Positions 1 through 64,000 of a stretch of 64,000 bases of DNA are shown piece after piece; the first letter of the stretch is position 1; the number at the start of each line of letters is the position of its first letter. The translations under genes and the position numbers were made by a program. The stretch comes from Thiovibrio frasassiensis (lineage in GTDB: Bacteria; Desulfobacterota; Desulfobulbia; Desulfobulbales; Desulfurivibrionaceae): positions 2,261,530 to 2,325,529 of the forward strand of contig NZ_JAPHEH010000001.1 in the NCBI RefSeq assembly GCF_029607905.1, written 5' to 3'. Under the pieces are notes generated by a model that searched no databases, was not told the DNA's origin, and saw nothing but the letters and a program-made list of their open reading frames with translations.

Positions 1-633
1 CGGATCGAAGAGCGTTTGCAGGTGCTGGATATTTTCCTCTCGGTGGAAGAGCATCTTACTCTGACCGGGCTGGAGGGGATCATCAAGGGGACAAGACCGG
101 AGCTGCTGGACCGGGAGTTTCTCAAGGAAACCATGGAGATGTTCTGCCAGTTCGGCTTTGCCCAGAAACAGCTGTTCGAAACCCAGGAACCGGTCTACGA
201 ACATCACCACCTCGGCATGCACCACGACCATTTTATCTGCACCCGCTGCGGCAAGATCCAGGAGTTTGCCAACCAGAATCTGGAAAGGCTGCAGCACGAA
301 ATCGCCCGCCAATTCCAGTTTCACCCCCTGCAGCACAAGATGGAGATCTACGGCCTCTGCGCTGCCTGCATGGCGCAGCGGGAACCGGCCCTTTCTTTGC
401 AATATGCCGCCAATGGCGAACGGGTGCGGATCGTCACCATCCTGGGCGGCCGGGAAGTGCAGGCCAGATTGCACGATATGGGCCTTACGGTGGGGGCATG
501 TCTCGAGATTGTCAGCAACCATTCCTCCGGTCCTTTGATCGTGGCAAGCAAGGGCACGCGCTTGGCCATCAATGCCGGTTTGGCCAAAAAGATCATGGTC
601 GCCCATGCCTGCCGCCATGGCGAGGAATCGTAA
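1..633 (+). CDS. Fur-family metalloregulator fused to a FeoA domain (5' partial)
   Basis: The frame is open from base 1, so the true start lies upstream; probably only the first 10-20 residues are missing. The first ~120 visible residues are Fur-like: a winged-helix part, then the metal site HHDHF, a CTRC pair and a second pair CAAC, the usual structural zinc ligands. The last ~75 residues match a FeoA (SH3-like) domain, with the typical ARLHDMGLTVG and GTRLAIN stretches. Fur proteins repress iron uptake or other metal genes; FeoA normally supports the FeoB ferrous transporter. I infer an iron-responsive regulator whose FeoA part may sense or bind a partner. The fusion is clear from the continuous frame; its function is not. 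Confidence 0.85.
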   Translation, partial: RIEERLQVLDIFLSVEEHLTLTGLEGIIKGTRPELLDREFLKETMEMFCQFGFAQKQLFETQEPVYEHHHLGMHHDHFICTRCGKIQEFANQNLERLQHEIARQFQFHPLQHKMEIYGLCAACMAQREPALSLQYAANGERVRIVTILGGREVQARLHDMGLTVGACLEIVSNHSSGPLIVASKGTRLAINAGLAKKIMVAHACRHGEES

Positions 634-661
634 GGATTTCCCGGCCGGTTTTCTCCATCCC

Positions 662-690
662 TTGACATCCACCCGAACCTGTCCCATACT
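662..690 (+). promoter_or_regulatory. Promoter, sigma-70 or heat-shock sigma-32 type
   Basis: TTGACA at 662-667 and CATACT at 685-690 are separated by 17 bases. Read another way, CCCTTGACA followed by TCCCATACTT resembles the sigma-32 pattern (CTTGAA, then CCCCATNT). The genes downstream are a DnaJ-like zinc-finger protein, Hsp20 and Lon, so heat-shock control would make sense. This is inference from sequence match only. Confidence 0.5.
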
Positions 691-765
691 TTTAATGGAG
701 TGTGAAGAAGCATGGGCCGGGGAGCCTGGCCGGCAGTCTCTCATTTGACAACAGGGAGGGGGATG

Positions 766-948
766 ATGAGCAATTCGGATAAAAAGGTGTGCCCGGAATG
801 CAACGGCGAGAAGGTGATTCAGGGAACCTGCGAATGCAACAGCGAGTGGCGTGGGTCCAAAACCGGCGATGATTGGAATGATTGCCAGTGTGTGCCGCAA
901 GTGACCTGCCCCATGTGCAAGGGGACCGGGTTTGTTGAAAATCTTTAG
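766..948 (+). CDS. Small cysteine-rich zinc-finger-like protein
   Basis: This 60-residue protein has eight cysteines in four pairs: C9/C12 (CPEC), C22/C24, C40/C42 and C48/C51 (CPMC). The CPECNG and CPMCKGTG motifs resemble the CxxCxGxG repeats of the DnaJ zinc domain, so it very likely binds one or two zinc ions. Two ATG codons occur at 763 and 766; 766 is preferred because GGGAGG lies six bases upstream. It sits just downstream of a heat-shock-like promoter and just before hsp20 and lon, which suggests a chaperone-related or redox role. I do not recognise a named family. Confidence 0.7.
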   Translation: MSNSDKKVCPECNGEKVIQGTCECNSEWRGSKTGDDWNDCQCVPQVTCPMCKGTGFVENL

Positions 949-989
949 CCGGATTGCTTTTCGCGAAAGCGCGTGCAGGAATAAACGCC

Positions 990-1412
990 ATGGATCACTC
1001 CAAAAAGAAAACCGTTCCAAGCCAGTCTGTCGCCGCAATACCACGAAACATTCTCCGGCACCGGATGTTTTCCGTGGGGCAGGGCGGAAACTGGTTTCCC
1101 GCCGCCGATGTGTATGAAACCGCTTCGGCGATCATTGTCCAGATCGACATTTCCGGAATGAACCCGCAGGCACTTTCCGTGTTGGCAGACGGGACAAAGA
1201 TCACCGTTTCCGGAGAGCGGGGATATTCTCCTCAGGAGATGGTGTCGGCTATTCATCAGCTGGAGATCGAGCACGGTTTTTTTGAACGCTCAATCTCTTT
1301 GCCCAAAGCAGTTGATGTTGCCAAGGCGGTTTCGGAGACCAAAAACGGTTTTCTCCAGATTACCCTGCCGCTACGGCGCAATCCCGGCAAGATCAAGATT
1401 CCCGTGAGATAA
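990..1412 (+). CDS. Small heat shock protein, Hsp20/alpha-crystallin family
   Basis: The 140-residue product carries an alpha-crystallin domain over about residues 35-135, beginning with FPAADVYET and containing the strand ISGMNPQALSV and the C-terminal segment KNGFLQITLPLR. Such proteins are ATP-independent holdases that keep unfolded proteins soluble in the cytoplasm. I chose the ATG at 990, preceded by an AGGAA site, over an in-frame ATG at 954 because the extra 12 residues look non-homologous. It lies 56 bases before lon, a common stress pairing. Confidence 0.85.
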   Translation: MDHSKKKTVPSQSVAAIPRNILRHRMFSVGQGGNWFPAADVYETASAIIVQIDISGMNPQALSVLADGTKITVSGERGYSPQEMVSAIHQLEIEHGFFERSISLPKAVDVAKAVSETKNGFLQITLPLRRNPGKIKIPVR

Positions 1413-1468
1413 GGGTGAAATCGACGGATTTCTGTATTCTGAAAATATAACGATGCGGGTAGATACCT

Positions 1469-3859
1469 ATGAGTGAGGACGACAGGCTACAAGACACGGA
1501 AGGTGCGGCAAAAAAGGCGGAACATCATAGTGACCCTGCCACATTGCCGGTGCCTGAGATCCTGCCGGTGCTGCCCCTGCACGGATTCGTTTTTTTCCCT
1601 GGCATGGGCTTTCCGATGAATATTTTGCATCCCGCCTCCCAGCAGCTCATTGATGATGCAATTCTTAAAGATCGGCTGCTTGCCATTGTCAGCCATAAGA
1701 AAGCCGGGGAAGAGAAACAGGAGCGGGTTGAGCCTCAGCATCTGTACCGGGTCGGGGTGCTGGGCTATATCCACAAGCTGGTCAAGGTCAGGGAGGGCGG
1801 CTACCATGTTTTGATCAGCGCCATCAAGAAATTGGAACTGGTCGAATATGTTCAAGAAGAGCCCTATCTGAAAGCGCGGGTCGCCATTGTCCCCATGGCG
1901 ATCGAAGAGGATAAAGAGGTTGAGGCACTGGAGCTCAATCTGCGGACCCAGTTTAAAAAACTGGCCGATTTGGTTTTGCTTCCCTCTGAATTGGTCACCA
2001 CCATCGATTCCCTTTCCGATCCTTTCTATATTTCCTACTTGGTGATTTCCCAGCTCAATCTTACGCCGGTGGAGGAACAGGCGCTTCTTGAGATTGGTCC
2101 TGGCAAGGAGTTGATGCACCGAACCGCCCGGGAACTCAATAAACGTATTGAGACGGCGGAAATGAGCCAGGAAATCCAGAAAAGCATCAAGGAAGATACG
2201 GATGATAAGCAGCGGGAATTTTTTCTCCGCCAGCAGCTCAAGGCCATCCGCAAGGAGCTTGGCGAGGAAGAGGAAAATCTCGATCTCAAGGAGCTACGCG
2301 AAAAGCTTGCCGAGACCGAGCTCCCGGAAGAGGCGAAGAAGACTGCGGAAAAAGAACTCGATCGCTTGGCCCGCATCTCGCCATCCTCACCGGAATATAC
2401 GGTTTCCCGGACCTACCTTGACTGGCTGTTTGACCTGCCCTGGCTAAAATCCACCCCTGATTCCCTGGATATCGTCAAGGCGCAGCAGGTGATGGACGAA
2501 GACCATTACGGCTTGGACGAGATCAAAAAACGGATCATCGAGTTTCTCGCGGTGCGCAAACTCAAGCAGGACATGCACGGGCCGATCCTCTGTTTTGTCG
2601 GCCCGCCGGGCGTGGGCAAGACCTCGCTCGGCCAATCCATCGCCCGCTCCATGGACCGGAAATTCATCCGCATCTCCTTAGGCGGGGTGCGGGACGAGGC
2701 GGAAATCCGCGGCCACCGCCGCACCTACATCGGCGCCCTGCCGGGCCGCATTATCCAGAGCCTGCGCAAGGCCGGGGCCAACAACCCGCTCTTCATGCTG
2801 GACGAGATCGACAAGCTGGGCATGGATTTCCGGGGCGACCCTTCCTCGGCCTTGCTGGAGGTGCTGGATCCCGAACAGAACTTCAGCTTTGCCGACCATT
2901 ATCTGGAGATCCCCTTTGATCTCTCCAGGGTGATGTTCATTACCACCGCCAATATCATCGACAATATCCCCGGGCCGTTGCGCGACCGGATGGAGGTGAT
3001 TGAGCTCTCCGGCTATACCCACGAAGAAAAACTCAATATTGCCAAGCGGCACCTCCTGCCCAAGCAGCTGGAGGCCCATGCCCTGAGCGATGACGATCTG
3101 AAGATCGAAGATCAGGGGATACGGATGATCATCCGCTCATACACCAGGGAGGCCGGGGTCAGAAATCTGGAACGGAAGCTGGCCGCGATCTGCCGCGGGG
3201 TTGCCAAGGAGATCGTCACCGGCAAGACCGGTACCACCGTGGTTGATGCGGACAATCTGGTCACCTATCTCGGGCCTATCCAATTTTTTCCCGAAACCAA
3301 GGCCCGAACCTGGGGGCCGGGGCTGGCGACCGGGCTGGCCTGGACGCCGGTGGGCGGCGAGCTGCTCTTTATCGAGGCTGCGAAAATGAAGGGCAAGGGC
3401 AACCTCACCCTGACCGGCAAGCTGGGCGAGGTGATGAAGGAGTCGGCCACTGCCGCCCTGACCTACATTCGCTCCCATGCCAAGGATTTGGGGGTCGAAG
3501 AAGGGATGTTTGCCAAGATCGACCTGCACATCCATGTGCCGGAGGGCGCCATCCCCAAGGACGGGCCTTCGGCCGGGGTGGCCATGGTCACCGCGCTGGT
3601 TTCGCTGCTTACCGGGCGGACGGTGAGCAAGGACATGGCCATGACCGGGGAGATCACCCTGCGCGGCGATGTGTTGCCGGTGGGCGGGGTCAAGGAAAAG
3701 GTGCTGGCCGCGGTGCGGGCCGGGATCAAGGAGATTGTTCTCCCCGCCCTCAATGAGAAAGATGTGGTGGAGATCCCGGATAACGTGAAAGAGGGGGTCC
3801 GCTTCCATCTGGTCCAGGATATTAAGGAGGCGCTTGGCCTGTTGCTGGACAAGGAATGA
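1469..3859 (+). CDS. lon: ATP-dependent Lon protease
   Basis: At 796 residues it is full length for bacterial LonA. The N-terminal substrate-binding domain (about 30-230) starts with ILPVLPLHGFVFFPG; a coiled-coil follows, rich in Lys and Glu; the AAA+ domain has Walker A GPPGVGKTS near residue 377; the C-terminal protease has the catalytic serine in KDGPSAG (S701) and the catalytic lysine in GGVKEK (K742). Lon degrades misfolded and some regulatory proteins in the cytoplasm. The gene follows hsp20, consistent with a protein-quality-control operon. The ATG at 1469 is the only sensible start. Confidence 0.98.
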   Translation: MSEDDRLQDTEGAAKKAEHHSDPATLPVPEILPVLPLHGFVFFPGMGFPMNILHPASQQLIDDAILKDRLLAIVSHKKAGEEKQERVEPQHLYRVGVLGYIHKLVKVREGGYHVLISAIKKLELVEYVQEEPYLKARVAIVPMAIEEDKEVEALELNLRTQFKKLADLVLLPSELVTTIDSLSDPFYISYLVISQLNLTPVEEQALLEIGPGKELMHRTARELNKRIETAEMSQEIQKSIKEDTDDKQREFFLRQQLKAIRKELGEEEENLDLKELREKLAETELPEEAKKTAEKELDRLARISPSSPEYTVSRTYLDWLFDLPWLKSTPDSLDIVKAQQVMDEDHYGLDEIKKRIIEFLAVRKLKQDMHGPILCFVGPPGVGKTSLGQSIARSMDRKFIRISLGGVRDEAEIRGHRRTYIGALPGRIIQSLRKAGANNPLFMLDEIDKLGMDFRGDPSSALLEVLDPEQNFSFADHYLEIPFDLSRVMFITTANIIDNIPGPLRDRMEVIELSGYTHEEKLNIAKRHLLPKQLEAHALSDDDLKIEDQGIRMIIRSYTREAGVRNLERKLAAICRGVAKEIVTGKTGTTVVDADNLVTYLGPIQFFPETKARTWGPGLATGLAWTPVGGELLFIEAAKMKGKGNLTLTGKLGEVMKESATAALTYIRSHAKDLGVEEGMFAKIDLHIHVPEGAIPKDGPSAGVAMVTALVSLLTGRTVSKDMAMTGEITLRGDVLPVGGVKEKVLAAVRAGIKEIVLPALNEKDVVEIPDNVKEGVRFHLVQDIKEALGLLLDKE

Positions 3860-3966
3860 CAGTCTCGTCTTTTAAGTTTCTGGAAAAAGGAAGCGGGGCA
3901 AGGTCGGGTTGATTATGGGGGCATATTCAGACCCCTTAAAAAAAATGGGCCCCCTATGGATATGTT

Positions 3967-3978
3967 GGGGTTAACCCC
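3967..3978. repeat. Perfect 12-bp palindrome between convergent genes
   Basis: GGGGTTAACCCC lies between the ends of lon and the minus-strand TPR/MBL gene. A second pair, GGGGGC and GCCCCC (about 3916-3955), lies next to it. These may form transcript-ending hairpins for one or both genes, but there is no clear U-run for lon. Confidence 0.35.
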
Positions 3979-3991
3979 GTCACCATCTAGC

Positions 3992-5998
3992 TCACCTCGT
4001 GGCATCTTTTTTCAGATATGGCCTTTGCGTGGTATTTTCAAAACGCTCTTTCAAACTCTTAAATTTCTTTCTTTTTGCATTATCGCAGTAATAGTAGAAA
4101 GTTCCGTCCTCTTCTTCGAATTTGATATTTGAGGCTCCTGTCATTTCTTCAGTATCTACGCAAAAAACTGTTCTTTCCTGAATGTCGTAGATAAAGGGCA
4201 GGTCGGCAGGCAGAATATTAATGGAATCAACAGGCATTACTTTTCCCATGACTTTTTGCATGAGTAATAAGAGATCTTGGCGGAAGGTTTTAAGTTCCTC
4301 GCCAAATTCGCTTACTAATGCCAGCTTGGGCTTGATTGCGGAAATAAGTCGAAGCACACCCAACACACCAAGATGATTTCCATAGAGTATGTCTTCGGGC
4401 TGCCAATTCATGTCCTCTACCTTACTCAATTCTTTTTTCCCTATAGAACCGAGATGAGGTACGAGGATATCAACGTCACGAACTAAATCCTCACTGACCA
4501 GCTTGTAACGCTCATGGATTTCCATCTTGGAGGATTGCTGGTTTTGGTCGGACTCCCCTTTTTCGCTGGGGGGATACAGCCCCGTGTCAGATGTAAGCAA
4601 CAAGCTCCGCTTTTCAGCTTCACCGAAAGAGAATGTGAAATGCAAGCCCACTGCATAATATCTGGTCACAATTTCGTCGTGGTAGGCAGGTAGCACGGTC
4701 ATCACCGTGCTCTTGTCGGTCATGCGGTAAGTGTCGCCGGGATTGATTGTGGAAATCTCTCCGATAAATATCCTGGCCCGCCAGTCAATCAGGCTGGCAA
4801 ATTTCAACATGGCGCCTTGATTCAGGTAGAGATTCACCTTTTTCCCGGGTCTGATTTTCTCCTTATGGGCCTGATAGAGCAGGGTTAGAAGGGATTCAAA
4901 GTCAATGGTGTGATCATTGTGGGCATGGGTAATGACGATGTTGTCGATGTCAAGTAACCGACATCCAGCTTTGTGAAAATTCTCGATGAAATTGTAACCG
5001 GGATCAATCACCGTCCCTTTGCCGAGGTGGTGGATAAAATAACCACCACCGACGCTTTTTTCTCCGCCATCCAGAGGTAACGCCGGAGTAAATGAATTCC
5101 ATTTCCTTAAGACGAGGAAGACGGAAGAGTCAGAGGCCAGTTTGGAGTCGGCGTTTATGAATTCACGCAGATGTTGTTCGTTTTCTTCTTTTTTCTTTTC
5201 AAATTCTGTGATTGCACTCTCAAATTCTTCGCGCACCGTTTGGATAAAGCCTCTCAAGCCACCGACATTAGTAGAGTCGGGATTATCGGTAGTCTTGTGA
5301 AATTTTGCCTTCTCCGCATCGCTGAGTTGTGAGAATACGAAGGAGGCGTCCTTTTGCAACTGCGCAGAATCTGGGTTTTTCTCCAGTGCCTGCTGGATTA
5401 GTTTGTAGGCTGCGGAAACATTGTCAAGATTGAACATTGTAACGCTTTTTTCGCGTAGGCTGTGATAGTCGTCTGGTTTTATTTTGAGGGCTTGGTCGTA
5501 AAGGGCGAAAGCCTCTTTTTCTCGGCCAAGCCTGGATAGGACAACACCTTTGTGGCGTAGGCTGTGATAGTCGTCTGGCTTTATTTTGAGGGCTTGGTCG
5601 TAAAGGGCAATGGCTTCATTTTTTAGGCCAAGCTTCGACAGCGCAACGCCTTTATTGCGTAAACATTCATAGTCGTCCGGCTTTATTTTGAGGGCTTGGT
5701 CGAAAAGGGAGATAGCCTCTTCTGGTTTTTCAAGGAACAATAAAGCTACGCCGTAGTTTGTAAGCAGAAAATGGTCATGCGGTTTAAGGGCTACCGCTTG
5801 GGCACTTTTCGTCCGAGCGGTTTCTTTGTCTTCGGAATAATGGGCTAGTTCAGCTTCAAAAAATAACCGGTATGCATCATTATCCTTTGCCTCTGTAAGG
5901 GCTGATTCGAGTAGCTTTCGCCCCTCATTTTCCTGGCCGGCAGCAAATAGCTCGTCAACTTTTTGGCTGATTTTTCTAAGTTTTTCTTCCGTTGCCAT
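3992..5998 (-). CDS. TPR-repeat protein with metallo-beta-lactamase-fold domain
   Basis: The 668-residue protein has an N-terminal helical and TPR region (about 1-230) and a metallo-beta-lactamase-like region from about residue 285. The metal motif HAHNDH lies near residue 355, with a later TSDTG and VPHLG likely supplying more ligands. Three TPR units near residues 95-200 are almost identical (core QALKIKPDDY), and the DNA repeats with a period of 102 bases. No signal peptide is seen. The coding sequence looks more A+T-rich than its neighbours and stands alone between housekeeping genes, hinting at acquisition by transfer. The substrate is unknown; other MBL proteins hydrolyse nucleotides, RNA, lactones or thioesters. 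It resembles no system I can name. Confidence 0.8.
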   Translation of the reverse strand: MATEEKLRKISQKVDELFAAGQENEGRKLLESALTEAKDNDAYRLFFEAELAHYSEDKETARTKSAQAVALKPHDHFLLTNYGVALLFLEKPEEAISLFDQALKIKPDDYECLRNKGVALSKLGLKNEAIALYDQALKIKPDDYHSLRHKGVVLSRLGREKEAFALYDQALKIKPDDYHSLREKSVTMFNLDNVSAAYKLIQQALEKNPDSAQLQKDASFVFSQLSDAEKAKFHKTTDNPDSTNVGGLRGFIQTVREEFESAITEFEKKKEENEQHLREFINADSKLASDSSVFLVLRKWNSFTPALPLDGGEKSVGGGYFIHHLGKGTVIDPGYNFIENFHKAGCRLLDIDNIVITHAHNDHTIDFESLLTLLYQAHKEKIRPGKKVNLYLNQGAMLKFASLIDWRARIFIGEISTINPGDTYRMTDKSTVMTVLPAYHDEIVTRYYAVGLHFTFSFGEAEKRSLLLTSDTGLYPPSEKGESDQNQQSSKMEIHERYKLVSEDLVRDVDILVPHLGSIGKKELSKVEDMNWQPEDILYGNHLGVLGVLRLISAIKPKLALVSEFGEELKTFRQDLLLLMQKVMGKVMPVDSINILPADLPFIYDIQERTVFCVDTEEMTGASNIKFEEEDGTFYYYCDNAKRKKFKSLKERFENTTQRPYLKKDATR
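5454..5720 (-). repeat. Near-identical 102-bp tandem repeats encoding TPR units
   Basis: The stretch 'ttattttgagggcttggtcg' recurs near 5478, 5580 and 5682, exactly 102 bases (34 codons, one TPR) apart. Flanking bases are also closely similar. The high DNA identity suggests recent duplication or gene conversion, so the number of TPR units may vary between strains. Confidence 0.85.
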
Positions 5999-6162
5999 GT
6001 GGTTTGCTCGATTCTTATTTTAATTTACAGCAAAATATGGGGTAGTTGTCAGTAGCATGTTTTATGCGTGCCAATTGAGCCTGTCAATTGTAAAGGGTGC
6101 GTAGTCTGAGTTTGTAGATGCTATAAAGTTACGCAGGCGGATAAAAAGAGTCTGGATAATTT

Positions 6163-7068
6163 TCAGCCGCAACACTGCTGTTTGTCTGATGTTTCCCTGT
6201 TCGACCCACCCAGAACAATCTGAACCTTTGCCACCAGATGATCCGGAGAGTAGCTTTCCTTGGCCTGGCGCAACCCGGGAATCCCCAGATCCTGTTCCCG
6301 GTTGATATAGGTGAAATCGGCCAGGTTGTTCTTGGCAAACCACTGGTTGATCAATTGGCCCAACCCCTGAAACTGGGGCATGGCCTTCTCGAAATGGCAG
6401 ACCGCGGTTGAGGGATTGAGTTCCTCTCCCACGGTGAACGCCTCGATGTTCCCCGCAATGCGGATGGTCCCTCCGGTCAGGGGGAAATCTCCATAGTGCC
6501 GCAGGGTTTCCTCTATCGCCCGATACTCCCCGCAGAGCCCTGGTTCGGTCTTGCAGTCCCGGGCCGCGCACCAGCGGTCCTGCATGGCAAGGCATTCGCC
6601 AACAGTTTCCGGGGTGATGCTCTCGTACCGGCAGTCGTAGGCAGCCAGGCACTGGTTGATGTGGTTGCGTTTCTTGGTGAATTGTCTGCCAGCCAGGGTG
6701 GCAAGGTCTTCCCGGCGATAGACATAGTCGGCATTGTCCCGGTCCTCTATAACCATGGCTCCGGGCAGCAGAGATTCAGCCGGAATTGTATCCTGAGGGT
6801 AGCGTTCCGCTCCCGTTATCCGGCTGGAGTATTCCTTGAGCACCTCGGCTAGGGACACCGGGCCGACGGGATTTCCCAGCAGCGCCAAGCCCGTTTTCGT
6901 TTCGGCAAAGAAGAGGAGCGATTCCCTGAACTCGTCCAGCCAGATCGGGCGACTCTGCCGCCAGGCATAGAGATTGGTGAAGGTCAGCTCCGAGATCTCC
7001 GGAGGAAACCGCCGGAGCTGTTTTGTTACGGACAGTCGGTCATCGAGGGTAAGAGGGCGCATGGTCAT
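6163..7068 (-). CDS. DUF2156 (acyl-transferase fold) protein
   Basis: The 301-residue protein begins with LTLDDRLSVTKQLRRFPPEISELTFTNLYAW, condensed here as a typical DUF2156 opening in which a Phe-rich 'SELTFTN' segment is followed by a Trp. The second half is GNAT-like and includes AVCHFEKAMPQFQGLGQLIN. Relatives include the C-terminal domain of phosphatidylglycerol lysyltransferase, which moves aminoacyl groups from tRNA to lipid, but this short soluble form has no membrane domain. An AGGAA site lies five bases before the ATG. The exact acceptor is unknown. It is transcribed in the same direction as the TPR/MBL gene but 164 bases from it, so shared control is uncertain. Confidence 0.75.
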   Translation of the reverse strand: MTMRPLTLDDRLSVTKQLRRFPPEISELTFTNLYAWRQSRPIWLDEFRESLLFFAETKTGLALLGNPVGPVSLAEVLKEYSSRITGAERYPQDTIPAESLLPGAMVIEDRDNADYVYRREDLATLAGRQFTKKRNHINQCLAAYDCRYESITPETVGECLAMQDRWCAARDCKTEPGLCGEYRAIEETLRHYGDFPLTGGTIRIAGNIEAFTVGEELNPSTAVCHFEKAMPQFQGLGQLINQWFAKNNLADFTYINREQDLGIPGLRQAKESYSPDHLVAKVQIVLGGSNRETSDKQQCCG

Positions 7069-7260
7069 AAGATTCCTGTGATGGTGTACATGTTAGGCTC
7101 AGTATAAAGGCGGGGCCTTATTCCCGCAATGGATTCCGTTGCCAGCTCGTGTTGCTTTACTTGCAAATACGGAGAAATCTGTATAGATTATCAGGTTTGG
7201 TATCGATTGCGACAAGCGCAGAATATCCGGAGGGCATCCCTCCTTACGAAAGGTGAAGTC

Positions 7261-8109
7261 ATGGAAGTGGTGCTTGCCAAGAATGCAGGCTTTTGCATGG
7301 GGGTGCGGCGGGCGGTTGAGACCACCCTCGGCATGGTCCAGAAGGGTGAAACCGCCATTGCCACCTTTGGTCCCCTGATCCATAATCCCCAGGTTTTGAA
7401 GCTTATTGAGGAGCAGGGGGTGAAAATTCTCACCGAGATTCCCGCTCAGGCCACCGGGGCCATCATCATCCGGGCCCACGGCATTCCCCCTGAGCAGAAA
7501 AAAAAGCTTGAAGCCACCGGCGCCAGGGTGGAGGATGCCACCTGCCCCCGGGTGCTCAAGGTGCAGGCCATTATTGCCCGCTATAAAAAAGAGGGCTATG
7601 CCACGGTGATTATCGGCGACCGGGACCATGCCGAGGTGGAAGGGCTCATGGGCTATGCCGGTGATACCGGGCAGGTGGTGAACAGTGAAGCGGATGTTGC
7701 CAATCTGCAACTTGTCGGGCCCTACATCATCGTCAGCCAGACCACCCAGGACGAGCATCTTTTCGAAAGATTGAAAGAACTGATTCTGCAAAAATATCCC
7801 GCAGGCGAGGTGTTCAACACCATCTGCGATTCCACCCACAAACGGCAGGAAGAGGTCCGCCAGCTCTGCCAGGAGGTGGAAGCCCTGGTGGTGGTGGGCG
7901 GCCGCACCAGCGCCAACACCAAGCGGCTGGGAGAGATTGCCGAAAGCCTGGGCTGCCCGGTGTTCATGGTGGAGTCGGAACAGGATTTGGAGCCGCGGGC
8001 TTTGGCCCGCTATGGGCGGGTAGGGGTTACGGCCGGGGCCTCCACCCCGAACTGGGTGATCAGCCGGATTGTGGAAGTATTGGAAAATATATCGGCAACA
8101 AAGCCGTGA
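7261..8109 (+). CDS. ispH: 4-hydroxy-3-methylbut-2-enyl diphosphate reductase
   Basis: This enzyme carries out the last step of the MEP isoprenoid pathway, reducing HMBPP to IPP and DMAPP with a [4Fe-4S] cluster. The 282-residue protein shows the three cluster cysteines in GFCMGV (C12), DATCPRV and NTICDST, plus the conserved AHG and SQTT motifs. The ATG at 7261 is preceded by AAAGGTGA; an in-frame ATG 132 bases upstream would add 44 residues not typical of the family. ftsY follows after 12 bases, so the two are probably co-transcribed. Confidence 0.97.
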   Translation: MEVVLAKNAGFCMGVRRAVETTLGMVQKGETAIATFGPLIHNPQVLKLIEEQGVKILTEIPAQATGAIIIRAHGIPPEQKKKLEATGARVEDATCPRVLKVQAIIARYKKEGYATVIIGDRDHAEVEGLMGYAGDTGQVVNSEADVANLQLVGPYIIVSQTTQDEHLFERLKELILQKYPAGEVFNTICDSTHKRQEEVRQLCQEVEALVVVGGRTSANTKRLGEIAESLGCPVFMVESEQDLEPRALARYGRVGVTAGASTPNWVISRIVEVLENISATKP

Positions 8110-8121
8110 GAGGGAAGAAAG

Positions 8122-9174
8122 ATGCTGAGCTGGTTTAAGAAGAAACTTGGGTCTGCCCAGGATATCCCGCCCGAACAGGCGCAGGGCGCTGAAGCAGAGG
8201 CAGCCCTTCCTGTTGCCGAAACTTCGGAGCCGCAGGAGAATGGACCAAAGTTTTTTCTCCGGCTCAAGGAAGGGCTGTCCCGCACCCGGAAAACCTTTGT
8301 TCGCCAGATTGACGCGCTCTTTCTCGGCAAGAGGAAGATTGACGCCGAACTGCTTGAGGATCTGGAAGAGATTCTGATCATGGCGGATATCGGCGCCAAT
8401 ACGACCCAGGAACTCCTTGGGAAAACCCGGGAACAGGTGCGGCGGAACGAATTAAGCGATGGCCAGGCGCTCAAAAAAGCACTCAAGGAGATGATCCTCG
8501 GCTATCTGCGCAATGCGGACCGGCCCGCGGACCTCGCCCTGCCGACCCAGGGGCCCTTTGTCGTCATGGTCCTTGGCGTCAACGGGGTGGGCAAGACCAC
8601 GACCATCGGCAAGCTGGCCCACAAGTTCACCCAGGCCGGGCAGAAGGTTCTCCTGGTGGCCGCCGACACCTTCCGGGCCGCGGCCAGCGAACAGCTGCAG
8701 ATCTGGGGCAAACGGGTCGGAGTGGAGGTTGTCGCCCAGCAGGCCGGGGCAGACCCATCCTCCGTGGTCTACGATGCCCTGGATTATGCCCGGCCGCGCA
8801 ACTTCGACGTGGTGCTGGTCGATACCGCAGGCCGCTTGCACACTAAGGTCAACCTCATGGAAGAGCTGAAAAAGATCAAACGGGTCATGGATAAGAAGAT
8901 CCCCGGCGCCCCCCATGAAATCCTCCTGGTACTCGACGCCACCACCGGCCAGAACGCCATTTCTCAGGCGCGCCTCTTCAACGAGGCCGTAGAGGTTACC
9001 GGCCTGGCCCTGACCAAGCTGGACGGCACTGCCAAGGGAGGGATTGTCATCAATATCAGTCACGAGTTCAACATCCCCATCCGTTTCATCGGCATCGGCG
9101 AACAGATGGAGGATCTGCGTGATTTTGAGCCAAACGAGTTTGTCGAGGCGTTGTTTGCCGAAGGTGAGGCATAA
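8122..9174 (+). CDS. ftsY: Signal recognition particle receptor FtsY
   Basis: FtsY docks SRP-ribosome complexes at the inner membrane for co-translational insertion. The 350-residue protein has a short acidic N-terminal part (about 1-45, less acidic than in E. coli), the helical N domain (about 50-130) and the G domain with GVNGVGKTT (152-160), [17 protein letters not shown] and [10 protein letters not shown]. The N-terminal [10 protein letters not shown] is amphipathic and may bind lipid. It sits between ispH and a membrane DnaJ-like protein. Confidence 0.97.
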
Positions 9175-9213
9175 AGGGATGGCATTTTGCTCTGAAAATG
9201 GCGTGAGGCAGTC

Positions 9214-10047
9214 ATGATCGTCTATCGTTCGCATAAGCCGCCGGGCTGTGGCGGCTTTCTTCTCGTCGTTGCCCTGCTCCTCTTCGCCCTGGGCGGCGCC
9301 CCCCTGCTCCTTGATGTGCTGGGGTTTCTCTTTTTTACCGGGGTATTTCTTGTTCTCATGGTGTTTGTCGGGATCTGGGGTTTTTCCCAGTATATCCGGC
9401 GGATGGCGAGTCGGTATGAACAATCCCAGACGGAAAGCCATAACCAATTTGTCTTTCTTTTGATCAATATCCTGATCCGCATCGCCCAGGCGGACGGGGT
9501 CGTCACCAAGGCTGAGCTCGGCCCTATCGAGAATTTTTTTCGGACCCATCTTCGGTACAATCAAAGCCAGATGTACTGGGTGCGCGACCTGATCCAGGAT
9601 GCCCTCGCCTCCAAGGATTCCCTCGAGGCCATGCTGAGCGAGTTCAAAAATCATTTCGCTTATGAGCCTCGGCTGATTCTGATGGAGCTCATCTATCAGG
9701 TCCTCTACACCAATGACCAGGTTTCCACCCAGGAACTGGCCATGGTGCAGACCATTGCCGATTTTCTTGAGATTTCCGCCTATGACCATCACGCCATTCG
9801 CAGCAAATATGTGGGCGGCAGCCGGGGTCGGACTTTTGCCGGCCAGGGGAGGAGCGAGACCCAGTACTATGAAATCCTCGGGTTGTCGCCGGGGGCTACA
9901 GCCGCGGAGATCAAAAGTGCCTACCGGAAACTGAGCATGCAGTATCATCCGGACAAGGTGGCGCATCTGGGCGAGGAGTTTCGGCGGGTGGCGGAGGAGA
10001 AGATGAAGGAACTGAATGAGGCGTATCAGCACCTGAAAAAGATCTAA
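9214..10047 (+). CDS. DjlA-like membrane co-chaperone (TerB-like plus J domain)
   Basis: The 277-residue protein has two hydrophobic segments at about 12-60, a TerB-like helical region at about 75-190 (with [10 protein letters not shown], the typical metal-binding loop) and a C-terminal J domain from about residue 210. The J domain carries the HPD motif in QYHPDKV, which stimulates DnaK ATPase. The order membrane-TerB-J matches E. coli DjlA, though here the hydrophobic part is larger. It probably recruits DnaK to the inner membrane. It is 39 bases downstream of ftsY and could be in the same operon. Confidence 0.88.
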
Positions 10048-10148
10048 ACGTTCAGCAGCACCGCATCTGCTGTGTCATCGGCCTGCTCATGTGCAACAGC
10101 ACACTTCGCAGACCTCTTCCTCGCATCTGCGACACTGGTGAACGTTTA
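10045..10148. repeat. Intergenic inverted-repeat element
   Basis: TAAACGTTCA (10045-10054) and TGAACGTTTA (10139-10148) are perfect inverted copies 84 bases apart. The interior holds smaller hairpins such as TGTGC/GCACA and CGCAGA/TCTGCG. The words ATCGGCCT and GCATCTGCG also occur in the gap near 21490-21545, so this may be one copy of a dispersed non-coding repeat. It overlaps the end of the J-domain gene by three bases. Confidence 0.5.
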
Positions 10149-10201
10149 TATGCGAGATTGAGTGTGATTATAAAAGGCGGTTTGAGAAGGGTTGGACAGG
10201 C

Positions 10202-11287
10202 GTGAACATCCTTGTCTTTGAGCCCTATTACGGCGGATCACACAAGGCGTTTCTTGCCGGACTGACCCGACATCTCCCTTATACTTTTGATCTGTTGACC
10301 CTGCCCCCGCATAGCTGGAAATGGCGGATGCGTCTTGCTGCCCCGCATTTTGCCGGGCTTCTCGCCGCAGATCGGCGTTACCACGGTCAGACCTATGACC
10401 GGATTCTCTGTTCCTCCCTGGTAGATGTTGCTGTCCTGCGCGGGATGCTGCCGTCACACTTGCGCAACATTCCGCTCCTGACCTATTTTCACGAAAACCA
10501 GTTCGCCTATCCAATGCAGGTGTCCGAGGCTCGGGATGTCCATTTCGGCCTGACCAATCTCACCTCGGCTCTGGCCTCGGACCGCCTTGCCTTTAACTCG
10601 CGCTATAATCTGGATTCTTTTCTTTCCGGTTGCCGGAACCTTCTGGCAAAGATGCCGGACATGTCTCTGGCAGGCTACGGGGAGGCGATTCGGGCCAAGG
10701 CGACTATCCTCCATCCGGGACTGGATTTCAGCACCATTGACACCTGCTCAAGGGAAAGGAAAGCTGTCAGGCCGCCGGTTCTGGTCTGGAATCACCGCTG
10801 GGAGCATGACAAGAACCCGGAATTGTTTTTTCGCACCCTGTATGGGCTTGCCGAGAAAGGGGTTCCCTTTGCTCTGATGGTGCTGGGCGAATCCTTTAGG
10901 AATCGTCCTCCGGTCTTTGCCCAGGCCGCGGAAATCCTTGCCGAGCGGATTATCCATTTCGGCTATGCGGCAGATCGCCGGGAGTATTGTCGTTTGCTTT
11001 GCCAGGGGGACATTGCCGTTTCCACCGCCAACCACGAATTTTATGGGATTGCGATGTTGGAAGCGGTGCGTGCCGGCTGCCGACCCTTGGTGCCGGATCG
11101 TTTGTCGTATCGGGAGCTCTTTGCCCCAGCCTTTCGCTATGACGAGGCTGATTTTAGCCGGAAGCTTCGTCTTGCCTTAGAGGCAGGAAGGCTGGAAGAG
11201 CAGGAGGCGCATACCCTCACCGATTGTTTTTCCTGGCCGGAGTTGCTCGGCAAATACCAGCAATGGTTTGAAGAGGAGGATTTATAG
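10202..11287 (+). CDS. DUF3524 glycosyltransferase (GTDC1/QTMAN-like)
   Basis: The 361-residue protein begins MNILVFEPYYGGSHKAF and contains YFHENQFAYP, both hallmarks of the DUF3524 family. The second half is a GT4-like glycosyltransferase fold, with a WNHRWEHDKNPE nucleotide-sugar region and a late acidic motif in NHEFYGIAMLEA. Human GTDC1 (QTMAN) mannosylates queuosine in tRNA-Asp; whether bacterial members do this is not established here. The start is GTG at 10202 with a weak GGACAGG site. No queuosine genes are next to it, so a tRNA role is inference from family only. Confidence 0.8.
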   Translation: MNILVFEPYYGGSHKAFLAGLTRHLPYTFDLLTLPPHSWKWRMRLAAPHFAGLLAADRRYHGQTYDRILCSSLVDVAVLRGMLPSHLRNIPLLTYFHENQFAYPMQVSEARDVHFGLTNLTSALASDRLAFNSRYNLDSFLSGCRNLLAKMPDMSLAGYGEAIRAKATILHPGLDFSTIDTCSRERKAVRPPVLVWNHRWEHDKNPELFFRTLYGLAEKGVPFALMVLGESFRNRPPVFAQAAEILAERIIHFGYAADRREYCRLLCQGDIAVSTANHEFYGIAMLEAVRAGCRPLVPDRLSYRELFAPAFRYDEADFSRKLRLALEAGRLEEQEAHTLTDCFSWPELLGKYQQWFEEEDL

Positions 11288-11296
11288 AGGAACGGG

Positions 11297-11491
11297 TCAG
11301 CAGGGAGCCGATTCGCTAAAATTTTTTGTCAGAAATTCACATTCGGCAGGGGAGAGATCAAAGCGAACCTCTGCTTCCTTGAGCACCGCGTCCCGCTTTT
11401 TCTGTGGGTTGGAGAGCAACTCTTCGCTCATCCAGCAGATGGCCTTTTTTACCTTGTCGCTGCTGGTCGGCAGTCCACTCTTGCAGCCCAT
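11297..11491 (-). CDS. Small protein downstream of glgB
   Basis: A 64-residue protein starts at ATG 11491 after a strong site, AAGGAGAG. It sits 11 bases past the glgB stop in the same direction, so the two are almost surely one transcript. The product is mostly helical and charged, with the stretch KKRDAVLKEAEVRFDLSPAECEFL and three other cysteines at positions 3, 19 and 64. I do not recognise the family. The good ribosome site and tight spacing argue it is real. Confidence 0.7.
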   Translation of the reverse strand: MGCKSGLPTSSDKVKKAICWMSEELLSNPQKKRDAVLKEAEVRFDLSPAECEFLTKNFSESAPC

Positions 11492-11502
11492 TTTTCTCTC
11501 CT

Positions 11503-13698
11503 TTACACCGGTTTTACCATGATGCCGCCCAGAGGCGGAACCGAGACCAGGATATGGCAGGGGGCCTCGCCGAAGGGCTCGGCAATGGCCTGCTTGCGAT
11601 CCGGATTGAAGACATTGCTGCCCCCGAATTCGGCGGTATCCGTGGAGAGGATCTCCTGGTACCAACCCGGTCCAGGCACCCCGAGCTTATAGTCGTGCAG
11701 CACCTGGGGGGTGAAGTTGAGCAGGCAGACCACATGGTCCTTCGGGTTTTTGCCCTGACGGCAGAAAGCAACGATGCTGTTGTCCACATCCTTGAAATCC
11801 ATCCAGCGAAAGCCGTCGAAGGAGAAATCGATCTCCCAGAGGGGGCGGGTCTCCTTGTAGACCGCATTCAACTGCTGAACGTATTTCTGCAGCTGCTGGT
11901 GCATGGTGTTCTGTTCGGTCAGATGCCAGTCCAGGCTTACCTTGCAGTACCACTCGGAGATCTGGCCGAATTCCGCCCCCATGAAGAGAAGCTTCTTGCC
12001 CGGATGGGTCCAGAGGAAGAAGAAGAGCAGCCGCAGGTTGGCGAATTTCTGCCACATGTCGCCGGGCATCTTGAAGAGCAGGGAGCGCTTGCCGTGCACC
12101 ACCTCGTCATGGGACATGGGCAGGATGAAGTTCTCGGTGAAGGCGTAGAGCAGGGAAAAGGTGAGGGCATTGTGGTGGTATTTGCGGAAGATCGGTTCCT
12201 TGCTGAAATAGCCCAGGATGTCGTTCATCCAGCCCATGTTCCATTTGTAGCCAAAGCCCAGGCCGCCCCAGTCCAGGGGCTTGGAAACCCCGTAGAAGCT
12301 GGTTGACTCCTCGGCGATCATCAGGATGTCGGGATAGCGGCTGTGGATGATGGCGTTCATGTGTTTGATGAACTCGATGGCGTCGATGTTTTCCTTGCCG
12401 CCATAGATGTTCGGGACCCAGTCCCCTTCATTGCGGGCATAGTCGAGGTAGAGCATGGAGGCCACCGCATCGACCCGCAACCCGTCGATGTGGAATTTGT
12501 CCATCCAGAAGAGGGCGTTGGCAATGAGGAAGTTCTGCACCTCTTTGCGGCCGTAGTTGAAGATCAGGGTGCCCCATTCGGGATGCGCGCCCTGCCTGGG
12601 GTCTTCGTGTTCGTAGAGGGCGGTGCCGTCGAAGCGGCTCAAGGCATGGCCGTCGGAGGGGAAATGGGAGGGTACCCAGTCGAGGATAACCCCGATCCCA
12701 TGCTGGTGGCACTGGTCCACGAAGTACATGAAGTCCTGGGGCGTACCGTGGCGGCTGGTCACCGCATAATAGCCGGTCACCTGATAGCCCCAGGATTCAT
12801 CCAGGGGATGCTCCATGATGGGCATCAGCTCGATATGGGTGAAGCCCATTTCCTTGACATAGGGGATCAGGGAGCCAGCCAGCTCCTGATAGGAAAGGAT
12901 CCGCGAGGGGTCTGCCGGATCGCGCCGCCAGGAGGCCAGGTGGACCTCATAGGTGGACATGGGCTGCTCGTAGCTTCTTCGTTCTTGCCGTTCCTTAAGC
13001 CAGGGGGCGTCATTCCAGGTATAGCCGTCCAACCCCCAGACGATTGAGGCGGTTTTCGGCCGGATCTCCGAGAAGAACTGAAAGGGGTCTGCCTTTTCGA
13101 GAAGCGCGTCGTGTTGGGTCTTGATCTCGTATTTGTACGGTTCTCCCTGGCCGATGTCCGGGAGAAACAGTTCCCAGATGCCGGAATGGCCCAGGACCCG
13201 CATCTGATGCACTCGGCCGTCCCAGTAATTAAAGTTGCCCAGGATGCTGACTCGCTTGGCGCTCGGTGCCCAAACCCGAAAGATGGTCCCGCTGACTCCG
13301 TCGATGGTGACGAGCTGTGCGCCAAGGCTATTATAAATTTCGTAGTTGGTGCCGTTGTTGAAGAGGTAACGGTCGTACTCGGTCATCTGGGGCAGGAAGC
13401 GGTACGGGTCCTTGAAGGTATGCAGGTTTTCATCGTAAAAGGATGCTTCGTACTCATAGGGAAACGGTTCACTGCAATGAGGGATGACAATTTCGAAAAA
13501 ACCTTCCGGCCGAGTCTTGTACATCTCCTTTTTTTCCCCGTTGGCAATGAGCCAGCAGGTGTTGGCGTTGGGCTGAAAAGTCCTGATAACCGAGGAGGGG
13601 GTTTCGAGCTCAAGAACGTGGAAGCCCAAAACCTGAAAGGGGTCGTGGTGTTCGGATGCAATAATCCGGTTGATTTCGGAATTTATATCAGAGCTCAT
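11503..13698 (-). CDS. glgB: 1,4-alpha-glucan branching enzyme
   Basis: GlgB makes alpha-1,6 branches in glycogen. The 731-residue protein is typical in length: an N-terminal carbohydrate-binding module (about 1-110), a CBM48 module (about 120-220, with FRVWAPSAKRVS), and the GH13 catalytic barrel. Catalytic residues are visible in GLRVDAVASM (nucleophile Asp), MIAEEST (Glu) and MSHDEVVHGK (Asp). No other glycogen genes are in the window. It is divergent from the algH-like gene, with 225 bases between them. Confidence 0.97.
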   Translation of the reverse strand: MSSDINSEINRIIASEHHDPFQVLGFHVLELETPSSVIRTFQPNANTCWLIANGEKKEMYKTRPEGFFEIVIPHCSEPFPYEYEASFYDENLHTFKDPYRFLPQMTEYDRYLFNNGTNYEIYNSLGAQLVTIDGVSGTIFRVWAPSAKRVSILGNFNYWDGRVHQMRVLGHSGIWELFLPDIGQGEPYKYEIKTQHDALLEKADPFQFFSEIRPKTASIVWGLDGYTWNDAPWLKERQERRSYEQPMSTYEVHLASWRRDPADPSRILSYQELAGSLIPYVKEMGFTHIELMPIMEHPLDESWGYQVTGYYAVTSRHGTPQDFMYFVDQCHQHGIGVILDWVPSHFPSDGHALSRFDGTALYEHEDPRQGAHPEWGTLIFNYGRKEVQNFLIANALFWMDKFHIDGLRVDAVASMLYLDYARNEGDWVPNIYGGKENIDAIEFIKHMNAIIHSRYPDILMIAEESTSFYGVSKPLDWGGLGFGYKWNMGWMNDILGYFSKEPIFRKYHHNALTFSLLYAFTENFILPMSHDEVVHGKRSLLFKMPGDMWQKFANLRLLFFFLWTHPGKKLLFMGAEFGQISEWYCKVSLDWHLTEQNTMHQQLQKYVQQLNAVYKETRPLWEIDFSFDGFRWMDFKDVDNSIVAFCRQGKNPKDHVVCLLNFTPQVLHDYKLGVPGPGWYQEILSTDTAEFGGSNVFNPDRKQAIAEPFGEAPCHILVSVPPLGGIMVKPV

Positions 13699-13923
13699 AT
13701 GCGTGGTTTCTGTCTGGAGAGGGTTGTTGAGTGTTTTGCCCGTTACCGCGAGGATCGTAAGGAAATACTAGCACGGATGGGAGGGGAAACTCCAACTCTT
13801 TTCTGGGGGGGAGTAAAATTGTTGTCTGTGCAGGTTTTCTTGACTGATAGTACAGAGAAATGCTAAGTTGCAGACGCATTGTAACTCGATCGCCTGTGGT
13901 GATCAACGGCACAGAACGCAAAC

Positions 13924-14496
13924 ATGGGGCATTTCTCCCGGATGATCGAAACCCTGCAAGGCTATTTTCTCATTGCCACTCCCCAGATGCCGGATCCCCG
14001 TTTTGCCGGCAAGGTCATCTATCTTTGCGCCCATAACGAAGATGGAGCCATGGGTCTGGTGGTGAACGAGCCGATTTCCGAGGTCAGCCTGGCGGATGTT
14101 TTCACCAGTGCCGATATCCCGCTTCCCCCAGGACCCATGCCCACGGTATACCTGGGAGGGCCGGTGGAGGTGGCCAATGCCTTTTTCCTCTATAGCTCGG
14201 AGTACAGGACCGAGAATTTTCTTGAAGTGAGCAAAACCGTGCATCTGACGAGCGACCCGCAGTTGCTCTATGATCTCGCCGCAGGCCAGGGGCCGCAGAA
14301 TCTCCTGGTGGCCGTGGGGTATTCCGGTTGGGGGCCGGGACAGCTGGAAACAGAGCTGACCGTGGACGGTTGGCTTACTCTGCCTGCCGATGACGACATC
14401 ATTTTTCATACGCCGGACAGGTTGCGCTGGCAGAAGGCGGCCCAGCGGCACGGGATTGATATCACCCTGTTCGGGGATGTGGTGGGCTCGGCCTGA
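13924..14496 (+). CDS. YqgE/AlgH family protein (UPF0301)
   Basis: The 190-residue protein shows the UPF0301 pattern: LQGYFLIATPQMPDPRF near the start, NEDGAMGLVVNEPI, VYLGGPVE and VAVGYSGWGPGQLE. The family is widespread but its biochemical role is unsettled; AlgH was linked to alginate regulation in Pseudomonas. The ATG at 13924 has only a weak ribosome site; an in-frame ATG at 13942 would give MIETLQGYFL and is equally possible. It precedes speB by 54 bases. Confidence 0.88.
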   Translation: MGHFSRMIETLQGYFLIATPQMPDPRFAGKVIYLCAHNEDGAMGLVVNEPISEVSLADVFTSADIPLPPGPMPTVYLGGPVEVANAFFLYSSEYRTENFLEVSKTVHLTSDPQLLYDLAAGQGPQNLLVAVGYSGWGPGQLETELTVDGWLTLPADDDIIFHTPDRLRWQKAAQRHGIDITLFGDVVGSA

Positions 14497-14550
14497 GTAT
14501 TTACTTGGATAAGTACGGGGGGTGCCCCCCTTATTCTTACAGGACAGACA

Positions 14551-15408
14551 ATGACGCATGTATCTCAGTTTCTAGGCGAAGAGGCCGATCTCGGGCCGGA
14601 AAAACGCATCACTATTCTCTCGGCTCCTTTGGCCTCCTCGGTGAGTTGGCTGGGTGGCACGGAGCGTGGGCCCCAGGCGATCATTGATGCCTCCCCGGCC
14701 TTGGAGGTGTTTGATGATGAGCTTTTGCTCGAGACGGTGCGGCTCGGTATCGGGACCAGACCGGTGCCCGATTTTTCCGCTCTTTCCACGGCCGAGGCCT
14801 GTCGGCAGATCGAACAGAGTGTTGCCGGGGAGCTGGCCAAAGGCATGTTCCCGGTTTTGCTCGGCGGCGAGCATACCGTGACCGTGCCCGCAGTACAGGC
14901 CTGTCTGGCACAATACCCGGATCTGCATGTGGTGCAGATCGATGCCCACCTTGATCTGCGGCAGGAGTATGAAGGCAACGAAAACAGCCATGCCTGCGTC
15001 ATGCGTCGGCTGGATGATCTGGGCATTCCCTTTACCCAGATCGGCATCCGCTCCTTTTCTAAGGAGGAGTATGAACTTGTCCGGTCCAGGGGGCTGCAGC
15101 CATTTTTCATGTCGCGGATCCACGCGGAACAGGACTGGATCGAACAGGTCTGTCGGGAGATCAAGGGGCCGGTCTATCTCACCTGCGATGTGGACGGCCT
15201 GGACCCGGCGATTATGCCCGGCACCGGTACCCCCGAGCCGGACGGCCTGACCTGGCGGCAGACCATTGATCTGCTGCGGGGGATTGCCAGCAACCATCGC
15301 ATTGTCGGCATGGATTTTGTTGAATTTTCTCCGCATCCCGGGGCGGAACATGCCGCCTTTACCGTGGCCAAGCTGATCTACCGCACCCTGGGCTATATCT
15401 TCCGCTAG
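14551..15408 (+). CDS. speB: Agmatinase / ureohydrolase family protein
   Basis: The 285-residue protein belongs to the arginase-agmatinase-formiminoglutamase superfamily. Manganese ligands are visible in GGEHTVT, DAHLDLR and CDVDGLDP, and the later MDFVEFSP is also typical. Agmatinase splits agmatine into putrescine and urea for polyamine synthesis. The sequence best fits bacterial SpeB, although substrate choice within this family cannot be read reliably from sequence. No speA is nearby. Confidence 0.88.
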   Translation: MTHVSQFLGEEADLGPEKRITILSAPLASSVSWLGGTERGPQAIIDASPALEVFDDELLLETVRLGIGTRPVPDFSALSTAEACRQIEQSVAGELAKGMFPVLLGGEHTVTVPAVQACLAQYPDLHVVQIDAHLDLRQEYEGNENSHACVMRRLDDLGIPFTQIGIRSFSKEEYELVRSRGLQPFFMSRIHAEQDWIEQVCREIKGPVYLTCDVDGLDPAIMPGTGTPEPDGLTWRQTIDLLRGIASNHRIVGMDFVEFSPHPGAEHAAFTVAKLIYRTLGYIFR

Positions 15409-15472
15409 GTGTGCGGCAAAGCGTGAACGAGTATTTTATATTTATAAATATGTTACTGCTAGGTGAGTGAAA

Positions 15473-15874
15473 ATGTCTGAGGAAGAAGAAATATTTCAGT
15501 GTCGGCAATGCGGCCATTGCTGCCAAGGTGAAACCACCGTCTCGTTGGATCCCGTGGATGTTTCGCGCTTGGTCGCCTATCTGCATCTGCCCCTTGCCGA
15601 GGTGCAGCAGAAATATCTGCGCATCACCGGCAATGTGGTGCAGATGAAGATCGTGGACGGCCATTGCATCTTTTTTAACGAAGGCTGTACGGTGCATTCC
15701 GGCAAGCCCTGGCGGTGCCGGCAATGGCCTCTGCATCCGAGCATGCTTGATGACCAAAACAATTTCGAGGCCATCCGCCAATCCTGCCCCGGGATTAAGG
15801 GGGAGCTCGGCTATGAAGAATTCCGCTCCCGTTTTGCCAAGGTTCTCAAAAAAGAGCAGGGCGAAGACAAATAA
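15473..15874 (+). CDS. YkgJ-family cysteine cluster protein
   Basis: The 133-residue protein has the CxxCGxCC signature (CRQCGHCC near residues 12-19), a central C in GHCIFF, another in EGCTVH and later CRQWPLHP and SCPG. These cysteines are thought to bind zinc or an Fe-S cluster. The family has no firm function. ATG at 15473 is chosen because AGGTGAG lies five bases upstream; a GTG at 15467 overlaps that site. It is 15 bases before rlmH. Confidence 0.85.
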   Translation: MSEEEEIFQCRQCGHCCQGETTVSLDPVDVSRLVAYLHLPLAEVQQKYLRITGNVVQMKIVDGHCIFFNEGCTVHSGKPWRCRQWPLHPSMLDDQNNFEAIRQSCPGIKGELGYEEFRSRFAKVLKKEQGEDK

Positions 15875-15889
15875 ATTGAGGGAGAGGCG

Positions 15890-16360
15890 GTGAAGATCAT
15901 TCTGCCGTTCCTGGGAAAAACCAAGGAGCAGTATCTCGCCGCCGGAATCGATGATTTTGCCGTCCGGCTCAGGCGATATGCCCAGCTTGAGTTGCCGGTC
16001 CTGAAGGAGAAAAAAGGCACGGCCAAGGAAGATGCGGCTCGGCAGCAAAACGAGGAGGGGCAGATCCTTCTTGGCAGTGTTCCGCAAGCTGCCAGGATGG
16101 TAGCTCTGGCGCCGGCAGGCCAGCAGCTCAGCTCGGAAGAGCTGGCCGAGATGCTCTGCCGCTGGGAGGATCAGGGGGTGCGGGAGATTGCCTTTCTGAT
16201 CGGCGGCCCCACCGGGCTTGCAACCGAGTTGCTCCGGAAGGCGGATTATGTCTTGTCGCTTTCGCGGATGACCTTTACCCACGAGATGGCCCGTTTGCTG
16301 ATGCTTGAGCAATTGTACCGGGCTTTTTCCATCAAGGCCGGGACCGGATACCATAAGTAA
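15890..16360 (+). CDS. rlmH: 23S rRNA (pseudouridine-1915-N3) methyltransferase
   Basis: RlmH methylates pseudouridine 1915 in helix 69 of 23S rRNA on the assembled ribosome. The 156-residue protein is of usual size and has the SPOUT features FLIGGPTGLA and LSLSRMTFTHEMARLLMLEQLYRA, which form the SAM-binding knot. The start is GTG at 15890 after GGGAGAGG. It is about 420 bases from rsfS, another ribosome factor often linked with it. Confidence 0.96.
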   Translation: MKIILPFLGKTKEQYLAAGIDDFAVRLRRYAQLELPVLKEKKGTAKEDAARQQNEEGQILLGSVPQAARMVALAPAGQQLSSEELAEMLCRWEDQGVREIAFLIGGPTGLATELLRKADYVLSLSRMTFTHEMARLLMLEQLYRAFSIKAGTGYHK

Positions 16361-16376
16361 AAAAGAGAAACGGGGG

Positions 16377-16598
16377 TTAGACGGACTCCACGGAACGGAC
16401 TTCGGGAACCTCGCCTTTTAAGAATTTTTCAATCCCGTTTTTCAGCGTATTTCTCGACATGGGGCATTCCTTGCAGGCGCCGGTCAGCTGGACCGTGACC
16501 ACCCCGTCCTTGCTCACGTCAACCAGGGCTACATCGCCGCCATCTGCCTGGAGCGTTGGGCGGATCTTTGCCAGAGCCGCCAGAATCCTGTCTCGCAT
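16377..16598 (-). CDS. NifU C-terminal-like Fe-S scaffold protein
   Basis: This 73-residue protein is the stand-alone NifU/Nfu domain, with the cluster-binding CKECP motif at about residues 42-46 and the typical opening IRPTLQADGGDVALVDV. Nfu domains accept and deliver [4Fe-4S] clusters. The gene lies on the opposite strand between rlmH and rsfS and ends 16 bases from the rlmH stop. Confidence 0.93.
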   Translation of the reverse strand: MRDRILAALAKIRPTLQADGGDVALVDVSKDGVVTVQLTGACKECPMSRNTLKNGIEKFLKGEVPEVRSVESV

Positions 16599-16783
16599 TG
16601 TTATTCCTCAAGCTGTGTTGTCAGGGTGTAAACGTGAAACAATCTAACACAGCTCTGCTGGATCGACAACCTTTGCCGCAACCGCCAGAACTATCCGGTT
16701 GCCGATTACCCGTTGCCGGATTATGATAGCTCTCCCATTTTGTTCATGCCGAACAAGGGGTCTTATCCCAACAAGGAGTAAAA

Positions 16784-17167
16784 ATGAAAAAGGTCCATAA
16801 GGATTTTCAGGATGCGTCAAGTCTGGAGCTGGCCCGTTTGGCCGCCCTTGCAGCCCTGGATAAAAAAGCGGAGGACCTGGTCGTTCTTGATGTGCGTGGC
16901 CTGTCTTCTTTTACCGATTTTTTTGTCATCATGAGCGGACGTTCCACCCGGCACGTCCAGGGGTTGTCTCAGGCGGTGGATGAGGCCTTGCGTCATAAAA
17001 ACGTCAAGGACGGCAATACCGAGGGATTCAGCGAAGGACATTGGGTTCTGCTCGATTACAACGATGTGATCGTGCATATCTTTTACAGCGAAGATCGCAA
17101 TTTTTACGACATCGAAGGGTTGTGGCACGACGCCCCCAGGGTGGAGATTGCCCCGGACCCATCCTGA
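16784..17167 (+). CDS. rsfS: Ribosomal silencing factor RsfS
   Basis: RsfS binds ribosomal protein L14 and blocks subunit joining when nutrients are scarce. The 127-residue protein has the family pattern DLVVLDVRGLSSFTDFFVI, STRHVQGLSQAV and GHWVLLDYNDVIVHIF. AAGGAG precedes the ATG at 16784 with good spacing. gpmI follows after 26 bases, so the pair is likely one transcript. Confidence 0.97.
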   Translation: MKKVHKDFQDASSLELARLAALAALDKKAEDLVVLDVRGLSSFTDFFVIMSGRSTRHVQGLSQAVDEALRHKNVKDGNTEGFSEGHWVLLDYNDVIVHIFYSEDRNFYDIEGLWHDAPRVEIAPDPS

Positions 17168-17193
17168 ACAGTTTCTAAGGCTCTGGAGAAACG

Positions 17194-18750
17194 ATGAAAA
17201 AGATCACGCCGGTATTGTTGGCTATTCTCGATGGCTGGGGGGTTGGGGAGCCGTGGGAGGGCAATGCGATCCATCTTGCCCAAACCCCCAATATGGATCG
17301 CTGGCAGGCAACTGAGCCCGCCACGACCCTGGTTGCCCACAATGGCGCGGTCGGTCTCCCGGAAGGGCAGATGGGCAATTCCGAGGTGGGGCATCTCAAT
17401 ATCGGCGCCGGCCGCATTGTCTACCAGGATTTCACCCGGATCAACCGGGATATTGAAACCGGGGCTTTCTTTGAAAACCAAGCGCTGGTTCAGGTTATGC
17501 ATCGCGCGGCCGAGCAGGGAACAGCGGTGCATCTGTTGGGGCTTGTCTCCGACGGCGGGGTGCACAGCCATATCCGGCATCTCATCGCCCTGCTGGAAAT
17601 GGCCAAGAACATTGGCCTTGCCAAGGTGTATATCCACGCTTTTATGGATGGCCGCGACACCCCGCCCCAGAGCGGAGAGGGTTACATGGCCGAGCTGGTC
17701 GACGCCATTGCCAGAATCGGCGTGGGTCAGGTCGCTTCGGTCTGCGGCCGTTATTATGCCATGGACCGCGACAACCGCTGGGATCGGGTTTCCATGGCCT
17801 GGCAGGCCATGGTGGATGGTAAGGGCCAGTATTCGGCCAAGGACCCAGGCGAAGCCGTGACCCAAGCCTACGACCGCGGGGAAAACGATGAGTTTATCAA
17901 GCCTACCGTGATCATGGGCAACGGCGAGCCGGTGGGCACGATCAACGATGGTGATTCGCTTATTTTCTTTAATTTTCGGGCCGACCGGGCTCGGCAGATA
18001 ACCCATGCCTTTATCGACCGGGAATTTACCGGTTTTCCTGTGCGGCACCGCCCCGAACTTGCCGATTACCTTACCTTCACGGTGTATGAGAAGGATTTTG
18101 ACCTTCCCGTTGCCTTTCCGCCGGTACCCCTTACCCATATTCTGGGGGAAGAGGTCAGCAGCCATGGGTTGCAACAGCTGCGCATCGCTGAAACGGAAAA
18201 ATACGCCCATGTCACCTATTTTTTCAATGGCGGCCGCGAAGCCCCATTTGCCTTGGAAGACAGGGCTCTGCTTCCATCCCCCCGCGAGGTGGCGACCTAC
18301 GATCTGAAGCCGGAAATGAGCGCGGAGGCGGTGACCGAGGAGTTGCTGCGCCGCCTTGCGGACAACCCCTACAGCCTGGTGGTGCTCAATTTCGCCAACT
18401 GCGACATGGTTGGCCATAGCGGGATCATGGCCGCGGCCATTACCGCGGTCGAGACCGTGGACCGCTGCATCGGCCGGGTGGTTGAGCGCTTCACGGAACT
18501 CGGCGGGGTGGTGCTCATCACCGCGGACCATGGCAATGCCGAGGTTATGAGCAATAAAGAAACCGGCGGTCCGGTGACGGCCCACTCCACCAACCCGGTG
18601 CCCCTGGTCATGCTCGGTGCCCGGCCGGGTCTGAGCCTCCGTGCTGGCGGCACCCTGACCAACATCGCCCCCACCATCCTCGAGCTGATGGGGTTGCCCG
18701 TCCCCGCCGAGATGGAAAGCGCAAGCCTGCTTACCGGCAAGGATGCATAA
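17194..18750 (+). CDS. gpmI: 2,3-bisphosphoglycerate-independent phosphoglycerate mutase
   Basis: GpmI interconverts 3- and 2-phosphoglycerate in glycolysis and gluconeogenesis, using two Mn2+ ions. The 518-residue protein is full length. Metal and catalytic residues are visible in AILDGWG, the phosphorylated serine S63 in MGNSEVGHLNIGAGR, DGRDTPP, NCDMVGHSG and ADHGNAE. It sits between rsfS and thrC in one direction. Confidence 0.98.
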   Translation: MKKITPVLLAILDGWGVGEPWEGNAIHLAQTPNMDRWQATEPATTLVAHNGAVGLPEGQMGNSEVGHLNIGAGRIVYQDFTRINRDIETGAFFENQALVQVMHRAAEQGTAVHLLGLVSDGGVHSHIRHLIALLEMAKNIGLAKVYIHAFMDGRDTPPQSGEGYMAELVDAIARIGVGQVASVCGRYYAMDRDNRWDRVSMAWQAMVDGKGQYSAKDPGEAVTQAYDRGENDEFIKPTVIMGNGEPVGTINDGDSLIFFNFRADRARQITHAFIDREFTGFPVRHRPELADYLTFTVYEKDFDLPVAFPPVPLTHILGEEVSSHGLQQLRIAETEKYAHVTYFFNGGREAPFALEDRALLPSPREVATYDLKPEMSAEAVTEELLRRLADNPYSLVVLNFANCDMVGHSGIMAAAITAVETVDRCIGRVVERFTELGGVVLITADHGNAEVMSNKETGGPVTAHSTNPVPLVMLGARPGLSLRAGGTLTNIAPTILELMGLPVPAEMESASLLTGKDA

Positions 18751-18803
18751 CAAGCAATCCCGGCAGGGCAACGGATAACAAGAATAAGAAGAGAGAATCT
18801 CCC

Positions 18804-20195
18804 ATGCAATACATCAGCACCAGGGGCGGTATTGCCCCCGTATCCTTCAAGCAGGCCGTGATGATGGGGCTTGCCACCGATGGCGGCCTGTTGCTGCCCA
18901 CTGCAATTCCTGAGATTTCCGCGGAAACCTTGGGCCAGTGGCGGGGTCTATCCTATCCGGAGCTGGCAACGGCCGTACTGAGCCTGTTCATTGACGATAT
19001 TCCTCCGGCCGACCTGCGGGAGCTGGTGGAAAAATCGTATCGGACGTTTAACCACCGGGAGATCACCCCGCTGGTCAAACAGGGCGATTGCTTTATTATG
19101 GAGCTGTTCCACGGCCCGACCCTGGCCTTTAAGGACGTGGCCCTGCAGTTTCTCGGCAATGTCTTTGAGTATCTGCTCAAGGAATCCGGCGGCAAAATGA
19201 ACATCCTCGGCGCCACCTCCGGCGATACCGGGAGCGCGGCGATCTACGGGGTGCGCGGCAAGGAACGGATCAACATCTTCATCCTCCATCCCCACAAGCG
19301 GGTGAGCCCCATCCAGGAACTGCAGATGACCACGGTGACCGACGCCAACGTCTTTAATCTCGCGATACGCGGCACCTTTGACGACGGGCAATCCATTGTC
19401 AAGGCGATCTTCAACGATCTGGCGTTCAAGGAAAAACACCAGTTGGGCGCGGTCAATTCCATCAACTGGGCCCGGATTGTGGCCCAGGTGGTGTACTACA
19501 TCTATGCTGCGCTCAGGGTTACCAAGAGCGAAGGCGCGGAACAGGTTGATTTTTCGGTGCCCACCGGAAATTTCGGCGATATCTTCGCCGGTTATGTGGC
19601 CCGCCGCATGCTGCCCAAGCAGATCCGCAATCTGATTCTGGCCACCAACGAGAATAATCTCTTGACCCGTTTTATCCTCAATGGCGATTATTCCCTGGGG
19701 CCGGTGGCGCAAACCTCAAGCCCTTCCATGGATATCCAGGTGGCAAGCAATTTCGAGCGCTACCTCTACTACCTGAACGGGGAGGATGCCGGACGAACCC
19801 GCAAGGACATGGACAGCTTCGGCGCCAGCGGCAGCCTTCAGTTCGACGAACTTGCCCAGGAACGGGTGCGGGCGGATTTTGCCTCGCGCAGCGTGAACGA
19901 AGCGGAAACCATTGCCACCATCCGCGATTTTTACCAGAAGCATGGCTATGTCCTTGACCCGCATACCGCGGTGGGCGTCAAGGCTGGCCTGGCAGGCAGG
20001 GAGGCGGGAGTGCCGATGATCTGTCTGGCCACTGCTCATCCGGCCAAGTTCGGGGCTGCGGTGCAAAGCGCTATTGGTCACGAGCCGGAGTTGCCCGAAA
20101 GCCTTGCCGCGCTTGCCGATAAGGAGTCTCGCTGTGAGGTGATGGCGGCCGAGGTTGCGGCGGTTAAAGCCTATGTGGAGCGGCATGCCCTGTAG
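18804..20195 (+). CDS. thrC: Threonine synthase
   Basis: ThrC converts O-phosphohomoserine to threonine with pyridoxal phosphate. The 463-residue protein has the E. coli-like (long) form, with YISTRGGIAPVSFKQAV at the start, the PLP lysine K110 in LAFKDVALQF, and the phosphate-binding ATSGDTGSAA loop. The ATG at 18804 follows an AAGAAGAGAG region. No thrA or thrB genes are in the window. Confidence 0.97.
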   Translation: MQYISTRGGIAPVSFKQAVMMGLATDGGLLLPTAIPEISAETLGQWRGLSYPELATAVLSLFIDDIPPADLRELVEKSYRTFNHREITPLVKQGDCFIMELFHGPTLAFKDVALQFLGNVFEYLLKESGGKMNILGATSGDTGSAAIYGVRGKERINIFILHPHKRVSPIQELQMTTVTDANVFNLAIRGTFDDGQSIVKAIFNDLAFKEKHQLGAVNSINWARIVAQVVYYIYAALRVTKSEGAEQVDFSVPTGNFGDIFAGYVARRMLPKQIRNLILATNENNLLTRFILNGDYSLGPVAQTSSPSMDIQVASNFERYLYYLNGEDAGRTRKDMDSFGASGSLQFDELAQERVRADFASRSVNEAETIATIRDFYQKHGYVLDPHTAVGVKAGLAGREAGVPMICLATAHPAKFGAAVQSAIGHEPELPESLAALADKESRCEVMAAEVAAVKAYVERHAL

Positions 20196-20337
20196 TCTTC
20201 CTGCGGCAGATGTTTTTGCCGGGATTGGAATCGGGGTGTTTTTCTTGGTACGCAGCCTGTTTTCTCTGCTACACTGCGCTATAGATGGAGTGGAGATCGA
20301 AAGAACAAATGCGTAAAGTCTGCCGAAGGACGCCTCT

Positions 20338-21417
20338 GTGAACCAAACCGAACTTCTGCATTTCTTGAGCAGGATTGATCTGTTTTGTTTCTTTTCCCAA
20401 GAAGAGTTGGCGGCTTTTTTGGAAAAGGCTACGGAAATAGAGGTTGCCAAGGGCACCACCCTCTTTCACGAGGGCGATTCCGGCCAGGAGATGTATCTGG
20501 TGCTGCGGGGGTTGATCAAGATCTTTCGTGGCAGTCGGGTGATTGATGTCATCAAGCCGGGGGACTATTTCGGCGAAATGGCCATCATCGAAAGCCAGCC
20601 CCGCTCCGCCTCCGTATCCGCTCTGGAAGATTCTCTCCTCCTTCAGGTTCCCTTCGCAGTGTTTCAGGAGTATTTTTCTCGCCAACCCAAATCGCTGGTC
20701 GCTATGATGCGGACTCTGAGCCAACGGGTCCGGCGCGATCTTGCCATTCTCGGGCACGATTTTGAGCAGATCAATATCATGGTCCATGATATGAAAAATC
20801 TGCTCACCCCTTTCCATTTGCTGGAGGTTCTCGAGAGAACCGTGCCGGGGTTGGCCGGCAACAGATATCTTGAATGTATGGTCAAGGCGCGGGGTGATTT
20901 GCTGATCCTCATGGAAAATGCCCTGGCTCAGTCCCGGCGGCTTCAAATAGACACCCCGATCCATGTCGATTCCCTGGACAATCTGATCGGTGATCTGCAA
21001 GAATCTTCCTGGACGGTGCATCCGGAGATTGGCGGGCGCGGTATTCGGGTGGAGATTGTCGGCTCTTTGCCGGAATTCCCCTTTTCCGCTCTCGGTCTCT
21101 GCCGGGTTCTTTCTAACCTGGTCGTCAATGCCGCCCAGGCCAGTGAGGCAGGGGGGTGCATTACCCTTGCTCTTTCCCGCCAGGATGACGAGGCGGTGGT
21201 TAAGGTCATTGATCAGGGGCAGGGCATCCCCGAGGAGTTGCGGGAGGAGATCTTCCAGCCTCATTTTACCACCAAGGCCAATGGGAACGGGATCGGTCTT
21301 ATCTCCTGCAAGCAGATCATTGAAGAAACCCACGGCGGCAGCCTTCGCTTTGAGTCAATTCCCGGCCAAGGAACGACCTTCACCATCCGTCTTCCCTTCT
21401 CTGCCCGTATCGGGTAA
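20338..21417 (+). CDS. Cyclic-nucleotide-binding sensor histidine kinase
   Basis: The 359-residue cytoplasmic protein has an N-terminal cNMP-binding domain (about 10-135; LFHEGDSGQEMYLVLRG and GDYFGEMAIIE), a dimerisation helix with the likely phospho-accepting histidine in MVHDMKN (about 150) and a C-terminal HATPase domain (DQGQGIPEE, the truncated KANGNGIGL box). No membrane segment is seen. It may sense cAMP, c-di-GMP or another ligand. The start is GTG at 20338 with CGAAGGA upstream. No response regulator is adjacent. Confidence 0.88.
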   Translation: MNQTELLHFLSRIDLFCFFSQEELAAFLEKATEIEVAKGTTLFHEGDSGQEMYLVLRGLIKIFRGSRVIDVIKPGDYFGEMAIIESQPRSASVSALEDSLLLQVPFAVFQEYFSRQPKSLVAMMRTLSQRVRRDLAILGHDFEQINIMVHDMKNLLTPFHLLEVLERTVPGLAGNRYLECMVKARGDLLILMENALAQSRRLQIDTPIHVDSLDNLIGDLQESSWTVHPEIGGRGIRVEIVGSLPEFPFSALGLCRVLSNLVVNAAQASEAGGCITLALSRQDDEAVVKVIDQGQGIPEELREEIFQPHFTTKANGNGIGLISCKQIIEETHGGSLRFESIPGQGTTFTIRLPFSARIG

Positions 21418-21420
21418 ATA

Positions 21421-21600
21421 ATTGTCTATCAGTTTTAGTACTGCCTCTGCTGCGCCGTTTTTCTTTGCGCTCGCTTCGCTGCGAATCGGCCTCTTTGCCG
21501 GCGCATCTGCCGACGATTGCCACGCGCATCTGCGGGAGCAGTGAAGCGGCGCTCTTGGGCGGCTATTTTTTCTGGGCTTAGATCTTACTAAGTTTGCATT
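21421..21600. repeat. Structured intergenic region, possible diverged repeat
   Basis: This gap before the PNP gene is rich in short inverted words, including GCGCATCTGC twice, and shares ATCGGCCT and GCATCTGCG with the element at 10045-10148. I see no convincing gene in it. The match is short and imperfect, so kinship of the two elements is only a suggestion. Confidence 0.35.
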
Positions 21601-21627
21601 GAACACGGAATCGGTCAATAAGGTTGG

Positions 21628-22458
21628 ATGGTGATGGAAAGATACAAACAGAGGGTTGAAGAGGCTGTCAGGTTTTTGCGGAAGAAGATGGTGGAGGTGC
21701 CGGAGGTTGCCCTGGTGCTCGGCACCGGCCTGAGCGGCTTGGCTGAGTTGATCGAAGCGCCGGTTGTTTTGCCCTATGAAGAGATCCCCAACTTTCCCAC
21801 CTCAACGGTGGTCAGCCATGCCGGGAATTTTATTTTTGGCCGGCTTTCCGGGCGGCCGGTTGCCGTGTTGCAGGGCAGATTCCATTTTTATGAAGGATAT
21901 TCCACCCGTGAGTTGACCATGCCGATCCGGGTGCTTGCCCTGCTCGGTATAAAAAATATCATCATTTCCAATTCGGCTGGCGGTCTTAATCCATCTTTCG
22001 CCACTGGTACCCTGATGGTGTTGCGCGACCATCTGGATTTCATCCCGGACAATTCCTTGCGCGGTCCCAATGTTGATGAATGGGGGCCTCGCTTTCCCGA
22101 TCTTTCCGCCCCCTATGACCTGCGTTTGCGAGAGGCGACCCTGGCTTGCGCGGCCAAGGAGCAGATCGATAAGGTCGCCACCGGCGTTTATGTGGCCATC
22201 CCCGGTCCCAGCATGGAAACCCCGGCGGAGACCCGGTATCTTCGGCAATGCGGCGCAGATGCCGTGGGGATGTCCACCGTACCGGAGGTGATTGTGGCCA
22301 GACATGCCGGAATGCGGGTGCTGGCGGTGTCGGTGATAGCAAATGTCAATGACCCGGATAATCTCAACCCCATCATCCTGGAAGACATTATCGAGGAAAC
22401 CAGAAGAGCGGAAGAGCGGTTTTCGCGGCTGCTCCTCGCGGTGCTTCCTGAGATATAG
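21628..22458 (+). CDS. Trimeric purine-nucleoside phosphorylase (possible MTI phosphorylase)
   Basis: The 276-residue protein is of the PNP/MTAP family. It has the phosphate loop LGTGLSGL, the SNSAGGLN motif, GPSMETPAE with the base-binding Glu, and VIANVND, where Asn is typical of enzymes that take 6-oxopurines (inosine, guanosine). The next gene, 11 bases on, is an MTA/SAH deaminase. Together they could turn methylthioadenosine into methylthioinosine and then split it, as known in Pseudomonas. This pairing is an inference. Start ATG 21628 follows AATAAGG; ATG 21634 is an alternative. Confidence 0.9.
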   Translation: MVMERYKQRVEEAVRFLRKKMVEVPEVALVLGTGLSGLAELIEAPVVLPYEEIPNFPTSTVVSHAGNFIFGRLSGRPVAVLQGRFHFYEGYSTRELTMPIRVLALLGIKNIIISNSAGGLNPSFATGTLMVLRDHLDFIPDNSLRGPNVDEWGPRFPDLSAPYDLRLREATLACAAKEQIDKVATGVYVAIPGPSMETPAETRYLRQCGADAVGMSTVPEVIVARHAGMRVLAVSVIANVNDPDNLNPIILEDIIEETRRAEERFSRLLLAVLPEI

Positions 22459-22469
22459 AAGAGGAACGC

Positions 22470-23801
22470 ATGAACGCCAAAGCAACCCTGCTGGTTTGCG
22501 GCCAGATCCTGACCCTGGACCGGAACAACACCGTGATCGAAGACGGCGCCGTTGCCATTGCCGGAGACACTATTCTTGAGGTGGGGGAGCGGGCAGCTCT
22601 GGTCGCCAAATATCCGGGGGTTGCGCAGCTCACCCAGCCCCATGGCCTGGTCATGCCGGGTCTGGTCAATACCCATACCCATGCGGCCATGGGCTGCTTT
22701 CTGGGGCTGGCCGATGATCTGCCTCTGATGACCTGGCTCACCGAGTATATCTTTCCGGTGGAGGCCAATCTCAATGGCGAGATGGTCTACCAATCCTCCC
22801 TGCTCTCCATGGCCGAGATGATCAAGTCCGGCACCACCAGCTTCTGCGACATGTATCTTTTTGCCAAGGAGGTGGCCAGAGCCACGGCGGACTCCGGGAT
22901 GCGCGGCTGGCTGGGCGAGGTGCTGTACGATTTCCCCTCGCCCAACTACGGTGTGCCGGAAAACGGCATTGCCTATCTGGAGGAGTTGCTGGCGGAATAC
23001 CGCACTCATCCGCTCATCTCCATCACCGTTGACCCGCATGCCGTGTACACCTGTTCCCCGGACCTGCTCAAACGTTTAAAGGGCGTGGCGGAAAAGCATG
23101 GGGTCGCTTATGTGATCCATCTTTCCGAAACCAGGGACGAGGTGAAGGCTTGCCTTGCCAAATATGGAAAAACCCCGGTTATGCATCTCGATTCCCTGGG
23201 GCTTCTCGACAGTCAGGTGGTGGCGAATCATTGTGTGGTGCTGAGCGAGCAGGAGATTGATCTCCTTGCCGAGCGGGGTGTTAAGGTGGCCCATTGTCCG
23301 GAAAGCAATATGAAGCTTGCCTCGGGCGTGGCCCCGGTGGTGGAGATGCTGGCGGCCGGGGTTATCGTCGGCTTGGGCACCGACGGCGCGGCCAGCAACA
23401 ACGATGTGGACATGTTCGGCGAGATGGACACCGCTGCCAAGCTGCACAAGGTGCATCGCCATGACCCTACGGTGATGAGCGCCGAAACCACCCTGCGGAT
23501 GGCGACCCAAGGCGGGGCGCAGCTTTTGGGGGCGGAGACCCTGATCGGCAGCTTGGAGCCGGGGAAAAAGGCTGACCTCATCGTGCTGGACATGAACAAG
23601 CCGCACCTGACCCCGATGTACAACATTCCCTCACACTTGGTCTATGCGGCCAAGGGGAGCGATGTGGTGCATTCCGTTATCAATGGCCTGGTGGTAATGC
23701 GGGACAAGCAACTGCTCACCATGGATGAGGATGCGGTTCTCGACAGGCTGCGCGAAATCGGGGCCCAGATCTCCGGGATGGTCGGGCCGGGGCGGAGATA
23801 G
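22470..23801 (+). CDS. mtaD: 5-methylthioadenosine/S-adenosylhomocysteine deaminase
   Basis: The 443-residue amidohydrolase has the metal motif NTHTHAAMG (about residue 66), a second histidine region VIHLSETRDE, NHCVVL and the late aspartate in GLGTDGAASNN. These fit the MtaD/SAH deaminase group, which deaminates MTA or SAH to the inosine forms. AGAGGAACG precedes the ATG. It is translationally close to the PNP gene, supporting a joint salvage pathway. Confidence 0.93.
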   Translation: MNAKATLLVCGQILTLDRNNTVIEDGAVAIAGDTILEVGERAALVAKYPGVAQLTQPHGLVMPGLVNTHTHAAMGCFLGLADDLPLMTWLTEYIFPVEANLNGEMVYQSSLLSMAEMIKSGTTSFCDMYLFAKEVARATADSGMRGWLGEVLYDFPSPNYGVPENGIAYLEELLAEYRTHPLISITVDPHAVYTCSPDLLKRLKGVAEKHGVAYVIHLSETRDEVKACLAKYGKTPVMHLDSLGLLDSQVVANHCVVLSEQEIDLLAERGVKVAHCPESNMKLASGVAPVVEMLAAGVIVGLGTDGAASNNDVDMFGEMDTAAKLHKVHRHDPTVMSAETTLRMATQGGAQLLGAETLIGSLEPGKKADLIVLDMNKPHLTPMYNIPSHLVYAAKGSDVVHSVINGLVVMRDKQLLTMDEDAVLDRLREIGAQISGMVGPGRR

Positions 23802-23842
23802 ATCCTTGTTCCGGGAAAGGGGAAGAACCTTTTTTGTAATTG

Positions 23843-24688
23843 TTAGTTCTTTCTGGGAGCAAAGTGGCGCAGTCCACTGGCCCCCAGATATACCAGCCCC
23901 GCGATCACAATAATGGTCGGGCCGCTGGGCAGGTCAAAGTTGTAACTGATTGCCAGCCCCGAGCCGATGAAGGCGATGCAGAACAGGGTGGCCAGCACCA
24001 TCATCTGCCAGAGTCCCTTGGCAAAGTTACTCGCCACCGCCGCCGGCAGGGTCAGCAGGGCAATAACCATGACAATCCCCACCACCCGGACCAGCAGGAC
24101 CACGGTCAAGGCCGTCAGGCAGAGGAGCAGCAGGTAATACAGGTCGGTGCGCACCCCGCGCAGCCGGGCATACTCCTCGTCAAAACAGACGGCCAGAAAC
24201 TTATGGTAGAACAGGGTGGCTGTTCCCACCACCAGACCGTCCAGCAACAGCACCATCCAGAGATCATACTTCGAAATCAGGAGAATATTGCCGAACAGGT
24301 AACTCATCGGTTCGATGTAGCCCGGGGTTTTGGCGATGAACAGCAGGCCGATGGCCATGCCGATTGCCCAGAGGGCGCCGATGGCCGTATCTTCCCGTTG
24401 GTTGGCGTGCAGGCTCACCAGACCGATGATGATGGCCGCCAGGAGCGCCGCGACGATGGCGCCGGTAAGGGGACCGAACCAGGTGACGCCGAGTTTGTGC
24501 TGGCAGTAAAGCCCAGCCCCGATACCGCCGAGCACGCAATGGGCGATGGCCCCGGCGATGTAGGTGATCCGGCGGGCCACCACATAGGTGCCGATGATGC
24601 CGAAGGAGAGGCTGGCCAGGATGCCGGCAACAAAGGCATAGCGCAGGAAGGGAATGGCCGGGTCGGCCAGGGCGTTAAGAAATTCCAT
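23843..24688 (-). CDS. znuB: Zinc ABC transporter permease
   Basis: The 281-residue protein has eight or so hydrophobic segments and belongs to the ABC-3 family that imports Zn2+ or Mn2+. It starts inside the end of znuC (overlap 14 bases), which points to translational coupling. The regulator, znuA, znuC and this gene form one minus-strand operon. Zinc rather than manganese is inferred from the His-rich loop in the neighbouring binding protein. Confidence 0.92.
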   Translation of the reverse strand: MEFLNALADPAIPFLRYAFVAGILASLSFGIIGTYVVARRITYIAGAIAHCVLGGIGAGLYCQHKLGVTWFGPLTGAIVAALLAAIIIGLVSLHANQREDTAIGALWAIGMAIGLLFIAKTPGYIEPMSYLFGNILLISKYDLWMVLLLDGLVVGTATLFYHKFLAVCFDEEYARLRGVRTDLYYLLLLCLTALTVVLLVRVVGIVMVIALLTLPAAVASNFAKGLWQMMVLATLFCIAFIGSGLAISYNFDLPSGPTIIVIAGLVYLGASGLRHFAPRKN

Positions 24689-25454
24689 GGGCGCAGTGTC
24701 CTTCCGGTGAGCAGCGGTGATCGTGACGGATCATGCGGATGTCTCCGCCGTACATGTTGCGGATCAGGTCGCCGGTCAGTTCGCTGGTTGGGTGGAGCAC
24801 GACCTGGCGGTTGACGCAGACAATGCTTTTAAAGAATTTTGAGGCAAAACCGACATCGTGGGTGACCAGCATGACGGTGAGACGCTCATTGAGTTTGGTG
24901 AGCAGTTCAAAGAGATGCTCTTCGGAAGCGGCATCGATGTTGGCCGTGGGCTCGTCAAGAATCAGCAGCTCGCCTTCGGCGGCCAATGCCCTGGCAATGA
25001 GGACCCGCTGCCGTTGCCCCCCGGAGATTTCGGCAAACAATCGCCCGCCGAGATCCGCCAGCCCCATTTCTTCAAGGGCTGCCAGGGCGGCCTCTCGGTC
25101 TGCCTTGGCGTAGGGGCCGCAAAAGATCCGGTCCAGGCGGCCCATGAGCACGACATTTAATACCGTTACCGGGAACTGCTGGTCAAAGCGGGCATACTGC
25201 GGCACATAGCCGATGCGCAACCTGCTTTTTTCCGGCGTTTGCCCCAGCACCTGGATCTCGCCCCGGTTCGGTTTGAGCAGGCCGAGGATGAGCTTGAGCA
25301 GGGTGGTCTTGCCGCCGCCGTTGGGGCCCACGATGCAGAGGGAATCCCGGGCCATGATCTCCAGGTTGACCCCTTCCAAAACGGGCGTCCCGTTGTAGGC
25401 GAAATCAAGATCCCGGATACGGATGGCTGTTTCCTGTTCGCGGCTGGCGGTCAT
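24675..25454 (-). CDS. znuC: Zinc ABC transporter ATP-binding protein
   Basis: The 259-residue ATPase has Walker A GPNGGGKTTL, the signature ISGGQRQRV, Walker B LLILDEPTANID and the switch histidine in LVTHDVG. It powers metal uptake through the ZnuB permease. It lies between znuA (38-base gap) and znuB (overlap). The length is typical. Confidence 0.95.
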   Translation of the reverse strand: MTASREQETAIRIRDLDFAYNGTPVLEGVNLEIMARDSLCIVGPNGGGKTTLLKLILGLLKPNRGEIQVLGQTPEKSRLRIGYVPQYARFDQQFPVTVLNVVLMGRLDRIFCGPYAKADREAALAALEEMGLADLGGRLFAEISGGQRQRVLIARALAAEGELLILDEPTANIDAASEEHLFELLTKLNERLTVMLVTHDVGFASKFFKSIVCVNRQVVLHPTSELTGDLIRNMYGGDIRMIRHDHRCSPEGHCAHGIS

Positions 25455-25492
25455 GGGCTGTTCCTAAGCGAAGAAATTTCTTGCCGGCTTAC

Positions 25493-26416
25493 TTATTGTT
25501 TCAGGGATGGTGCAATGGCGGCAGCGATGGTGGCGAGATTGCGCAATACCTCCCGAGCCATGGGGTCGATAGACACTACTGTCCCGTTGATGGCCTGGGC
25601 CACGGTATCGGCGCTTTTGCTGTCAAATTGCGGCTGCACAAAGATGGTTCGCACCCGATCCTCTCTGGCCTGGCGGATAAGAGCGCTCAGCTGCCTCGGG
25701 GTGGGGGACTTGCCGTTGATTTCCACACTTTTCTGTTTCAGCCCGTAGGCATGCGCAAAATAGCCAAAAGCCGGGTGGAAAACGTAAAAGGTTTTTCCGC
25801 GGTGTGGGGCCAGGGTTGTGCGCAATTGTTTGTCCACAACGCTGATCTCGTTTTGCAGGGAGAGGAGATTTCTGTGGAAGGTCTCTTTTTGCTCCGGCAG
25901 GGCGATGCAGAGCTCGGTTGCCATGTTGTCGGCCATGATCCGGAGATTATCCGGGGCCAGCCAGATATGGGGGTCCGCGCCATTGGCTGAGTGCTTATCA
26001 TGGGCGTCGCCTTCGTGGTGGAATTCCGTAATCGGCAACCTGCTGATACCCCTGGTGGAGTCCGCGATCTGCAGATTCGGATTGCTGCCCGTGATCTTGG
26101 CCAGCAATTGTTTTTCAAAGGGGACATCCACGGTGAAAAAGAGGTTGGCCCCGGCCAGGGCGGTTGCCTGGCGCGGGGTTGGTTCAAAGGTATGGGGGTC
26201 TTGACCTTTGCCCACCAAGGTATGCACCGCAACGGCATTTCCCCCGATCCGTTCGGCGAGAAAAGCCTGGGGGGCAACGGTGACAAAGATCCGCACCTTC
26301 TCCGTTGGCCGGAGGCTAATCGGCGTTGCTGCTACGGCGAGACCGAAGGTTGCCCCACAGCTGAAAAGCAGAAAAAGAGCACCGCTCAGGAGCCTGAAAA
26401 AGTTTAATGCTGGCAT
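25493..26416 (-). CDS. znuA: Zinc ABC transporter substrate-binding protein
   Basis: The 307-residue periplasmic protein starts with a signal peptide (about 1-29, ending near VAVAATP) and has the cluster A-I fold. Metal ligands are visible in DPHTFEPTP, the loop [11 protein letters not shown] (His-rich, typical of zinc binders), DPHIWLAP and [13 protein letters not shown] at 26416 is preferred over an upstream in-frame start because it directly begins the signal peptide. Its first 13 bases overlap the end of the upstream regulator, a sign of coupling. Confidence 0.94.
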
Positions 26417-26679
26417 GGGCTGTCGTTGCTCCCGCACACCAGATGCACGGCTTTGCATGCGTCGCATTTTTGCAGGGAATGGGTGTTGAGGAATTTTGCC
26501 CAGTGGGTGCGTTGTTCCGTGGTGAGAATACCGGTACCTTGGCAGAGCGGGCAGCCGTTTTCCAGCGCGTTCAGGATGGCGTTTCGGATGAATTCCGATC
26601 TGTTGGGGACCTTGTGCAAGGCTTCAGCCAGTGCTTCGTCGGCCTTGAAGGTAATGGTTTCCTGTTTCTTGTTGCGCAT
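26404..26679 (-). CDS. Ribbon-helix-helix regulator with Cys/His metal-binding tail
   Basis: The 91-residue protein has an N-terminal ribbon-helix-helix domain (about 1-42; strand [10 protein letters not shown], then [11 protein letters not shown]) and a C-terminal part with CPLC, CDAC, further Cys in HLVC and SPC, and several His. The tail looks like a small zinc-binding module. It heads the znuABC operon and overlaps znuA, and a perfect palindrome overlaps its own promoter. I infer a metal-sensing autorepressor of zinc uptake, different from the Fur-family Zur that usually does this job. Not a family I can name. Confidence 0.85.
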
Positions 26680-26705
26680 CTCTTTATCCTTGTCTTCGGG
26701 AAGAA

Positions 26706-26735
26706 GTATTATTCAATCGTAATACAAAGTATTAC
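26706..26735. promoter_or_regulatory. Candidate operator: GTATTA/TAATAC half-sites
   Basis: GTAATAC-AAA-GTATTAC at 26719-26735 is a perfect 7-3-7 palindrome inside the promoter spacer. A further half-site GTATTA lies at 26706-26711, so three half-sites follow one another. Tandem short half-sites are what RHH dimers commonly bind. Binding here would block RNA polymerase directly. Confidence 0.7.
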
Positions 26736-26744
26736 CCGTGTAAA
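26716..26744 (-). promoter_or_regulatory. Promoter of the RHH-znuABC operon
   Basis: On the minus strand TTTACA (26744-26739) and TACGAT (26721-26716) are spaced by 17 bases, a fair sigma-70 promoter. The transcript would start about 30 bases before the regulator ATG. The space between the two boxes is filled by the operator palindrome. Confidence 0.6.
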
Positions 26745-26805
26745 CGTGTATATCCGTCCGGCCCCACTCGGTCTGGCTAAATATCAAGATTGAAAAGGGT
26801 CTTGC

Positions 26806-26832
26806 TTCTTCGCCCTTGTGTGGTATACATAG
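26806..26832 (+). promoter_or_regulatory. Possible promoter for tatA
   Basis: TTGCTT near 26803-26808 and TATACA near 26824-26829 are about 16 bases apart upstream of the first tatA. The match is moderate and no other evidence supports it. Confidence 0.3.
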
Positions 26833-26900
26833 TATGGTTTTTTCTTCGTTATATTGCCGTGACAACCATCATAACCGCCGTTAGCTGAAAGGGGTTTCTC

Positions 26901-27095
26901 ATGTTTGGACTTGGAATGCCGGAGCTCATTGTAATTCTGGTGATCATCGTCATAATTTTTGGCGCGGGCAAGCTGCCCGAGATCGGCGCGGGAATCGGGC
27001 AGGGGATTAAGAATTTCAAAAAAGCCACCAAGGATGCTGACAAGCAGGAAAAGCTCGACGAAAAAGATAAGGAAGGGGGCTCCGGCCCTGCCTGA
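26901..27095 (+). CDS. tatA: Twin-arginine translocase subunit TatA (copy 1)
   Basis: The 64-residue protein has one N-terminal membrane helix (about 4-21), the hinge [10 protein letters not shown], an amphipathic helix and a charged tail, all typical of TatA/TatE. TatA forms the pore that passes folded proteins across the inner membrane. The codon after the Met is the usual Phe-Gly-Leu-Gly. A second TatA lies 50 bases downstream. No tatB or tatC is in the window. Confidence 0.93.
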
Positions 27096-27145
27096 TAGGA
27101 TACTGTAGGTTTGTTGGGAACGATTTCATACTAAGGAGAATGACT

Positions 27146-27361
27146 ATGTTTGGCTTGGGAACTCCGGAATTGGTTGTTATCTTGGGGATCGCCTTTTTGG
27201 TCTTTGGCGGGAAGAAGTTGCCTGAACTCGGCTCCGGCCTCGGTAAGGCCATCTCCTCCTTCAAAAAAGGACTGCACGAGGCGGAAGAATCCGTGCCAGG
27301 GATGAAAGAGGTCGCTTCTTTCAAGGAGGAAGTCGGCAAGGTTAAGGACCTGGTAAAATAA
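27146..27361 (+). CDS. Twin-arginine translocase subunit TatA (copy 2)
   Basis: This 71-residue paralog opens MFGLGTPELVVILG and has the hinge FGGKKLPELG and a longer charged tail than copy 1. AAGGAG lies seven bases before the ATG at 27146, so this is preferred over ATG 27140. Two tandem TatA genes may reflect duplicates with slightly different substrate or ratio roles. A terminator follows directly. Confidence 0.92.
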   Translation: MFGLGTPELVVILGIAFLVFGGKKLPELGSGLGKAISSFKKGLHEAEESVPGMKEVASFKEEVGKVKDLVK

Positions 27362-27384
27362 CCGGGTCGATTTTTGAGCGTATA

Positions 27385-27422
27385 AGGCAGGCGGATACCT
27401 TTGTATCTGTCTGCCTTTTTTT
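27385..27422 (+). terminator. Rho-independent terminator after the tatA genes
   Basis: AGGCAGGCGGATAC pairs with GTATCTGTCTGCCT, with one wobble or mismatch, and is followed by a run of seven T. This should end the tatA transcript. Confidence 0.85.
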
Positions 27423-27556
27423 ATGCGTAATATCCTGCTTGTGTTCCTGCGGGTTCTGTATATAAAATGACCATTGCTGGCTGAGTTGACAAGCCCTGGC
27501 AACAATTCGTTTCTTTTTCGGAGACTGGTTTCACATAAAAACTCGATGGAGGTGGC

Positions 27557-29395
27557 ATGACCGTGGTGCATCGCATTTTTTCGTGTCGGAATGGAAATCC
27601 TGGTTTTAAGGCTATGGGTTTTGTTTTTTTGTTGAGCTGTTTTTTTCTCGCAGTCGGGGTCACACCTTCCGGCGCCACGGGAAATCCTGATCTTCTCAAG
27701 ACCATCCAGGGAGCAAAGGGAGATATCATCAATGGTATTGCCTGTTCTCCGGATGGCAAACTCGTTTCCTCTGCCGGAGATGGGGGGACGGTCAAAGTTT
27801 GGGAGGTAAATACGGGCAAGCTCTTATACACCCTGGGCAAGGAGCTGCAAAGCACCGATGCCGTTGCCTTCTCCCCCGATGGGAAATTTCTGGCCGCTGC
27901 GGTAAACGCCGGTGGGCGTCGCGGCAATGCCGTGCAGGTCTGGGACCTGGCAAGCGGACAACTTGTGCAGGACATGCGGGAGCACACCCAGCTGATCACG
28001 GACTTGGCTTTTTCTCCGGACGGCAATCGCATTGCCTCGGTGGGCAACGATAATACCCTGCGGATCTGGAATGTGCGGTATGGCACCCTGGAGACCACCC
28101 AGAAGGAAACCAAGAATAATCTCCTGGCCCTTGCCTATTCTCCGGACGGCAAACAGATTGTCGCCACCGAGAATTGGGAAGGGAAGATCGAGATGTGGGA
28201 TGCGGTCAATGTCCGCTTGATCCGCTCGATCCAAGGACATGCCGACTGGGTGCTGTGCGTCGCCTATTCCCCCGACGGCAAGGAATTTGTCACCGGCAGC
28301 CGGGATGGCTCGGTGTATGTTTGGGACGGCGAGACCGGGACGCGCTTGCGCGTGTTGCGGGATCCGGAACTGGACCCGGTGAACAGCGTGGCTTATACCC
28401 CTGATGGACGTTTTGTTGTGGCTGCTACTCAAAGCAGGCAGATCTTGTCCTGGCAGAAAAGCGGGGGCAAGCTCTTCAACTTTTATGAAGGGCACGATCT
28501 TTCCGTGACCTCGCTGGCTTTTTCCGTTTCCGGAAAAAATCTGGTTTCCGCAGGTTTGGATGGTACGATTCGGGTCTGGAGCACCCCCGGTCAGGGCGGA
28601 CCGGATTCTTTGTATGCTCAGGGGGTGAAATTTGAGGCAGGGATAGATCCCATGGAGCAAGATCTGGTTCAAGCCGCCAAGCTCTATCAGCAAGCAGCGG
28701 AAAATGGCCAGGTTGATGCCATGTTCCGGCTAGGCGGGATGTACAGTCAGGGCAAGGGCGTTGTCCGAAATTCGGATGAGGCCAGGAAATGGTGGGCTCT
28801 TGCGGCGGAAAAGGGGCATGCCGCAGCCAGGATGCAGTTGCAGTCCGGCCAGAAGATCGCCTTGGCGGTTTCGCCGCCTCAGGCAAAGGTTGAAGAGGTG
28901 CACAGCCAACCGGAGCCCAAGACCTTGCCGCCTGAGGATAAAAAGAGCAAGCCATCAGTGAAGGAGACGCCAAAGCCGGAGCTGGTTGCCAAGATTGTAC
29001 CTCCCCCGCCCGCGCCTAAACCGGTTGCCAAGGATAAAAACAGCCTGTACGAGGAAGGGTTGCGGTTTTTCAAAGGCGACGGGGTGCCTAAGGATTATGG
29101 TCAGGCCCATAAGCTCTTTGTCGAGGCTGCGGAGATGGGCCAGGCCAAGGCGCAGTACCGGCTGGGTTTCATGTACAGCCTTGGCAAGGGCGTGAAGAAG
29201 AGTGACCATGAAGCGGTGAGTTGGTGGCAGAAGGCAGCCAAGCAGAATGATGCGGACGCCCAGTATTATCTTGGCTACATGTATGAGATCGGCGGCGGGG
29301 TGAAGCAGGATATGGGCGAGGCCAAGAAGTGGTATCAGAAGGCGGCTGCCAACGGCAATGTCAATGCCGCCCAAAGTTTAAAGATGCTGCCCTGA
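27557..29395 (+). CDS. Secreted WD40-Sel1 repeat protein
   Basis: The 612-residue protein starts with a long signal peptide (n-region about 1-18, hydrophobic core 20-36, likely cut after SGATG). WD40 repeats cover about 45-350; the recurring SPDGK and VWD/IWN turns are seen in each. Sel1-like repeats follow at about 365-425 and 495-605, separated by a Pro- and Lys-rich linker. Such repeats bind other proteins. The order suggests a periplasmic or envelope scaffold. GGAGGT sits close to the ATG at 27557. No catalytic motif is seen. Confidence 0.85.
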   Translation: MTVVHRIFSCRNGNPGFKAMGFVFLLSCFFLAVGVTPSGATGNPDLLKTIQGAKGDIINGIACSPDGKLVSSAGDGGTVKVWEVNTGKLLYTLGKELQSTDAVAFSPDGKFLAAAVNAGGRRGNAVQVWDLASGQLVQDMREHTQLITDLAFSPDGNRIASVGNDNTLRIWNVRYGTLETTQKETKNNLLALAYSPDGKQIVATENWEGKIEMWDAVNVRLIRSIQGHADWVLCVAYSPDGKEFVTGSRDGSVYVWDGETGTRLRVLRDPELDPVNSVAYTPDGRFVVAATQSRQILSWQKSGGKLFNFYEGHDLSVTSLAFSVSGKNLVSAGLDGTIRVWSTPGQGGPDSLYAQGVKFEAGIDPMEQDLVQAAKLYQQAAENGQVDAMFRLGGMYSQGKGVVRNSDEARKWWALAAEKGHAAARMQLQSGQKIALAVSPPQAKVEEVHSQPEPKTLPPEDKKSKPSVKETPKPELVAKIVPPPPAPKPVAKDKNSLYEEGLRFFKGDGVPKDYGQAHKLFVEAAEMGQAKAQYRLGFMYSLGKGVKKSDHEAVSWWQKAAKQNDADAQYYLGYMYEIGGGVKQDMGEAKKWYQKAAANGNVNAAQSLKMLP

Positions 29396-29414
29396 TTTAA
29401 GATTGGTGCAGCAT

Positions 29415-29446
29415 AAAAAAAGGCGGGGGAAACCCCGCCTTTTTTT
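29415..29446. terminator. Bidirectional rho-independent terminator
   Basis: AGGCGGGG (29421-29428) and CCCCGCCT (29433-29440) form a perfect 8-bp stem with a GAAA loop, flanked by an A-run on the left and a T-run on the right. It can serve the WD40 gene on plus and the cyclophilin gene on minus. Confidence 0.95.
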
Positions 29447-29484
29447 ATGCCTCTGGTCGGGAAAAATATTCCCGCTACTCTGGC

Positions 29485-30018
29485 TTATTCCGCCGGAGGA
29501 AGTTGGGGAAACCGCATGCTGATCGCGAGATTCCAGGCCTTGAGCTTCTCCTTGGTCTTTTCAAAAAGGTCGGCCACATCCCCTTCGATGGTTACCGTGG
29601 TAATGGTGTCTCCCTGTTTGATGCTGTCGATTACTTCCTGGTCCTTGTCGCTGGCGACTTCACCGAAAACCGTGTGTTTGCCGTCCAGCCAGGGGCAGGC
29701 GACATGGGTGATGAAGAACTGGCTGCCATTGGTGCCCGGGCCGGCGTTGGCCATGGAGAGAATGCCCGGCTTGGTGTGACCGAGGCTTGCGTCGAATTCG
29801 TCTTCAAAATCATAACCCGGGCCAGCGGTGCCGGTGCCCTTGGGGCAGCCGCCCTGCACCATGAAATCAGGGATGACCCGGTGGAATTTGAGGCCGTTGT
29901 AAAAGCCGCGCCGGGCAAGATTGGCAAAGTTTGCCACGGTTACGGGGGTTTTATCGGCGAACAGCTTCAGGGTGATGGTGCCCTTGCTCGTTGTCATTGT
30001 GGCGGTCAAATCGCTCAT
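29485..30018 (-). CDS. Cyclophilin-type peptidyl-prolyl isomerase
   Basis: The 177-residue cytoplasmic protein has the cyclophilin signature [19 protein letters not shown], the catalytic Arg in FHRV and the late GSQFFITH and GKHTVFG motifs. It speeds cis-trans isomerisation at proline bonds. There is no signal peptide, so it is like PpiB rather than PpiA. A short helical tail ([10 protein letters not shown]) is extra to the core fold. Confidence 0.95.
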
Positions 30019-30098
30019 GATGATCCTCTTTAGGTAATGGCAAAATTCATGGAAAATGTGGAGGCCCTGAATGTCGGGCCAGTGGTGTTTACGCTGTT

Positions 30099-31313
<1,215 letters not shown>

Positions 31314-31799
31314 TCAGAGAAACAAGGAGATCAGCACCCGGTTGTCGATTAGCTGGGTCGGATAACTGTGCAGATTGCTCCGGGGTGGGCCTGTCAGCAC
31401 CCTTCCCTCCAAGTCAAAGGAGCCGCCGTGCCCGCTTGCGCAAACCAGAACCCCATGTTCCGGGGCCATAACTTCGTATCCGGCATGGGAGCATAGCGAG
31501 GAAAAGGCTGCGACCTGTGTCTTTGAAACCCTGGTGACGAGAAGCGGCTTTTCGTTTCGGGTAATCTCAAGCTTCAGGCCGTTGCCAATGGTGTTGAGGG
31601 CACGGAAACGGTTATCTTTGAGATCAAGCACAAGTTTGTTCTCTTCAAGCACCAGATCGGCAAGAATCTTTTCCTCCTTTTTCTCCCCGGTGCAGGCGCA
31701 GACCAAGGTGGTGAAGGAGGAGAGCATAACCAGCAGTCTCCCGGAGTCGGAGAGAAATCTCCTCCGGTTCAACAAATCGTCCGTCGGTATATGCCCCAT
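31314..31799 (-). CDS. Rieske-type [2Fe-2S] protein, likely Tat-exported
   Basis: The 161-residue protein starts with a twin-arginine-like NRRRFL (residues 11-16), then a hydrophobic core ending LVCAC, which could be a lipobox. A short charged linker leads to a Rieske domain with CSHAGYE as the first cluster box. The second box reads CASGHGG, so Cys and His are separated by three residues, not the usual two. Either the cluster loop is altered or another residue is used. Rieske proteins pass electrons in quinol-linked complexes; here no partner cytochrome b lies close by. The ATG is at 31799, with GGGAG upstream. Confidence 0.85.
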   Translation of the reverse strand: MGHIPTDDLLNRRRFLSDSGRLLVMLSSFTTLVCACTGEKKEEKILADLVLEENKLVLDLKDNRFRALNTIGNGLKLEITRNEKPLLVTRVSKTQVAAFSSLCSHAGYEVMAPEHGVLVCASGHGGSFDLEGRVLTGPPRSNLHSYPTQLIDNRVLISLFL

Positions 31800-31885
31800 T
31801 TTGTCTTGAACTCCCGGTGCTGGCTGTTTCGTCCTTGCAATGGAGTGCTTTCTTTGTGTAGTGAGGGCTTTGCCCAGGCAGCGAT

Positions 31886-32302
31886 CTATGGCCTCACCGG
31901 GAGATTGGTCAGGCGGCCGCTGGCCGGGTCCTTGTAGCGGATCTCTCCGCTGATCCCCCCGGACGATACAGGCTGCGACAGACGCAGACTCAAAGTGTAA
32001 CTGCCCGGGCTGATCCGGGTCAGCAGCCATTTCACCTCGCCGGTGCCGGCATTGTACTGGTTAAAAGCGGGCGAAGCGGAGTCGATTAGCGTGCCGACCG
32101 GCAGGTTTTGAATGACAATCAGGGTGCTGGGGGCAGGGCTGGCAACGGTGATCCGCAGCTGGATGTCCTGGCCGGCACCGCGCAGATATTGGCCATTGAC
32201 CAGAGCATTGCCGGCACGCAGAGGGAACGGCAAGGAAAGAAGCAGGAGCAGCGCCAGGAAGAGTATGCCCGGCGCGCGGGAATGGAATTTTTTAACCGTC
32301 AT
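31886..32302 (-). CDS. Small secreted beta-rich protein
   Basis: The 138-residue protein has a clear signal peptide (about 1-31, LALLLLLSLPFPLRA) and then an all-beta-looking domain. The pattern STLIVIQNLPVGTLIDSASP..GEVKWLL looks like the outer domain of the upstream HTH protein (FSLILKETLPPDCIPTQGKP..PVLKWIG). That suggests two proteins with the same fold, one secreted and one membrane-anchored. It starts 23 bases after the HTH gene stop. Function unknown. Confidence 0.75.
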   Translation of the reverse strand: MTVKKFHSRAPGILFLALLLLLSLPFPLRAGNALVNGQYLRGAGQDIQLRITVASPAPSTLIVIQNLPVGTLIDSASPAFNQYNAGTGEVKWLLTRISPGSYTLSLRLSQPVSSGGISGEIRYKDPASGRLTNLPVRP

Positions 32303-32325
32303 TGTGTGTTCCTCCTCGTGGATGG

Positions 32326-33348
32326 TTACTGGAGAATCTCGTAGCTGCGCGTTTCCGGATTCCAGCGATACCCCTTGGCCGTCCAGATTTCCTCGATCAG
32401 TTTTCTGCCGAACTGCAGCCCGTCAATGCCACCGTAGGTTTCGTACACGGTAAGCAGCTCTTCATCGTCGATGCGGCCATCGCTGTTGCTGTCTGCCCAA
32501 TGGAACGGGGTTGCCTGCAGGGAGTCATTGCCGGATAAGGGGATGCTTGGGTTGTCGTCGGAGCGGACCGTAACCCCACCCGTGAATTGATGGGCGGATT
32601 CCATCTTTGTTTCGGGCCGGAGCTTGGCGAGATAGCTGTACACCGCACGCTCGCCGGAGATCTTGCCGATCCACTTGAGAACCGGGGGAGCGCTTTCCTG
32701 GGAGGCAAATTGGGGTTTGCCCTGGGTCGGAATGCAATCCGGGGGTAGGGTTTCTTTGAGGATCAGGGAAAACGGACGTGATGCAGTGGTTGTTACCTCA
32801 ATGAGCACCGGAAAGGAAAGACCGGGGGTTGCGTGCGTGGGCAGGATTCTAAAGGCCTCAACCTGGTTTTCTCCATCGTTTGCGCTGTACCACCAGAACA
32901 GGGTGATCCCGCCAAGAGCGAGCAGGGCAAAGGCACCAAGCAGGATGATGGTTGGACGCGGGGCAAAGCGGGGCTTGCGCGGTTCGGCTGCTGCTGCCGC
33001 TGGTTCAAGGGCAGGCTTGGGCTCCGGGGGGGTGGTGTGTAGAGGGGCTTCTTCCTGCGGGGCAGGGGTAAAACTCTGAGGCGGCGGCTCTGCCGGGGCT
33101 GCGGGTTGCCCGTGGTCAATAATCTCCGCCAGCTGGATTTCCAGAGCCTCGGCCAGTTTGACGGCGTTTTCTTTCTTGATGTTGGGATAGCGGCGGTTTT
33201 CCCATCGGGAAATAGTATCGGTGGTGACTCCAACCACCGTGGCGACATAGAGCTGGGTCAGCCCTTTTTCTTCCCTGATCCGGCGAATTCTGGCGCCGTC
33301 TATGTTGACCATGGGGATGCCGCCGGCCAGAGGCTTTGCTGAATCCAT
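32326..33348 (-). CDS. Membrane-anchored HTH protein with outer beta domain and EF-hand
   Basis: The 340-residue protein has, in order: an XRE-type HTH (about 18-75), a Pro/Ala-rich linker (80-131), one membrane helix (133-154), an outer beta-rich domain (about 165-265) and a calcium-type loop D286-E297 (DSNSDGRIDDEE, a perfect EF-hand). The layout resembles RodZ (HTH-TM-outer domain), but the outer part differs. The adjacent gene encodes a related secreted domain. It could sense an outer signal, possibly Ca2+, and act on DNA or the cytoskeleton. ATG 33348 follows AGGA; ATG 33312 is an alternative. Confidence 0.8.
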   Translation of the reverse strand: MDSAKPLAGGIPMVNIDGARIRRIREEKGLTQLYVATVVGVTTDTISRWENRRYPNIKKENAVKLAEALEIQLAEIIDHGQPAAPAEPPPQSFTPAPQEEAPLHTTPPEPKPALEPAAAAAEPRKPRFAPRPTIILLGAFALLALGGITLFWWYSANDGENQVEAFRILPTHATPGLSFPVLIEVTTTASRPFSLILKETLPPDCIPTQGKPQFASQESAPPVLKWIGKISGERAVYSYLAKLRPETKMESAHQFTGGVTVRSDDNPSIPLSGNDSLQATPFHWADSNSDGRIDDEELLTVYETYGGIDGLQFGRKLIEEIWTAKGYRWNPETRSYEILQ

Positions 33349-33503
33349 ACAACGTATCCTGCAGGTTAATTTTCTGGTATTAAGAATAAAGCGGCATACT
33401 ACCAAATACTCTCATGAAGCAAAAGGTCCTTGTCGGCTGGGTGGAAATATCACGGAAACTCCACAAGGAGATGCTCTCCGTGGCCCACTCTTGGCAGGGG
33501 GGG

Positions 33504-34007
33504 CTACCTCTGGCTTCGCTGCAAGCGGTCGAGTTCGGAGCGCAGCCTGATCAGCTCCACGTTTGAATCGCGCAACCGTTGGGCGATCACCTCGGCGAAG
33601 AGGCGGTAGAGGACGGAAACAAAAAGCGCCTGTTCCAAGGGTTCGGTGGCTTCGTTCATGAAGGAGGCATCGATGGCCAGGCAGACCGTGGCGCCGATGG
33701 CTTCAACGGAGGCGGAGCGGGCCTTGCCGTCGATGGCGGCAAGCTCTCCGAAAGCAGCGCCGATCTCTTCGATTCTGGCGATCTCCTTGCCTTTTTTGAC
33801 AATCCGCACCCCCCCGGAAAAAAGGATGTAGACCCAGGGGTCATAAGCCCCTTCCGGGGTGATGATTTCGCCGTGCTCAAAGGTGCGGATCTTGCTGAGG
33901 CGCAGGATCTGTTTGATATATTTTTCGCTTAACGAGCCGAGAAAAGGGAGGCGAAGCAGCTTGTCTACAAGAAAACCGCGGCCTTCCAAGTATGGCGATT
34001 CATGCAT
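33504..34007 (-). CDS. Cyclic nucleotide-binding domain protein
   Basis: The 167-residue protein is essentially one cNMP-binding fold (about 20-140) with IITPEGAYDPWVYILFSGGVRIV and AAFGELAAIDGKARSASV, followed by a C-terminal helix (LRDSNVELIRLRSELDRLQ). No DNA-binding domain follows. The helix may be a coiled coil for partner binding. It is a distinct gene from the cNMP-kinase at 20 kb but has the same sensory fold. Confidence 0.88.
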   Translation of the reverse strand: MHESPYLEGRGFLVDKLLRLPFLGSLSEKYIKQILRLSKIRTFEHGEIITPEGAYDPWVYILFSGGVRIVKKGKEIARIEEIGAAFGELAAIDGKARSASVEAIGATVCLAIDASFMNEATEPLEQALFVSVLYRLFAEVIAQRLRDSNVELIRLRSELDRLQRSQR

Positions 34008-34154
34008 GGGGAAGTCTCCGGTTGACGTTTCTGGCTGAATAGGAAGATGAAATCCCTTTGCCCTGCAGTGTCTTCTTTATACCATAACGGAAGTGGATTA
34101 TAAACAGAAGGACGCCCGGTGCCTTTTATTCCCGGGAAATGAGGAGAAACACCC

Positions 34155-36056
34155 TTGGTGCATGAAAAAACAGGACATTTTTTGCCCGCCTCCCGCGCGG
34201 AGATGGCAGCACGGGGCTGGAAATACGTTGATGTGGTGCTGGTCACCGGGGATGCCTATGTCGATCATCCTTCCTTTGGCGTGGCCCTGATCGGCCGTCT
34301 GCTCGAGGCCAACGGTTACCGGGTGGCCATCCTTTCCCAACCCCGCCATCATATTGCTGATGATTTTCGCCAGTTTGGCGCCCCTCGCCTGTTTTTCGGG
34401 ATTACCGCGGGTAATCTGGACTCCATTGTCGCCAATTACAGCGGCAACGCCAAGGTCCGTGACCGTGACGACTATTCGCCCGGCGGCAATCCTTATTTCG
34501 GCGCTCAGGCGGAAAAAAAGATGCGGCGGCGGCCGGATCGCGCCACCATCCTCTACAGCAATCTCGCCCAGGCCGCCTACCTGGATGTTCCGGTTATTCT
34601 GGGGGGGATCGAGGCATCCCTGCGTCGGTTTGTGCATTATGATTACCAGCAGCAGCGGCTCCGCGGCTCGGTGCTGACCGATGCCAAGGCGGATCTTTTG
34701 ATCTATGGCATGGGTGAGCGGGCGGTGCTGGAAGCGGCGGCCCGGCTTACTCGGGGCGAGGGGTTGGCTGGAATCGCCGGGACCTGTGAACGACTGACGG
34801 AAAAAGAGATGGCCGCGCGTGGTATTGCAACGTCCATGGTTTTGCCATCCTGGGCGGAAATCCGCGCGGACCTGCCCCTGTTTCTTGAGGCGGAACTCAC
34901 CGTAGACCGGCTGGCCAGGTCGTACGGCAAGGAGATTTTGCTACAGTATCAGCAGGCAGCCTGGGTAGTGCAGCATCCACCGGCCGCTCCTCTGAGCACG
35001 GAAGAACTCGATGGGCTGTACTGTCTCCCTTTTTCCCGCAAGCCACACCCCGCCTCCGGCGATGTCCCCGCCTGTCGGATGATCAAGGATTCGATCACCA
35101 TCGTCCGCGGCTGCTGCGGCAATTGTTCTTTTTGTGCCATCTCCAGGCACCAAGGACCTAAGATCATCAGCCGGAGCCGAGATTCCGTAGTAGAGGAGGC
35201 GCACCGGCTGGCCGGGCAGCAGGATTTTTCCGGCACCATCAGCGACCTTGGCGGCCCCACCGCCAACCTATACGGGACGAGTTGCGCTAGTCCCCAACCG
35301 TGCAAACGCCATGATTGCCTCTATCCCAAAGTCTGCCGATTTATGAAGATCGACGAGCAGGCAATGCTTTCCCTGCTCGAGGCGGTCTCAGGGTGTGGTG
35401 GGATCAAACATCTCTTCGTTTCTTCCGGTCTGCGCATGGAGTTGTTGACTCAAACGCCGCAGCTCTTGCGGAAACTACTGCTGCACCATACTCCCGGGGT
35501 GATGAAGATTGCGCCGGAACACACCGAGGACAAGGTGTTGCAGCTCATGCATAAGCCCGGGGCGGCGGTGCTTGAGGAATTTCTCGCCCTCTGCCGGGAG
35601 ATTGGCGGAAAGGAAGGGCGGAAATTTCATTTCACCCCCTATCTGATAGCCTCGCATCCTGGCTGCACCGTTGCCGATATGGAAAAGATGGCTTCGCGCC
35701 TCACCGCCCTCGGTCTCGCCCCCCGCCAGTTTCAGGATTTTACCCCCACCCCGGGAACGATCTCCACTGCCATGTATGTTACGGAACTGGATAGCGTGAA
35801 TCGAAACCCTCTTTTTGTGGCCAAAAAGGACGGCGAACGGCGTGCTCAGCGTCTGGCCTTGGACGCCCAGGCGGGAGGGGCTGAGGCGGCGGGGCGAAAA
35901 GGCAAGAGCCAAGGGGCGGGAGGGGTGCGGAAAGGAGCGGTCCGCAGCCGCTCAGAGAAGTTGGTAGAGCAGCGGCAAGGTAAGAAAGGAAAAAATAATT
36001 CCCAGGCCAATCAGGGCCGCGGTAAGCTTCGGAGAAAGACCGGCCATGATGGCTAA
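34155..36056 (+). CDS. YgiQ family radical SAM protein
   Basis: The 633-residue protein has an N-terminal domain (GDAYVDHPSFGVALIGRLLE) and a radical SAM core with the cluster motif CCGNCSFC (a CxxxCxxC arrangement) near residue 320. A later EHTEDKVLQLMHKP is also typical of YgiQ. The function of the family is unknown. The likely start is TTG at 34155 (or GTG at 34158) with GAGGAG eight bases before. The last ~60 residues are a basic, Gly-rich tail that overlaps the opposite-strand transporter gene. Confidence 0.9.
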   Translation: MVHEKTGHFLPASRAEMAARGWKYVDVVLVTGDAYVDHPSFGVALIGRLLEANGYRVAILSQPRHHIADDFRQFGAPRLFFGITAGNLDSIVANYSGNAKVRDRDDYSPGGNPYFGAQAEKKMRRRPDRATILYSNLAQAAYLDVPVILGGIEASLRRFVHYDYQQQRLRGSVLTDAKADLLIYGMGERAVLEAAARLTRGEGLAGIAGTCERLTEKEMAARGIATSMVLPSWAEIRADLPLFLEAELTVDRLARSYGKEILLQYQQAAWVVQHPPAAPLSTEELDGLYCLPFSRKPHPASGDVPACRMIKDSITIVRGCCGNCSFCAISRHQGPKIISRSRDSVVEEAHRLAGQQDFSGTISDLGGPTANLYGTSCASPQPCKRHDCLYPKVCRFMKIDEQAMLSLLEAVSGCGGIKHLFVSSGLRMELLTQTPQLLRKLLLHHTPGVMKIAPEHTEDKVLQLMHKPGAAVLEEFLALCREIGGKEGRKFHFTPYLIASHPGCTVADMEKMASRLTALGLAPRQFQDFTPTPGTISTAMYVTELDSVNRNPLFVAKKDGERRAQRLALDAQAGGAEAAGRKGKSQGAGGVRKGAVRSRSEKLVEQRQGKKGKNNSQANQGRGKLRRKTGHDG

Positions 36057-36848
36057 GGCCCCGGCGGAAACCATGGGCGGCATCCCTGCTTCGAAGATGG
36101 CCACCTGAGCGGCCAGGGTGTTGAGGCCAAGAATGCGGCATAAGAGCAGGGCAAGCAGCGGAGCAACGGCCAGCTTGATAACCAGCCCAATGCCCAGAGG
36201 CTTGAGCGTGTCGGGAGTGAGGCGCAGGGTAAGCTGAAAACCAATGGCGACCATGACCACCGGGACAAGGGTTGTGGCCAGGGCATTGAGCAGGGTTAGC
36301 AATGGCTGGGGAAAGAGTATCCCCCGACAGGCCAGGGCGAGAAGCAAGGCGATGAAGGGGGGAAAGCTGATAACCCTGGTGAGCACCGAGGTCGGCGTCG
36401 GTTTGCCCCCGCTGCCATAGAAGGCAAGGACGATGGTGCCATAGGTGGCCAGGGCGACAAAGGAGCCAAGCTGGTCATAGAGGACAGCGTAGGGGATGCC
36501 CGTGTCTCCGAAAAATGCCTGCACCATGGGGATGCCGAAAAAGGAAGTATTGCCCAGGGGAATCAGGAGCAGGAGGACGCCGACCACCTCTTTTTCCCAG
36601 GAGAAGCGCTTGGCCAGGAGCAGGATCATCAGGGCGGAAATCGTGAGCATGGCCCAAGGCATGAGCACCGGCACCAGAATGTCCGTGGAAAAGGCCAGCT
36701 GGGGTACCTTGAGCAGGATGAGGGCCGGCAAGGAAAGGGTTATGGCAAACAGGTTGAGGACCTGCGGGGTTTCTTTGGGGAAATTGGGCAGTCGACGCAA
36801 GCCCATGCCCATGAGGAGAAAGGAGATGGTGAGGATGAAATTTTCCAT
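35952..36848 (-). CDS. AEC (auxin efflux carrier) family transporter
   Basis: The 298-residue protein has about ten hydrophobic helices and belongs to the AEC family, as indicated by PLGNTSFFGIPMVQAFFG and the C-terminal EAGMPPMVSAGALA. Members move small organic acids or amino acids. The last 105 bases overlap the end of ygiQ on the other strand, where it encodes its last membrane helix. Confidence 0.88.
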   Translation of the reverse strand: MENFILTISFLLMGMGLRRLPNFPKETPQVLNLFAITLSLPALILLKVPQLAFSTDILVPVLMPWAMLTISALMILLLAKRFSWEKEVVGVLLLLIPLGNTSFFGIPMVQAFFGDTGIPYAVLYDQLGSFVALATYGTIVLAFYGSGGKPTPTSVLTRVISFPPFIALLLALACRGILFPQPLLTLLNALATTLVPVVMVAIGFQLTLRLTPDTLKPLGIGLVIKLAVAPLLALLLCRILGLNTLAAQVAIFEAGMPPMVSAGALAIMAGLSPKLTAALIGLGIIFSFLTLPLLYQLL

Positions 36849-36932
36849 GGCTCGGGCGTGCGTCTCTTGGGAAAATTAAGGAAAGGTTCTTTTTTTCCGG
36901 GGAAGTTATTTATGCGCCGAGTCCAAGTTTTC

Positions 36933-36961
36933 TTGACATCGACTTGTGGGCACTCGATAAT
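36933..36961 (+). promoter_or_regulatory. Sigma-70 promoter for the PII gene
   Basis: TTGACA (36933-36938) and GATAAT (36956-36961) are separated by exactly 17 bases, close to consensus. The predicted start near 36968 leaves a leader of about 90 bases before the PII ATG. Confidence 0.75.
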
Positions 36962-37056
36962 CGAATCTTAGATGATAAACATATTTTGGAAATTGGTTGG
37001 TGTCAATTCCGATCTTGGGTGCCGCTTCATCATTCCAGTTGAGAAGGGGGAGATGT

Positions 37057-37374
37057 ATGGAAAATGTGAATCCGAACCTGATAACCTGTATCGTCCAGCG
37101 CGGCGAAGCCGACCGGGTGGTGCAGGCGGCTATGCAAGCCGGTGCGCAAGGGGCGACGGTGTATTATGGCCGGGGTACCGGCATCCGGGAAAAGCTTGGT
37201 TTTGCCGGGATGTTCATCAAGCCGGAAAAAGAGATCATTCTGCTCATTACCAAGAATGAACAGACCGATGCGGTGTTTGATGCAGTGGTCAAGGCGGCCG
37301 GACTTGAGCAAAAAGGGCAGGGCTTCGCCTTTCTTCATAAACTTGACCGGGCCATCGGTTTTGTGAGCAAATGA
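37057..37374 (+). CDS. P-II family regulator
   Basis: The 105-residue protein has the PII fold: an opening strand LITCIVQRGEADRVVQAA, the GRGTGIREKLG region of the T-loop, and KQGFAF-like C-terminal strand with DRAIGF. The T-loop lacks the usual tyrosine that is uridylylated in GlnB. PII proteins read ATP/ADP and 2-oxoglutarate and bind partner proteins. ATG 37057 follows GGGGGAG. The next gene, a small membrane protein, may be its partner. Confidence 0.88.
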   Translation: MENVNPNLITCIVQRGEADRVVQAAMQAGAQGATVYYGRGTGIREKLGFAGMFIKPEKEIILLITKNEQTDAVFDAVVKAAGLEQKGQGFAFLHKLDRAIGFVSK

Positions 37375-37415
37375 ACCCCTGGATGGCGGAATCAACGCAT
37401 ATGGTACGTGCTTAG

Positions 37416-37889
37416 ATGGGCCGATATTTTCTCATAGCCGGCTGCGCGGTAGTGGCCTTCCATTTTGGTGGGCTCACCTCCGGTGAGGTGCTGGCCTGGG
37501 TGGCTGGTTATCTCGCCGGCAACCGGGTTGCGCTTTTGGCTTCGGGATTGCTCGGGGTGCTCGGCCTCTGTAGCGGTTCTTTGCTTTTTGGCGGGATTGG
37601 GTTTTTTAACATCCTCTATGTGGTGGCCAAGGGGATTTATGAGCTGGTCCAGCTTCTTCTCTGCGCCATGGCCCTGGGCGCCATGATTTTCTGGTTTGAT
37701 CTCGGAGCGAATCTCTGGTTGGAGGGCGGCGGAACCCTGGCGATTATCCTCTACGCCTGGCTCTATGGTGCGGCCTTCAGTCTGCGGGTCTTTGATTTCA
37801 ACTATCCGTTGAAGGATGTTCTCTTTTCCTATACGGTGCTTCCCTTTGTCTGCCTGGCAGTGATCTGGGTCAGTGGTCTGATCCTCTAA
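37416..37889 (+). CDS. Small membrane protein next to PII
   Basis: The 157-residue protein has about four or five hydrophobic helices (near 5-20, 38-70, 78-100, 107-120, 138-157) and no known motif. It starts 41 bases after the PII stop, with no clear ribosome site. PII-like proteins often control membrane transporters, so it may be a target, but that is only inferred from position. Confidence 0.6.
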   Translation: MGRYFLIAGCAVVAFHFGGLTSGEVLAWVAGYLAGNRVALLASGLLGVLGLCSGSLLFGGIGFFNILYVVAKGIYELVQLLLCAMALGAMIFWFDLGANLWLEGGGTLAIILYAWLYGAAFSLRVFDFNYPLKDVLFSYTVLPFVCLAVIWVSGLIL

Positions 37890-37898
37890 CCGAACTGC

Positions 37899-37932
37899 AA
37901 AAAAAACACCGCCGGTATGGGGACCAGCGGCG
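37899..37932 (-). terminator. Rho-independent terminator of the aldolase gene
   Basis: On the minus strand CCGCTGGT pairs with ACCGGCGG (one G-U wobble, loop CCCCAT), then a run of eight T. The A-run on the other side could also help end the plus-strand transcript. Confidence 0.88.
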
Positions 37933-37998
37933 CTTGTTACGTATGGGCAATGGCAGATATCAATGGGACGGCAATTTTCCCCCCCTCCTTTTGATTGT

Positions 37999-39282
37999 TC
38001 AATCGTCGAAATCACCTGCCGGGCCTTTGTCGCTTCCGAGGCTGGCCGCCCTTCGGGTGATCTTCTCTCCTGTCCAGTTGGCAGGATCCTCGATGCGCTC
38101 AACCTTGGCTCCCATATCGTAGGATCCTTTTTCCAGGATGGCCTGGATCGCCAGGGGCGCACTGTCCTGAGCGTTGAAGACGTTGGTCAGCAGATTGTAG
38201 ACAAAATCTTCCACCCGTTTTGCCATCCGTTCCCGGATCGCCTTGGGCTGGCCCATCAGTTTTGGTTCAAAGGGCAGGTTCAGGCTTTTGTAATTTCCTT
38301 TTTTCCAGCCGTTTGCCTCGGCATGGGCGACCATTTGTTGCCACATGTTTTCGGTGACTCCGGCATCCTTTACCTTGATGAAGTTTCCGTTCTCGTCAAG
38401 GATGGCATTGCCGTAATCGTTCACTTGCAATCCCCAGGAGACCATCTGCAGAGCCGTGGCAACATTGGCCTTGGTGGTGGTGGTTTTTGCTGCGATCTCT
38501 CGCAGCCGTTCCGAACTGTTGCCCGAGGTGCCGTGCTGGGCGCCGGAGATATGGTACGGTGCCAAGCCGGCATGGATTTCGGCGGTGAGTCCCACCTGAA
38601 TCCCCTGGCCGCTTTCTTCAATGCCGTGGGTGGTGCCGTTGTTTAAGGCGATCCAGTCGGGGAAGATGTTGTGGGCATTCAACCCCTGAATCAGGAAGAG
38701 CGCCTCCGCGGCAGTGGAAAGCCCTTGGGAGCCCTTGATCTCGCCGATCTCCGTTTCCAGCCCGGCCCAAGTGGGTACCAGCTGGGCCAGGGCAAGATTG
38801 GTCAGGAGATTTTTGTCGTCCGGCAGATGCGAGGCGTCGATGGCGATGGAGGTGATCCCCGCCTCGAAGATGGTGGGGATTTCCACCTTGGCAAAATCAA
38901 GATCCGTTTCTTTTTTGATCCCGTAATGATCGGCATGGATAGCCACCGGCACGGTGATCCCCAATTCGTTCATGGCCTGATCCACCTGCATGGCCATGTT
39001 CCAGTAATTCACCGGGCAATAGGCGTTGGCCCCGCCCTCGGAGCGGGCGATCTCGATAATGATCGCGGCGTTGGCCCGTTGCGCGGCAAGCAATGCGCCG
39101 CGGATAATGAAGTTGTTGCGACCGTTGGCGGCGATGGTCATCGCTTTGCCTTTACTCCGTAAGGCTCGGTCGATCACCTTGCCGCTGACGATCAGGGCAC
39201 GAGAATTGGGGAACAGCTTGGTGATATTGGGCGGTCGGCCTACGGCGAGAGCCTGGTTAAAATCTGCCTGGGAGACAGACAT
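37999..39282 (-). CDS. Class II fructose-bisphosphate aldolase
   Basis: The 427-residue protein is a class II (zinc) aldolase, reversibly splitting fructose 1,6-bisphosphate. Zinc-site and substrate features are seen in AIHADHYG, NGTTHGIEESG and HISGAQHGTSGN. It is longer than E. coli FbaA (359), with extra C-terminal residues. AGGTTCCC-type sequence with AAGGAGG precedes the ATG. It is flanked by a terminator at its 3' end. Confidence 0.92.
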   Translation of the reverse strand: MSVSQADFNQALAVGRPPNITKLFPNSRALIVSGKVIDRALRSKGKAMTIAANGRNNFIIRGALLAAQRANAAIIIEIARSEGGANAYCPVNYWNMAMQVDQAMNELGITVPVAIHADHYGIKKETDLDFAKVEIPTIFEAGITSIAIDASHLPDDKNLLTNLALAQLVPTWAGLETEIGEIKGSQGLSTAAEALFLIQGLNAHNIFPDWIALNNGTTHGIEESGQGIQVGLTAEIHAGLAPYHISGAQHGTSGNSSERLREIAAKTTTTKANVATALQMVSWGLQVNDYGNAILDENGNFIKVKDAGVTENMWQQMVAHAEANGWKKGNYKSLNLPFEPKLMGQPKAIRERMAKRVEDFVYNLLTNVFNAQDSAPLAIQAILEKGSYDMGAKVERIEDPANWTGEKITRRAASLGSDKGPAGDFDD

Positions 39283-39447
39283 AAGGGAACCTCCTTGGGG
39301 TACGGGGAATCGGTTGGGGTTGTGTCTGGCGCTATTATAGTGGATCCAGGGAAAGCGTCATCAAAAAAATCAAGAGAGGGCCCAGGGAAAGAAGATCGTG
39401 CACCATCTCGCCTCTTGCCTGAGAAGAAAAGGTAGCAGCCGGCAGTC

Positions 39448-39822
39448 TTAGAGCAGGGTTTTGAGCCGTTCGATGGTGGCGTGGGTAATGGGCTTGGGGA
39501 TAACCGTTTCCACCGATGGCCTGCCTGAAACCTCAAGCAGTTTGCCCGGATCGTCAAAGCTGGTAATGACGATGACCTTTGGAGCTTTTTTGAGAAACCC
39601 TTTCTGGAAGGCATCCTCAATGATGGCAAGAAAGGTCTCTCCATCCACCACCGGCATTATAAGATCAAGGAGAACGACATCCGGCTTGTATTTCAGGTAA
39701 CGGAATATTGCCTCGGTGCCATTTGCCGCCTCAAAGAGCTCACACCCCGGGATGCTCTGCTCCAGATGATTCCGGAGAATGGTTCTGGCTGTAATTTCAT
39801 CATCGACAATGAGTATCTTCAT
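39448..39822 (-). CDS. CheY-like single receiver protein
   Basis: The 124-residue protein is a lone receiver domain: KILIVDDE (acidic pocket), VVLLDLIMPVVDG (phospho-Asp at about 55), VIVITSFDD and the conserved Lys in TVIPKPI. No output domain is seen. It probably passes a phosphoryl group or acts as a CheY-like switch. Two more receiver genes follow upstream on the same strand. Confidence 0.92.
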   Translation of the reverse strand: MKILIVDDEITARTILRNHLEQSIPGCELFEAANGTEAIFRYLKYKPDVVLLDLIMPVVDGETFLAIIEDAFQKGFLKKAPKVIVITSFDDPGKLLEVSGRPSVETVIPKPITHATIERLKTLL

Positions 39823-39936
39823 CCATCACCCTCCTCCGGAAATCAAGATTTACTGTGGTGCCTCCGCTTAAATAGGAAGCATTTCATCCTGTGCAAATAT
39901 TATAGAACATATCGGCAGGTTTTGGAATGAACCACT

Positions 39937-40362
39937 TTATTTTTGTTGCAACAACAGATTGCTGGCAAGTTCTGGAAACCAGATCCTGATAAAATCTGTT
40001 TGCAGCCAGTTTTCCCTGAGTTGGGTTTTGGGGATGACCGGAATGTTTAACCTGCTGTCGGCCAGAGCCGCGGTGATCTTCGCCGGGGGGGTGCCGCTGA
40101 ACAGAACAAAGCGTAGACCTTGGCGCTGTTCGGTAATGAGCAGTCTGGTTGCAAGTTGAATCCCATCCATCACCGCCATTTCATAATCGCAGAGGATGTT
40201 GCATATCCCTTTTTCGTCCATAAGGTCGTAAGCTTCTTGTCCGTTTTCCGCCTCGTAAATATTTTTGGGTGGGACTCCGGCGCCTTCCAGGCGCAACCGG
40301 ACAACCATTCGGATAAATTCCGCATTATCGACAATCAGGATGTTTGAATAGTCTTGATCCAT
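39937..40362 (-). CDS. Divergent single receiver protein
   Basis: The 141-residue protein is a receiver domain with the phospho-Asp in CDYEMAVMDG and the Lys in VIPKTQ, but the acidic pair near the N-terminus reads VDN rather than VDD, so metal binding may be altered. It has a short extra C-terminus (NWLQTDFIRIWFPELASN). It is 7 bases downstream of the receiver-HPt gene and is probably co-transcribed. Confidence 0.85.
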   Translation of the reverse strand: MDQDYSNILIVDNAEFIRMVVRLRLEGAGVPPKNIYEAENGQEAYDLMDEKGICNILCDYEMAVMDGIQLATRLLITEQRQGLRFVLFSGTPPAKITAALADSRLNIPVIPKTQLRENWLQTDFIRIWFPELASNLLLQQK

Positions 40363-40369
40363 AAACGGT

Positions 40370-41167
40370 TTATGCGTTTTGTCGCGTCAGGTTGAGTTGG
40401 CTTGTCGCATGTTCGCGCAACGACTCTTGGGCAGAAACCACCTTGTCCCAGACCGTGAAGGCCTCTTTTCTTTTCCCTGCTCGGATGCAAGAGTCAAGCT
40501 CTGTCACTGCCGTGGCCAGTTCTTGTGCGGTGAAGAGAGAGCAAGCCCCTTTAAGGCTGTGGCAGCAGGCAAGTATCGTTGTCTGGTCGCTCTCGGCCAT
40601 TGCCTTGCCAAGCAGGAGAAGTTCTTTGTCGGTGTCGGCAAAGAAGGCCTTGGCTATCCGGGCGAGGATCGTCTTGTCTCCGTAAGTGGCAAGCAGTGCC
40701 TTGAAATCCAAGGCAAGATGCTCTGCCGGGCTCGTCAAGGCTGGGCCCTGATCTTGTTGATTGCCGCAGGCAGGGCACAGCCTTTCAATTACGGCAAAAA
40801 GCTGTGCCGGCTCGAAGTTTTTTTCCGCATATCCATCAAGGCCTGCGGCTAAAAATCGATCCCGTTCGCTGGCGGTCTCGGCCGTAAGGGCGATAACCGG
40901 AATTGCTCTGGTCGCCGGGTTTTCCTTGATCCTGCGCGTTGCCTCAATGCCGTCAATGCCGGGCAAGCCGATATCCATCAGGATGACCTGAAAATCAAGG
41001 TCCTGGGCCAGAATGGCAAGGGCTGCTTCCCCGCTGGTGGCACCAACAACCTGCCAGCCCCGCTCTGCCAGAATACTGGCAAGGATGTCCAGGTTGAAAT
41101 CCACGTCTTCCACAACCATGATTCGAATATTTTCTTGGGCAACATCGTTTGTGACTGGGGAAACCAT
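40370..41167 (-). CDS. Receiver-HPt fusion protein
   Basis: The 265-residue protein has a receiver (about 14-130; MVVEDVDFN, MDIGLPGIDG, TAETASERD) and a C-terminal HPt domain with the phospho-His in CCHSLKGA (about 220). Such fusions relay phosphoryl groups between kinases and regulators. No kinase gene is adjacent, so its partner is elsewhere, for example the hybrid kinase at 50.2 kb. Confidence 0.9.
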   Translation of the reverse strand: MVSPVTNDVAQENIRIMVVEDVDFNLDILASILAERGWQVVGATSGEAALAILAQDLDFQVILMDIGLPGIDGIEATRRIKENPATRAIPVIALTAETASERDRFLAAGLDGYAEKNFEPAQLFAVIERLCPACGNQQDQGPALTSPAEHLALDFKALLATYGDKTILARIAKAFFADTDKELLLLGKAMAESDQTTILACCHSLKGACSLFTAQELATAVTELDSCIRAGKRKEAFTVWDKVVSAQESLREHATSQLNLTRQNA

Positions 41168-41217
41168 CTCTCCCTCCGTAGCCAGATTTTTACCCCCCCC
41201 GGGGAGATGATAGCCGA

Positions 41218-43089
41218 TTAGAAATCAATCTGGAAGCTGTAAACGTCTTCCTCCAGGCTGCTTTTAACCGTGAAGCCGCAATGGAGAAAGATGGCCTGCA
41301 TCCGTTTGTTCTCCCGGAGCACCTCGGCGGAAAAGCCGCCAATGCCGTTTTTCTTGGCAATGGTCACCAGATGTCGGAAAAGAAAGGTGCCGATCTGCTT
41401 GTTCTGCCATTCGTCGCGGACAATAAAGGCCACCTCGGCCCGATTGGTTTTTTCGTCCAGGTAGTAGCGGCCGATAGCGATGATCTCCTCGCCGTGCACT
41501 TCCGGTAGGGTGCCGACGATGGCCGCGTCCTTGCGGTGGTCGATGTAAACGAAGTTTTGGATCTGCTTGTGGCCGAAGCGCTGGCTGTGGGTCATGAACC
41601 GGTAATAGAGGGTTTCCTGGGAAAGGGCATAGAGGATGTCCCGCATCCGGGGTTCATCGGTGAGATGAACGGGCCGGAAATTGATCTGGGTGCCGTCTTC
41701 CAGCAGCATGGTGGTGTTCATCTCTTTGGAGGCGATCATGAAGCGGCCCTCCACCTCGCCGAGATCCTGGCGGAGATAGCGCGCCTCGATGGCTTCCTTG
41801 AACAGCTGTTCCCGAAAACTTGGGTGAGCGATGCTGATCAGGGCCAAGGCCCGTTCCTGCACACTTTTGCCGTGCAGGTAGGCGATGCCGTACTCGGTGG
41901 CCACGTAATGGACCTCACCCCTGGTGGTGACCACCCCGGCGCCCGGAGTCAACCGGGTGACGATGCGGGAGATGGTTTTCTCCTTGGCCGTTGATTCCAT
42001 GGCGATAATGGCTTTGCCCCCGATGGAGCGGGCCGCGCCCCGGTTGAAATCCACCTGGCCGCCGATGCCGGAATAAAAAAGGGAGCCCAGGGAGTCGGCG
42101 CAGACCTGGCCGGTGAGGTCGATTTCAAGGGCCATGTTGATGGAGACCATCTTGTGCTGTCTGCCGATGATGTGGATATCGTTGACATACTCCGTGGGCC
42201 GGAAGCAGAAGAGGGGATTGTTGTCGATGTAGTCGTAAAGTCGCTGGGTGCCCATGCAGAAGCTGGCCACGATCCGTCCCTTGTCGGTGGACTTTCGGTT
42301 GCCGGTCACTGCGCCGGATTCCACCAGGTCGATGATGGAGTCGGTGAGCATCTCCGTATGGATGCCAAGGTCTTTTTTGTTGTGCAGGAATTCCACCAGG
42401 GCGTGGGGGATGCGGCCGATGCCGAATTCGATCGTTGACCCGTCTTCGATCAGGGCGGCGATGTGCTCGCCGATGCGGCGGGTATCCTCGGAGACCGGCG
42501 TGGATTCCCGTTCGATGATGGGGGTTGCCGCCGGCACCAGAAGGTCGAGATCGTAGATGTCAAGAAAGCTGTCGCCAAGGGTTTTGGGCATCATCGGGTT
42601 TACCTGGGCGATAACCAGCGAGGCGTTTTCCGCCGCGCTTTTGATGATGTCCACCGAAACGCCCAAGCTCACCTTGCCGCGTTCGTCCGGCGGTGTTACC
42701 TGGATGAGGGCCACGTCGATGGGGAGCTGGCCGGAATTGAACAACTTGGGAATGTCGGAGAGCAGGGTGGGCGTATAGTTGCCGAGCCCTTGCTGGATAT
42801 GCTCCCGGATATTGGCGCCGATAAAAAAACTGTTTACCGTGAAGCAGTCGGCCAGGCTCAAGCTGGCATACGGTGCGTCCCCCTTGGTGAGCAGCTGGAT
42901 GATCTCCACGTCGGCCAGTTCGGCGGACCGCTCGGTCAGGGCTTTGACCAGCAAAACCGGTTCGGCGCAGGCGGTGCCGATAAAGACCCGCTGGCCCGGT
43001 TTGATTTTTGCCGCCGCCTGGTATGGGGTGGCGATCATGTCGCTGTATTTCTTCTGCCAGTCAGGATCGTAAGTATTTGGACTGCTCAT
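41218..43089 (-). CDS. Acetyl-CoA hydrolase/CoA-transferase fused to GNAT acetyltransferase
   Basis: The 623-residue protein has a CoA-transferase/acetyl-CoA hydrolase part (about 1-440; the central EFGIGRIPHALVEFL, and the IGGKAIIAMEST region) and a C-terminal GNAT domain (about 460-620) with the acetyl-CoA loop QNKQIGTFLF. The first part would exchange or hydrolyse acetyl-CoA; the second could acetylate lysines, as Pat/AcuA-type enzymes do. It overlaps the ADP-forming synthetase gene by four bases. Joint action in acetate metabolism is inferred. Confidence 0.92.
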   Translation of the reverse strand: MSSPNTYDPDWQKKYSDMIATPYQAAAKIKPGQRVFIGTACAEPVLLVKALTERSAELADVEIIQLLTKGDAPYASLSLADCFTVNSFFIGANIREHIQQGLGNYTPTLLSDIPKLFNSGQLPIDVALIQVTPPDERGKVSLGVSVDIIKSAAENASLVIAQVNPMMPKTLGDSFLDIYDLDLLVPAATPIIERESTPVSEDTRRIGEHIAALIEDGSTIEFGIGRIPHALVEFLHNKKDLGIHTEMLTDSIIDLVESGAVTGNRKSTDKGRIVASFCMGTQRLYDYIDNNPLFCFRPTEYVNDIHIIGRQHKMVSINMALEIDLTGQVCADSLGSLFYSGIGGQVDFNRGAARSIGGKAIIAMESTAKEKTISRIVTRLTPGAGVVTTRGEVHYVATEYGIAYLHGKSVQERALALISIAHPSFREQLFKEAIEARYLRQDLGEVEGRFMIASKEMNTTMLLEDGTQINFRPVHLTDEPRMRDILYALSQETLYYRFMTHSQRFGHKQIQNFVYIDHRKDAAIVGTLPEVHGEEIIAIGRYYLDEKTNRAEVAFIVRDEWQNKQIGTFLFRHLVTIAKKNGIGGFSAEVLRENKRMQAIFLHCGFTVKSSLEEDVYSFQIDF

Positions 43090-45191
43090 CGCGTCACCCC
43101 CGGAGCCTGCAGGGTCATTCTCGCGTCCGCCACCACCGGCTCGGTCCCTGATTCGCCGACAATGAACGGGTTGATGTCCAGTTCGGCAATCTGCGGAAAA
43201 TCGGTGGTCAACTGGCTGATCCGCTGGAGGCCGTTGGCAATGCCCGCAAGGTCAACGCCCTTGTGGCCGCGTTTCCCTTTAAGGATTTCGTAGGAGCGGG
43301 TACTCATCAGCATCTGGATCGCTTCCTCATTGGTGATCGGCGCCAGGTAGAAGGTGACATCCTTCATCACCTCGACAAAGATGCCGCCCAGGCCGAACAT
43401 GAGCATGGGGCCAAACTGCGGATCGCGGCTCATGCCGATGATCACCTCAAGGCCGCGGCTCAGCATCTTTTCCACGTAGATTCCCTCAATCCAGGCTTCC
43501 GGCGCACGTTGGCTGATGCGGAGCATCATGAGATCGTAGGCGTCTGCCACTGCCTCGGAACTGGTCACATTGAGCCGGACTCCGCCCAGATCGGATTTGT
43601 GGATGATGTCTGGGGAGACGATCTTCATGGCCACCGGATAGCCGATGCGTTCGGCTATTTCCATGGCCTCGCCGACATTGCTGGCCAAATATCCCTGGGG
43701 AATCTGGAAACCGTAGGCCTGGAGGATGCTTTTCGCCTTGACCTCGCCGATCTGCAAGCGGTTGGTCCGCTGTCGGCGGGTGATGATGCGTTCCACCCGT
43801 CTCCGGTTTACAGGGAAACGGGCCACCATCCGGGGCGGCCGTTTGCGCCAGGCGGCATATTCCACCATGGCCTTGAGCGCGGCCACGGCCCGTTCCGGGG
43901 AGGGATAATCGGGCAAGCCTGCGGCGACCAGTTCCTCGCGGCCTGGCATGACATCGGCCCCGCCCATAAAGGCGACCACCACCGGCTTGTCGCCTTTATG
44001 ACAACCGGCAATGGCCCGGGCTGTTTCCGCTGGTTTGGTCATGGCCTGGGGGGTGAGAATAACGATAACGGCATCCACCGCCTCGTCTTCTTGGGCAGCT
44101 TCCAGGGCGGCAACATAGCGGTCCGGTTCGGCATCGCCCAGCACGTCGATGGGGTTGCCGATGCTGGCCGCAAGGGGCAGTTTTTGGCGCAGGGCCGAGG
44201 CCGTGTTGCGGTCCAGGGTTGCCACGGTCATCCCGGATTTTTCCACGGCATCGGCGGCCATGGTGCCTGGGCCGCCCGCATTGGTGATGATCAGCACCCG
44301 TTTGCCTTTGGGCAGGGGCTGCATGGCAAAGAGGGCTCCATAGTCGGCCAGGGCCTCGAAGTTGTCGGCCCGGATGACGCCCGAGCGCATGAAGGCCGCG
44401 CCGTAAGCGATTTCCGCCCCGGCCAGAACCCCGGTGTGGGAGGAGGCGGCTTTTTGCCCGGCCACGGTGGTGCCGGATTTCAGGATGATCACCGGCTTTT
44501 TGCTGGAGGCCTCGGTTGCCGCTTTGACAAACTCGTCCCCGCAGGTGATGTCTTCCAGATAGGCGATAATCACCTTGGTCTGTGCGTCACCAGCCAGGGC
44601 GATGAGGAGATCGCCCTCGTTGAGATCCGCCTTGTTGCCGATGCTCACCATCTTGGCGATCCCGGTGTGGCGTGCAGCGGCCAGATCAAGCAGGGCGGTA
44701 CAAATGGCGCCGGACTGGGAGATGACCGAGATGCAACCCGGTTGCGGCATGCGGCTGGCAAAGGAGGCATTCATCCGGTTTTCGGTATTGATCAGCCCCA
44801 GGCAGTTGGGGCCAAGAAGAGGTACCTTGTGGCTTTGGCAGAGTTCGGCGATCCGGTGTTCGAGTTCAGCCCCCTCCACCCCTGTTTCCTTAAACCCGGA
44901 GCTGATAACGGTGATTGCCCCGGCTTGGGCATCGAGGCAAGCACGCACCGCCTCCAGCACTAAAGCACTGGGAAGCGCGATGATGCACAGATCTGTCTTT
45001 TGCTCGGCTTGTTTGATCTCGCGCAAACAGGGCAACCCCAGCACCTCCGATGCCGCCGGATTTACCGGGATAATCCTCCCTCCGTAGCCGCTGGCCAGCA
45101 GGTTGGCGATAATATCGTGGCCGACCTTGCCCGGGGTGCGGGAAGCGCCGAGAACAGCGATGGATTCCGGGTAAAAAAGCGGCTGGAGCAT
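43086..45191 (-). CDS. ADP-forming acetate/acyl-CoA synthetase (fused alpha and beta)
   Basis: The 701-residue protein has the CoA-binding and ligase parts (alpha-type, about 1-450; GASRTPGKVGHDI, the catalytic His in SSHTGVLAG) then the ATP-grasp part (beta-type, about 480-701; YLASNVGEAME, VGMSRDPQFGPMLMFG-like). It makes acetate and ATP from acetyl-CoA, ADP and Pi, or the reverse. GNAT-type Pat enzymes share this fold but lack activity; here the residues look intact. Its gene lies between CBS-ACT and CoA-transferase genes. Confidence 0.92.
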   Translation of the reverse strand: MLQPLFYPESIAVLGASRTPGKVGHDIIANLLASGYGGRIIPVNPAASEVLGLPCLREIKQAEQKTDLCIIALPSALVLEAVRACLDAQAGAITVISSGFKETGVEGAELEHRIAELCQSHKVPLLGPNCLGLINTENRMNASFASRMPQPGCISVISQSGAICTALLDLAAARHTGIAKMVSIGNKADLNEGDLLIALAGDAQTKVIIAYLEDITCGDEFVKAATEASSKKPVIILKSGTTVAGQKAASSHTGVLAGAEIAYGAAFMRSGVIRADNFEALADYGALFAMQPLPKGKRVLIITNAGGPGTMAADAVEKSGMTVATLDRNTASALRQKLPLAASIGNPIDVLGDAEPDRYVAALEAAQEDEAVDAVIVILTPQAMTKPAETARAIAGCHKGDKPVVVAFMGGADVMPGREELVAAGLPDYPSPERAVAALKAMVEYAAWRKRPPRMVARFPVNRRRVERIITRRQRTNRLQIGEVKAKSILQAYGFQIPQGYLASNVGEAMEIAERIGYPVAMKIVSPDIIHKSDLGGVRLNVTSSEAVADAYDLMMLRISQRAPEAWIEGIYVEKMLSRGLEVIIGMSRDPQFGPMLMFGLGGIFVEVMKDVTFYLAPITNEEAIQMLMSTRSYEILKGKRGHKGVDLAGIANGLQRISQLTTDFPQIAELDINPFIVGESGTEPVVADARMTLQAPGVTR

Positions 45192-45220
45192 AATGTCATC
45201 CTATAGGAAATTGTGGTGTG

Positions 45221-45886
45221 CTAGCCAATAAAATCTGGGAATTTCGGCAGGACCACGGAAAAACCCGCCTCGGCAAGGGCATGGTGTACGGCGCTGACAT
45301 TGTAGGTGTTGACCCGCAGATAGATGCGTTCCGGCACCTCGTCCTCCGCCTCGGTGCGAATGAGGCGAGTGAAGCGAATGCTGTGCTCTTCGAGCACCTT
45401 GGCGATGCGGGAAAGCGGTTTGCGCTTCCCGTCATGCTCCACCACAATCATGGCGCTGCCCCGTTCGCCGAGGCCGAAAAGGCGACGGTAGGCACCCATG
45501 AGATCGCGCATGGAAAACATGCCGATGACCCGCTGCTCCTGATCCACCACGGGCAGGGCTCCGATTTTCTCCCGGTCGAGGAGGATCAGGGCGTCATCCA
45601 GGGTGGATACGGGGTTTAAGGTGAAAAAAGTGCGGCTCATGATGGCGCTGACCGGGGTCGGGTCGAGCTCCGAAAGACAGGCCTTGATCCGCTCTTCGGA
45701 AAGCACCGAGGAAGGGGAGGCCGAGCGCAGATCCCGATCGGTGACGACACCGACCAAATGGTTTTCTTTGTCCACCACCGGCAGGTGGCGGAACTTGCCG
45801 TTTTTAAGAATTTCCCGCACCTCGGTGAGGGTGGTCTCCGGCGAAATGGTCACCGGGTTTCTCGTCATGTATTGGGTAATGAACAT
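45221..45886 (-). CDS. AcuB-like CBS-ACT domain protein
   Basis: The 221-residue protein has two CBS domains (about 5-60 and 75-130; NGKFRHLPVVDKENHLVGVVTDRDL and IGALPVVDQEQRVIGMFS) and a C-terminal ACT-like domain (from about 140). This arrangement matches AcuB of Bacillus. CBS pairs sense adenine nucleotides (AMP, ATP). It begins 2 bases after the deacetylase stop, strongly suggesting coupling. Direct function of AcuB is not fixed. Confidence 0.9.
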   Translation of the reverse strand: MFITQYMTRNPVTISPETTLTEVREILKNGKFRHLPVVDKENHLVGVVTDRDLRSASPSSVLSEERIKACLSELDPTPVSAIMSRTFFTLNPVSTLDDALILLDREKIGALPVVDQEQRVIGMFSMRDLMGAYRRLFGLGERGSAMIVVEHDGKRKPLSRIAKVLEEHSIRFTRLIRTEAEDEVPERIYLRVNTYNVSAVHHALAEAGFSVVLPKFPDFIG

Positions 45887-45888
45887 GG

Positions 45889-46893
45889 TTATTCCTCTGT
45901 ACTGTGGTTGCTTAAGGCGTTGAGATAGCTGGCCGCACTCTCGCCCAGACTTTCCAGGTGGTAGCCGCCTTCGAGAATGGACAACAGCTTGCCCTGGCAG
46001 TATCGCTGCGCCCAGTCAGCGAGGTATTCGCCAAGCTTGCCGTAGAGTGCGGTTGAATAGGCAAGGCCGGACATGTCGTCAGCGCGGTGGCCGTCAAAGC
46101 CCGCCGCGACAATGATCCGTTCCGGCCCAAAGGCGGCCAGGGCTGGTTCAATCCTTCGGGTAATGGCATTGAGCACCATTTGATCATCGGCCCCGGGTGG
46201 CAAGGGGATATTCAGGGTGGCTCCTCTCCCTGGGCCTGTGCCGGTTTCTTCCGCATAGCCGCTGCCGGGAAAACTGAAGGTGGGATGCTCGTGCAGGCTG
46301 AGGTAGAACACCTCCGGGTCTTCCTCAAAACCGCTTTGGATGCCGTTGCCGTGATGGGCGTCGAAGTCGAGGATGAGAATTCTTTTGCGGCCATACTGCT
46401 GCTGCCAGTAGCGGGCGGCCAGCACGCAGTTGTTCAGGAAGCAAAAACCCAGGGCCAGGTTGGCTTCGGCGTGATGCCCAGGCGGCCGGACCGCGCAGAA
46501 AACCAGATTTTCCTTGTCTTCCAACAGGTCGATACCGGTAAGTCCCGCCCCAGCCGAAAGCAGGGCTGCCTCGTAGGAATCAAAGCAGAGCTGGTTATCC
46601 GGATGGTCAAGATAGGTTTTCCCGGAAAGGGCGCTCTCTTCGAGACGGAAGAGGTAATGCTCGTCATGAAAGGTTGTTAGCCAGTGCCGTTCCGCCCTGC
46701 GGGGTTCAAAAAAAGTGAGCTGCTCTCTAAACGGCGAGGCCTTAAGTTTCGCCAGCAAGGAGCTGATCCGGCTCGGTGTTTCCGGATGCTCGCCGCCGCC
46801 GGTATCGTGGGCAAGATAGTGGGGATGGCTGATAATGGCTAGCGGGCGTGGGAGAGGCACCGGTGGTATCCTTGTCGGAAAAGAAGAGTGCAC
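45889..46893 (-). CDS. Histone-deacetylase-family protein (AcuC-like)
   Basis: The 334-residue protein has the class I/II deacetylase zinc site and tunnel: RPPGHHAEANLALGFC, LDFDAHHGNGIQ and the later LHEHPTFSFPGSG and AAGFDGH. Bacterial relatives remove acetyl groups from lysines, for example AcuC from acetyl-CoA synthetase, or act on small acetylated molecules. The first gene of a four-gene operon, it pairs with an AcuB-like protein and a GNAT domain. Start is GTG 46893 with a weak ribosome site. Confidence 0.93.
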   Translation of the reverse strand: MHSSFPTRIPPVPLPRPLAIISHPHYLAHDTGGGEHPETPSRISSLLAKLKASPFREQLTFFEPRRAERHWLTTFHDEHYLFRLEESALSGKTYLDHPDNQLCFDSYEAALLSAGAGLTGIDLLEDKENLVFCAVRPPGHHAEANLALGFCFLNNCVLAARYWQQQYGRKRILILDFDAHHGNGIQSGFEEDPEVFYLSLHEHPTFSFPGSGYAEETGTGPGRGATLNIPLPPGADDQMVLNAITRRIEPALAAFGPERIIVAAGFDGHRADDMSGLAYSTALYGKLGEYLADWAQRYCQGKLLSILEGGYHLESLGESAASYLNALSNHSTEE

Positions 46894-47141
46894 GGTTTTT
46901 ATCGGCTTCTTTCTAGGTATTGTTACCTAATTATCTGAAAATCGCACGGGGAAAATGATACAGTGAAATCGGCAGCATGATTGTTGTGGATGCCGGGGCT
47001 CAGGCAATGCCTTGAATAGCCTTACTCGCCGGGATGCATATTCGGTAAGGGACCATAAGACGACAAGGCATTGTGCGGATGGGTTTGTTGGGATATAGTT
47101 TGTTTTTGCCTTGCCCACGAGAGAAACGGACCTTGAAAAAT

Positions 47142-48311
47142 ATGCGTCACATGACCACCCCCCATTTGCTTGCCTTGAAAAAACAGCTGAACGCTCTTGA
47201 GGCCGAACGGTTGTCGCCGTTTGCCAGTTTAAGCAGCGAGGGAATCAGGCGGCGGCCTGAGGAAGGGCAGGAAGAGGATCACCGGCAGTCCTTTGCCGTT
47301 GATGGCGACCGGGTTCTGCACTCGCGGGCCTATACGCGCTACATCGATAAAACCCAGGTGTTTTATATGGTGAAAAACGACCATATCACCCACCGGGTTC
47401 TGCATGTGCAGCTGGTGGCAAAGATCGCCCGGACCATCGGCCGCTATCTGCGCCTCAATGAGGATCTCATCGAGGCCATCGCCCTGGGCCATGATATCGG
47501 GCATCCGCCCTTTGGCCATGATGGGGAGAAGGTTCTCGACGCCCTCTGTCGTGAACACGGATTGCCCTCCTTTCAGCATAATCTGCAAAGTGTCCAGTTT
47601 TTAGAACGCATCGAACGGCAGGGGAGGGGCTGGAATCTGACCCTGCAAACCCTGGACGGCATTATGTGCCATGATGGGGAGATCCACAATCGACGCCTTG
47701 CCCCCGTGCGCGGCAAGAGCTTTGCCGACTTTGACCGGGAGGCTGCAGCCAAAGGGCTTGATCGCCGCCTGGAGCTGATCCCCATGACCATGGAGGGATG
47801 TGTTGTCCGTTTTGCCGACACCATCGCCTATATCGGCCGGGACATTGAAGATGCCATCGAGCTTGCTCTTGTCAGCCGTAATGATATCCCCGCTCGTTGC
47901 CAGGAGATCTTTGGCCGGACCAACGGCAGCATGGTCTACCGCTTGGTGACCGATTTGATCGCCAATGGTCTGCAGGATGGGGCCATCGCCTTCAGCGAGG
48001 AGGTTGCCGCCGGGCTGAAGGAGCTGAAGGGGTTCAACTACGAGCGGATCTATCTGAACCCGGCCATCAAGCAGGGGCTTGGCAAGATTACCGATTGTTA
48101 CCGAGTGCTCTTCGCTTCCTGCCTTGAGCAGTTTGCCAAACAGGAGCGTCAGGCGGAAATGTATGCAATTTTTTTGCAGGAGCAGGGTCAGGAGTATTTT
48201 GCCGGACGACAGCCTGCGGAGATGGCGCGCGATTTTATCGCCGGGATGACCGATGCGTATTTCTTGCGTCAGGCAAGGGTGTTGGGTTGTGAGACTCCGG
48301 GGAAAATATGA
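47142..48311 (+). CDS. dgt: Deoxyguanosinetriphosphate triphosphohydrolase-like protein
   Basis: The 389-residue protein is an HD-domain dNTP triphosphohydrolase: RVLHSRAYTRYIDKTQVF, HRVLHVQLVAK, and the HD pair in ALGHDIGHPPFGHDGE. It hydrolyses dNTPs to nucleosides and triphosphate. Three starts are in-frame (ATG 47142, ATG 47151, TTG 47133); 47142 is preferred. The stop overlaps the start of the ClC gene (ATGA), so they are coupled. Confidence 0.9.
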   Translation: MRHMTTPHLLALKKQLNALEAERLSPFASLSSEGIRRRPEEGQEEDHRQSFAVDGDRVLHSRAYTRYIDKTQVFYMVKNDHITHRVLHVQLVAKIARTIGRYLRLNEDLIEAIALGHDIGHPPFGHDGEKVLDALCREHGLPSFQHNLQSVQFLERIERQGRGWNLTLQTLDGIMCHDGEIHNRRLAPVRGKSFADFDREAAAKGLDRRLELIPMTMEGCVVRFADTIAYIGRDIEDAIELALVSRNDIPARCQEIFGRTNGSMVYRLVTDLIANGLQDGAIAFSEEVAAGLKELKGFNYERIYLNPAIKQGLGKITDCYRVLFASCLEQFAKQERQAEMYAIFLQEQGQEYFAGRQPAEMARDFIAGMTDAYFLRQARVLGCETPGKI

Positions 48312-50089
48312 AAACAAAGATCAGAAGAATATTGCCGGGTGAGAATTTCCGGGTGACCGCCATCGCCGCCTGTATCGGCTTGGCGGCCGGGGCGGTAAAT
48401 ATTTTGTTTCGCACCACTGTTGCCCTGGTTCATGAGCATATCTTTGTTGGCGGCTCAGCACTTCTCGGGCTGGCAAATGGGGGGCTGTACCTGCTGCTCT
48501 TGCCGTTGATCCCCGTCTGCGGCATGGTGTTGCTCATCCCTCTTTCCCTGTTGTTTCCCGGGGAGGTGAACGGCTACGGGTTCCCTAAATTTTTGCGCCA
48601 GGTCAATCTCGAAGGCGGTATTGTCCGGTTTCGGACCATCGTTATCAAGATTCTTTCCTGCGCTCTGACCATTGGCACCGGCGGCTCGGCCGGGGTCGAG
48701 GGGCCCATTGCCCAGGTGGGCGGGGCGGTGGGCTCGCAGGTCGGGCAGTTCTTTCGGGTTTCCGGCAGTCGGATGAAGGTTTTTATCGCCGCCGGGTGCG
48801 CCGGCGGGGTGGCGGCCATGTTCAACGCCCCCATTGCCGGGGTCTTTTTCGCCGCCGAGATCGTCCTGTTGGGCACTTACGAAATTGGTTCCTTCGCCGC
48901 CCTGGTAATCTCTTCGGCCATGGCGACCGTTGTTTCCCGCGGCTACTATGGCGGTTCCCCGGCCTTCCCCATCCCTGCCTACGAGATTGTCAATTCCTTT
49001 GTCGAAATCCCGCTTTATTCGCTGATGGGCGTGGTCATGGGGTTGGTGGCGGTTTTGCATATCAATGTATTTTATACGATCCGTGACCGTTTTGCCGCGC
49101 TCGGCCTGCATCCCCAGCTCAAGCCCCTGCTCGGTGCCCTTGCCGTCGGCTTGTTGGCCATTGGCTTTCCGCAGGTCATGGGAGACGGCTATCATTACCT
49201 GGAAGTGGTGTTGAGTGGGCAGGGGGTGCTCTGGGTGATGGGGTTGCTGATTTTTCTTAAGATCGCGGCAACCGCGCTTACCTTGGGTTCCGGCGGCGCG
49301 GGCGGTGTTTTTGCCCCGGCCCTTTTTATCGGCGGGGTTACCGGCGGCTCATTCGGTGCCATCGCCCATTATCTCTTGCCCCAGTATACCGCCAATTCCG
49401 GGGCCTATGCCGCGGTGGGCATCGGCGCTTTTCTAGCCGCCGCCACCCATGCGCCGCTCACCGCCATCTTTCTTCTCTTTGAAATGACGGGCAATTATCT
49501 CATTATTATCCCCATCATGCTTTCCAGTATTATCGGGACGGTGGTGGCCGCCCGTTTGAATCCTGATTCCATTGATACCGTGGATTTCAGCCGGGATGGC
49601 ATTGATCTCCATGAGGGAAGAGAAATTTCGGTGATGAAGTCCATCAAGGTCGGCAGGGTGGTCAGCGAGGATGTGGATTTTATCAGCGAGCAGGCCAACG
49701 TGGACCAGTTGTTGACCATCTTCAGCATGACCCGGGACAGTTTTTATTTTCCGGTAATCGATGAAAGCGGCAGGATGATTGGGGTTGTCTCGCTGCAGGA
49801 CGTGAAAAGTATTCTCCACGACGAAGAGCTGCGGCTTTCCGCCCGGGTGGGGAATATCTGCACCCGCAAGGTAGTTGTCCTTACGCCCGAAGACAACCTG
49901 CATACCGCCATGAGCCTTTTTGATGCAAAGGGGCTGGAAGAGATTCCGGTGGTGGAGGACACGGACAACCGCTGGGTGGTGGGGATGCTTAAGCGCCGTG
50001 ACGCGCTTGCCGCCTATAATAAGGAGGTTATCCGGCGGGGAATCAGTGAGCGGAGCGCTCAGGTTTTTTCTGTTTCCCCCAGACAGTGA
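48308..50089 (+). CDS. ClC-family chloride channel/exchanger with CBS domains
   Basis: The 593-residue membrane protein has about ten hydrophobic helices, the GSAGVEGPIAQ signature with the gating Glu, GSGGAGGVFAPALFIGG, and a CBS pair at about 445-575 (VISLQDVK and VVEDTDNRWVVGML regions). ClC proteins exchange or pass Cl- (or F-) ions. It overlaps dgt by four bases. A terminator follows at 50097. Confidence 0.93.
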   Translation: MKTKIRRILPGENFRVTAIAACIGLAAGAVNILFRTTVALVHEHIFVGGSALLGLANGGLYLLLLPLIPVCGMVLLIPLSLLFPGEVNGYGFPKFLRQVNLEGGIVRFRTIVIKILSCALTIGTGGSAGVEGPIAQVGGAVGSQVGQFFRVSGSRMKVFIAAGCAGGVAAMFNAPIAGVFFAAEIVLLGTYEIGSFAALVISSAMATVVSRGYYGGSPAFPIPAYEIVNSFVEIPLYSLMGVVMGLVAVLHINVFYTIRDRFAALGLHPQLKPLLGALAVGLLAIGFPQVMGDGYHYLEVVLSGQGVLWVMGLLIFLKIAATALTLGSGGAGGVFAPALFIGGVTGGSFGAIAHYLLPQYTANSGAYAAVGIGAFLAAATHAPLTAIFLLFEMTGNYLIIIPIMLSSIIGTVVAARLNPDSIDTVDFSRDGIDLHEGREISVMKSIKVGRVVSEDVDFISEQANVDQLLTIFSMTRDSFYFPVIDESGRMIGVVSLQDVKSILHDEELRLSARVGNICTRKVVVLTPEDNLHTAMSLFDAKGLEEIPVVEDTDNRWVVGMLKRRDALAAYNKEVIRRGISERSAQVFSVSPRQ

Positions 50090-50096
50090 AGACCTG

Positions 50097-50117
50097 AAAA
50101 ACGCAGTCAGCGTTTTT
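50097..50117 (+). terminator. Rho-independent terminator after the ClC gene
   Basis: AAAAACGC (50097-50104) and GCGTTTTT (50110-50117) form a stem with an AGTCA loop, followed by further T-rich sequence. Confidence 0.75.
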
Positions 50118-50221
50118 GATTTTTACATCCGGTTGGTATATAAGAAAAGAAAGCCGTTCTCGTTTTTATCTTCCAGTAAAGGATGCGTCATTTTCGGTCT
50201 TTTTCTCTAAGGGGATCGCCC

Positions 50222-52279
50222 ATGCCCAAAAAGATTTTGGTGGTGGACAACCATCCATTGATCCTTGAAATCATGTCCAACTTTCTGGAAAAGGATGGCC
50301 ATGAGGTGCGTGTTGCCCAGGATGGTCTTTCGGCCCTGGATGTCCTTGATGCGTTTGTTCCGGATATCATGTTTGTCGATCTGGTTATGCCCAATATCAG
50401 CGGAGACAAGCTCTGTCGCATTGTTCGCAGCATGCCGCATCTGCACGGGGTATTTATTGTCATCCTCTCCGCCATCGCCAGAGAAGGGGAAACCGATTTT
50501 CTGTCTTACGGCGCCGATGCCTGCATTGCCAAGGGGGCAACCAAGAATCTCTTCCTCCATGTGCAAGAACTCATTGCCAATTCCGACAAGCAGCCATCCC
50601 GTGAGCCAATAATCATCGGGATTGAGGGTATCTACCAGCGAGAAGTCACCAAGGAGCTGTTGTACTCGCAAAAACATCTCGAGTTGGTTCTTGACCACAT
50701 GTCGGAAGGTGTGGTCCATTTTACCCACGCCCAGAAAATCATCTATGTCAATGCCAGCGCTCTTGCCTTGTTTGGTCAGCCCGAAGAGAAACTTCTTGGC
50801 GCAAACTTTCCCGACCTTTTTACCGAACCATATGCCTCTGCCGTGCGCCTTTTTGTCGAGGCGGCGAGCCAGCAGCCCGTGTGCGCGGGGGAGGATGAAG
50901 AAATTCTTCTCGGCGCAAAGCGGCTGTTGCTTAATTTTCTCGCCATCCCGGAAGAGGAGAACGGAGCGATCCTGGCCTTGCTTCGTGATATCACCAAGCG
51001 CAAGGAGGATGAATCGCGGATGCAGCAGTATAGCGATCATCTTTCCAGGCTCGTTGCGGAACGGACCCACAGCCTGACCCAGACAAACGAACAACTGCAT
51101 AAGGAAATCGCCGAACGGTCAAAGGTTGAAAAGAGTCTGGCCCGGGCGCATCGGCGTCTGCTCACGGTGCTCGACAGCCTAGACGCGATTATTTATGTGG
51201 TCAATATGACCAGCCATGAGATTCTCTTTATGAATCGTTATGCTCGGGAGATTTTCGGGGAAGGTGCCGGCCGGATTTGCTGGACGGTCATGCAGTGCGG
51301 ACAGGATGGCCCCTGTGCTTTCTGCAGCAGCGAAAAGGTGAAGGCCGTCAATGACTCCAAACAAGGTCGGAGCGGGGTCTATGTCTGGGAAAATCAGAAT
51401 ACCGTCACCGGCCGTTGGTATGAGCATCATGATCGGGCTATTAAATGGATGGGAGATATTCGGGCAAAACTCAGTATCGGCACGGATATTACCGAACGAA
51501 AAAACGAAGAAAACCGGGAGCGGGAGGCACGGGAACTTCTTGAATTACGGGTAGGAGAGCGCACGGCCGAACTGGAAAAGACCTACCGGCAGCTGCTGCA
51601 TGCGGAAAAATTAGGTGCGGTTGGTAAGCTGGCCGCTTCCATTGCCCATGAATTCAATAATCCCATCTGCGGCATCCGCAATGTTCTGGACGGCTTGCAG
51701 CGACATAGCAAGCTTGAGGGGGAGAATGTCTTGATGGTGCAGCTGGCCATCCGGGAGTGCGAGCGCATAGCCAAGCTTACCAAGGATCTGCAGAGTTTTA
51801 ATCGTCCGACCAGCGGCATAGAGGCGTCGGTGGATGTGCATGCCGCCCTGGAGGATATTCTCCTCCTGTGTCGAAAGAATCTCAAGAATAATGGCATCTC
51901 CTTGATCAAGGAATTTGCGCTCTCCTTGCCACGGATCCAAGCGGTGGAGGACCAGCTCAAGCAGGTGTTTCTCAATCTTCTCACCAACGCCGAAGAGGCG
52001 ATTGTCGGGGGAAAAGGCACCATAACCGTGCGGACGGAGTGCCGGGATGGATATGTCGCGGTGCAGTTTCAAGACACCGGACATGGGATTGCCGCGGAGG
52101 ATCAGCCCAAGATTTTTGAGCCTTTTTTTTCCACAAAATCAGCGGTCAAGGGCACCGGGCTTGGCCTGGCAGTCAGTTACGGTATCGTGACCAGGCACGG
52201 TGGGACAATCGAGGTTGAGAGCTCTTCCGGTATCGGCTCCACCTTTACTGTTTTTTTGCCGGTGGAGGGGCGGACATGA
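50222..52279 (+). CDS. Hybrid sensor histidine kinase (REC-PAS-PAS-HisKA)
   Basis: The 685-residue protein starts with a receiver domain (about 1-120; ILVVDNHPLIL, FVDLVMPNISG, AKGATK). Two PAS regions follow (about 155-270 and 310-430; the second holds CGQDGPCAFC). A HisKA domain with SIAHEFNNPICG (phospho-His) and an HATPase domain (DTGHGIAAEDQ, GTGLGLAVS) complete it. It is soluble. AAGGGGA precedes ATG 50222. It overlaps its cognate regulator by four bases. Confidence 0.93.
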   Translation: MPKKILVVDNHPLILEIMSNFLEKDGHEVRVAQDGLSALDVLDAFVPDIMFVDLVMPNISGDKLCRIVRSMPHLHGVFIVILSAIAREGETDFLSYGADACIAKGATKNLFLHVQELIANSDKQPSREPIIIGIEGIYQREVTKELLYSQKHLELVLDHMSEGVVHFTHAQKIIYVNASALALFGQPEEKLLGANFPDLFTEPYASAVRLFVEAASQQPVCAGEDEEILLGAKRLLLNFLAIPEEENGAILALLRDITKRKEDESRMQQYSDHLSRLVAERTHSLTQTNEQLHKEIAERSKVEKSLARAHRRLLTVLDSLDAIIYVVNMTSHEILFMNRYAREIFGEGAGRICWTVMQCGQDGPCAFCSSEKVKAVNDSKQGRSGVYVWENQNTVTGRWYEHHDRAIKWMGDIRAKLSIGTDITERKNEENREREARELLELRVGERTAELEKTYRQLLHAEKLGAVGKLAASIAHEFNNPICGIRNVLDGLQRHSKLEGENVLMVQLAIRECERIAKLTKDLQSFNRPTSGIEASVDVHAALEDILLLCRKNLKNNGISLIKEFALSLPRIQAVEDQLKQVFLNLLTNAEEAIVGGKGTITVRTECRDGYVAVQFQDTGHGIAAEDQPKIFEPFFSTKSAVKGTGLGLAVSYGIVTRHGGTIEVESSSGIGSTFTVFLPVEGRT

Positions 52280-52887
52280 CCGAAAAAGCGAGCCGGTGGC
52301 GAAAGAATATACTGGTGGTTGATGATGAAGAGATCATTCGCCGCACCCTGTGCCGGGATGTTGAGGAAATGGGCTATGCCGTCACTGCGGTTGCCGACGG
52401 CAAAGCTGCGATTGCAGCCCTGCAGGAGCATTATTACGATCTGGTGCTGACCGATCTCTGTATGGAAGGGATGTCGGGGATAGAAGTACTGAAGGGGGCA
52501 AAAGAGAGGAGCTCTGATATAGGAGTAATTATCCTTACGGGATTTGGGGATATCACTTCGGCCATTGAGGCTTTGCGAAACGGAGCCGATGATTATTTGC
52601 TCAAACCTTATGTGTATGCGGATCTGGCTCTGCGCCTTGGGAATTGCCTTGAAAAGCAAGAGATGAAAAAACGGCTGAAGGTGTATGAGGACTTTCTTCC
52701 CATTTGTTCAGTGTGTAAAAAAATCAGAAACGACAAGGGAAAAGAGCCGGGTAGCGGGCAGTGGCAGAGTGTCGAAGAATACCTGCAAAAAGAAGCAGGG
52801 GTGTTGCCATCGCATTCCTATTGTCCTGACTGTTATAAAGAGGCTATGCAGGAGCTCCATTCCTACGTCTCAGTGCATAAAAAATAA
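52276..52887 (+). CDS. Response regulator with C-terminal Cys-rich domain
   Basis: The 203-residue protein has a receiver (about 10-130; VVDDEEIIRR, LVLTDLCMEGMSG, LKPYVYADL) then a linker and a C-terminal segment FLPICSVCKKIRNDKG..CPDC. That segment, with two CxxC pairs, is a small module often seen at the end of sensor proteins and is likely a zinc or cofactor site. It overlaps the hybrid kinase gene by four bases (ATGA), so they are a pair. Confidence 0.92.
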   Translation: MTEKASRWRKNILVVDDEEIIRRTLCRDVEEMGYAVTAVADGKAAIAALQEHYYDLVLTDLCMEGMSGIEVLKGAKERSSDIGVIILTGFGDITSAIEALRNGADDYLLKPYVYADLALRLGNCLEKQEMKKRLKVYEDFLPICSVCKKIRNDKGKEPGSGQWQSVEEYLQKEAGVLPSHSYCPDCYKEAMQELHSYVSVHKK

Positions 52888-53065
52888 AGCAACTTTCTCT
52901 CTTTGTCTGGGAGATTGCGGATATTGTTCCCGCAACACCTTTTTGCCTGCCTCCCATTGAAACGGACAGTGACTGTGTGCTGACCCGTATTTTTTCCGTA
53001 TTGTGCGTTGTATTTTCAGTGTGCTAGGGTGCTTAATCCTTACAACCCAACGCCGGGAAAGATAG

Positions 53066-53290
53066 ATGAATGATGAGATGAAGGAAGAGATCAGTGCCCC
53101 TCTCTGCACAAAGGCCCATGTCTGCAGGGAGAAAACTATCTATTGTCGCCCGGCATATCCCATAGATGGCGATACTTTTTATTTTGCTGGCCGGGGGGAT
53201 GAGGATTGCTCCTACCGGAAAAGGTATGGGAGCCTTCACACCTGTGCGTGTCCGGTTCGTCTGGAAATCTACAAGCGGTATAAAATCTGA
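53066..53290 (+). CDS. Small cysteine-rich protein
   Basis: The 74-residue protein has six cysteines (C14, C20, C27, C49, C60 and C62) in motifs such as YCR, EDCSYRKRYG and HTCACPVRLEIYKRYKI, which look conserved rather than random. There is no signal peptide. A weak GGGAAAG site lies before the ATG at 53066. I do not recognise a named family. It may bind metal or a cofactor. It faces the next small gene on the other strand. Confidence 0.6.
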   Translation: MNDEMKEEISAPLCTKAHVCREKTIYCRPAYPIDGDTFYFAGRGDEDCSYRKRYGSLHTCACPVRLEIYKRYKI

Positions 53291-53365
53291 CCATCCCTTT
53301 CCGTCTTTTTCTCTCGTCTCTTTATCTGTGCAATCAAGAAAAGTGTCAGCCTGTATGGGGAATGA

Positions 53366-53590
53366 TTAAGAAGCCTGTTCCTGGTAAAGGCAGTCGCAGA
53401 CCTTCTCCTGCCACTGTTCGATCTGCTCCCGATACGGTTCTACCGGAGATTCCATTCCGCACACCGTGCAGAGTACCGACCCGTTATGTCAGCGTCCGGA
53501 AAGGAGCGCCTCGCCCCCGCAGAAAATGCAGACAAGCTGCAGTTGCGGGCAATCTGCTGCGGCTGGTTTGGTGTGCTTGGCTTGAGACAT
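53366..53590 (-). CDS. Candidate selenoprotein: Cys-rich protein read through an in-frame TGA
   Basis: ATG at 53590 opens a frame of 33 codons that meets TGA at 53491-53489; reading on in the same frame gives 40 more residues to TAA at 53368-53366, in all 74 residues. Both halves look coding: CIFCGG (C21/C24) and LCTVCGME (C41/C44) would make a zinc-ribbon-like pair, with the TGA at residue 34 in SGR-TGA-HNG. Starting 16 bases after the TGA is a 7-bp stem (TCTGCAC/GTGCGGA) with a GGT loop 23 bases away, matching the bacterial SECIS layout. The ATG has no strong ribosome site. Alternative: a Cys codon mutated to TGA, i.e. a pseudogene. Confidence 0.6.
53456..53472 (-). promoter_or_regulatory. 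Candidate bacterial SECIS hairpin
   Basis: On the minus strand TCTGCAC and GTGCGGA form seven pairs (one G-U) around a GGU loop. The loop is 23 bases after the TGA; a G in the first two loop positions and this distance are typical for bacterial SECIS elements that recruit SelB. Confidence 0.5.
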
Positions 53591-53718
53591 GGCTCCACGC
53601 TGCTCTCTGTTTTTTGGGGGGTGTCTGATTGGTGGTGTCTGGAGCTGAAAATACGTCAGGTTCTTGAAAAAGCCTATCTGTTTTTCTCTGATGCTGCAAG
53701 AGCGAGGACGCAACCCCT

Positions 53719-53736
53719 AAAGTGAAAAATCACTTT
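53719..53736. promoter_or_regulatory. Perfect inverted repeat before the sigma-54 regulator gene
   Basis: AAAGTGA-AAAA-TCACTTT is a perfect 7-4-7 inverted repeat 92 bases before the regulator start. It could be an operator or a hairpin. The rest of the 237-base gap upstream shows no gene. Confidence 0.4.
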
Positions 53737-53827
53737 GCAAGGTGCAGGGAGCGTGCTAGTCTGGCAATGCCTCCGATGGATGAGAGGCTCAAGCCCGCTG
53801 CCGCCATTTTCCTGAGAAAAATCTGAG

Positions 53828-55192
53828 ATGACAGAAAATACTTCGCAAAAAATTCGCATCTATATCCTCGACGATGAAATCGTTACAGTTCGGCGCCTTG
53901 TCCAGGCCCTGGGCAAGGATGGCTACGAGGTGGAGGGTTTTGTCACCGCCTCGGAGGCGATGGCGCGTTTTTCCGAAGTTCCGGCGGATGTTCTGGTTAC
54001 GGATGTGCGTCTCAACGATGCCGACGGCCTTGATATCTTGCTGCGGGTTACCGCATTGGCCCCGGCAACCAAGGTTATCTTGATGACCGGCTATGCCTCG
54101 GTCGATCATGCTGTCCGGGCCATGAAGGCTGGAGCCTATCACTACCTTGCCAAGCCTTTTCGGCTTGAGGAGCTGCGCAACGCTGTACGCGATGCTCTGC
54201 AAGGCGGCGGGCTGTCCGGCACCCTTGAGTCCGAGTCCGGACTTGCCGATCGTTTCGCCGGCATAATCGGCCGTTCCCCTGCCATGCTCGAAATCTTCAA
54301 AACCATCCGCCAGATCGCGCCGCTGAACTGTAACGTGCTTATTCAGGGGGAAAGCGGCACCGGCAAGGAATTGGTGGCCAAGGCTCTCCACAGTACCAGC
54401 GGTCGCGGTCAGCATCCCTTTATCCCATTTAATTGCGGGGCATTCAGTGAAGAATTGGTGGCCAACGAGCTTTTCGGCCATGAGAAGGGCGCCTTTACCG
54501 GCGCGGTGAGCACCAAGCTGGGGTTGCTTGAGGCGGCCAATGGCGGCACCGTTTTTCTCGATGAGGTTGGCGAGATGCCCATCCCCATGCAGATCAAACT
54601 GCTGCGGGTTATCCAGGAGCGGACCTTGCTCCGGGTGGGCGGCGTCGCCCCGGTCAGTATCAATGTGCGGCTCATTGCCGCGACCAATCGGGATATCGAG
54701 AAGATGATCGCCGCCGGCGAGTTCCGTCAGGATCTTTTTTACCGCCTTAAGGTGGTGATGATTAATATCCCGCCGCTTCGCAAACGGCGGGAGGATATCC
54801 CGCTGCTTGTTGAATATTTTGTCGCGCAAATTGCTACGCAGTTCGGTAAACCCGTGCCGGAAATCGCCTCGGATTTTCTGGATGCGCTTTCCTCGTATAC
54901 CTTCCCCGGAAACGTCAGGGAACTGCAGAATATCGTGGAGCGGGCAGTGGCCCTTTCCCGTGAGTCGGTTCTCACGGCCAGGGATCTTCCCCCGGATATC
55001 TTTTTTGGGGAAATTCAGCCCCCGGTACCGGAAAAAAACGCCAGCCACCTGAAGGCTCTGGAGCAGGAGCATATCAGCGAGGTATACCGGCGTACCGGCT
55101 TCAACCAGACGGAGACTGCTCGTCTGCTTGGTATTTCCCGCACCACCCTGTGGCGGCGGCTCAAGGATCTTAACTTTTTTTCCGAGAAATAG
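53828..55192 (+). CDS. Sigma-54-dependent response regulator (NtrC type)
   Basis: The 454-residue protein has a receiver (about 8-125; ILDDEIVTVRR, VTDVRLNDADG, KPFRLEEL), an AAA+ sigma-54 activator core (about 140-380; GESGTGKEL, the GAFTGA loop that contacts sigma-54, and DEVGEMP) and a Fis-type HTH at the end (ETARLLGISRTTLWRRL). It drives transcription from -24/-12 promoters when phosphorylated. A palindrome and such a promoter lie directly after the gene, so its target is probably the next operon. Confidence 0.95.
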   Translation: MTENTSQKIRIYILDDEIVTVRRLVQALGKDGYEVEGFVTASEAMARFSEVPADVLVTDVRLNDADGLDILLRVTALAPATKVILMTGYASVDHAVRAMKAGAYHYLAKPFRLEELRNAVRDALQGGGLSGTLESESGLADRFAGIIGRSPAMLEIFKTIRQIAPLNCNVLIQGESGTGKELVAKALHSTSGRGQHPFIPFNCGAFSEELVANELFGHEKGAFTGAVSTKLGLLEAANGGTVFLDEVGEMPIPMQIKLLRVIQERTLLRVGGVAPVSINVRLIAATNRDIEKMIAAGEFRQDLFYRLKVVMINIPPLRKRREDIPLLVEYFVAQIATQFGKPVPEIASDFLDALSSYTFPGNVRELQNIVERAVALSRESVLTARDLPPDIFFGEIQPPVPEKNASHLKALEQEHISEVYRRTGFNQTETARLLGISRTTLWRRLKDLNFFSEK

Positions 55193-55228
55193 TCGCCACC
55201 CCCCTTGTTTTCCGGCGATTTCCCCGTT

Positions 55229-55249
55229 GTTGTTCCAGTATGGAACAAC
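55229..55249. promoter_or_regulatory. Palindromic enhancer-like site
   Basis: GTTGTTCCA and TGGAACAAC are perfect inverted arms around GTA. The centre is about 150 bases upstream of the -24/-12 promoter at 55381, the usual distance for a sigma-54 activator binding site. The likely binder is the regulator encoded just upstream. Confidence 0.7.
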
Positions 55250-55379
55250 TGTTTCAACTCCAAAAAATACCATTATTACAATTAGTTGCATGGTTACCGT
55301 TTCAAAAGTGAACAGTATTCCCCCCATTCTACTTTCTGGCAATCATACAAAACAACACGCAAACAACAAGATAGATCTA

Positions 55380-55397
55380 GTGGCATGGTTAGTGCAT
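55380..55397 (+). promoter_or_regulatory. Sigma-54 (-24/-12) promoter
   Basis: TGGCATGGTTAGTGCAT matches the TGGCAC-N5-TTGCA consensus. The key GG (55382-55383) and GC (55394-55395) are separated by exactly ten bases. Transcription would begin near 55407, about 37 bases before the UspA-like gene. Confidence 0.75.
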
Positions 55398-55443
55398 TTA
55401 GCTCCGGCAAAGATTGCCCAAACAAGGCATCCGAGGAGCGTCC

Positions 55444-56004
55444 ATGGAAGCTGGTATTGCACTCCTCCTGACTGGCGCCAGTGTCGATCTTTCCGCCACC
55501 ATCCATGCCGTTGCGCTTGCCCGGCGAACCACCGGAATTCTGCATGCTGTTTGCAAGGAGGACCGGAGGAGCGCGGACAGAAAGAGTTCTGCGGCCAGGG
55601 AGAAACAGGAGCAATTGGTTTCTCTCGCAACCAGGCTCGGCAGCCAGGAAGGGGTAAAGATTCATACGCATATTCTGGAAAGGCTGACCGGTGAGCCGCT
55701 CATCAGGTTTTTGTGCGCGCACCGAATCTTCTGCCTTGTCCTCGGGGTCAATGACCGGAAGGGCTGGGAGCGTAAAACCCTTTGGCTGAACCTGTTGCGC
55801 AAGCAGTTGCAGAGCAGCGAAAATTGGTATCTGCCCGACCTGTGGTCTGCTATCATGACTCCATGGGACGCATCAACGCTTGAACGAGCTATTTCCGAGG
55901 TTAACAGCCGGTCCCATGCTTCGTCGCCGGGAGAAATTTCCCCGGCGGACAGTGAAAAGACCGACATTTTCTTTAATGTATTGCAACACAATAAGAATGA
56001 GTAA
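55444..56004 (+). CDS. UspA-like (universal stress protein-like) protein
   Basis: The 186-residue protein has an alpha/beta pattern at about 1-110 like a universal stress protein, with GIALLLTGASVDLSATIHA at the start and IFCLVLGVNDR at the middle, but lacks the standard ATP motif. A more variable C-terminal tail follows. ATG at 55444 is preferred. It is 12 bases before tauE and is first in the sigma-54 transcript. Its role is unknown. Confidence 0.65.
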   Translation: MEAGIALLLTGASVDLSATIHAVALARRTTGILHAVCKEDRRSADRKSSAAREKQEQLVSLATRLGSQEGVKIHTHILERLTGEPLIRFLCAHRIFCLVLGVNDRKGWERKTLWLNLLRKQLQSSENWYLPDLWSAIMTPWDASTLERAISEVNSRSHASSPGEISPADSEKTDIFFNVLQHNKNE

Positions 56005-56016
56005 GGGAGGAAGAAG

Positions 56017-56946
56017 ATGTACATGTATTTGCCAATAGCCCTCACCAGTGTGAATTATTTGGTGGTAATGGGCCTGGGACTGGGGGTCGGCCTGTTGTCC
56101 GGCCTCTTTGGGGTGGGCGGGGGGTTTCTCATGACCCCGCTCCTGATGATGATCGGCATTCCGCCGACAATTGCCGCGGCAACGGATGCCAACCAGATCG
56201 TGGCTGCTTCCGCTTCCGGAACCTTTTCCCACTGGCGTCTCGGTAACGTTGATTTCAAGATGGGGCTTTATCTTTTGATCGGCGGTTTTGCCGGCGGCGC
56301 AGCGGGCGTTCAGGTGATCAAGATTTTGCGTGCCACCGGCGGCGCGGATTTCATGATCAAAATGACCTATGTGATCATGTTGGGTGGGGTGGGCAGCTTC
56401 ATGTTTGTTGAAAGCCTCAATGCCATGCGCAAGCCCAAGCAGGCTCCGGCCGCTGCCGCCTCGGCAACTGCGGTGAAAGCGAAGAAGGTTGGCTTTTTTG
56501 CGTCCCTGCCTTTACAGGTTTACTTTGAGAAATCCGGGGTCACCCACTCGGCTCTGGTGCCTCTCGTTCTTGGTACCTTTGTCGGTGTTCTTGCCGCGAT
56601 CATGGGGGTTGGCGGCGGATTCCTTATGGTGCCCGTAATGATCTACATGTTGCGGATGCCCATGCATGTGGTCGTGGGAACCAGCCTCTTTCAGATCCTT
56701 TTCACCTGCATCGAGGTCACCTATCTCCAGGCGTACTCCAACCATACGGTTGATTTTATGCTTGCCCTGCTTCTCCTTATAGGTTCGGTTTTTGGCGCCC
56801 AGATCGGGACCGTGCTCGGGAAGAAGCTCCATGGCGACCAGTTGAAGATTTTGCTTTCCATCATCGTTCTTGCGGTTACGGTCAAGATTGTTCTGGAGCT
56901 GGTTATGGAGCCTTCCATTCTTCTTTCCTATGCGGGAGGCCACTAA
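56017..56946 (+). CDS. TauE/SafE family sulfite exporter
   Basis: The 309-residue membrane protein has about eight helices and the two-half TauE pattern GLLSGLFGVGGGFLMTPLLM and GVLAAIMGVGGGFLMVPVMI. The family exports sulfite, sulfoacetate or related anions. It is followed directly (one base) by the TIGR02186 gene, which often travels with it. In a sulfur-using anaerobe it may manage sulfite or thiosulfate. Confidence 0.92.
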   Translation: MYMYLPIALTSVNYLVVMGLGLGVGLLSGLFGVGGGFLMTPLLMMIGIPPTIAAATDANQIVAASASGTFSHWRLGNVDFKMGLYLLIGGFAGGAAGVQVIKILRATGGADFMIKMTYVIMLGGVGSFMFVESLNAMRKPKQAPAAAASATAVKAKKVGFFASLPLQVYFEKSGVTHSALVPLVLGTFVGVLAAIMGVGGGFLMVPVMIYMLRMPMHVVVGTSLFQILFTCIEVTYLQAYSNHTVDFMLALLLLIGSVFGAQIGTVLGKKLHGDQLKILLSIIVLAVTVKIVLELVMEPSILLSYAGGH

Positions 56947-56947
56947 T

Positions 56948-57742
56948 ATGAAACGCACACTCAAGAATTTTTCGCACCATCTTGTTGCCGCGGCCGTTGC
57001 TTTCTTCGGGCTTGCCGTCCTGTCCGTACCCGCAGCCCAGGCCTTGACCTGCTCGGTTACTCCCGATAACATTCCCATCACCTTCACCTATCATGGTGCG
57101 CAGCTCTCGATCACCGGTCAGAGCGCCAGTGCCGATGACCTGATTGTCACCATTACCAGCGAACCGGCTGATACCGCTTTGAAATACAAGGAAAAGGTCG
57201 GTGGTTTGGTCTGGATGAAAAAGGGCACCTTGGAGTTCAAGGATGCGCCACGCATCTATATGCTGCACAGTACCGCAGATCTGAGCCGTATTCTGGGCGC
57301 TGCCGAACTCAATCAGAATATGCTCGGCTACGACGCCCTGCGCGGACACATCCGGATTGAAGACAGTACGGGGAAACCGGCGGACGGGAAATGGTTCGAT
57401 GAATACCTTAAGTTCAAGAAGCAGGAAAAGGTCTATGACGTTCAGGAAGGAACTGTTGTCCGCCAGCATGGAGTGGACGGTAACACCTATCAAGTGAATG
57501 TTGCCTGGCCCTATCAGGCCCCTCCGGGGATCTATACGGTTGAGGTTCTTGCCGCCAGAAACGGCAAGCTTGTTGATCGGGCCACGACCCATTTTGAGGT
57601 CAAGAGTACCGGGATGGTTGCAGCCCTTTCAAAAATGGCCTTTGACCAAGCCGGCTTGTATGGCATAATGGCTGTTATCATTGCCTTGATCGCAGGTTTG
57701 GCAGTTGGTGCCATTTTCAAGAAGGGTGGCGGCAGTCACTGA
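56948..57742 (+). CDS. TIGR02186 family membrane-anchored protein
   Basis: The 264-residue protein has a signal peptide (about 1-35), a beta-rich periplasmic domain with ADLSRILGAAELNQNMLGYDALRG, and a C-terminal membrane helix (about 236-256). It matches the TIGR02186 pattern, a family found beside TauE/SafE exporters. It is likely the exporter's periplasmic partner. Start ATG 56948 lies one base after the tauE stop. Confidence 0.88.
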   Translation: MKRTLKNFSHHLVAAAVAFFGLAVLSVPAAQALTCSVTPDNIPITFTYHGAQLSITGQSASADDLIVTITSEPADTALKYKEKVGGLVWMKKGTLEFKDAPRIYMLHSTADLSRILGAAELNQNMLGYDALRGHIRIEDSTGKPADGKWFDEYLKFKKQEKVYDVQEGTVVRQHGVDGNTYQVNVAWPYQAPPGIYTVEVLAARNGKLVDRATTHFEVKSTGMVAALSKMAFDQAGLYGIMAVIIALIAGLAVGAIFKKGGGSH

Positions 57743-57763
57743 TCTAATTTCGTAACTATTTTT

Positions 57764-57816
57764 AATCAGCATGGGGCGGGAAAGGGGTGCCTGACCTGTT
57801 CCCATGCTGATTTTTT
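57764..57816 (+). terminator. Terminator-like hairpin / possible attenuator
   Basis: AATCAGCATGGG (57764-57775) and CCCATGCTGATT (57801-57812) are a perfect 12-bp inverted repeat, followed by T57811-T57816. The loop of 25 bases is large. It may split expression of the upstream sulfur genes from the PEP-synthase-like genes. Confidence 0.65.
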
Positions 57817-57830
57817 CAGGACCGCACAGC

Positions 57831-60422
57831 ATGCCCCTCCGTGACTTCCTGAAAGGATTTTCCGCCCCACGTTGGCTCACTCCCAAGACCTGTCGGCCAC
57901 TCCCTCTCGTATTCTCCCAGTTTCGTGAAGTACTCAAAGCAAACAATTCGGCCCTTGAGATAATCGCCGATATGGGCGAGAAACTGAGCGGCGAATATCT
58001 TTTTGATCTCCGCTATGTGGAATCCACGGTTGAAGAGATGATTACGGCCATGCGTCGTGCCATTGATGCAATCAATATTTTGACCGAGGACCAGTTCGTC
58101 GCACTCAATGAGGTTTTTACTCCCATGGAGACAAGGGTCCGGGCGATCCTTAACAAACGCGACGACAGGGACGGCTTGTCTCTACTCTGGCTTGCCGAGG
58201 TCGAGACCCGACACTGGCCTTTGGTGGGTGGCAAGGCCGCGCATCTTTCCGAACTGCTCCATAACCCCAAGGTTCGGGTGCCTGAAGGTTTTGTGATCAC
58301 TGCCAGTCTGTTCCACGAGCTCCTCGACCTGAACGGGATCAGACCGGAGTTTGACCGGTTTGAACAGCTGCTTTCCGAGCATCTTCCCGACGAAGAGGCG
58401 CTCGAGGCTTTACGTCTTCTTCTCCATGAAAAAGTGTTGCATGCTGTGCCTCCAGCCGGTTTTCTTGCTGCCTTGTCCGACTCCCTCAAGAAACTTGGGG
58501 AAAGTTGTCCTTCTCCTCTTTTTCTTGCCGTTCGCAGCAGTGCTCAGGAAGAGGATATGGATTTCTCTTTTGCCGGGCAGTTTCATTCCGTTCTGCAGGT
58601 TCCGCCCCAGGCCGAGACCGTCTATTATGCCTATCTGCAGGTGGCGGCCAGCCTTTTTGGTGCCAAGGCCATCCTCTACCGGCGTCAGGTCTTTCCCGAA
58701 GGCGGCACCATGTCCATTGCTGCCTGCTGCCAGCGCATGATTATGGCCCAGGCCAGCGGCATTATCTATTCCGTTGATCCCATGGAGCCTGGTTCGCAGA
58801 GCATGGTCGTGGTCGGCGCTTTGGGGCAGGGGCAAGCGGTGGTTGAGGGGCAGGTTCCCACGGATTTTTTCCGGATCAGTAAAGGGGAGGTGGTGCAGGT
58901 TCTTGAGCGGGTGATCGCCGCAAAGCACGAAGCTCTGCTCCCAACCGGGGATGCGGACGGCGGTTTGGAGATGCACGCGATTCCGGAGGCACAGGTTGAG
59001 GCCCCCTGTCTTGAGGACCATATTCTTTTGGAGCTTGGTGGACTGGCCCTGCATCTGGAGACCTTTTTTAAGCGCCCCCAGGATATCGAATGGACTCTTG
59101 ACCCCCAAGGCATTCTTTATATCCTCCAATCCCGTCCTCTGCTGATCACGGAGAGTGCCCAGGGAGCCCCCCGTCTTTCCGAAAAACTAGAAGGTTATGA
59201 ACTTATCGCGGCCGATGTTGGCCGGGTCGCCCAGCAGGGTATTGGCGCCGGGCCGGTCTATTGGGTGGAAACCTTGGCCGATCTCAAGGATTTTCCCGAG
59301 GGTGCGGTACTTATCAGCCATCGTGACTCCTCCCAATTTGTTCAGGTTATGCAGCGGGCCGCAGCCATTGTTACCGAAGTGGGCACCCCGGCGAGCCATA
59401 TGGCCACCCTCTGCCGCGAGTTTCGGGTTCCGTGCTTGGTCGGAGTTCCGGATATCATGAGCAAGGTGACTCCCGGCGAGGAAATCACTGTGGACGCAGA
59501 GGATCGCCGGATTTACCGGGGCAGGGCAGTGGAGCTTCTCACCTATCAGGCGACCACCACCATGGACCTGAACATGGCCCCCGAATTCCGCATGCTGCGC
59601 CGTATTCTTCGGGAGGTTTCCCGATTGAATCTGGTTGACCCGTTGATGCAGGATTTTAAGCCGGAAGGGTGCAAGACCTTCCACGATGTGCTGCGCTTCA
59701 TTCATGAAACCGCGGTGCTGCATCTGGTGGATCTGGGGAGGGATGATCACTGTTTTCCCGGCGGTCTGGCACGACGACTGGACCTGCCTATTCAGGCCGG
59801 GATCCTTGCCATCGACATCGGCGGCGGTATTGCCCCGGACGCCCCGCGCGATCAGATTCCTTTTTCCGCCATCCGTTCGATCCCCTTCCGGGCCATCCTC
59901 CAGGGGATGCTTTTTCCCGGGGCCTGGCATCAGGAAACCATGCCGGTAAGCTTCAGGGACATGATGCACAGCATGATGACTACCCCGCAGGATACCCTTT
60001 CCGGACAGTACACCGGGCATAATATCGCCATCATCAGTGAAACCTATGTGAACCTCTGCTTCCGCTTCGGCTATCATTTTAATATCATCGACGCCTTCTG
60101 CCACGACGTGGAACGCGACAATCATATCTATTTTCGCTTCTTGGGCGGAGCCACCGATATTGCCAAGCGTTCGCGGCGGGCGACCCTCATCGCCACCATC
60201 CTGGAAGCCTTTGACTTCAGCGTTAAAACCAGGGGGGATCTGGTCATTGCCCGGACCGGCAACCTGGTGCAGAGTGAAATGGAGCGGACCCTGGATATTC
60301 TTGGCCGGCTGATCGGCTTCACCCGGCAGTTGGATGTGCAGATGACCGACGATCAGGTCGTGGCCCGCTATGCCGAGGCATTTCTCATGGGAGATTACGG
60401 CGTTGTTGCCGAAAAACGATAG
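57831..60422 (+). CDS. PEP-synthase-like protein A with unknown C-terminal domain
   Basis: The 863-residue protein has a helical N-domain (about 15-120; NNSALEIIADMGEKLSGEYLFD), an ATP-grasp PEP/pyruvate-binding domain (about 125-430; VGGKAAHLSEL, AVRSSAQEEDMDFSFAGQFH) and a mobile phosphohistidine domain with H523 in GTPASHMATLCRE. The normal TIM-barrel pyruvate domain is missing; residues about 570-863 are something else (IDIGGGIAPDAPRDQ, YFRFLGGATD). So it may phosphorylate a different acceptor. ATG 57831 (AGGA nine bases before) is preferred over ATG 57804, which lies in the hairpin. A receiver gene follows at 16 bases. Confidence 0.88.
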   Translation: MPLRDFLKGFSAPRWLTPKTCRPLPLVFSQFREVLKANNSALEIIADMGEKLSGEYLFDLRYVESTVEEMITAMRRAIDAINILTEDQFVALNEVFTPMETRVRAILNKRDDRDGLSLLWLAEVETRHWPLVGGKAAHLSELLHNPKVRVPEGFVITASLFHELLDLNGIRPEFDRFEQLLSEHLPDEEALEALRLLLHEKVLHAVPPAGFLAALSDSLKKLGESCPSPLFLAVRSSAQEEDMDFSFAGQFHSVLQVPPQAETVYYAYLQVAASLFGAKAILYRRQVFPEGGTMSIAACCQRMIMAQASGIIYSVDPMEPGSQSMVVVGALGQGQAVVEGQVPTDFFRISKGEVVQVLERVIAAKHEALLPTGDADGGLEMHAIPEAQVEAPCLEDHILLELGGLALHLETFFKRPQDIEWTLDPQGILYILQSRPLLITESAQGAPRLSEKLEGYELIAADVGRVAQQGIGAGPVYWVETLADLKDFPEGAVLISHRDSSQFVQVMQRAAAIVTEVGTPASHMATLCREFRVPCLVGVPDIMSKVTPGEEITVDAEDRRIYRGRAVELLTYQATTTMDLNMAPEFRMLRRILREVSRLNLVDPLMQDFKPEGCKTFHDVLRFIHETAVLHLVDLGRDDHCFPGGLARRLDLPIQAGILAIDIGGGIAPDAPRDQIPFSAIRSIPFRAILQGMLFPGAWHQETMPVSFRDMMHSMMTTPQDTLSGQYTGHNIAIISETYVNLCFRFGYHFNIIDAFCHDVERDNHIYFRFLGGATDIAKRSRRATLIATILEAFDFSVKTRGDLVIARTGNLVQSEMERTLDILGRLIGFTRQLDVQMTDDQVVARYAEAFLMGDYGVVAEKR

Positions 60423-60437
60423 CTTGGAGATGGAACA

Positions 60438-60821
60438 ATGAGCGAAACAAATATGCGTCTGCTGGTGGTGGATGACGAACCCATCGTCGGCAAGCGGCTC
60501 AAACAGGTGTTCGGTAAGATCGGCTTCGAGATCGAGACCTATACCGATTCGGCCACCGCCCTTGCGGCAGTGGCGGAAAAACCCTTTGACATCGTGGTGA
60601 CCGACCTTAAGATGGAGGGAATTGACGGGATCGAGGTGCTGAAACGGGTCCGGGCCATGAATCCCGAGACCCGGGTGATCATCATTACCGGCTACGCCTC
60701 GGCGGACACCGCGGAACTGGCACAGGAGCATGGCGTTTTTGCCTTTCTCGCCAAGCCTTTCCGATTGGATGAATTGAAACAGGTCATTTACCGGGCCATG
60801 GAAACCGACAGAGCGAAATAA
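60438..60821 (+). CDS. Single receiver response regulator
   Basis: The 127-residue protein is a receiver: LLVVDDEPIVGKRL, IVVTDLKMEGIDG (phospho-Asp about 57), IITGYAS and AKPFRLDELKQ. There is no output domain. It overlaps the kinase gene start by one base (TAATG), so the two are translated together. It lies inside the PEP-synthase-like cluster. Confidence 0.93.
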   Translation: MSETNMRLLVVDDEPIVGKRLKQVFGKIGFEIETYTDSATALAAVAEKPFDIVVTDLKMEGIDGIEVLKRVRAMNPETRVIIITGYASADTAELAQEHGVFAFLAKPFRLDELKQVIYRAMETDRAK

Positions 60822-62332
60822 TGAGCCCCAGCTTCAACTTACCTCCGTCAACGCAGAGCCCGGTCATTCAGGCGGCCCCCCCTGCGAAACAGCGGCCTTG
60901 TCGGTTCCTTTTTCCCGGCATCCGTTCTCTCCGGGGAAAGCTCCTCTTTACGATCTGCATTGTCGCCGGCCTCGGCATCATCGCCACGGCCACCGCCACC
61001 TATGCCCTCTGGCGCATGGAGGACAAGATCCGGATCATCGAGTCCTTCTATGAGTTGAATCAGAAGGTGCTCGAGATCAGACGCTACGAGAAAAATTATT
61101 TTCTGTTCAACGATCGGAAGGATCTGTTGAGCGCCCTTGACTATGTGGATCAGGTCAGGGCCTCCATTGTCGCGGTGAAGGCGGTTCTCCTTGAGAATAA
61201 AAATGATCTGGAAACGTTGTATGACAAGGAACTTGGTCAATACGAAGCCATTTCCCGCCATATTTTAAGTGATCGGATTTCTCCGCAGAATAAACAAGCA
61301 CTGGAAAACTCTTTGCGCAAGCACGGCCAGGACATCACCAAGGCTATTTTTGATATGGATGCCCGGGCGCGGGTTCGGGTGGAGCGAGAGGTTGCCGGCT
61401 ACCAGAAATCCGCGGTACTCATTCTTGCCCTGGCGGTGGGGCTTGGCACCGTATTGGTTTTTTACATGATGCGTTGGATCATGCGCCCGCTTACCGCCAT
61501 CCGCGAGGCTTCGGCCAGGATCATGCAGGGAGAGATGAACTCCATCCCGATGGATGATGAAGTCCTTTGCTCGGTGGAAGGGATCGAGCTGGTCAATTCC
61601 CTCAATCTTATGCTCCAGGCCCTGAATACGAAACAGAACCAGCTGGTGCAGTCGGAAAAGCTTGCGGCCATCGGCAAGGTAACCGCGGGCATCGCCCATG
61701 AGATCAACAACCCGCTGAACAATATCTCGCTCACCGCCGAGGTACTTTTAGAGGATCTGCCCAACCTGGCGTGCAGCGAACGGATGGATATGGTCCGCGA
61801 TATCCTGGTGCAATCCGATCGGGCCCGGGAGGTGGTACACCATCTGCTTGAGTTTTCCCGCACCCGCAAGAGTAATGTCTTGGAGCCGGTTGATCTGGTG
61901 GCGCTGGTGGAAAGTTCTATTGCCTTGGTCAAAAACCAGTTTCGGTTGGGTGGCATTATTTACCATTACGACCATCCCGAGCAGCCGGTGCTGGTCAGCG
62001 GCAATTCCAACCACTTGCAACAGGTCCTGGTAAACCTGATGCTCAACGCGGTCCAGGCCATGCAACCCAACGGCCGTCTCGATCTGATCGTGGGGGCTGA
62101 GCAAAAAGTGGCCCTGATCGTAGTGCGTGACACCGGGGCGGGCATCGCCCCCGAGGCCTTGAGCCATATCTTTGATCCGTTTTTCACCACCAAGAACGAG
62201 GGAACCGGACTCGGTCTCTCCTTGAGCTACGCCATTGTCAAGGACCATGGCGGTGACATCGTGGTGGAGAGTGAACCCGGCAAGGGAACGACCTTCAGGC
62301 TCACCTTCCCCCAATTGTCCTCGGAAGCCTGA
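60821..62332 (+). CDS. Membrane sensor histidine kinase
   Basis: The 503-residue protein has one membrane helix at about 42-62, a helical periplasmic sensor (about 63-185; NQKVLEIRRYEKNYFLF, similar to bundle-type sensors), a second membrane helix (about 190-210), HAMP, a HisKA box with AHEINNPLNNISL and an HATPase domain (DTGAGIAPEAL, GTGLGLSLS). It senses an outer signal and phosphorylates the preceding receiver. It starts one base into the receiver stop. Confidence 0.92.
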   Translation: MSPSFNLPPSTQSPVIQAAPPAKQRPCRFLFPGIRSLRGKLLFTICIVAGLGIIATATATYALWRMEDKIRIIESFYELNQKVLEIRRYEKNYFLFNDRKDLLSALDYVDQVRASIVAVKAVLLENKNDLETLYDKELGQYEAISRHILSDRISPQNKQALENSLRKHGQDITKAIFDMDARARVRVEREVAGYQKSAVLILALAVGLGTVLVFYMMRWIMRPLTAIREASARIMQGEMNSIPMDDEVLCSVEGIELVNSLNLMLQALNTKQNQLVQSEKLAAIGKVTAGIAHEINNPLNNISLTAEVLLEDLPNLACSERMDMVRDILVQSDRAREVVHHLLEFSRTRKSNVLEPVDLVALVESSIALVKNQFRLGGIIYHYDHPEQPVLVSGNSNHLQQVLVNLMLNAVQAMQPNGRLDLIVGAEQKVALIVVRDTGAGIAPEALSHIFDPFFTTKNEGTGLGLSLSYAIVKDHGGDIVVESEPGKGTTFRLTFPQLSSEA

Positions 62333-62333
62333 A

Positions 62334-64000
62334 ATGAAGCTCCCCGCCAATCCCTTCTTGAGCACGACAAAAGGCGAAACCGCCTCATTTGCTTCCTCGT
62401 TTCGTCTTTTCCGGCGGTTGCTTTCCCTGAACAACACGGTGCTTGAAAAGATCGGCCGCATGGAGGGGGCCCTGGCCGGAGAATATGTCTTTGACCGGAA
62501 ATTTTTAAGCGAGGCTGTGGCCGAGTTGAATGAACTGGTGCGGGAGGTGGTCTCCTGCCTGGGCAGTCTGACCAACAACCGCTATCTGGTGCTCTATGAT
62601 TGTTATGAGGAGATTGCCGGGAAACTTTCCGGCCTGGCTTTGGAATATGCCGGACCCTATGACCGGAGCCTTACCTTGGCCTATCCGCTGCTGAACAGCG
62701 ATTTCGAGGAGCTGGTTGGGGGGAAGAACGCGGTCTTAAGCGAGATCCGCAACCGACTGCACCTGCGGACCCCGGACGGTTTTGCCATCACTGCTGCTGC
62801 TTACCGTGGGTTCATGGAGGCAAACGGACTTTTTGCGGCCATTGATTCTATCTCTGCGGGCACGGCCTCCAGTCGCGATCGTTCGGCGGCTATCAGCCGT
62901 CTTATCGATCAGGCCCGTTTCCCGGAGGTGCTGGTTGCGGCGGTGAAAGACGGGTTGAAAGAATTGCTCAATCGGGCTGGCGGTCCGGCTCCCTTGGCGG
63001 TCCGCTCAAGCGGGTTGGGGGAGGATGCCGAAACCCGAAGCTTTGCCGGACAATTTCATTCGGTGCTTGCAGTGCGGCCCGAACTCTCTTCGGTGCTCGA
63101 AGCGTACCGTGCGGTGATCACCTCCCGCTTTTCGGTTGCGGCCCTGGAGTATCTTGGACCAGCGGCCACCAGCCGGGATCTTCCCATGGCTGCAGGGGTG
63201 CAGCCGATGATCCAGGGCAGGATTGCAGGAGTGACATACAGCCGCGTCCCGGAGTCGCCGGAGAAAAATCAACTGCTCATCACCGCCCTGCGCGGTTCGG
63301 CCCACGACCTGGTATCAGGACGGAGGCAGGCGGAACGTTTTGTCTTGAGCCGATTGTGGCCTTTTACCCCCTTGAGCAGCGAGCTTGTTGTGGAGGAGGA
63401 TTTTCCCTCAACCAGGAAAGCGCTCGATATGCTGCCCAGCGGCCTACGCCGTGGCTCGGCAACCCTTACCCCCAAGGAGCTGGCCAAGCTTGCCGAACAG
63501 GCGCTTTTGTTGGAAAAAACCTTCGGCGAAGCGCAGGATATCGAGTGGGCCTTGGCGGATGAACCGGTGATTCTTCAGAGCCGCGCTCTCTCCTTGCCCG
63601 CCAAACCACCGCCTCGGCCCGGGGAGCTGGCCGCCGAGCTGGCTGCCGCCACCCCGCTCATGTCCGGCAAAGGGCAGGTCGCCCAGCTCGGTATCGCGGC
63701 AGGAAGGGTGGTGCATGTGGATCAGAACACCGATCCGGAGCAATTCCCGGTGGGGGCCATTGCCGTGGCCCGTTTCCCCAGCCCGCAACTGAGCCCCATT
63801 GTCTGGCGGGCCGCCGCCATGATTACCGAGATCGGCGGCCCCACCGGACATCTGGCCACCATTGCCCGGGAATACCGGACTCCGGCCCTGTTCGGAACCG
63901 GCGAGGCGATCAACCTCCTTGCCGAGGGCGCTGAGGTGACGGTGGATGTGGAAAACAAACAGGTCTATCAGGGGATCATCGAGGGGCTGGTCCGTCTGCA
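62334..64000 (+). CDS. PEP-synthase-like protein B (3' partial)
   Basis: The gene starts at ATG 62334, one base after the kinase stop, and runs open past 64000; the first ~555 residues are seen. It has the same helical N-domain as protein A (NNTVLEKIGRMEGALAGEYVFD), then the ATP-grasp PEP/pyruvate-binding part (LAVRSSGLGEDAETRSFAGQFH) and the mobile phosphohistidine domain with H506 in GPTGHLATIARE. Its C-terminal part lies beyond the window, so whether it keeps a TIM barrel is unknown. Two paralogs bracketing a two-component system are unusual. Confidence 0.88.
   Translation, partial: MKLPANPFLSTTKGETASFASSFRLFRRLLSLNNTVLEKIGRMEGALAGEYVFDRKFLSEAVAELNELVREVVSCLGSLTNNRYLVLYDCYEEIAGKLSGLALEYAGPYDRSLTLAYPLLNSDFEELVGGKNAVLSEIRNRLHLRTPDGFAITAAAYRGFMEANGLFAAIDSISAGTASSRDRSAAISRLIDQARFPEVLVAAVKDGLKELLNRAGGPAPLAVRSSGLGEDAETRSFAGQFHSVLAVRPELSSVLEAYRAVITSRFSVAALEYLGPAATSRDLPMAAGVQPMIQGRIAGVTYSRVPESPEKNQLLITALRGSAHDLVSGRRQAERFVLSRLWPFTPLSSELVVEEDFPSTRKALDMLPSGLRRGSATLTPKELAKLAEQALLLEKTFGEAQDIEWALADEPVILQSRALSLPAKPPPRPGELAAELAAATPLMSGKGQVAQLGIAAGRVVHVDQNTDPEQFPVGAIAVARFPSPQLSPIVWRAAAMITEIGGPTGHLATIAREYRTPALFGTGEAINLLAEGAEVTVDVENKQVYQGIIEGLVRL

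Follow-up and report, generated by a model that had tools for sequence, protein, structure and literature searches.

Within the window, as we call the whole 64,000-nucleotide stretch of DNA analysed here, a small gene on the minus strand almost certainly encodes a selenoprotein, as judged from comparison with its relatives. The joint explanation that we favour, and consider very probably correct, is a small stand-alone selenoprotein of what we term the GxU branch, in which a hairpin guides selenocysteine (Sec) to residue 34 of a zinc ribbon and Sec serves in redox chemistry or metal binding. The first-pass annotation had put forward a selenoprotein on seeing a 74-codon frame broken by one TGA between two Cys pairs. 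The TGA is indeed the sole interruption of that frame, with CIFC before it and CTVC after it, and the proposal is borne out by retention of the TGA in nearly all relatives (81 of 83 loci), selection on the codons after it, a covarying hairpin and the presence of the Sec machinery. The features of the gene are compiled in Table 1. A scan for promoters and terminators returned no sigma-70-like promoter and two terminator-like sites (expected 0.8, sd 1.2).

Table 1. Positions of the predicted selenoprotein gene and its elements in the window.
Feature	Position	Strand	Details
Predicted selenoprotein gene	53366-53590	minus	ATG at 53590, TAA at 53368-53366; 74 residues with TGA read as Sec
UGA codon read as Sec, residue 34	53491-53489	minus	TGA in 34/34 strong homologs
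First CxxC knuckle, CIFC, residues 21-24 (C21, C24)	53519-53530	minus	at least 90% conserved in a 32-member alignment
Second CxxC knuckle, CTVC, residues 41-44 (C41, C44)	53459-53470	minus	both Cys invariant in 32 members
Cys65 in the predicted C-terminal helix, candidate partner of Sec34	53396-53398	minus	Cys counts among members and structure model
SECIS-like hairpin, 7-bp stem	53456-53472	minus	5′ arm 53472-53466, loop GGT 53465-53463, 3′ arm 53462-53456

Conservation of the TGA codon among homologs

Conservation analysis of 58 genomes, comprising the source genome and its relatives, revealed a strong homolog (E ≤ 1e-9) in 34 of them. Each is interrupted by a single TGA and by no further stop, so that the several further disruptions in relatives named beforehand as a sign against a selenoprotein are absent from all 34; the next-best matches have E values of 0.017 or weaker. 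Within the genus, the gene was not found in two of 17 genomes (G008 and G012), both of which are about 85% complete. A scan of contigs from named genomes confirmed nine loci out of 57 stretches, all nine with TGA at the site; they are labelled Deltaproteobacteria or Desulfobulbaceae, and one (L041) Pseudomonadota.

Of 395 genomes of the phylum searched with a profile, 54 gave a match at E ≤ 1e-3; TGA is present in 51 of these 54 rows, and Cys stands at the site instead in the rows of G092 and G434. Two matches were not taken as family members, namely G344, one of the 51, where the place is held by a gene of the NF041197 branch, the sister branch discussed below, and G037, a chance match (E 2.3e-4) inside a 1047-residue frame. 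An additional TAG or TAA is listed in five rows of this search (G145, G201, G110, G073 and G410); since the Met of the frame directly follows the stop in L087, L088, L090, L095 and L100, the extra stop precedes the start.

When all 83 loci are taken together, 81 have TGA as the site codon and two have TGC, encoding Cys; the site is therefore Cys or TGA in every homolog of the set, as had been expected of a Sec position. The rarity of the Cys forms suggests that Sec cannot easily be substituted in this protein, and such a small stand-alone protein is a handy test of why bacteria retain selenium. All 83 loci have Gly two residues ahead of the site (GRU in the window protein). The motifs are spaced as CxxC-x9-site-x6-CxxC, but L041, L101 and L110 have x10. 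Among 15 loci of the genus (105 pairs), dN/dS is 0.33 in the 14 codons before the TGA and 0.24 in the 33 codons after it; the codons 3′ of the TGA are under purifying selection. At the same time, TGA is an ordinary stop in this genome and no general sense codon: it terminates 21 of the 46 long frames of the window (mechanically called frames of at least 200 codons, at least one of which is the shadow of an opposite-strand gene) and also ends 12 of the first 32 family members.

A SECIS-like hairpin downstream of the UGA

Bacterial SECIS elements lie within a usual range of distances from the UGA and follow a rule for G in the loop. In the window, the loop starts 23 nt from the UGA and begins with GG, and the codons of the second CxxC knuckle double as part of the hairpin. 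The 7-bp stem and the GGT loop were already part of the first-pass annotation and are found as described there, but its distance of 23 bases after the TGA holds for the start of the loop, the stem starting at 16 bases.

Taken alone, the window hairpin is not unusually stable. Its folding energy is unexceptional compared with dinucleotide shuffles (z −0.78; 38 of 200 fold equally well) as well as with synonymous recodings (z −0.45), and single-sequence folding energy was dropped as evidence. That the hairpin rises above chance follows from covariation and synonymous constraint across relatives rather than from its own folding energy. Over all loci, the region 3′ of the TGA has a mean z of −1.07 against synonymous recodings (p ≤ 0.05 in 15 of 83), compared with −0.44 in the upstream control region (7 of 82) and 0.07 further downstream (5 of 82). 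The two Cys forms score alike (z −1.09 and −1.22), and one of them, L114, still makes at least five of the seven pairs, so that folding energy and pair measures fail to separate Sec genes from Cys genes.

Among 78 distinct TGA members, 63 make at least five of the seven pairs, 13 have a hairpin about 5 bases closer to the UGA, and two (L103 and L134) fit neither class well and were retained in the alignment of 65 stems, the classes having been sorted post hoc once one lineage was seen without the first hairpin. In this 65-row alignment, 93.4% of the cells are paired versus a shuffled mean of 85.6, and 32 cells changed on both sides versus a shuffled mean of 8.7, with the caveat that related sequences may outscore shuffles without any structure. 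The innermost pair alone is C-G in 37 rows, G-C in six, G-U in five, A-U in four, U-A in one and unpaired in 12, and slid versions of the stem pair far worse. The number of stem pairs with two-sided changes is three, a measure that is neutral because 207 of 500 shuffles reach it, and RNAalifold draws the five outer pairs and no more. Synonymous divergence (pS) is 0.14 in the hairpin codons, versus 0.53 in the codons after the hairpin and 0.35 before the TGA. By these comparisons, the putative SECIS stem is conserved with compensatory changes.

The nearer hairpin, GGTRAG-GTGY-CTYRCC, is shared by L100, L102, L111, L116, L118-L120, L124, L126, L129, L130, L132 and L133. In this lineage, 100% of the cells are paired and one pair swaps between A-U (seven members) and G-C (six). 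The swapped pair joins the third base of a Val codon to that of a Leu codon, with GTG accompanied by CTC and GTA by CTT in all 13, and the gene is a clean example of synonymous covariation inside a SECIS. The covariation score of the lineage was equalled by one of 500 shuffles, while further pair types are rarer than in shuffles. In these 13 members the SECIS would have relocated by about 5 bases within a conserved protein. An Rfam search of positions 53000-54000 gave two matches only, both far under the gathering scores.

Selenium machinery and alternative readings of the TGA

The genome passed the check for sel genes that had been proposed along with the candidate: besides tRNA-Sec (72.5 bits, cut-off 47) and SelB (375.4 bits, cut-off 242.25), it encodes SelA (616.5 bits) and SelD (378.1 bits), both above their cut-offs. 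SelB, with Sec-tRNA and guided by the hairpin, would insert Sec at codon 34. The SelD gene (G000:C1:1039542-1040465, L142) itself carries one in-frame TGA, which is known for some SelD proteins. The SelB cut-off was passed by 47 of the 58 genomes and by 28 of the 34 that have the selenoprotein gene. All six gene-bearing genomes below it are drafts of at least 140 contigs; G002, G009 and G020 contain partial matches, and those in G004, G044 and G049 look to us like other translation factors by length and score. tRNA-Sec was found in G004, G009, G044 and G049; in G002 and G020, where 150 of 315 and 150 of 382 candidates were scored, respectively, none was detected at E ≤ 1e-7.

Two other explanations of the TGA were considered. 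Gene decay, with a former Cys codon mutated to TGA, would fit the TGC seen at the site codon of two homologs, but is extremely unlikely given that the TGA is retained in 81 of 83 loci, that the codons following it are under purifying selection and that both Cys forms sit inside the Sec branch of the tree. We read the gene as one for a selenoprotein rather than a decaying one because of this selection together with the single TGA of each homolog, the restriction of the site to TGA or Cys, the conserved hairpin and the Sec machinery. Alternatively, the TGA could be decoded as Trp or some other residue, or be passed by leaky readthrough, and here the residue itself is invisible to sequence comparison. 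Against such decoding, which we regard as very improbable, stand the many frames terminated by TGA in this genome, Cys as the sole alternative codon meaning at the site, and the covarying hairpin with the Sec machinery present.

Relation to NF041197 and paralogs

No Pfam family matched the window protein above its cut-off. The nearest model, NCBIfam NF041197 ('dual CXXC motif small (seleno)protein'), gave 31.1 bits (E 2e-7), below the curated cut-off of 40. All 32 branch members scanned match NF041197 at E ≤ 1 (best 1.3e-10), and the GxU-branch gene of G282 exceeds the cut-off with 43 bits. Owing to scores below the NCBI cut-off, naming based on NF041197 would miss the window gene and most other genes of the branch among those compared with the model. 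Profile-profile comparison of the GxU branch with NF041197 (E 1.7e-8) aligns both CxxC motifs and the Sec column. The branch alignment used for the family scans, the 395-genome profile search, the structure model, the profile-profile comparison and one of the searches against solved structures contains 32 of the 83 loci. A tree of 101 rows was built from all loci but one, whose start was too short (82 of 83), and from 19 of the 30 NF041197 loci fetched. It separates the GxU branch from the NF041197 branch with a support of 100/99 and places both Cys forms within the GxU branch; it rests on just 50 columns, and many of its internal nodes lack resolution.

The first-pass annotation knew of no selenoprotein family like this one, a statement that is not supported, since NF041197 is a clear relative and two selenoprotein entries are assigned to it in a 2026 review: OS_HP3, with an RxU motif, and hypothetical protein DW, with GxU (SMF39960.1) (PMC13188914). 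The 2025 deep-Sep study describes DW in two Desulfosarcina, mentions TGA homologs, a number of homologs with Cys and SECIS-like structures, and notes that its method failed to pick up an OS_HP3 already known from one of these Desulfosarcina (PMC12013277). An earlier review assigns SMF39960.1 to OS_HP3 (PMC9312934); as the two reviews use this accession for different entries, the printed naming of DW and OS_HP3 is unsettled. Literature searches for 'dual CXXC' selenoprotein, OS_HP3 and NF041197 returned nothing beyond these three papers.

The window gene belongs to the GxU branch beside NF041197, which probably corresponds to DW. Like DW, its predicted product is a small selenoprotein with no named function, a GxU motif, a relation to NF041197 and a SECIS-like structure, and the likeness rests on the GxU motif and the family relation. 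In contrast to the number of Cys homologs printed for DW, only two of 83 loci have Cys here, and for this reason we slightly lowered our confidence in the filing. With NF041197 and OS_HP3, the window protein shares the CxxC-x9-Sec/Cys-x6-CxxC spacing and the Sec/Cys exchange; these differ from it in another C-terminal ending and in the RxU motif of OS_HP3, which is replaced by GRU in the window protein. A listed but little-studied kind of small selenoprotein, present in many relatives, was already known; new here are the branch matches in 54 of the 395 phylum genomes, nearly always with Sec, and also the two hairpin placements, the Cys that often occurs in the C-terminal helix, and a paralog with Cys encoded by the same genome. 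This paralog (G000:C1:7876-8034, L059) belongs to the NF041197 branch with 78 bits. The source genome pairs RxC with GxU, and G092 pairs RxU with GxC.

Predicted structure and possible role of Sec34

The AlphaFold2 model has a mean pLDDT of 83.6, with 90-96 over residues 21-60, and consists of strands at residues 27-31, 38-41 and 47-49 followed by a helix at 51-73. In the model, where Cys replaces Sec34, this residue lies at the start of a short turn linking strands one and two. Fold searches against solved structures gave weak zinc-ribbon matches (best Foldseek E 0.16, best Z 3.3), and the lack of a closer fold in these searches excludes nothing. Most likely, the product is a zinc ribbon of the form CxxC-x9-Sec-x6-CxxC followed by a helix, in which the four Cys would hold zinc and Sec would sit in the β-hairpin turn between the knuckles.

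Of 82 members (L128 was excluded because its contig ends early), 72 have a Cys between Sec+28 and +38, most commonly at +31 (45 members); it is absent in the other 10, and its position varies from Sec+29 to +37. Cys frequency is 89 of 902 in this interval of Sec+28 to +38 and 7 of 1158 between Sec+14 and +27; the comparison is rough, since some positions fall beyond the stop. These counts suggest the helix Cys as a partner with which Sec34 might form a bond. The most likely function of Sec is that of a reversible redox or soft-metal-binding group, a role in the zinc ribbon to which we give an even chance. A Sec-Cys switch specifically is a tentative proposal, and equally tentative is the fuller picture of the GxU branch as a family of its own, near-obligate for selenium and common across the phylum, with a selenenylsulfide switch between Sec in the turn and Cys in the helix, an RxU paralog alongside that bears Cys or Sec, and a shift of the SECIS by about five bases in one lineage with the protein unchanged.

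Two further views of the product were weighed against this one. It could be a phage-derived restriction alleviation protein of the Lar type with a chance Sec codon. The two-CxxC zinc-ribbon pattern is common to both, the window protein weakly matches the Lar models (14.8 bits for PF14354 of Pfam, 18.4 for TIGR03655 of NCBIfam), and among the 32 members 22 reach E ≤ 1 against PF14354 (best 7.2e-5); yet the window scores lie far under the cut-offs of 28.6 and 39.6, and no phage relative was found, neither by tblastn against 50,697 phage records (no match at E ≤ 0.01) nor by one pattern search of viral contigs (seven stretches matched, none confirmed), which renders a Lar protein highly unlikely. 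Plasmids gave no match at E ≤ 0.01, and PHROGs a single match with E 0.13. The protein might also be a real selenoprotein whose zinc ribbon binds a nucleic acid or protein partner, with Sec sensing selenium or redox state without being catalytic. Elf1, RNA polymerase subunits and other zinc ribbons do occur among the weak sequence and fold matches, the neighbours of the gene are varied, and a response-regulator-like frame is divergent to it in all 14 loci of the genus examined, but this neighbour is confined to the genus and the window protein passes no Pfam or NCBIfam cut-off; we regard such a sensor as possible but doubtful.

Gene neighbourhood

For 82 of the 83 loci (all but L015), neighbouring frames of at least 90 residues lying up to about 1.5-2 kb away were grouped into clusters, and no partner gene common to the lineages was found among them. 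The names of neighbours rest on one scanned member apiece (window 53828-55189, L094 and L133). In the window, the divergent regulator frame of the genus (53828-55189) matches NtrC-type regulators, staying under each single-family cut-off. Eight loci (L094, L096-L099, L104, L106 and L121) have a convergent gene for a membrane protein of 385-386 residues, named DsrP of DsrMKJOP from the scan of L094 alone, and a TPR-protein gene divergent to the selenoprotein gene. A topoisomerase-I-like frame lies upstream in six loci. Nearby in the window, a short response regulator (52276-52887) has a tail with CSVC and CPDC, a zinc-ribbon-like pattern.
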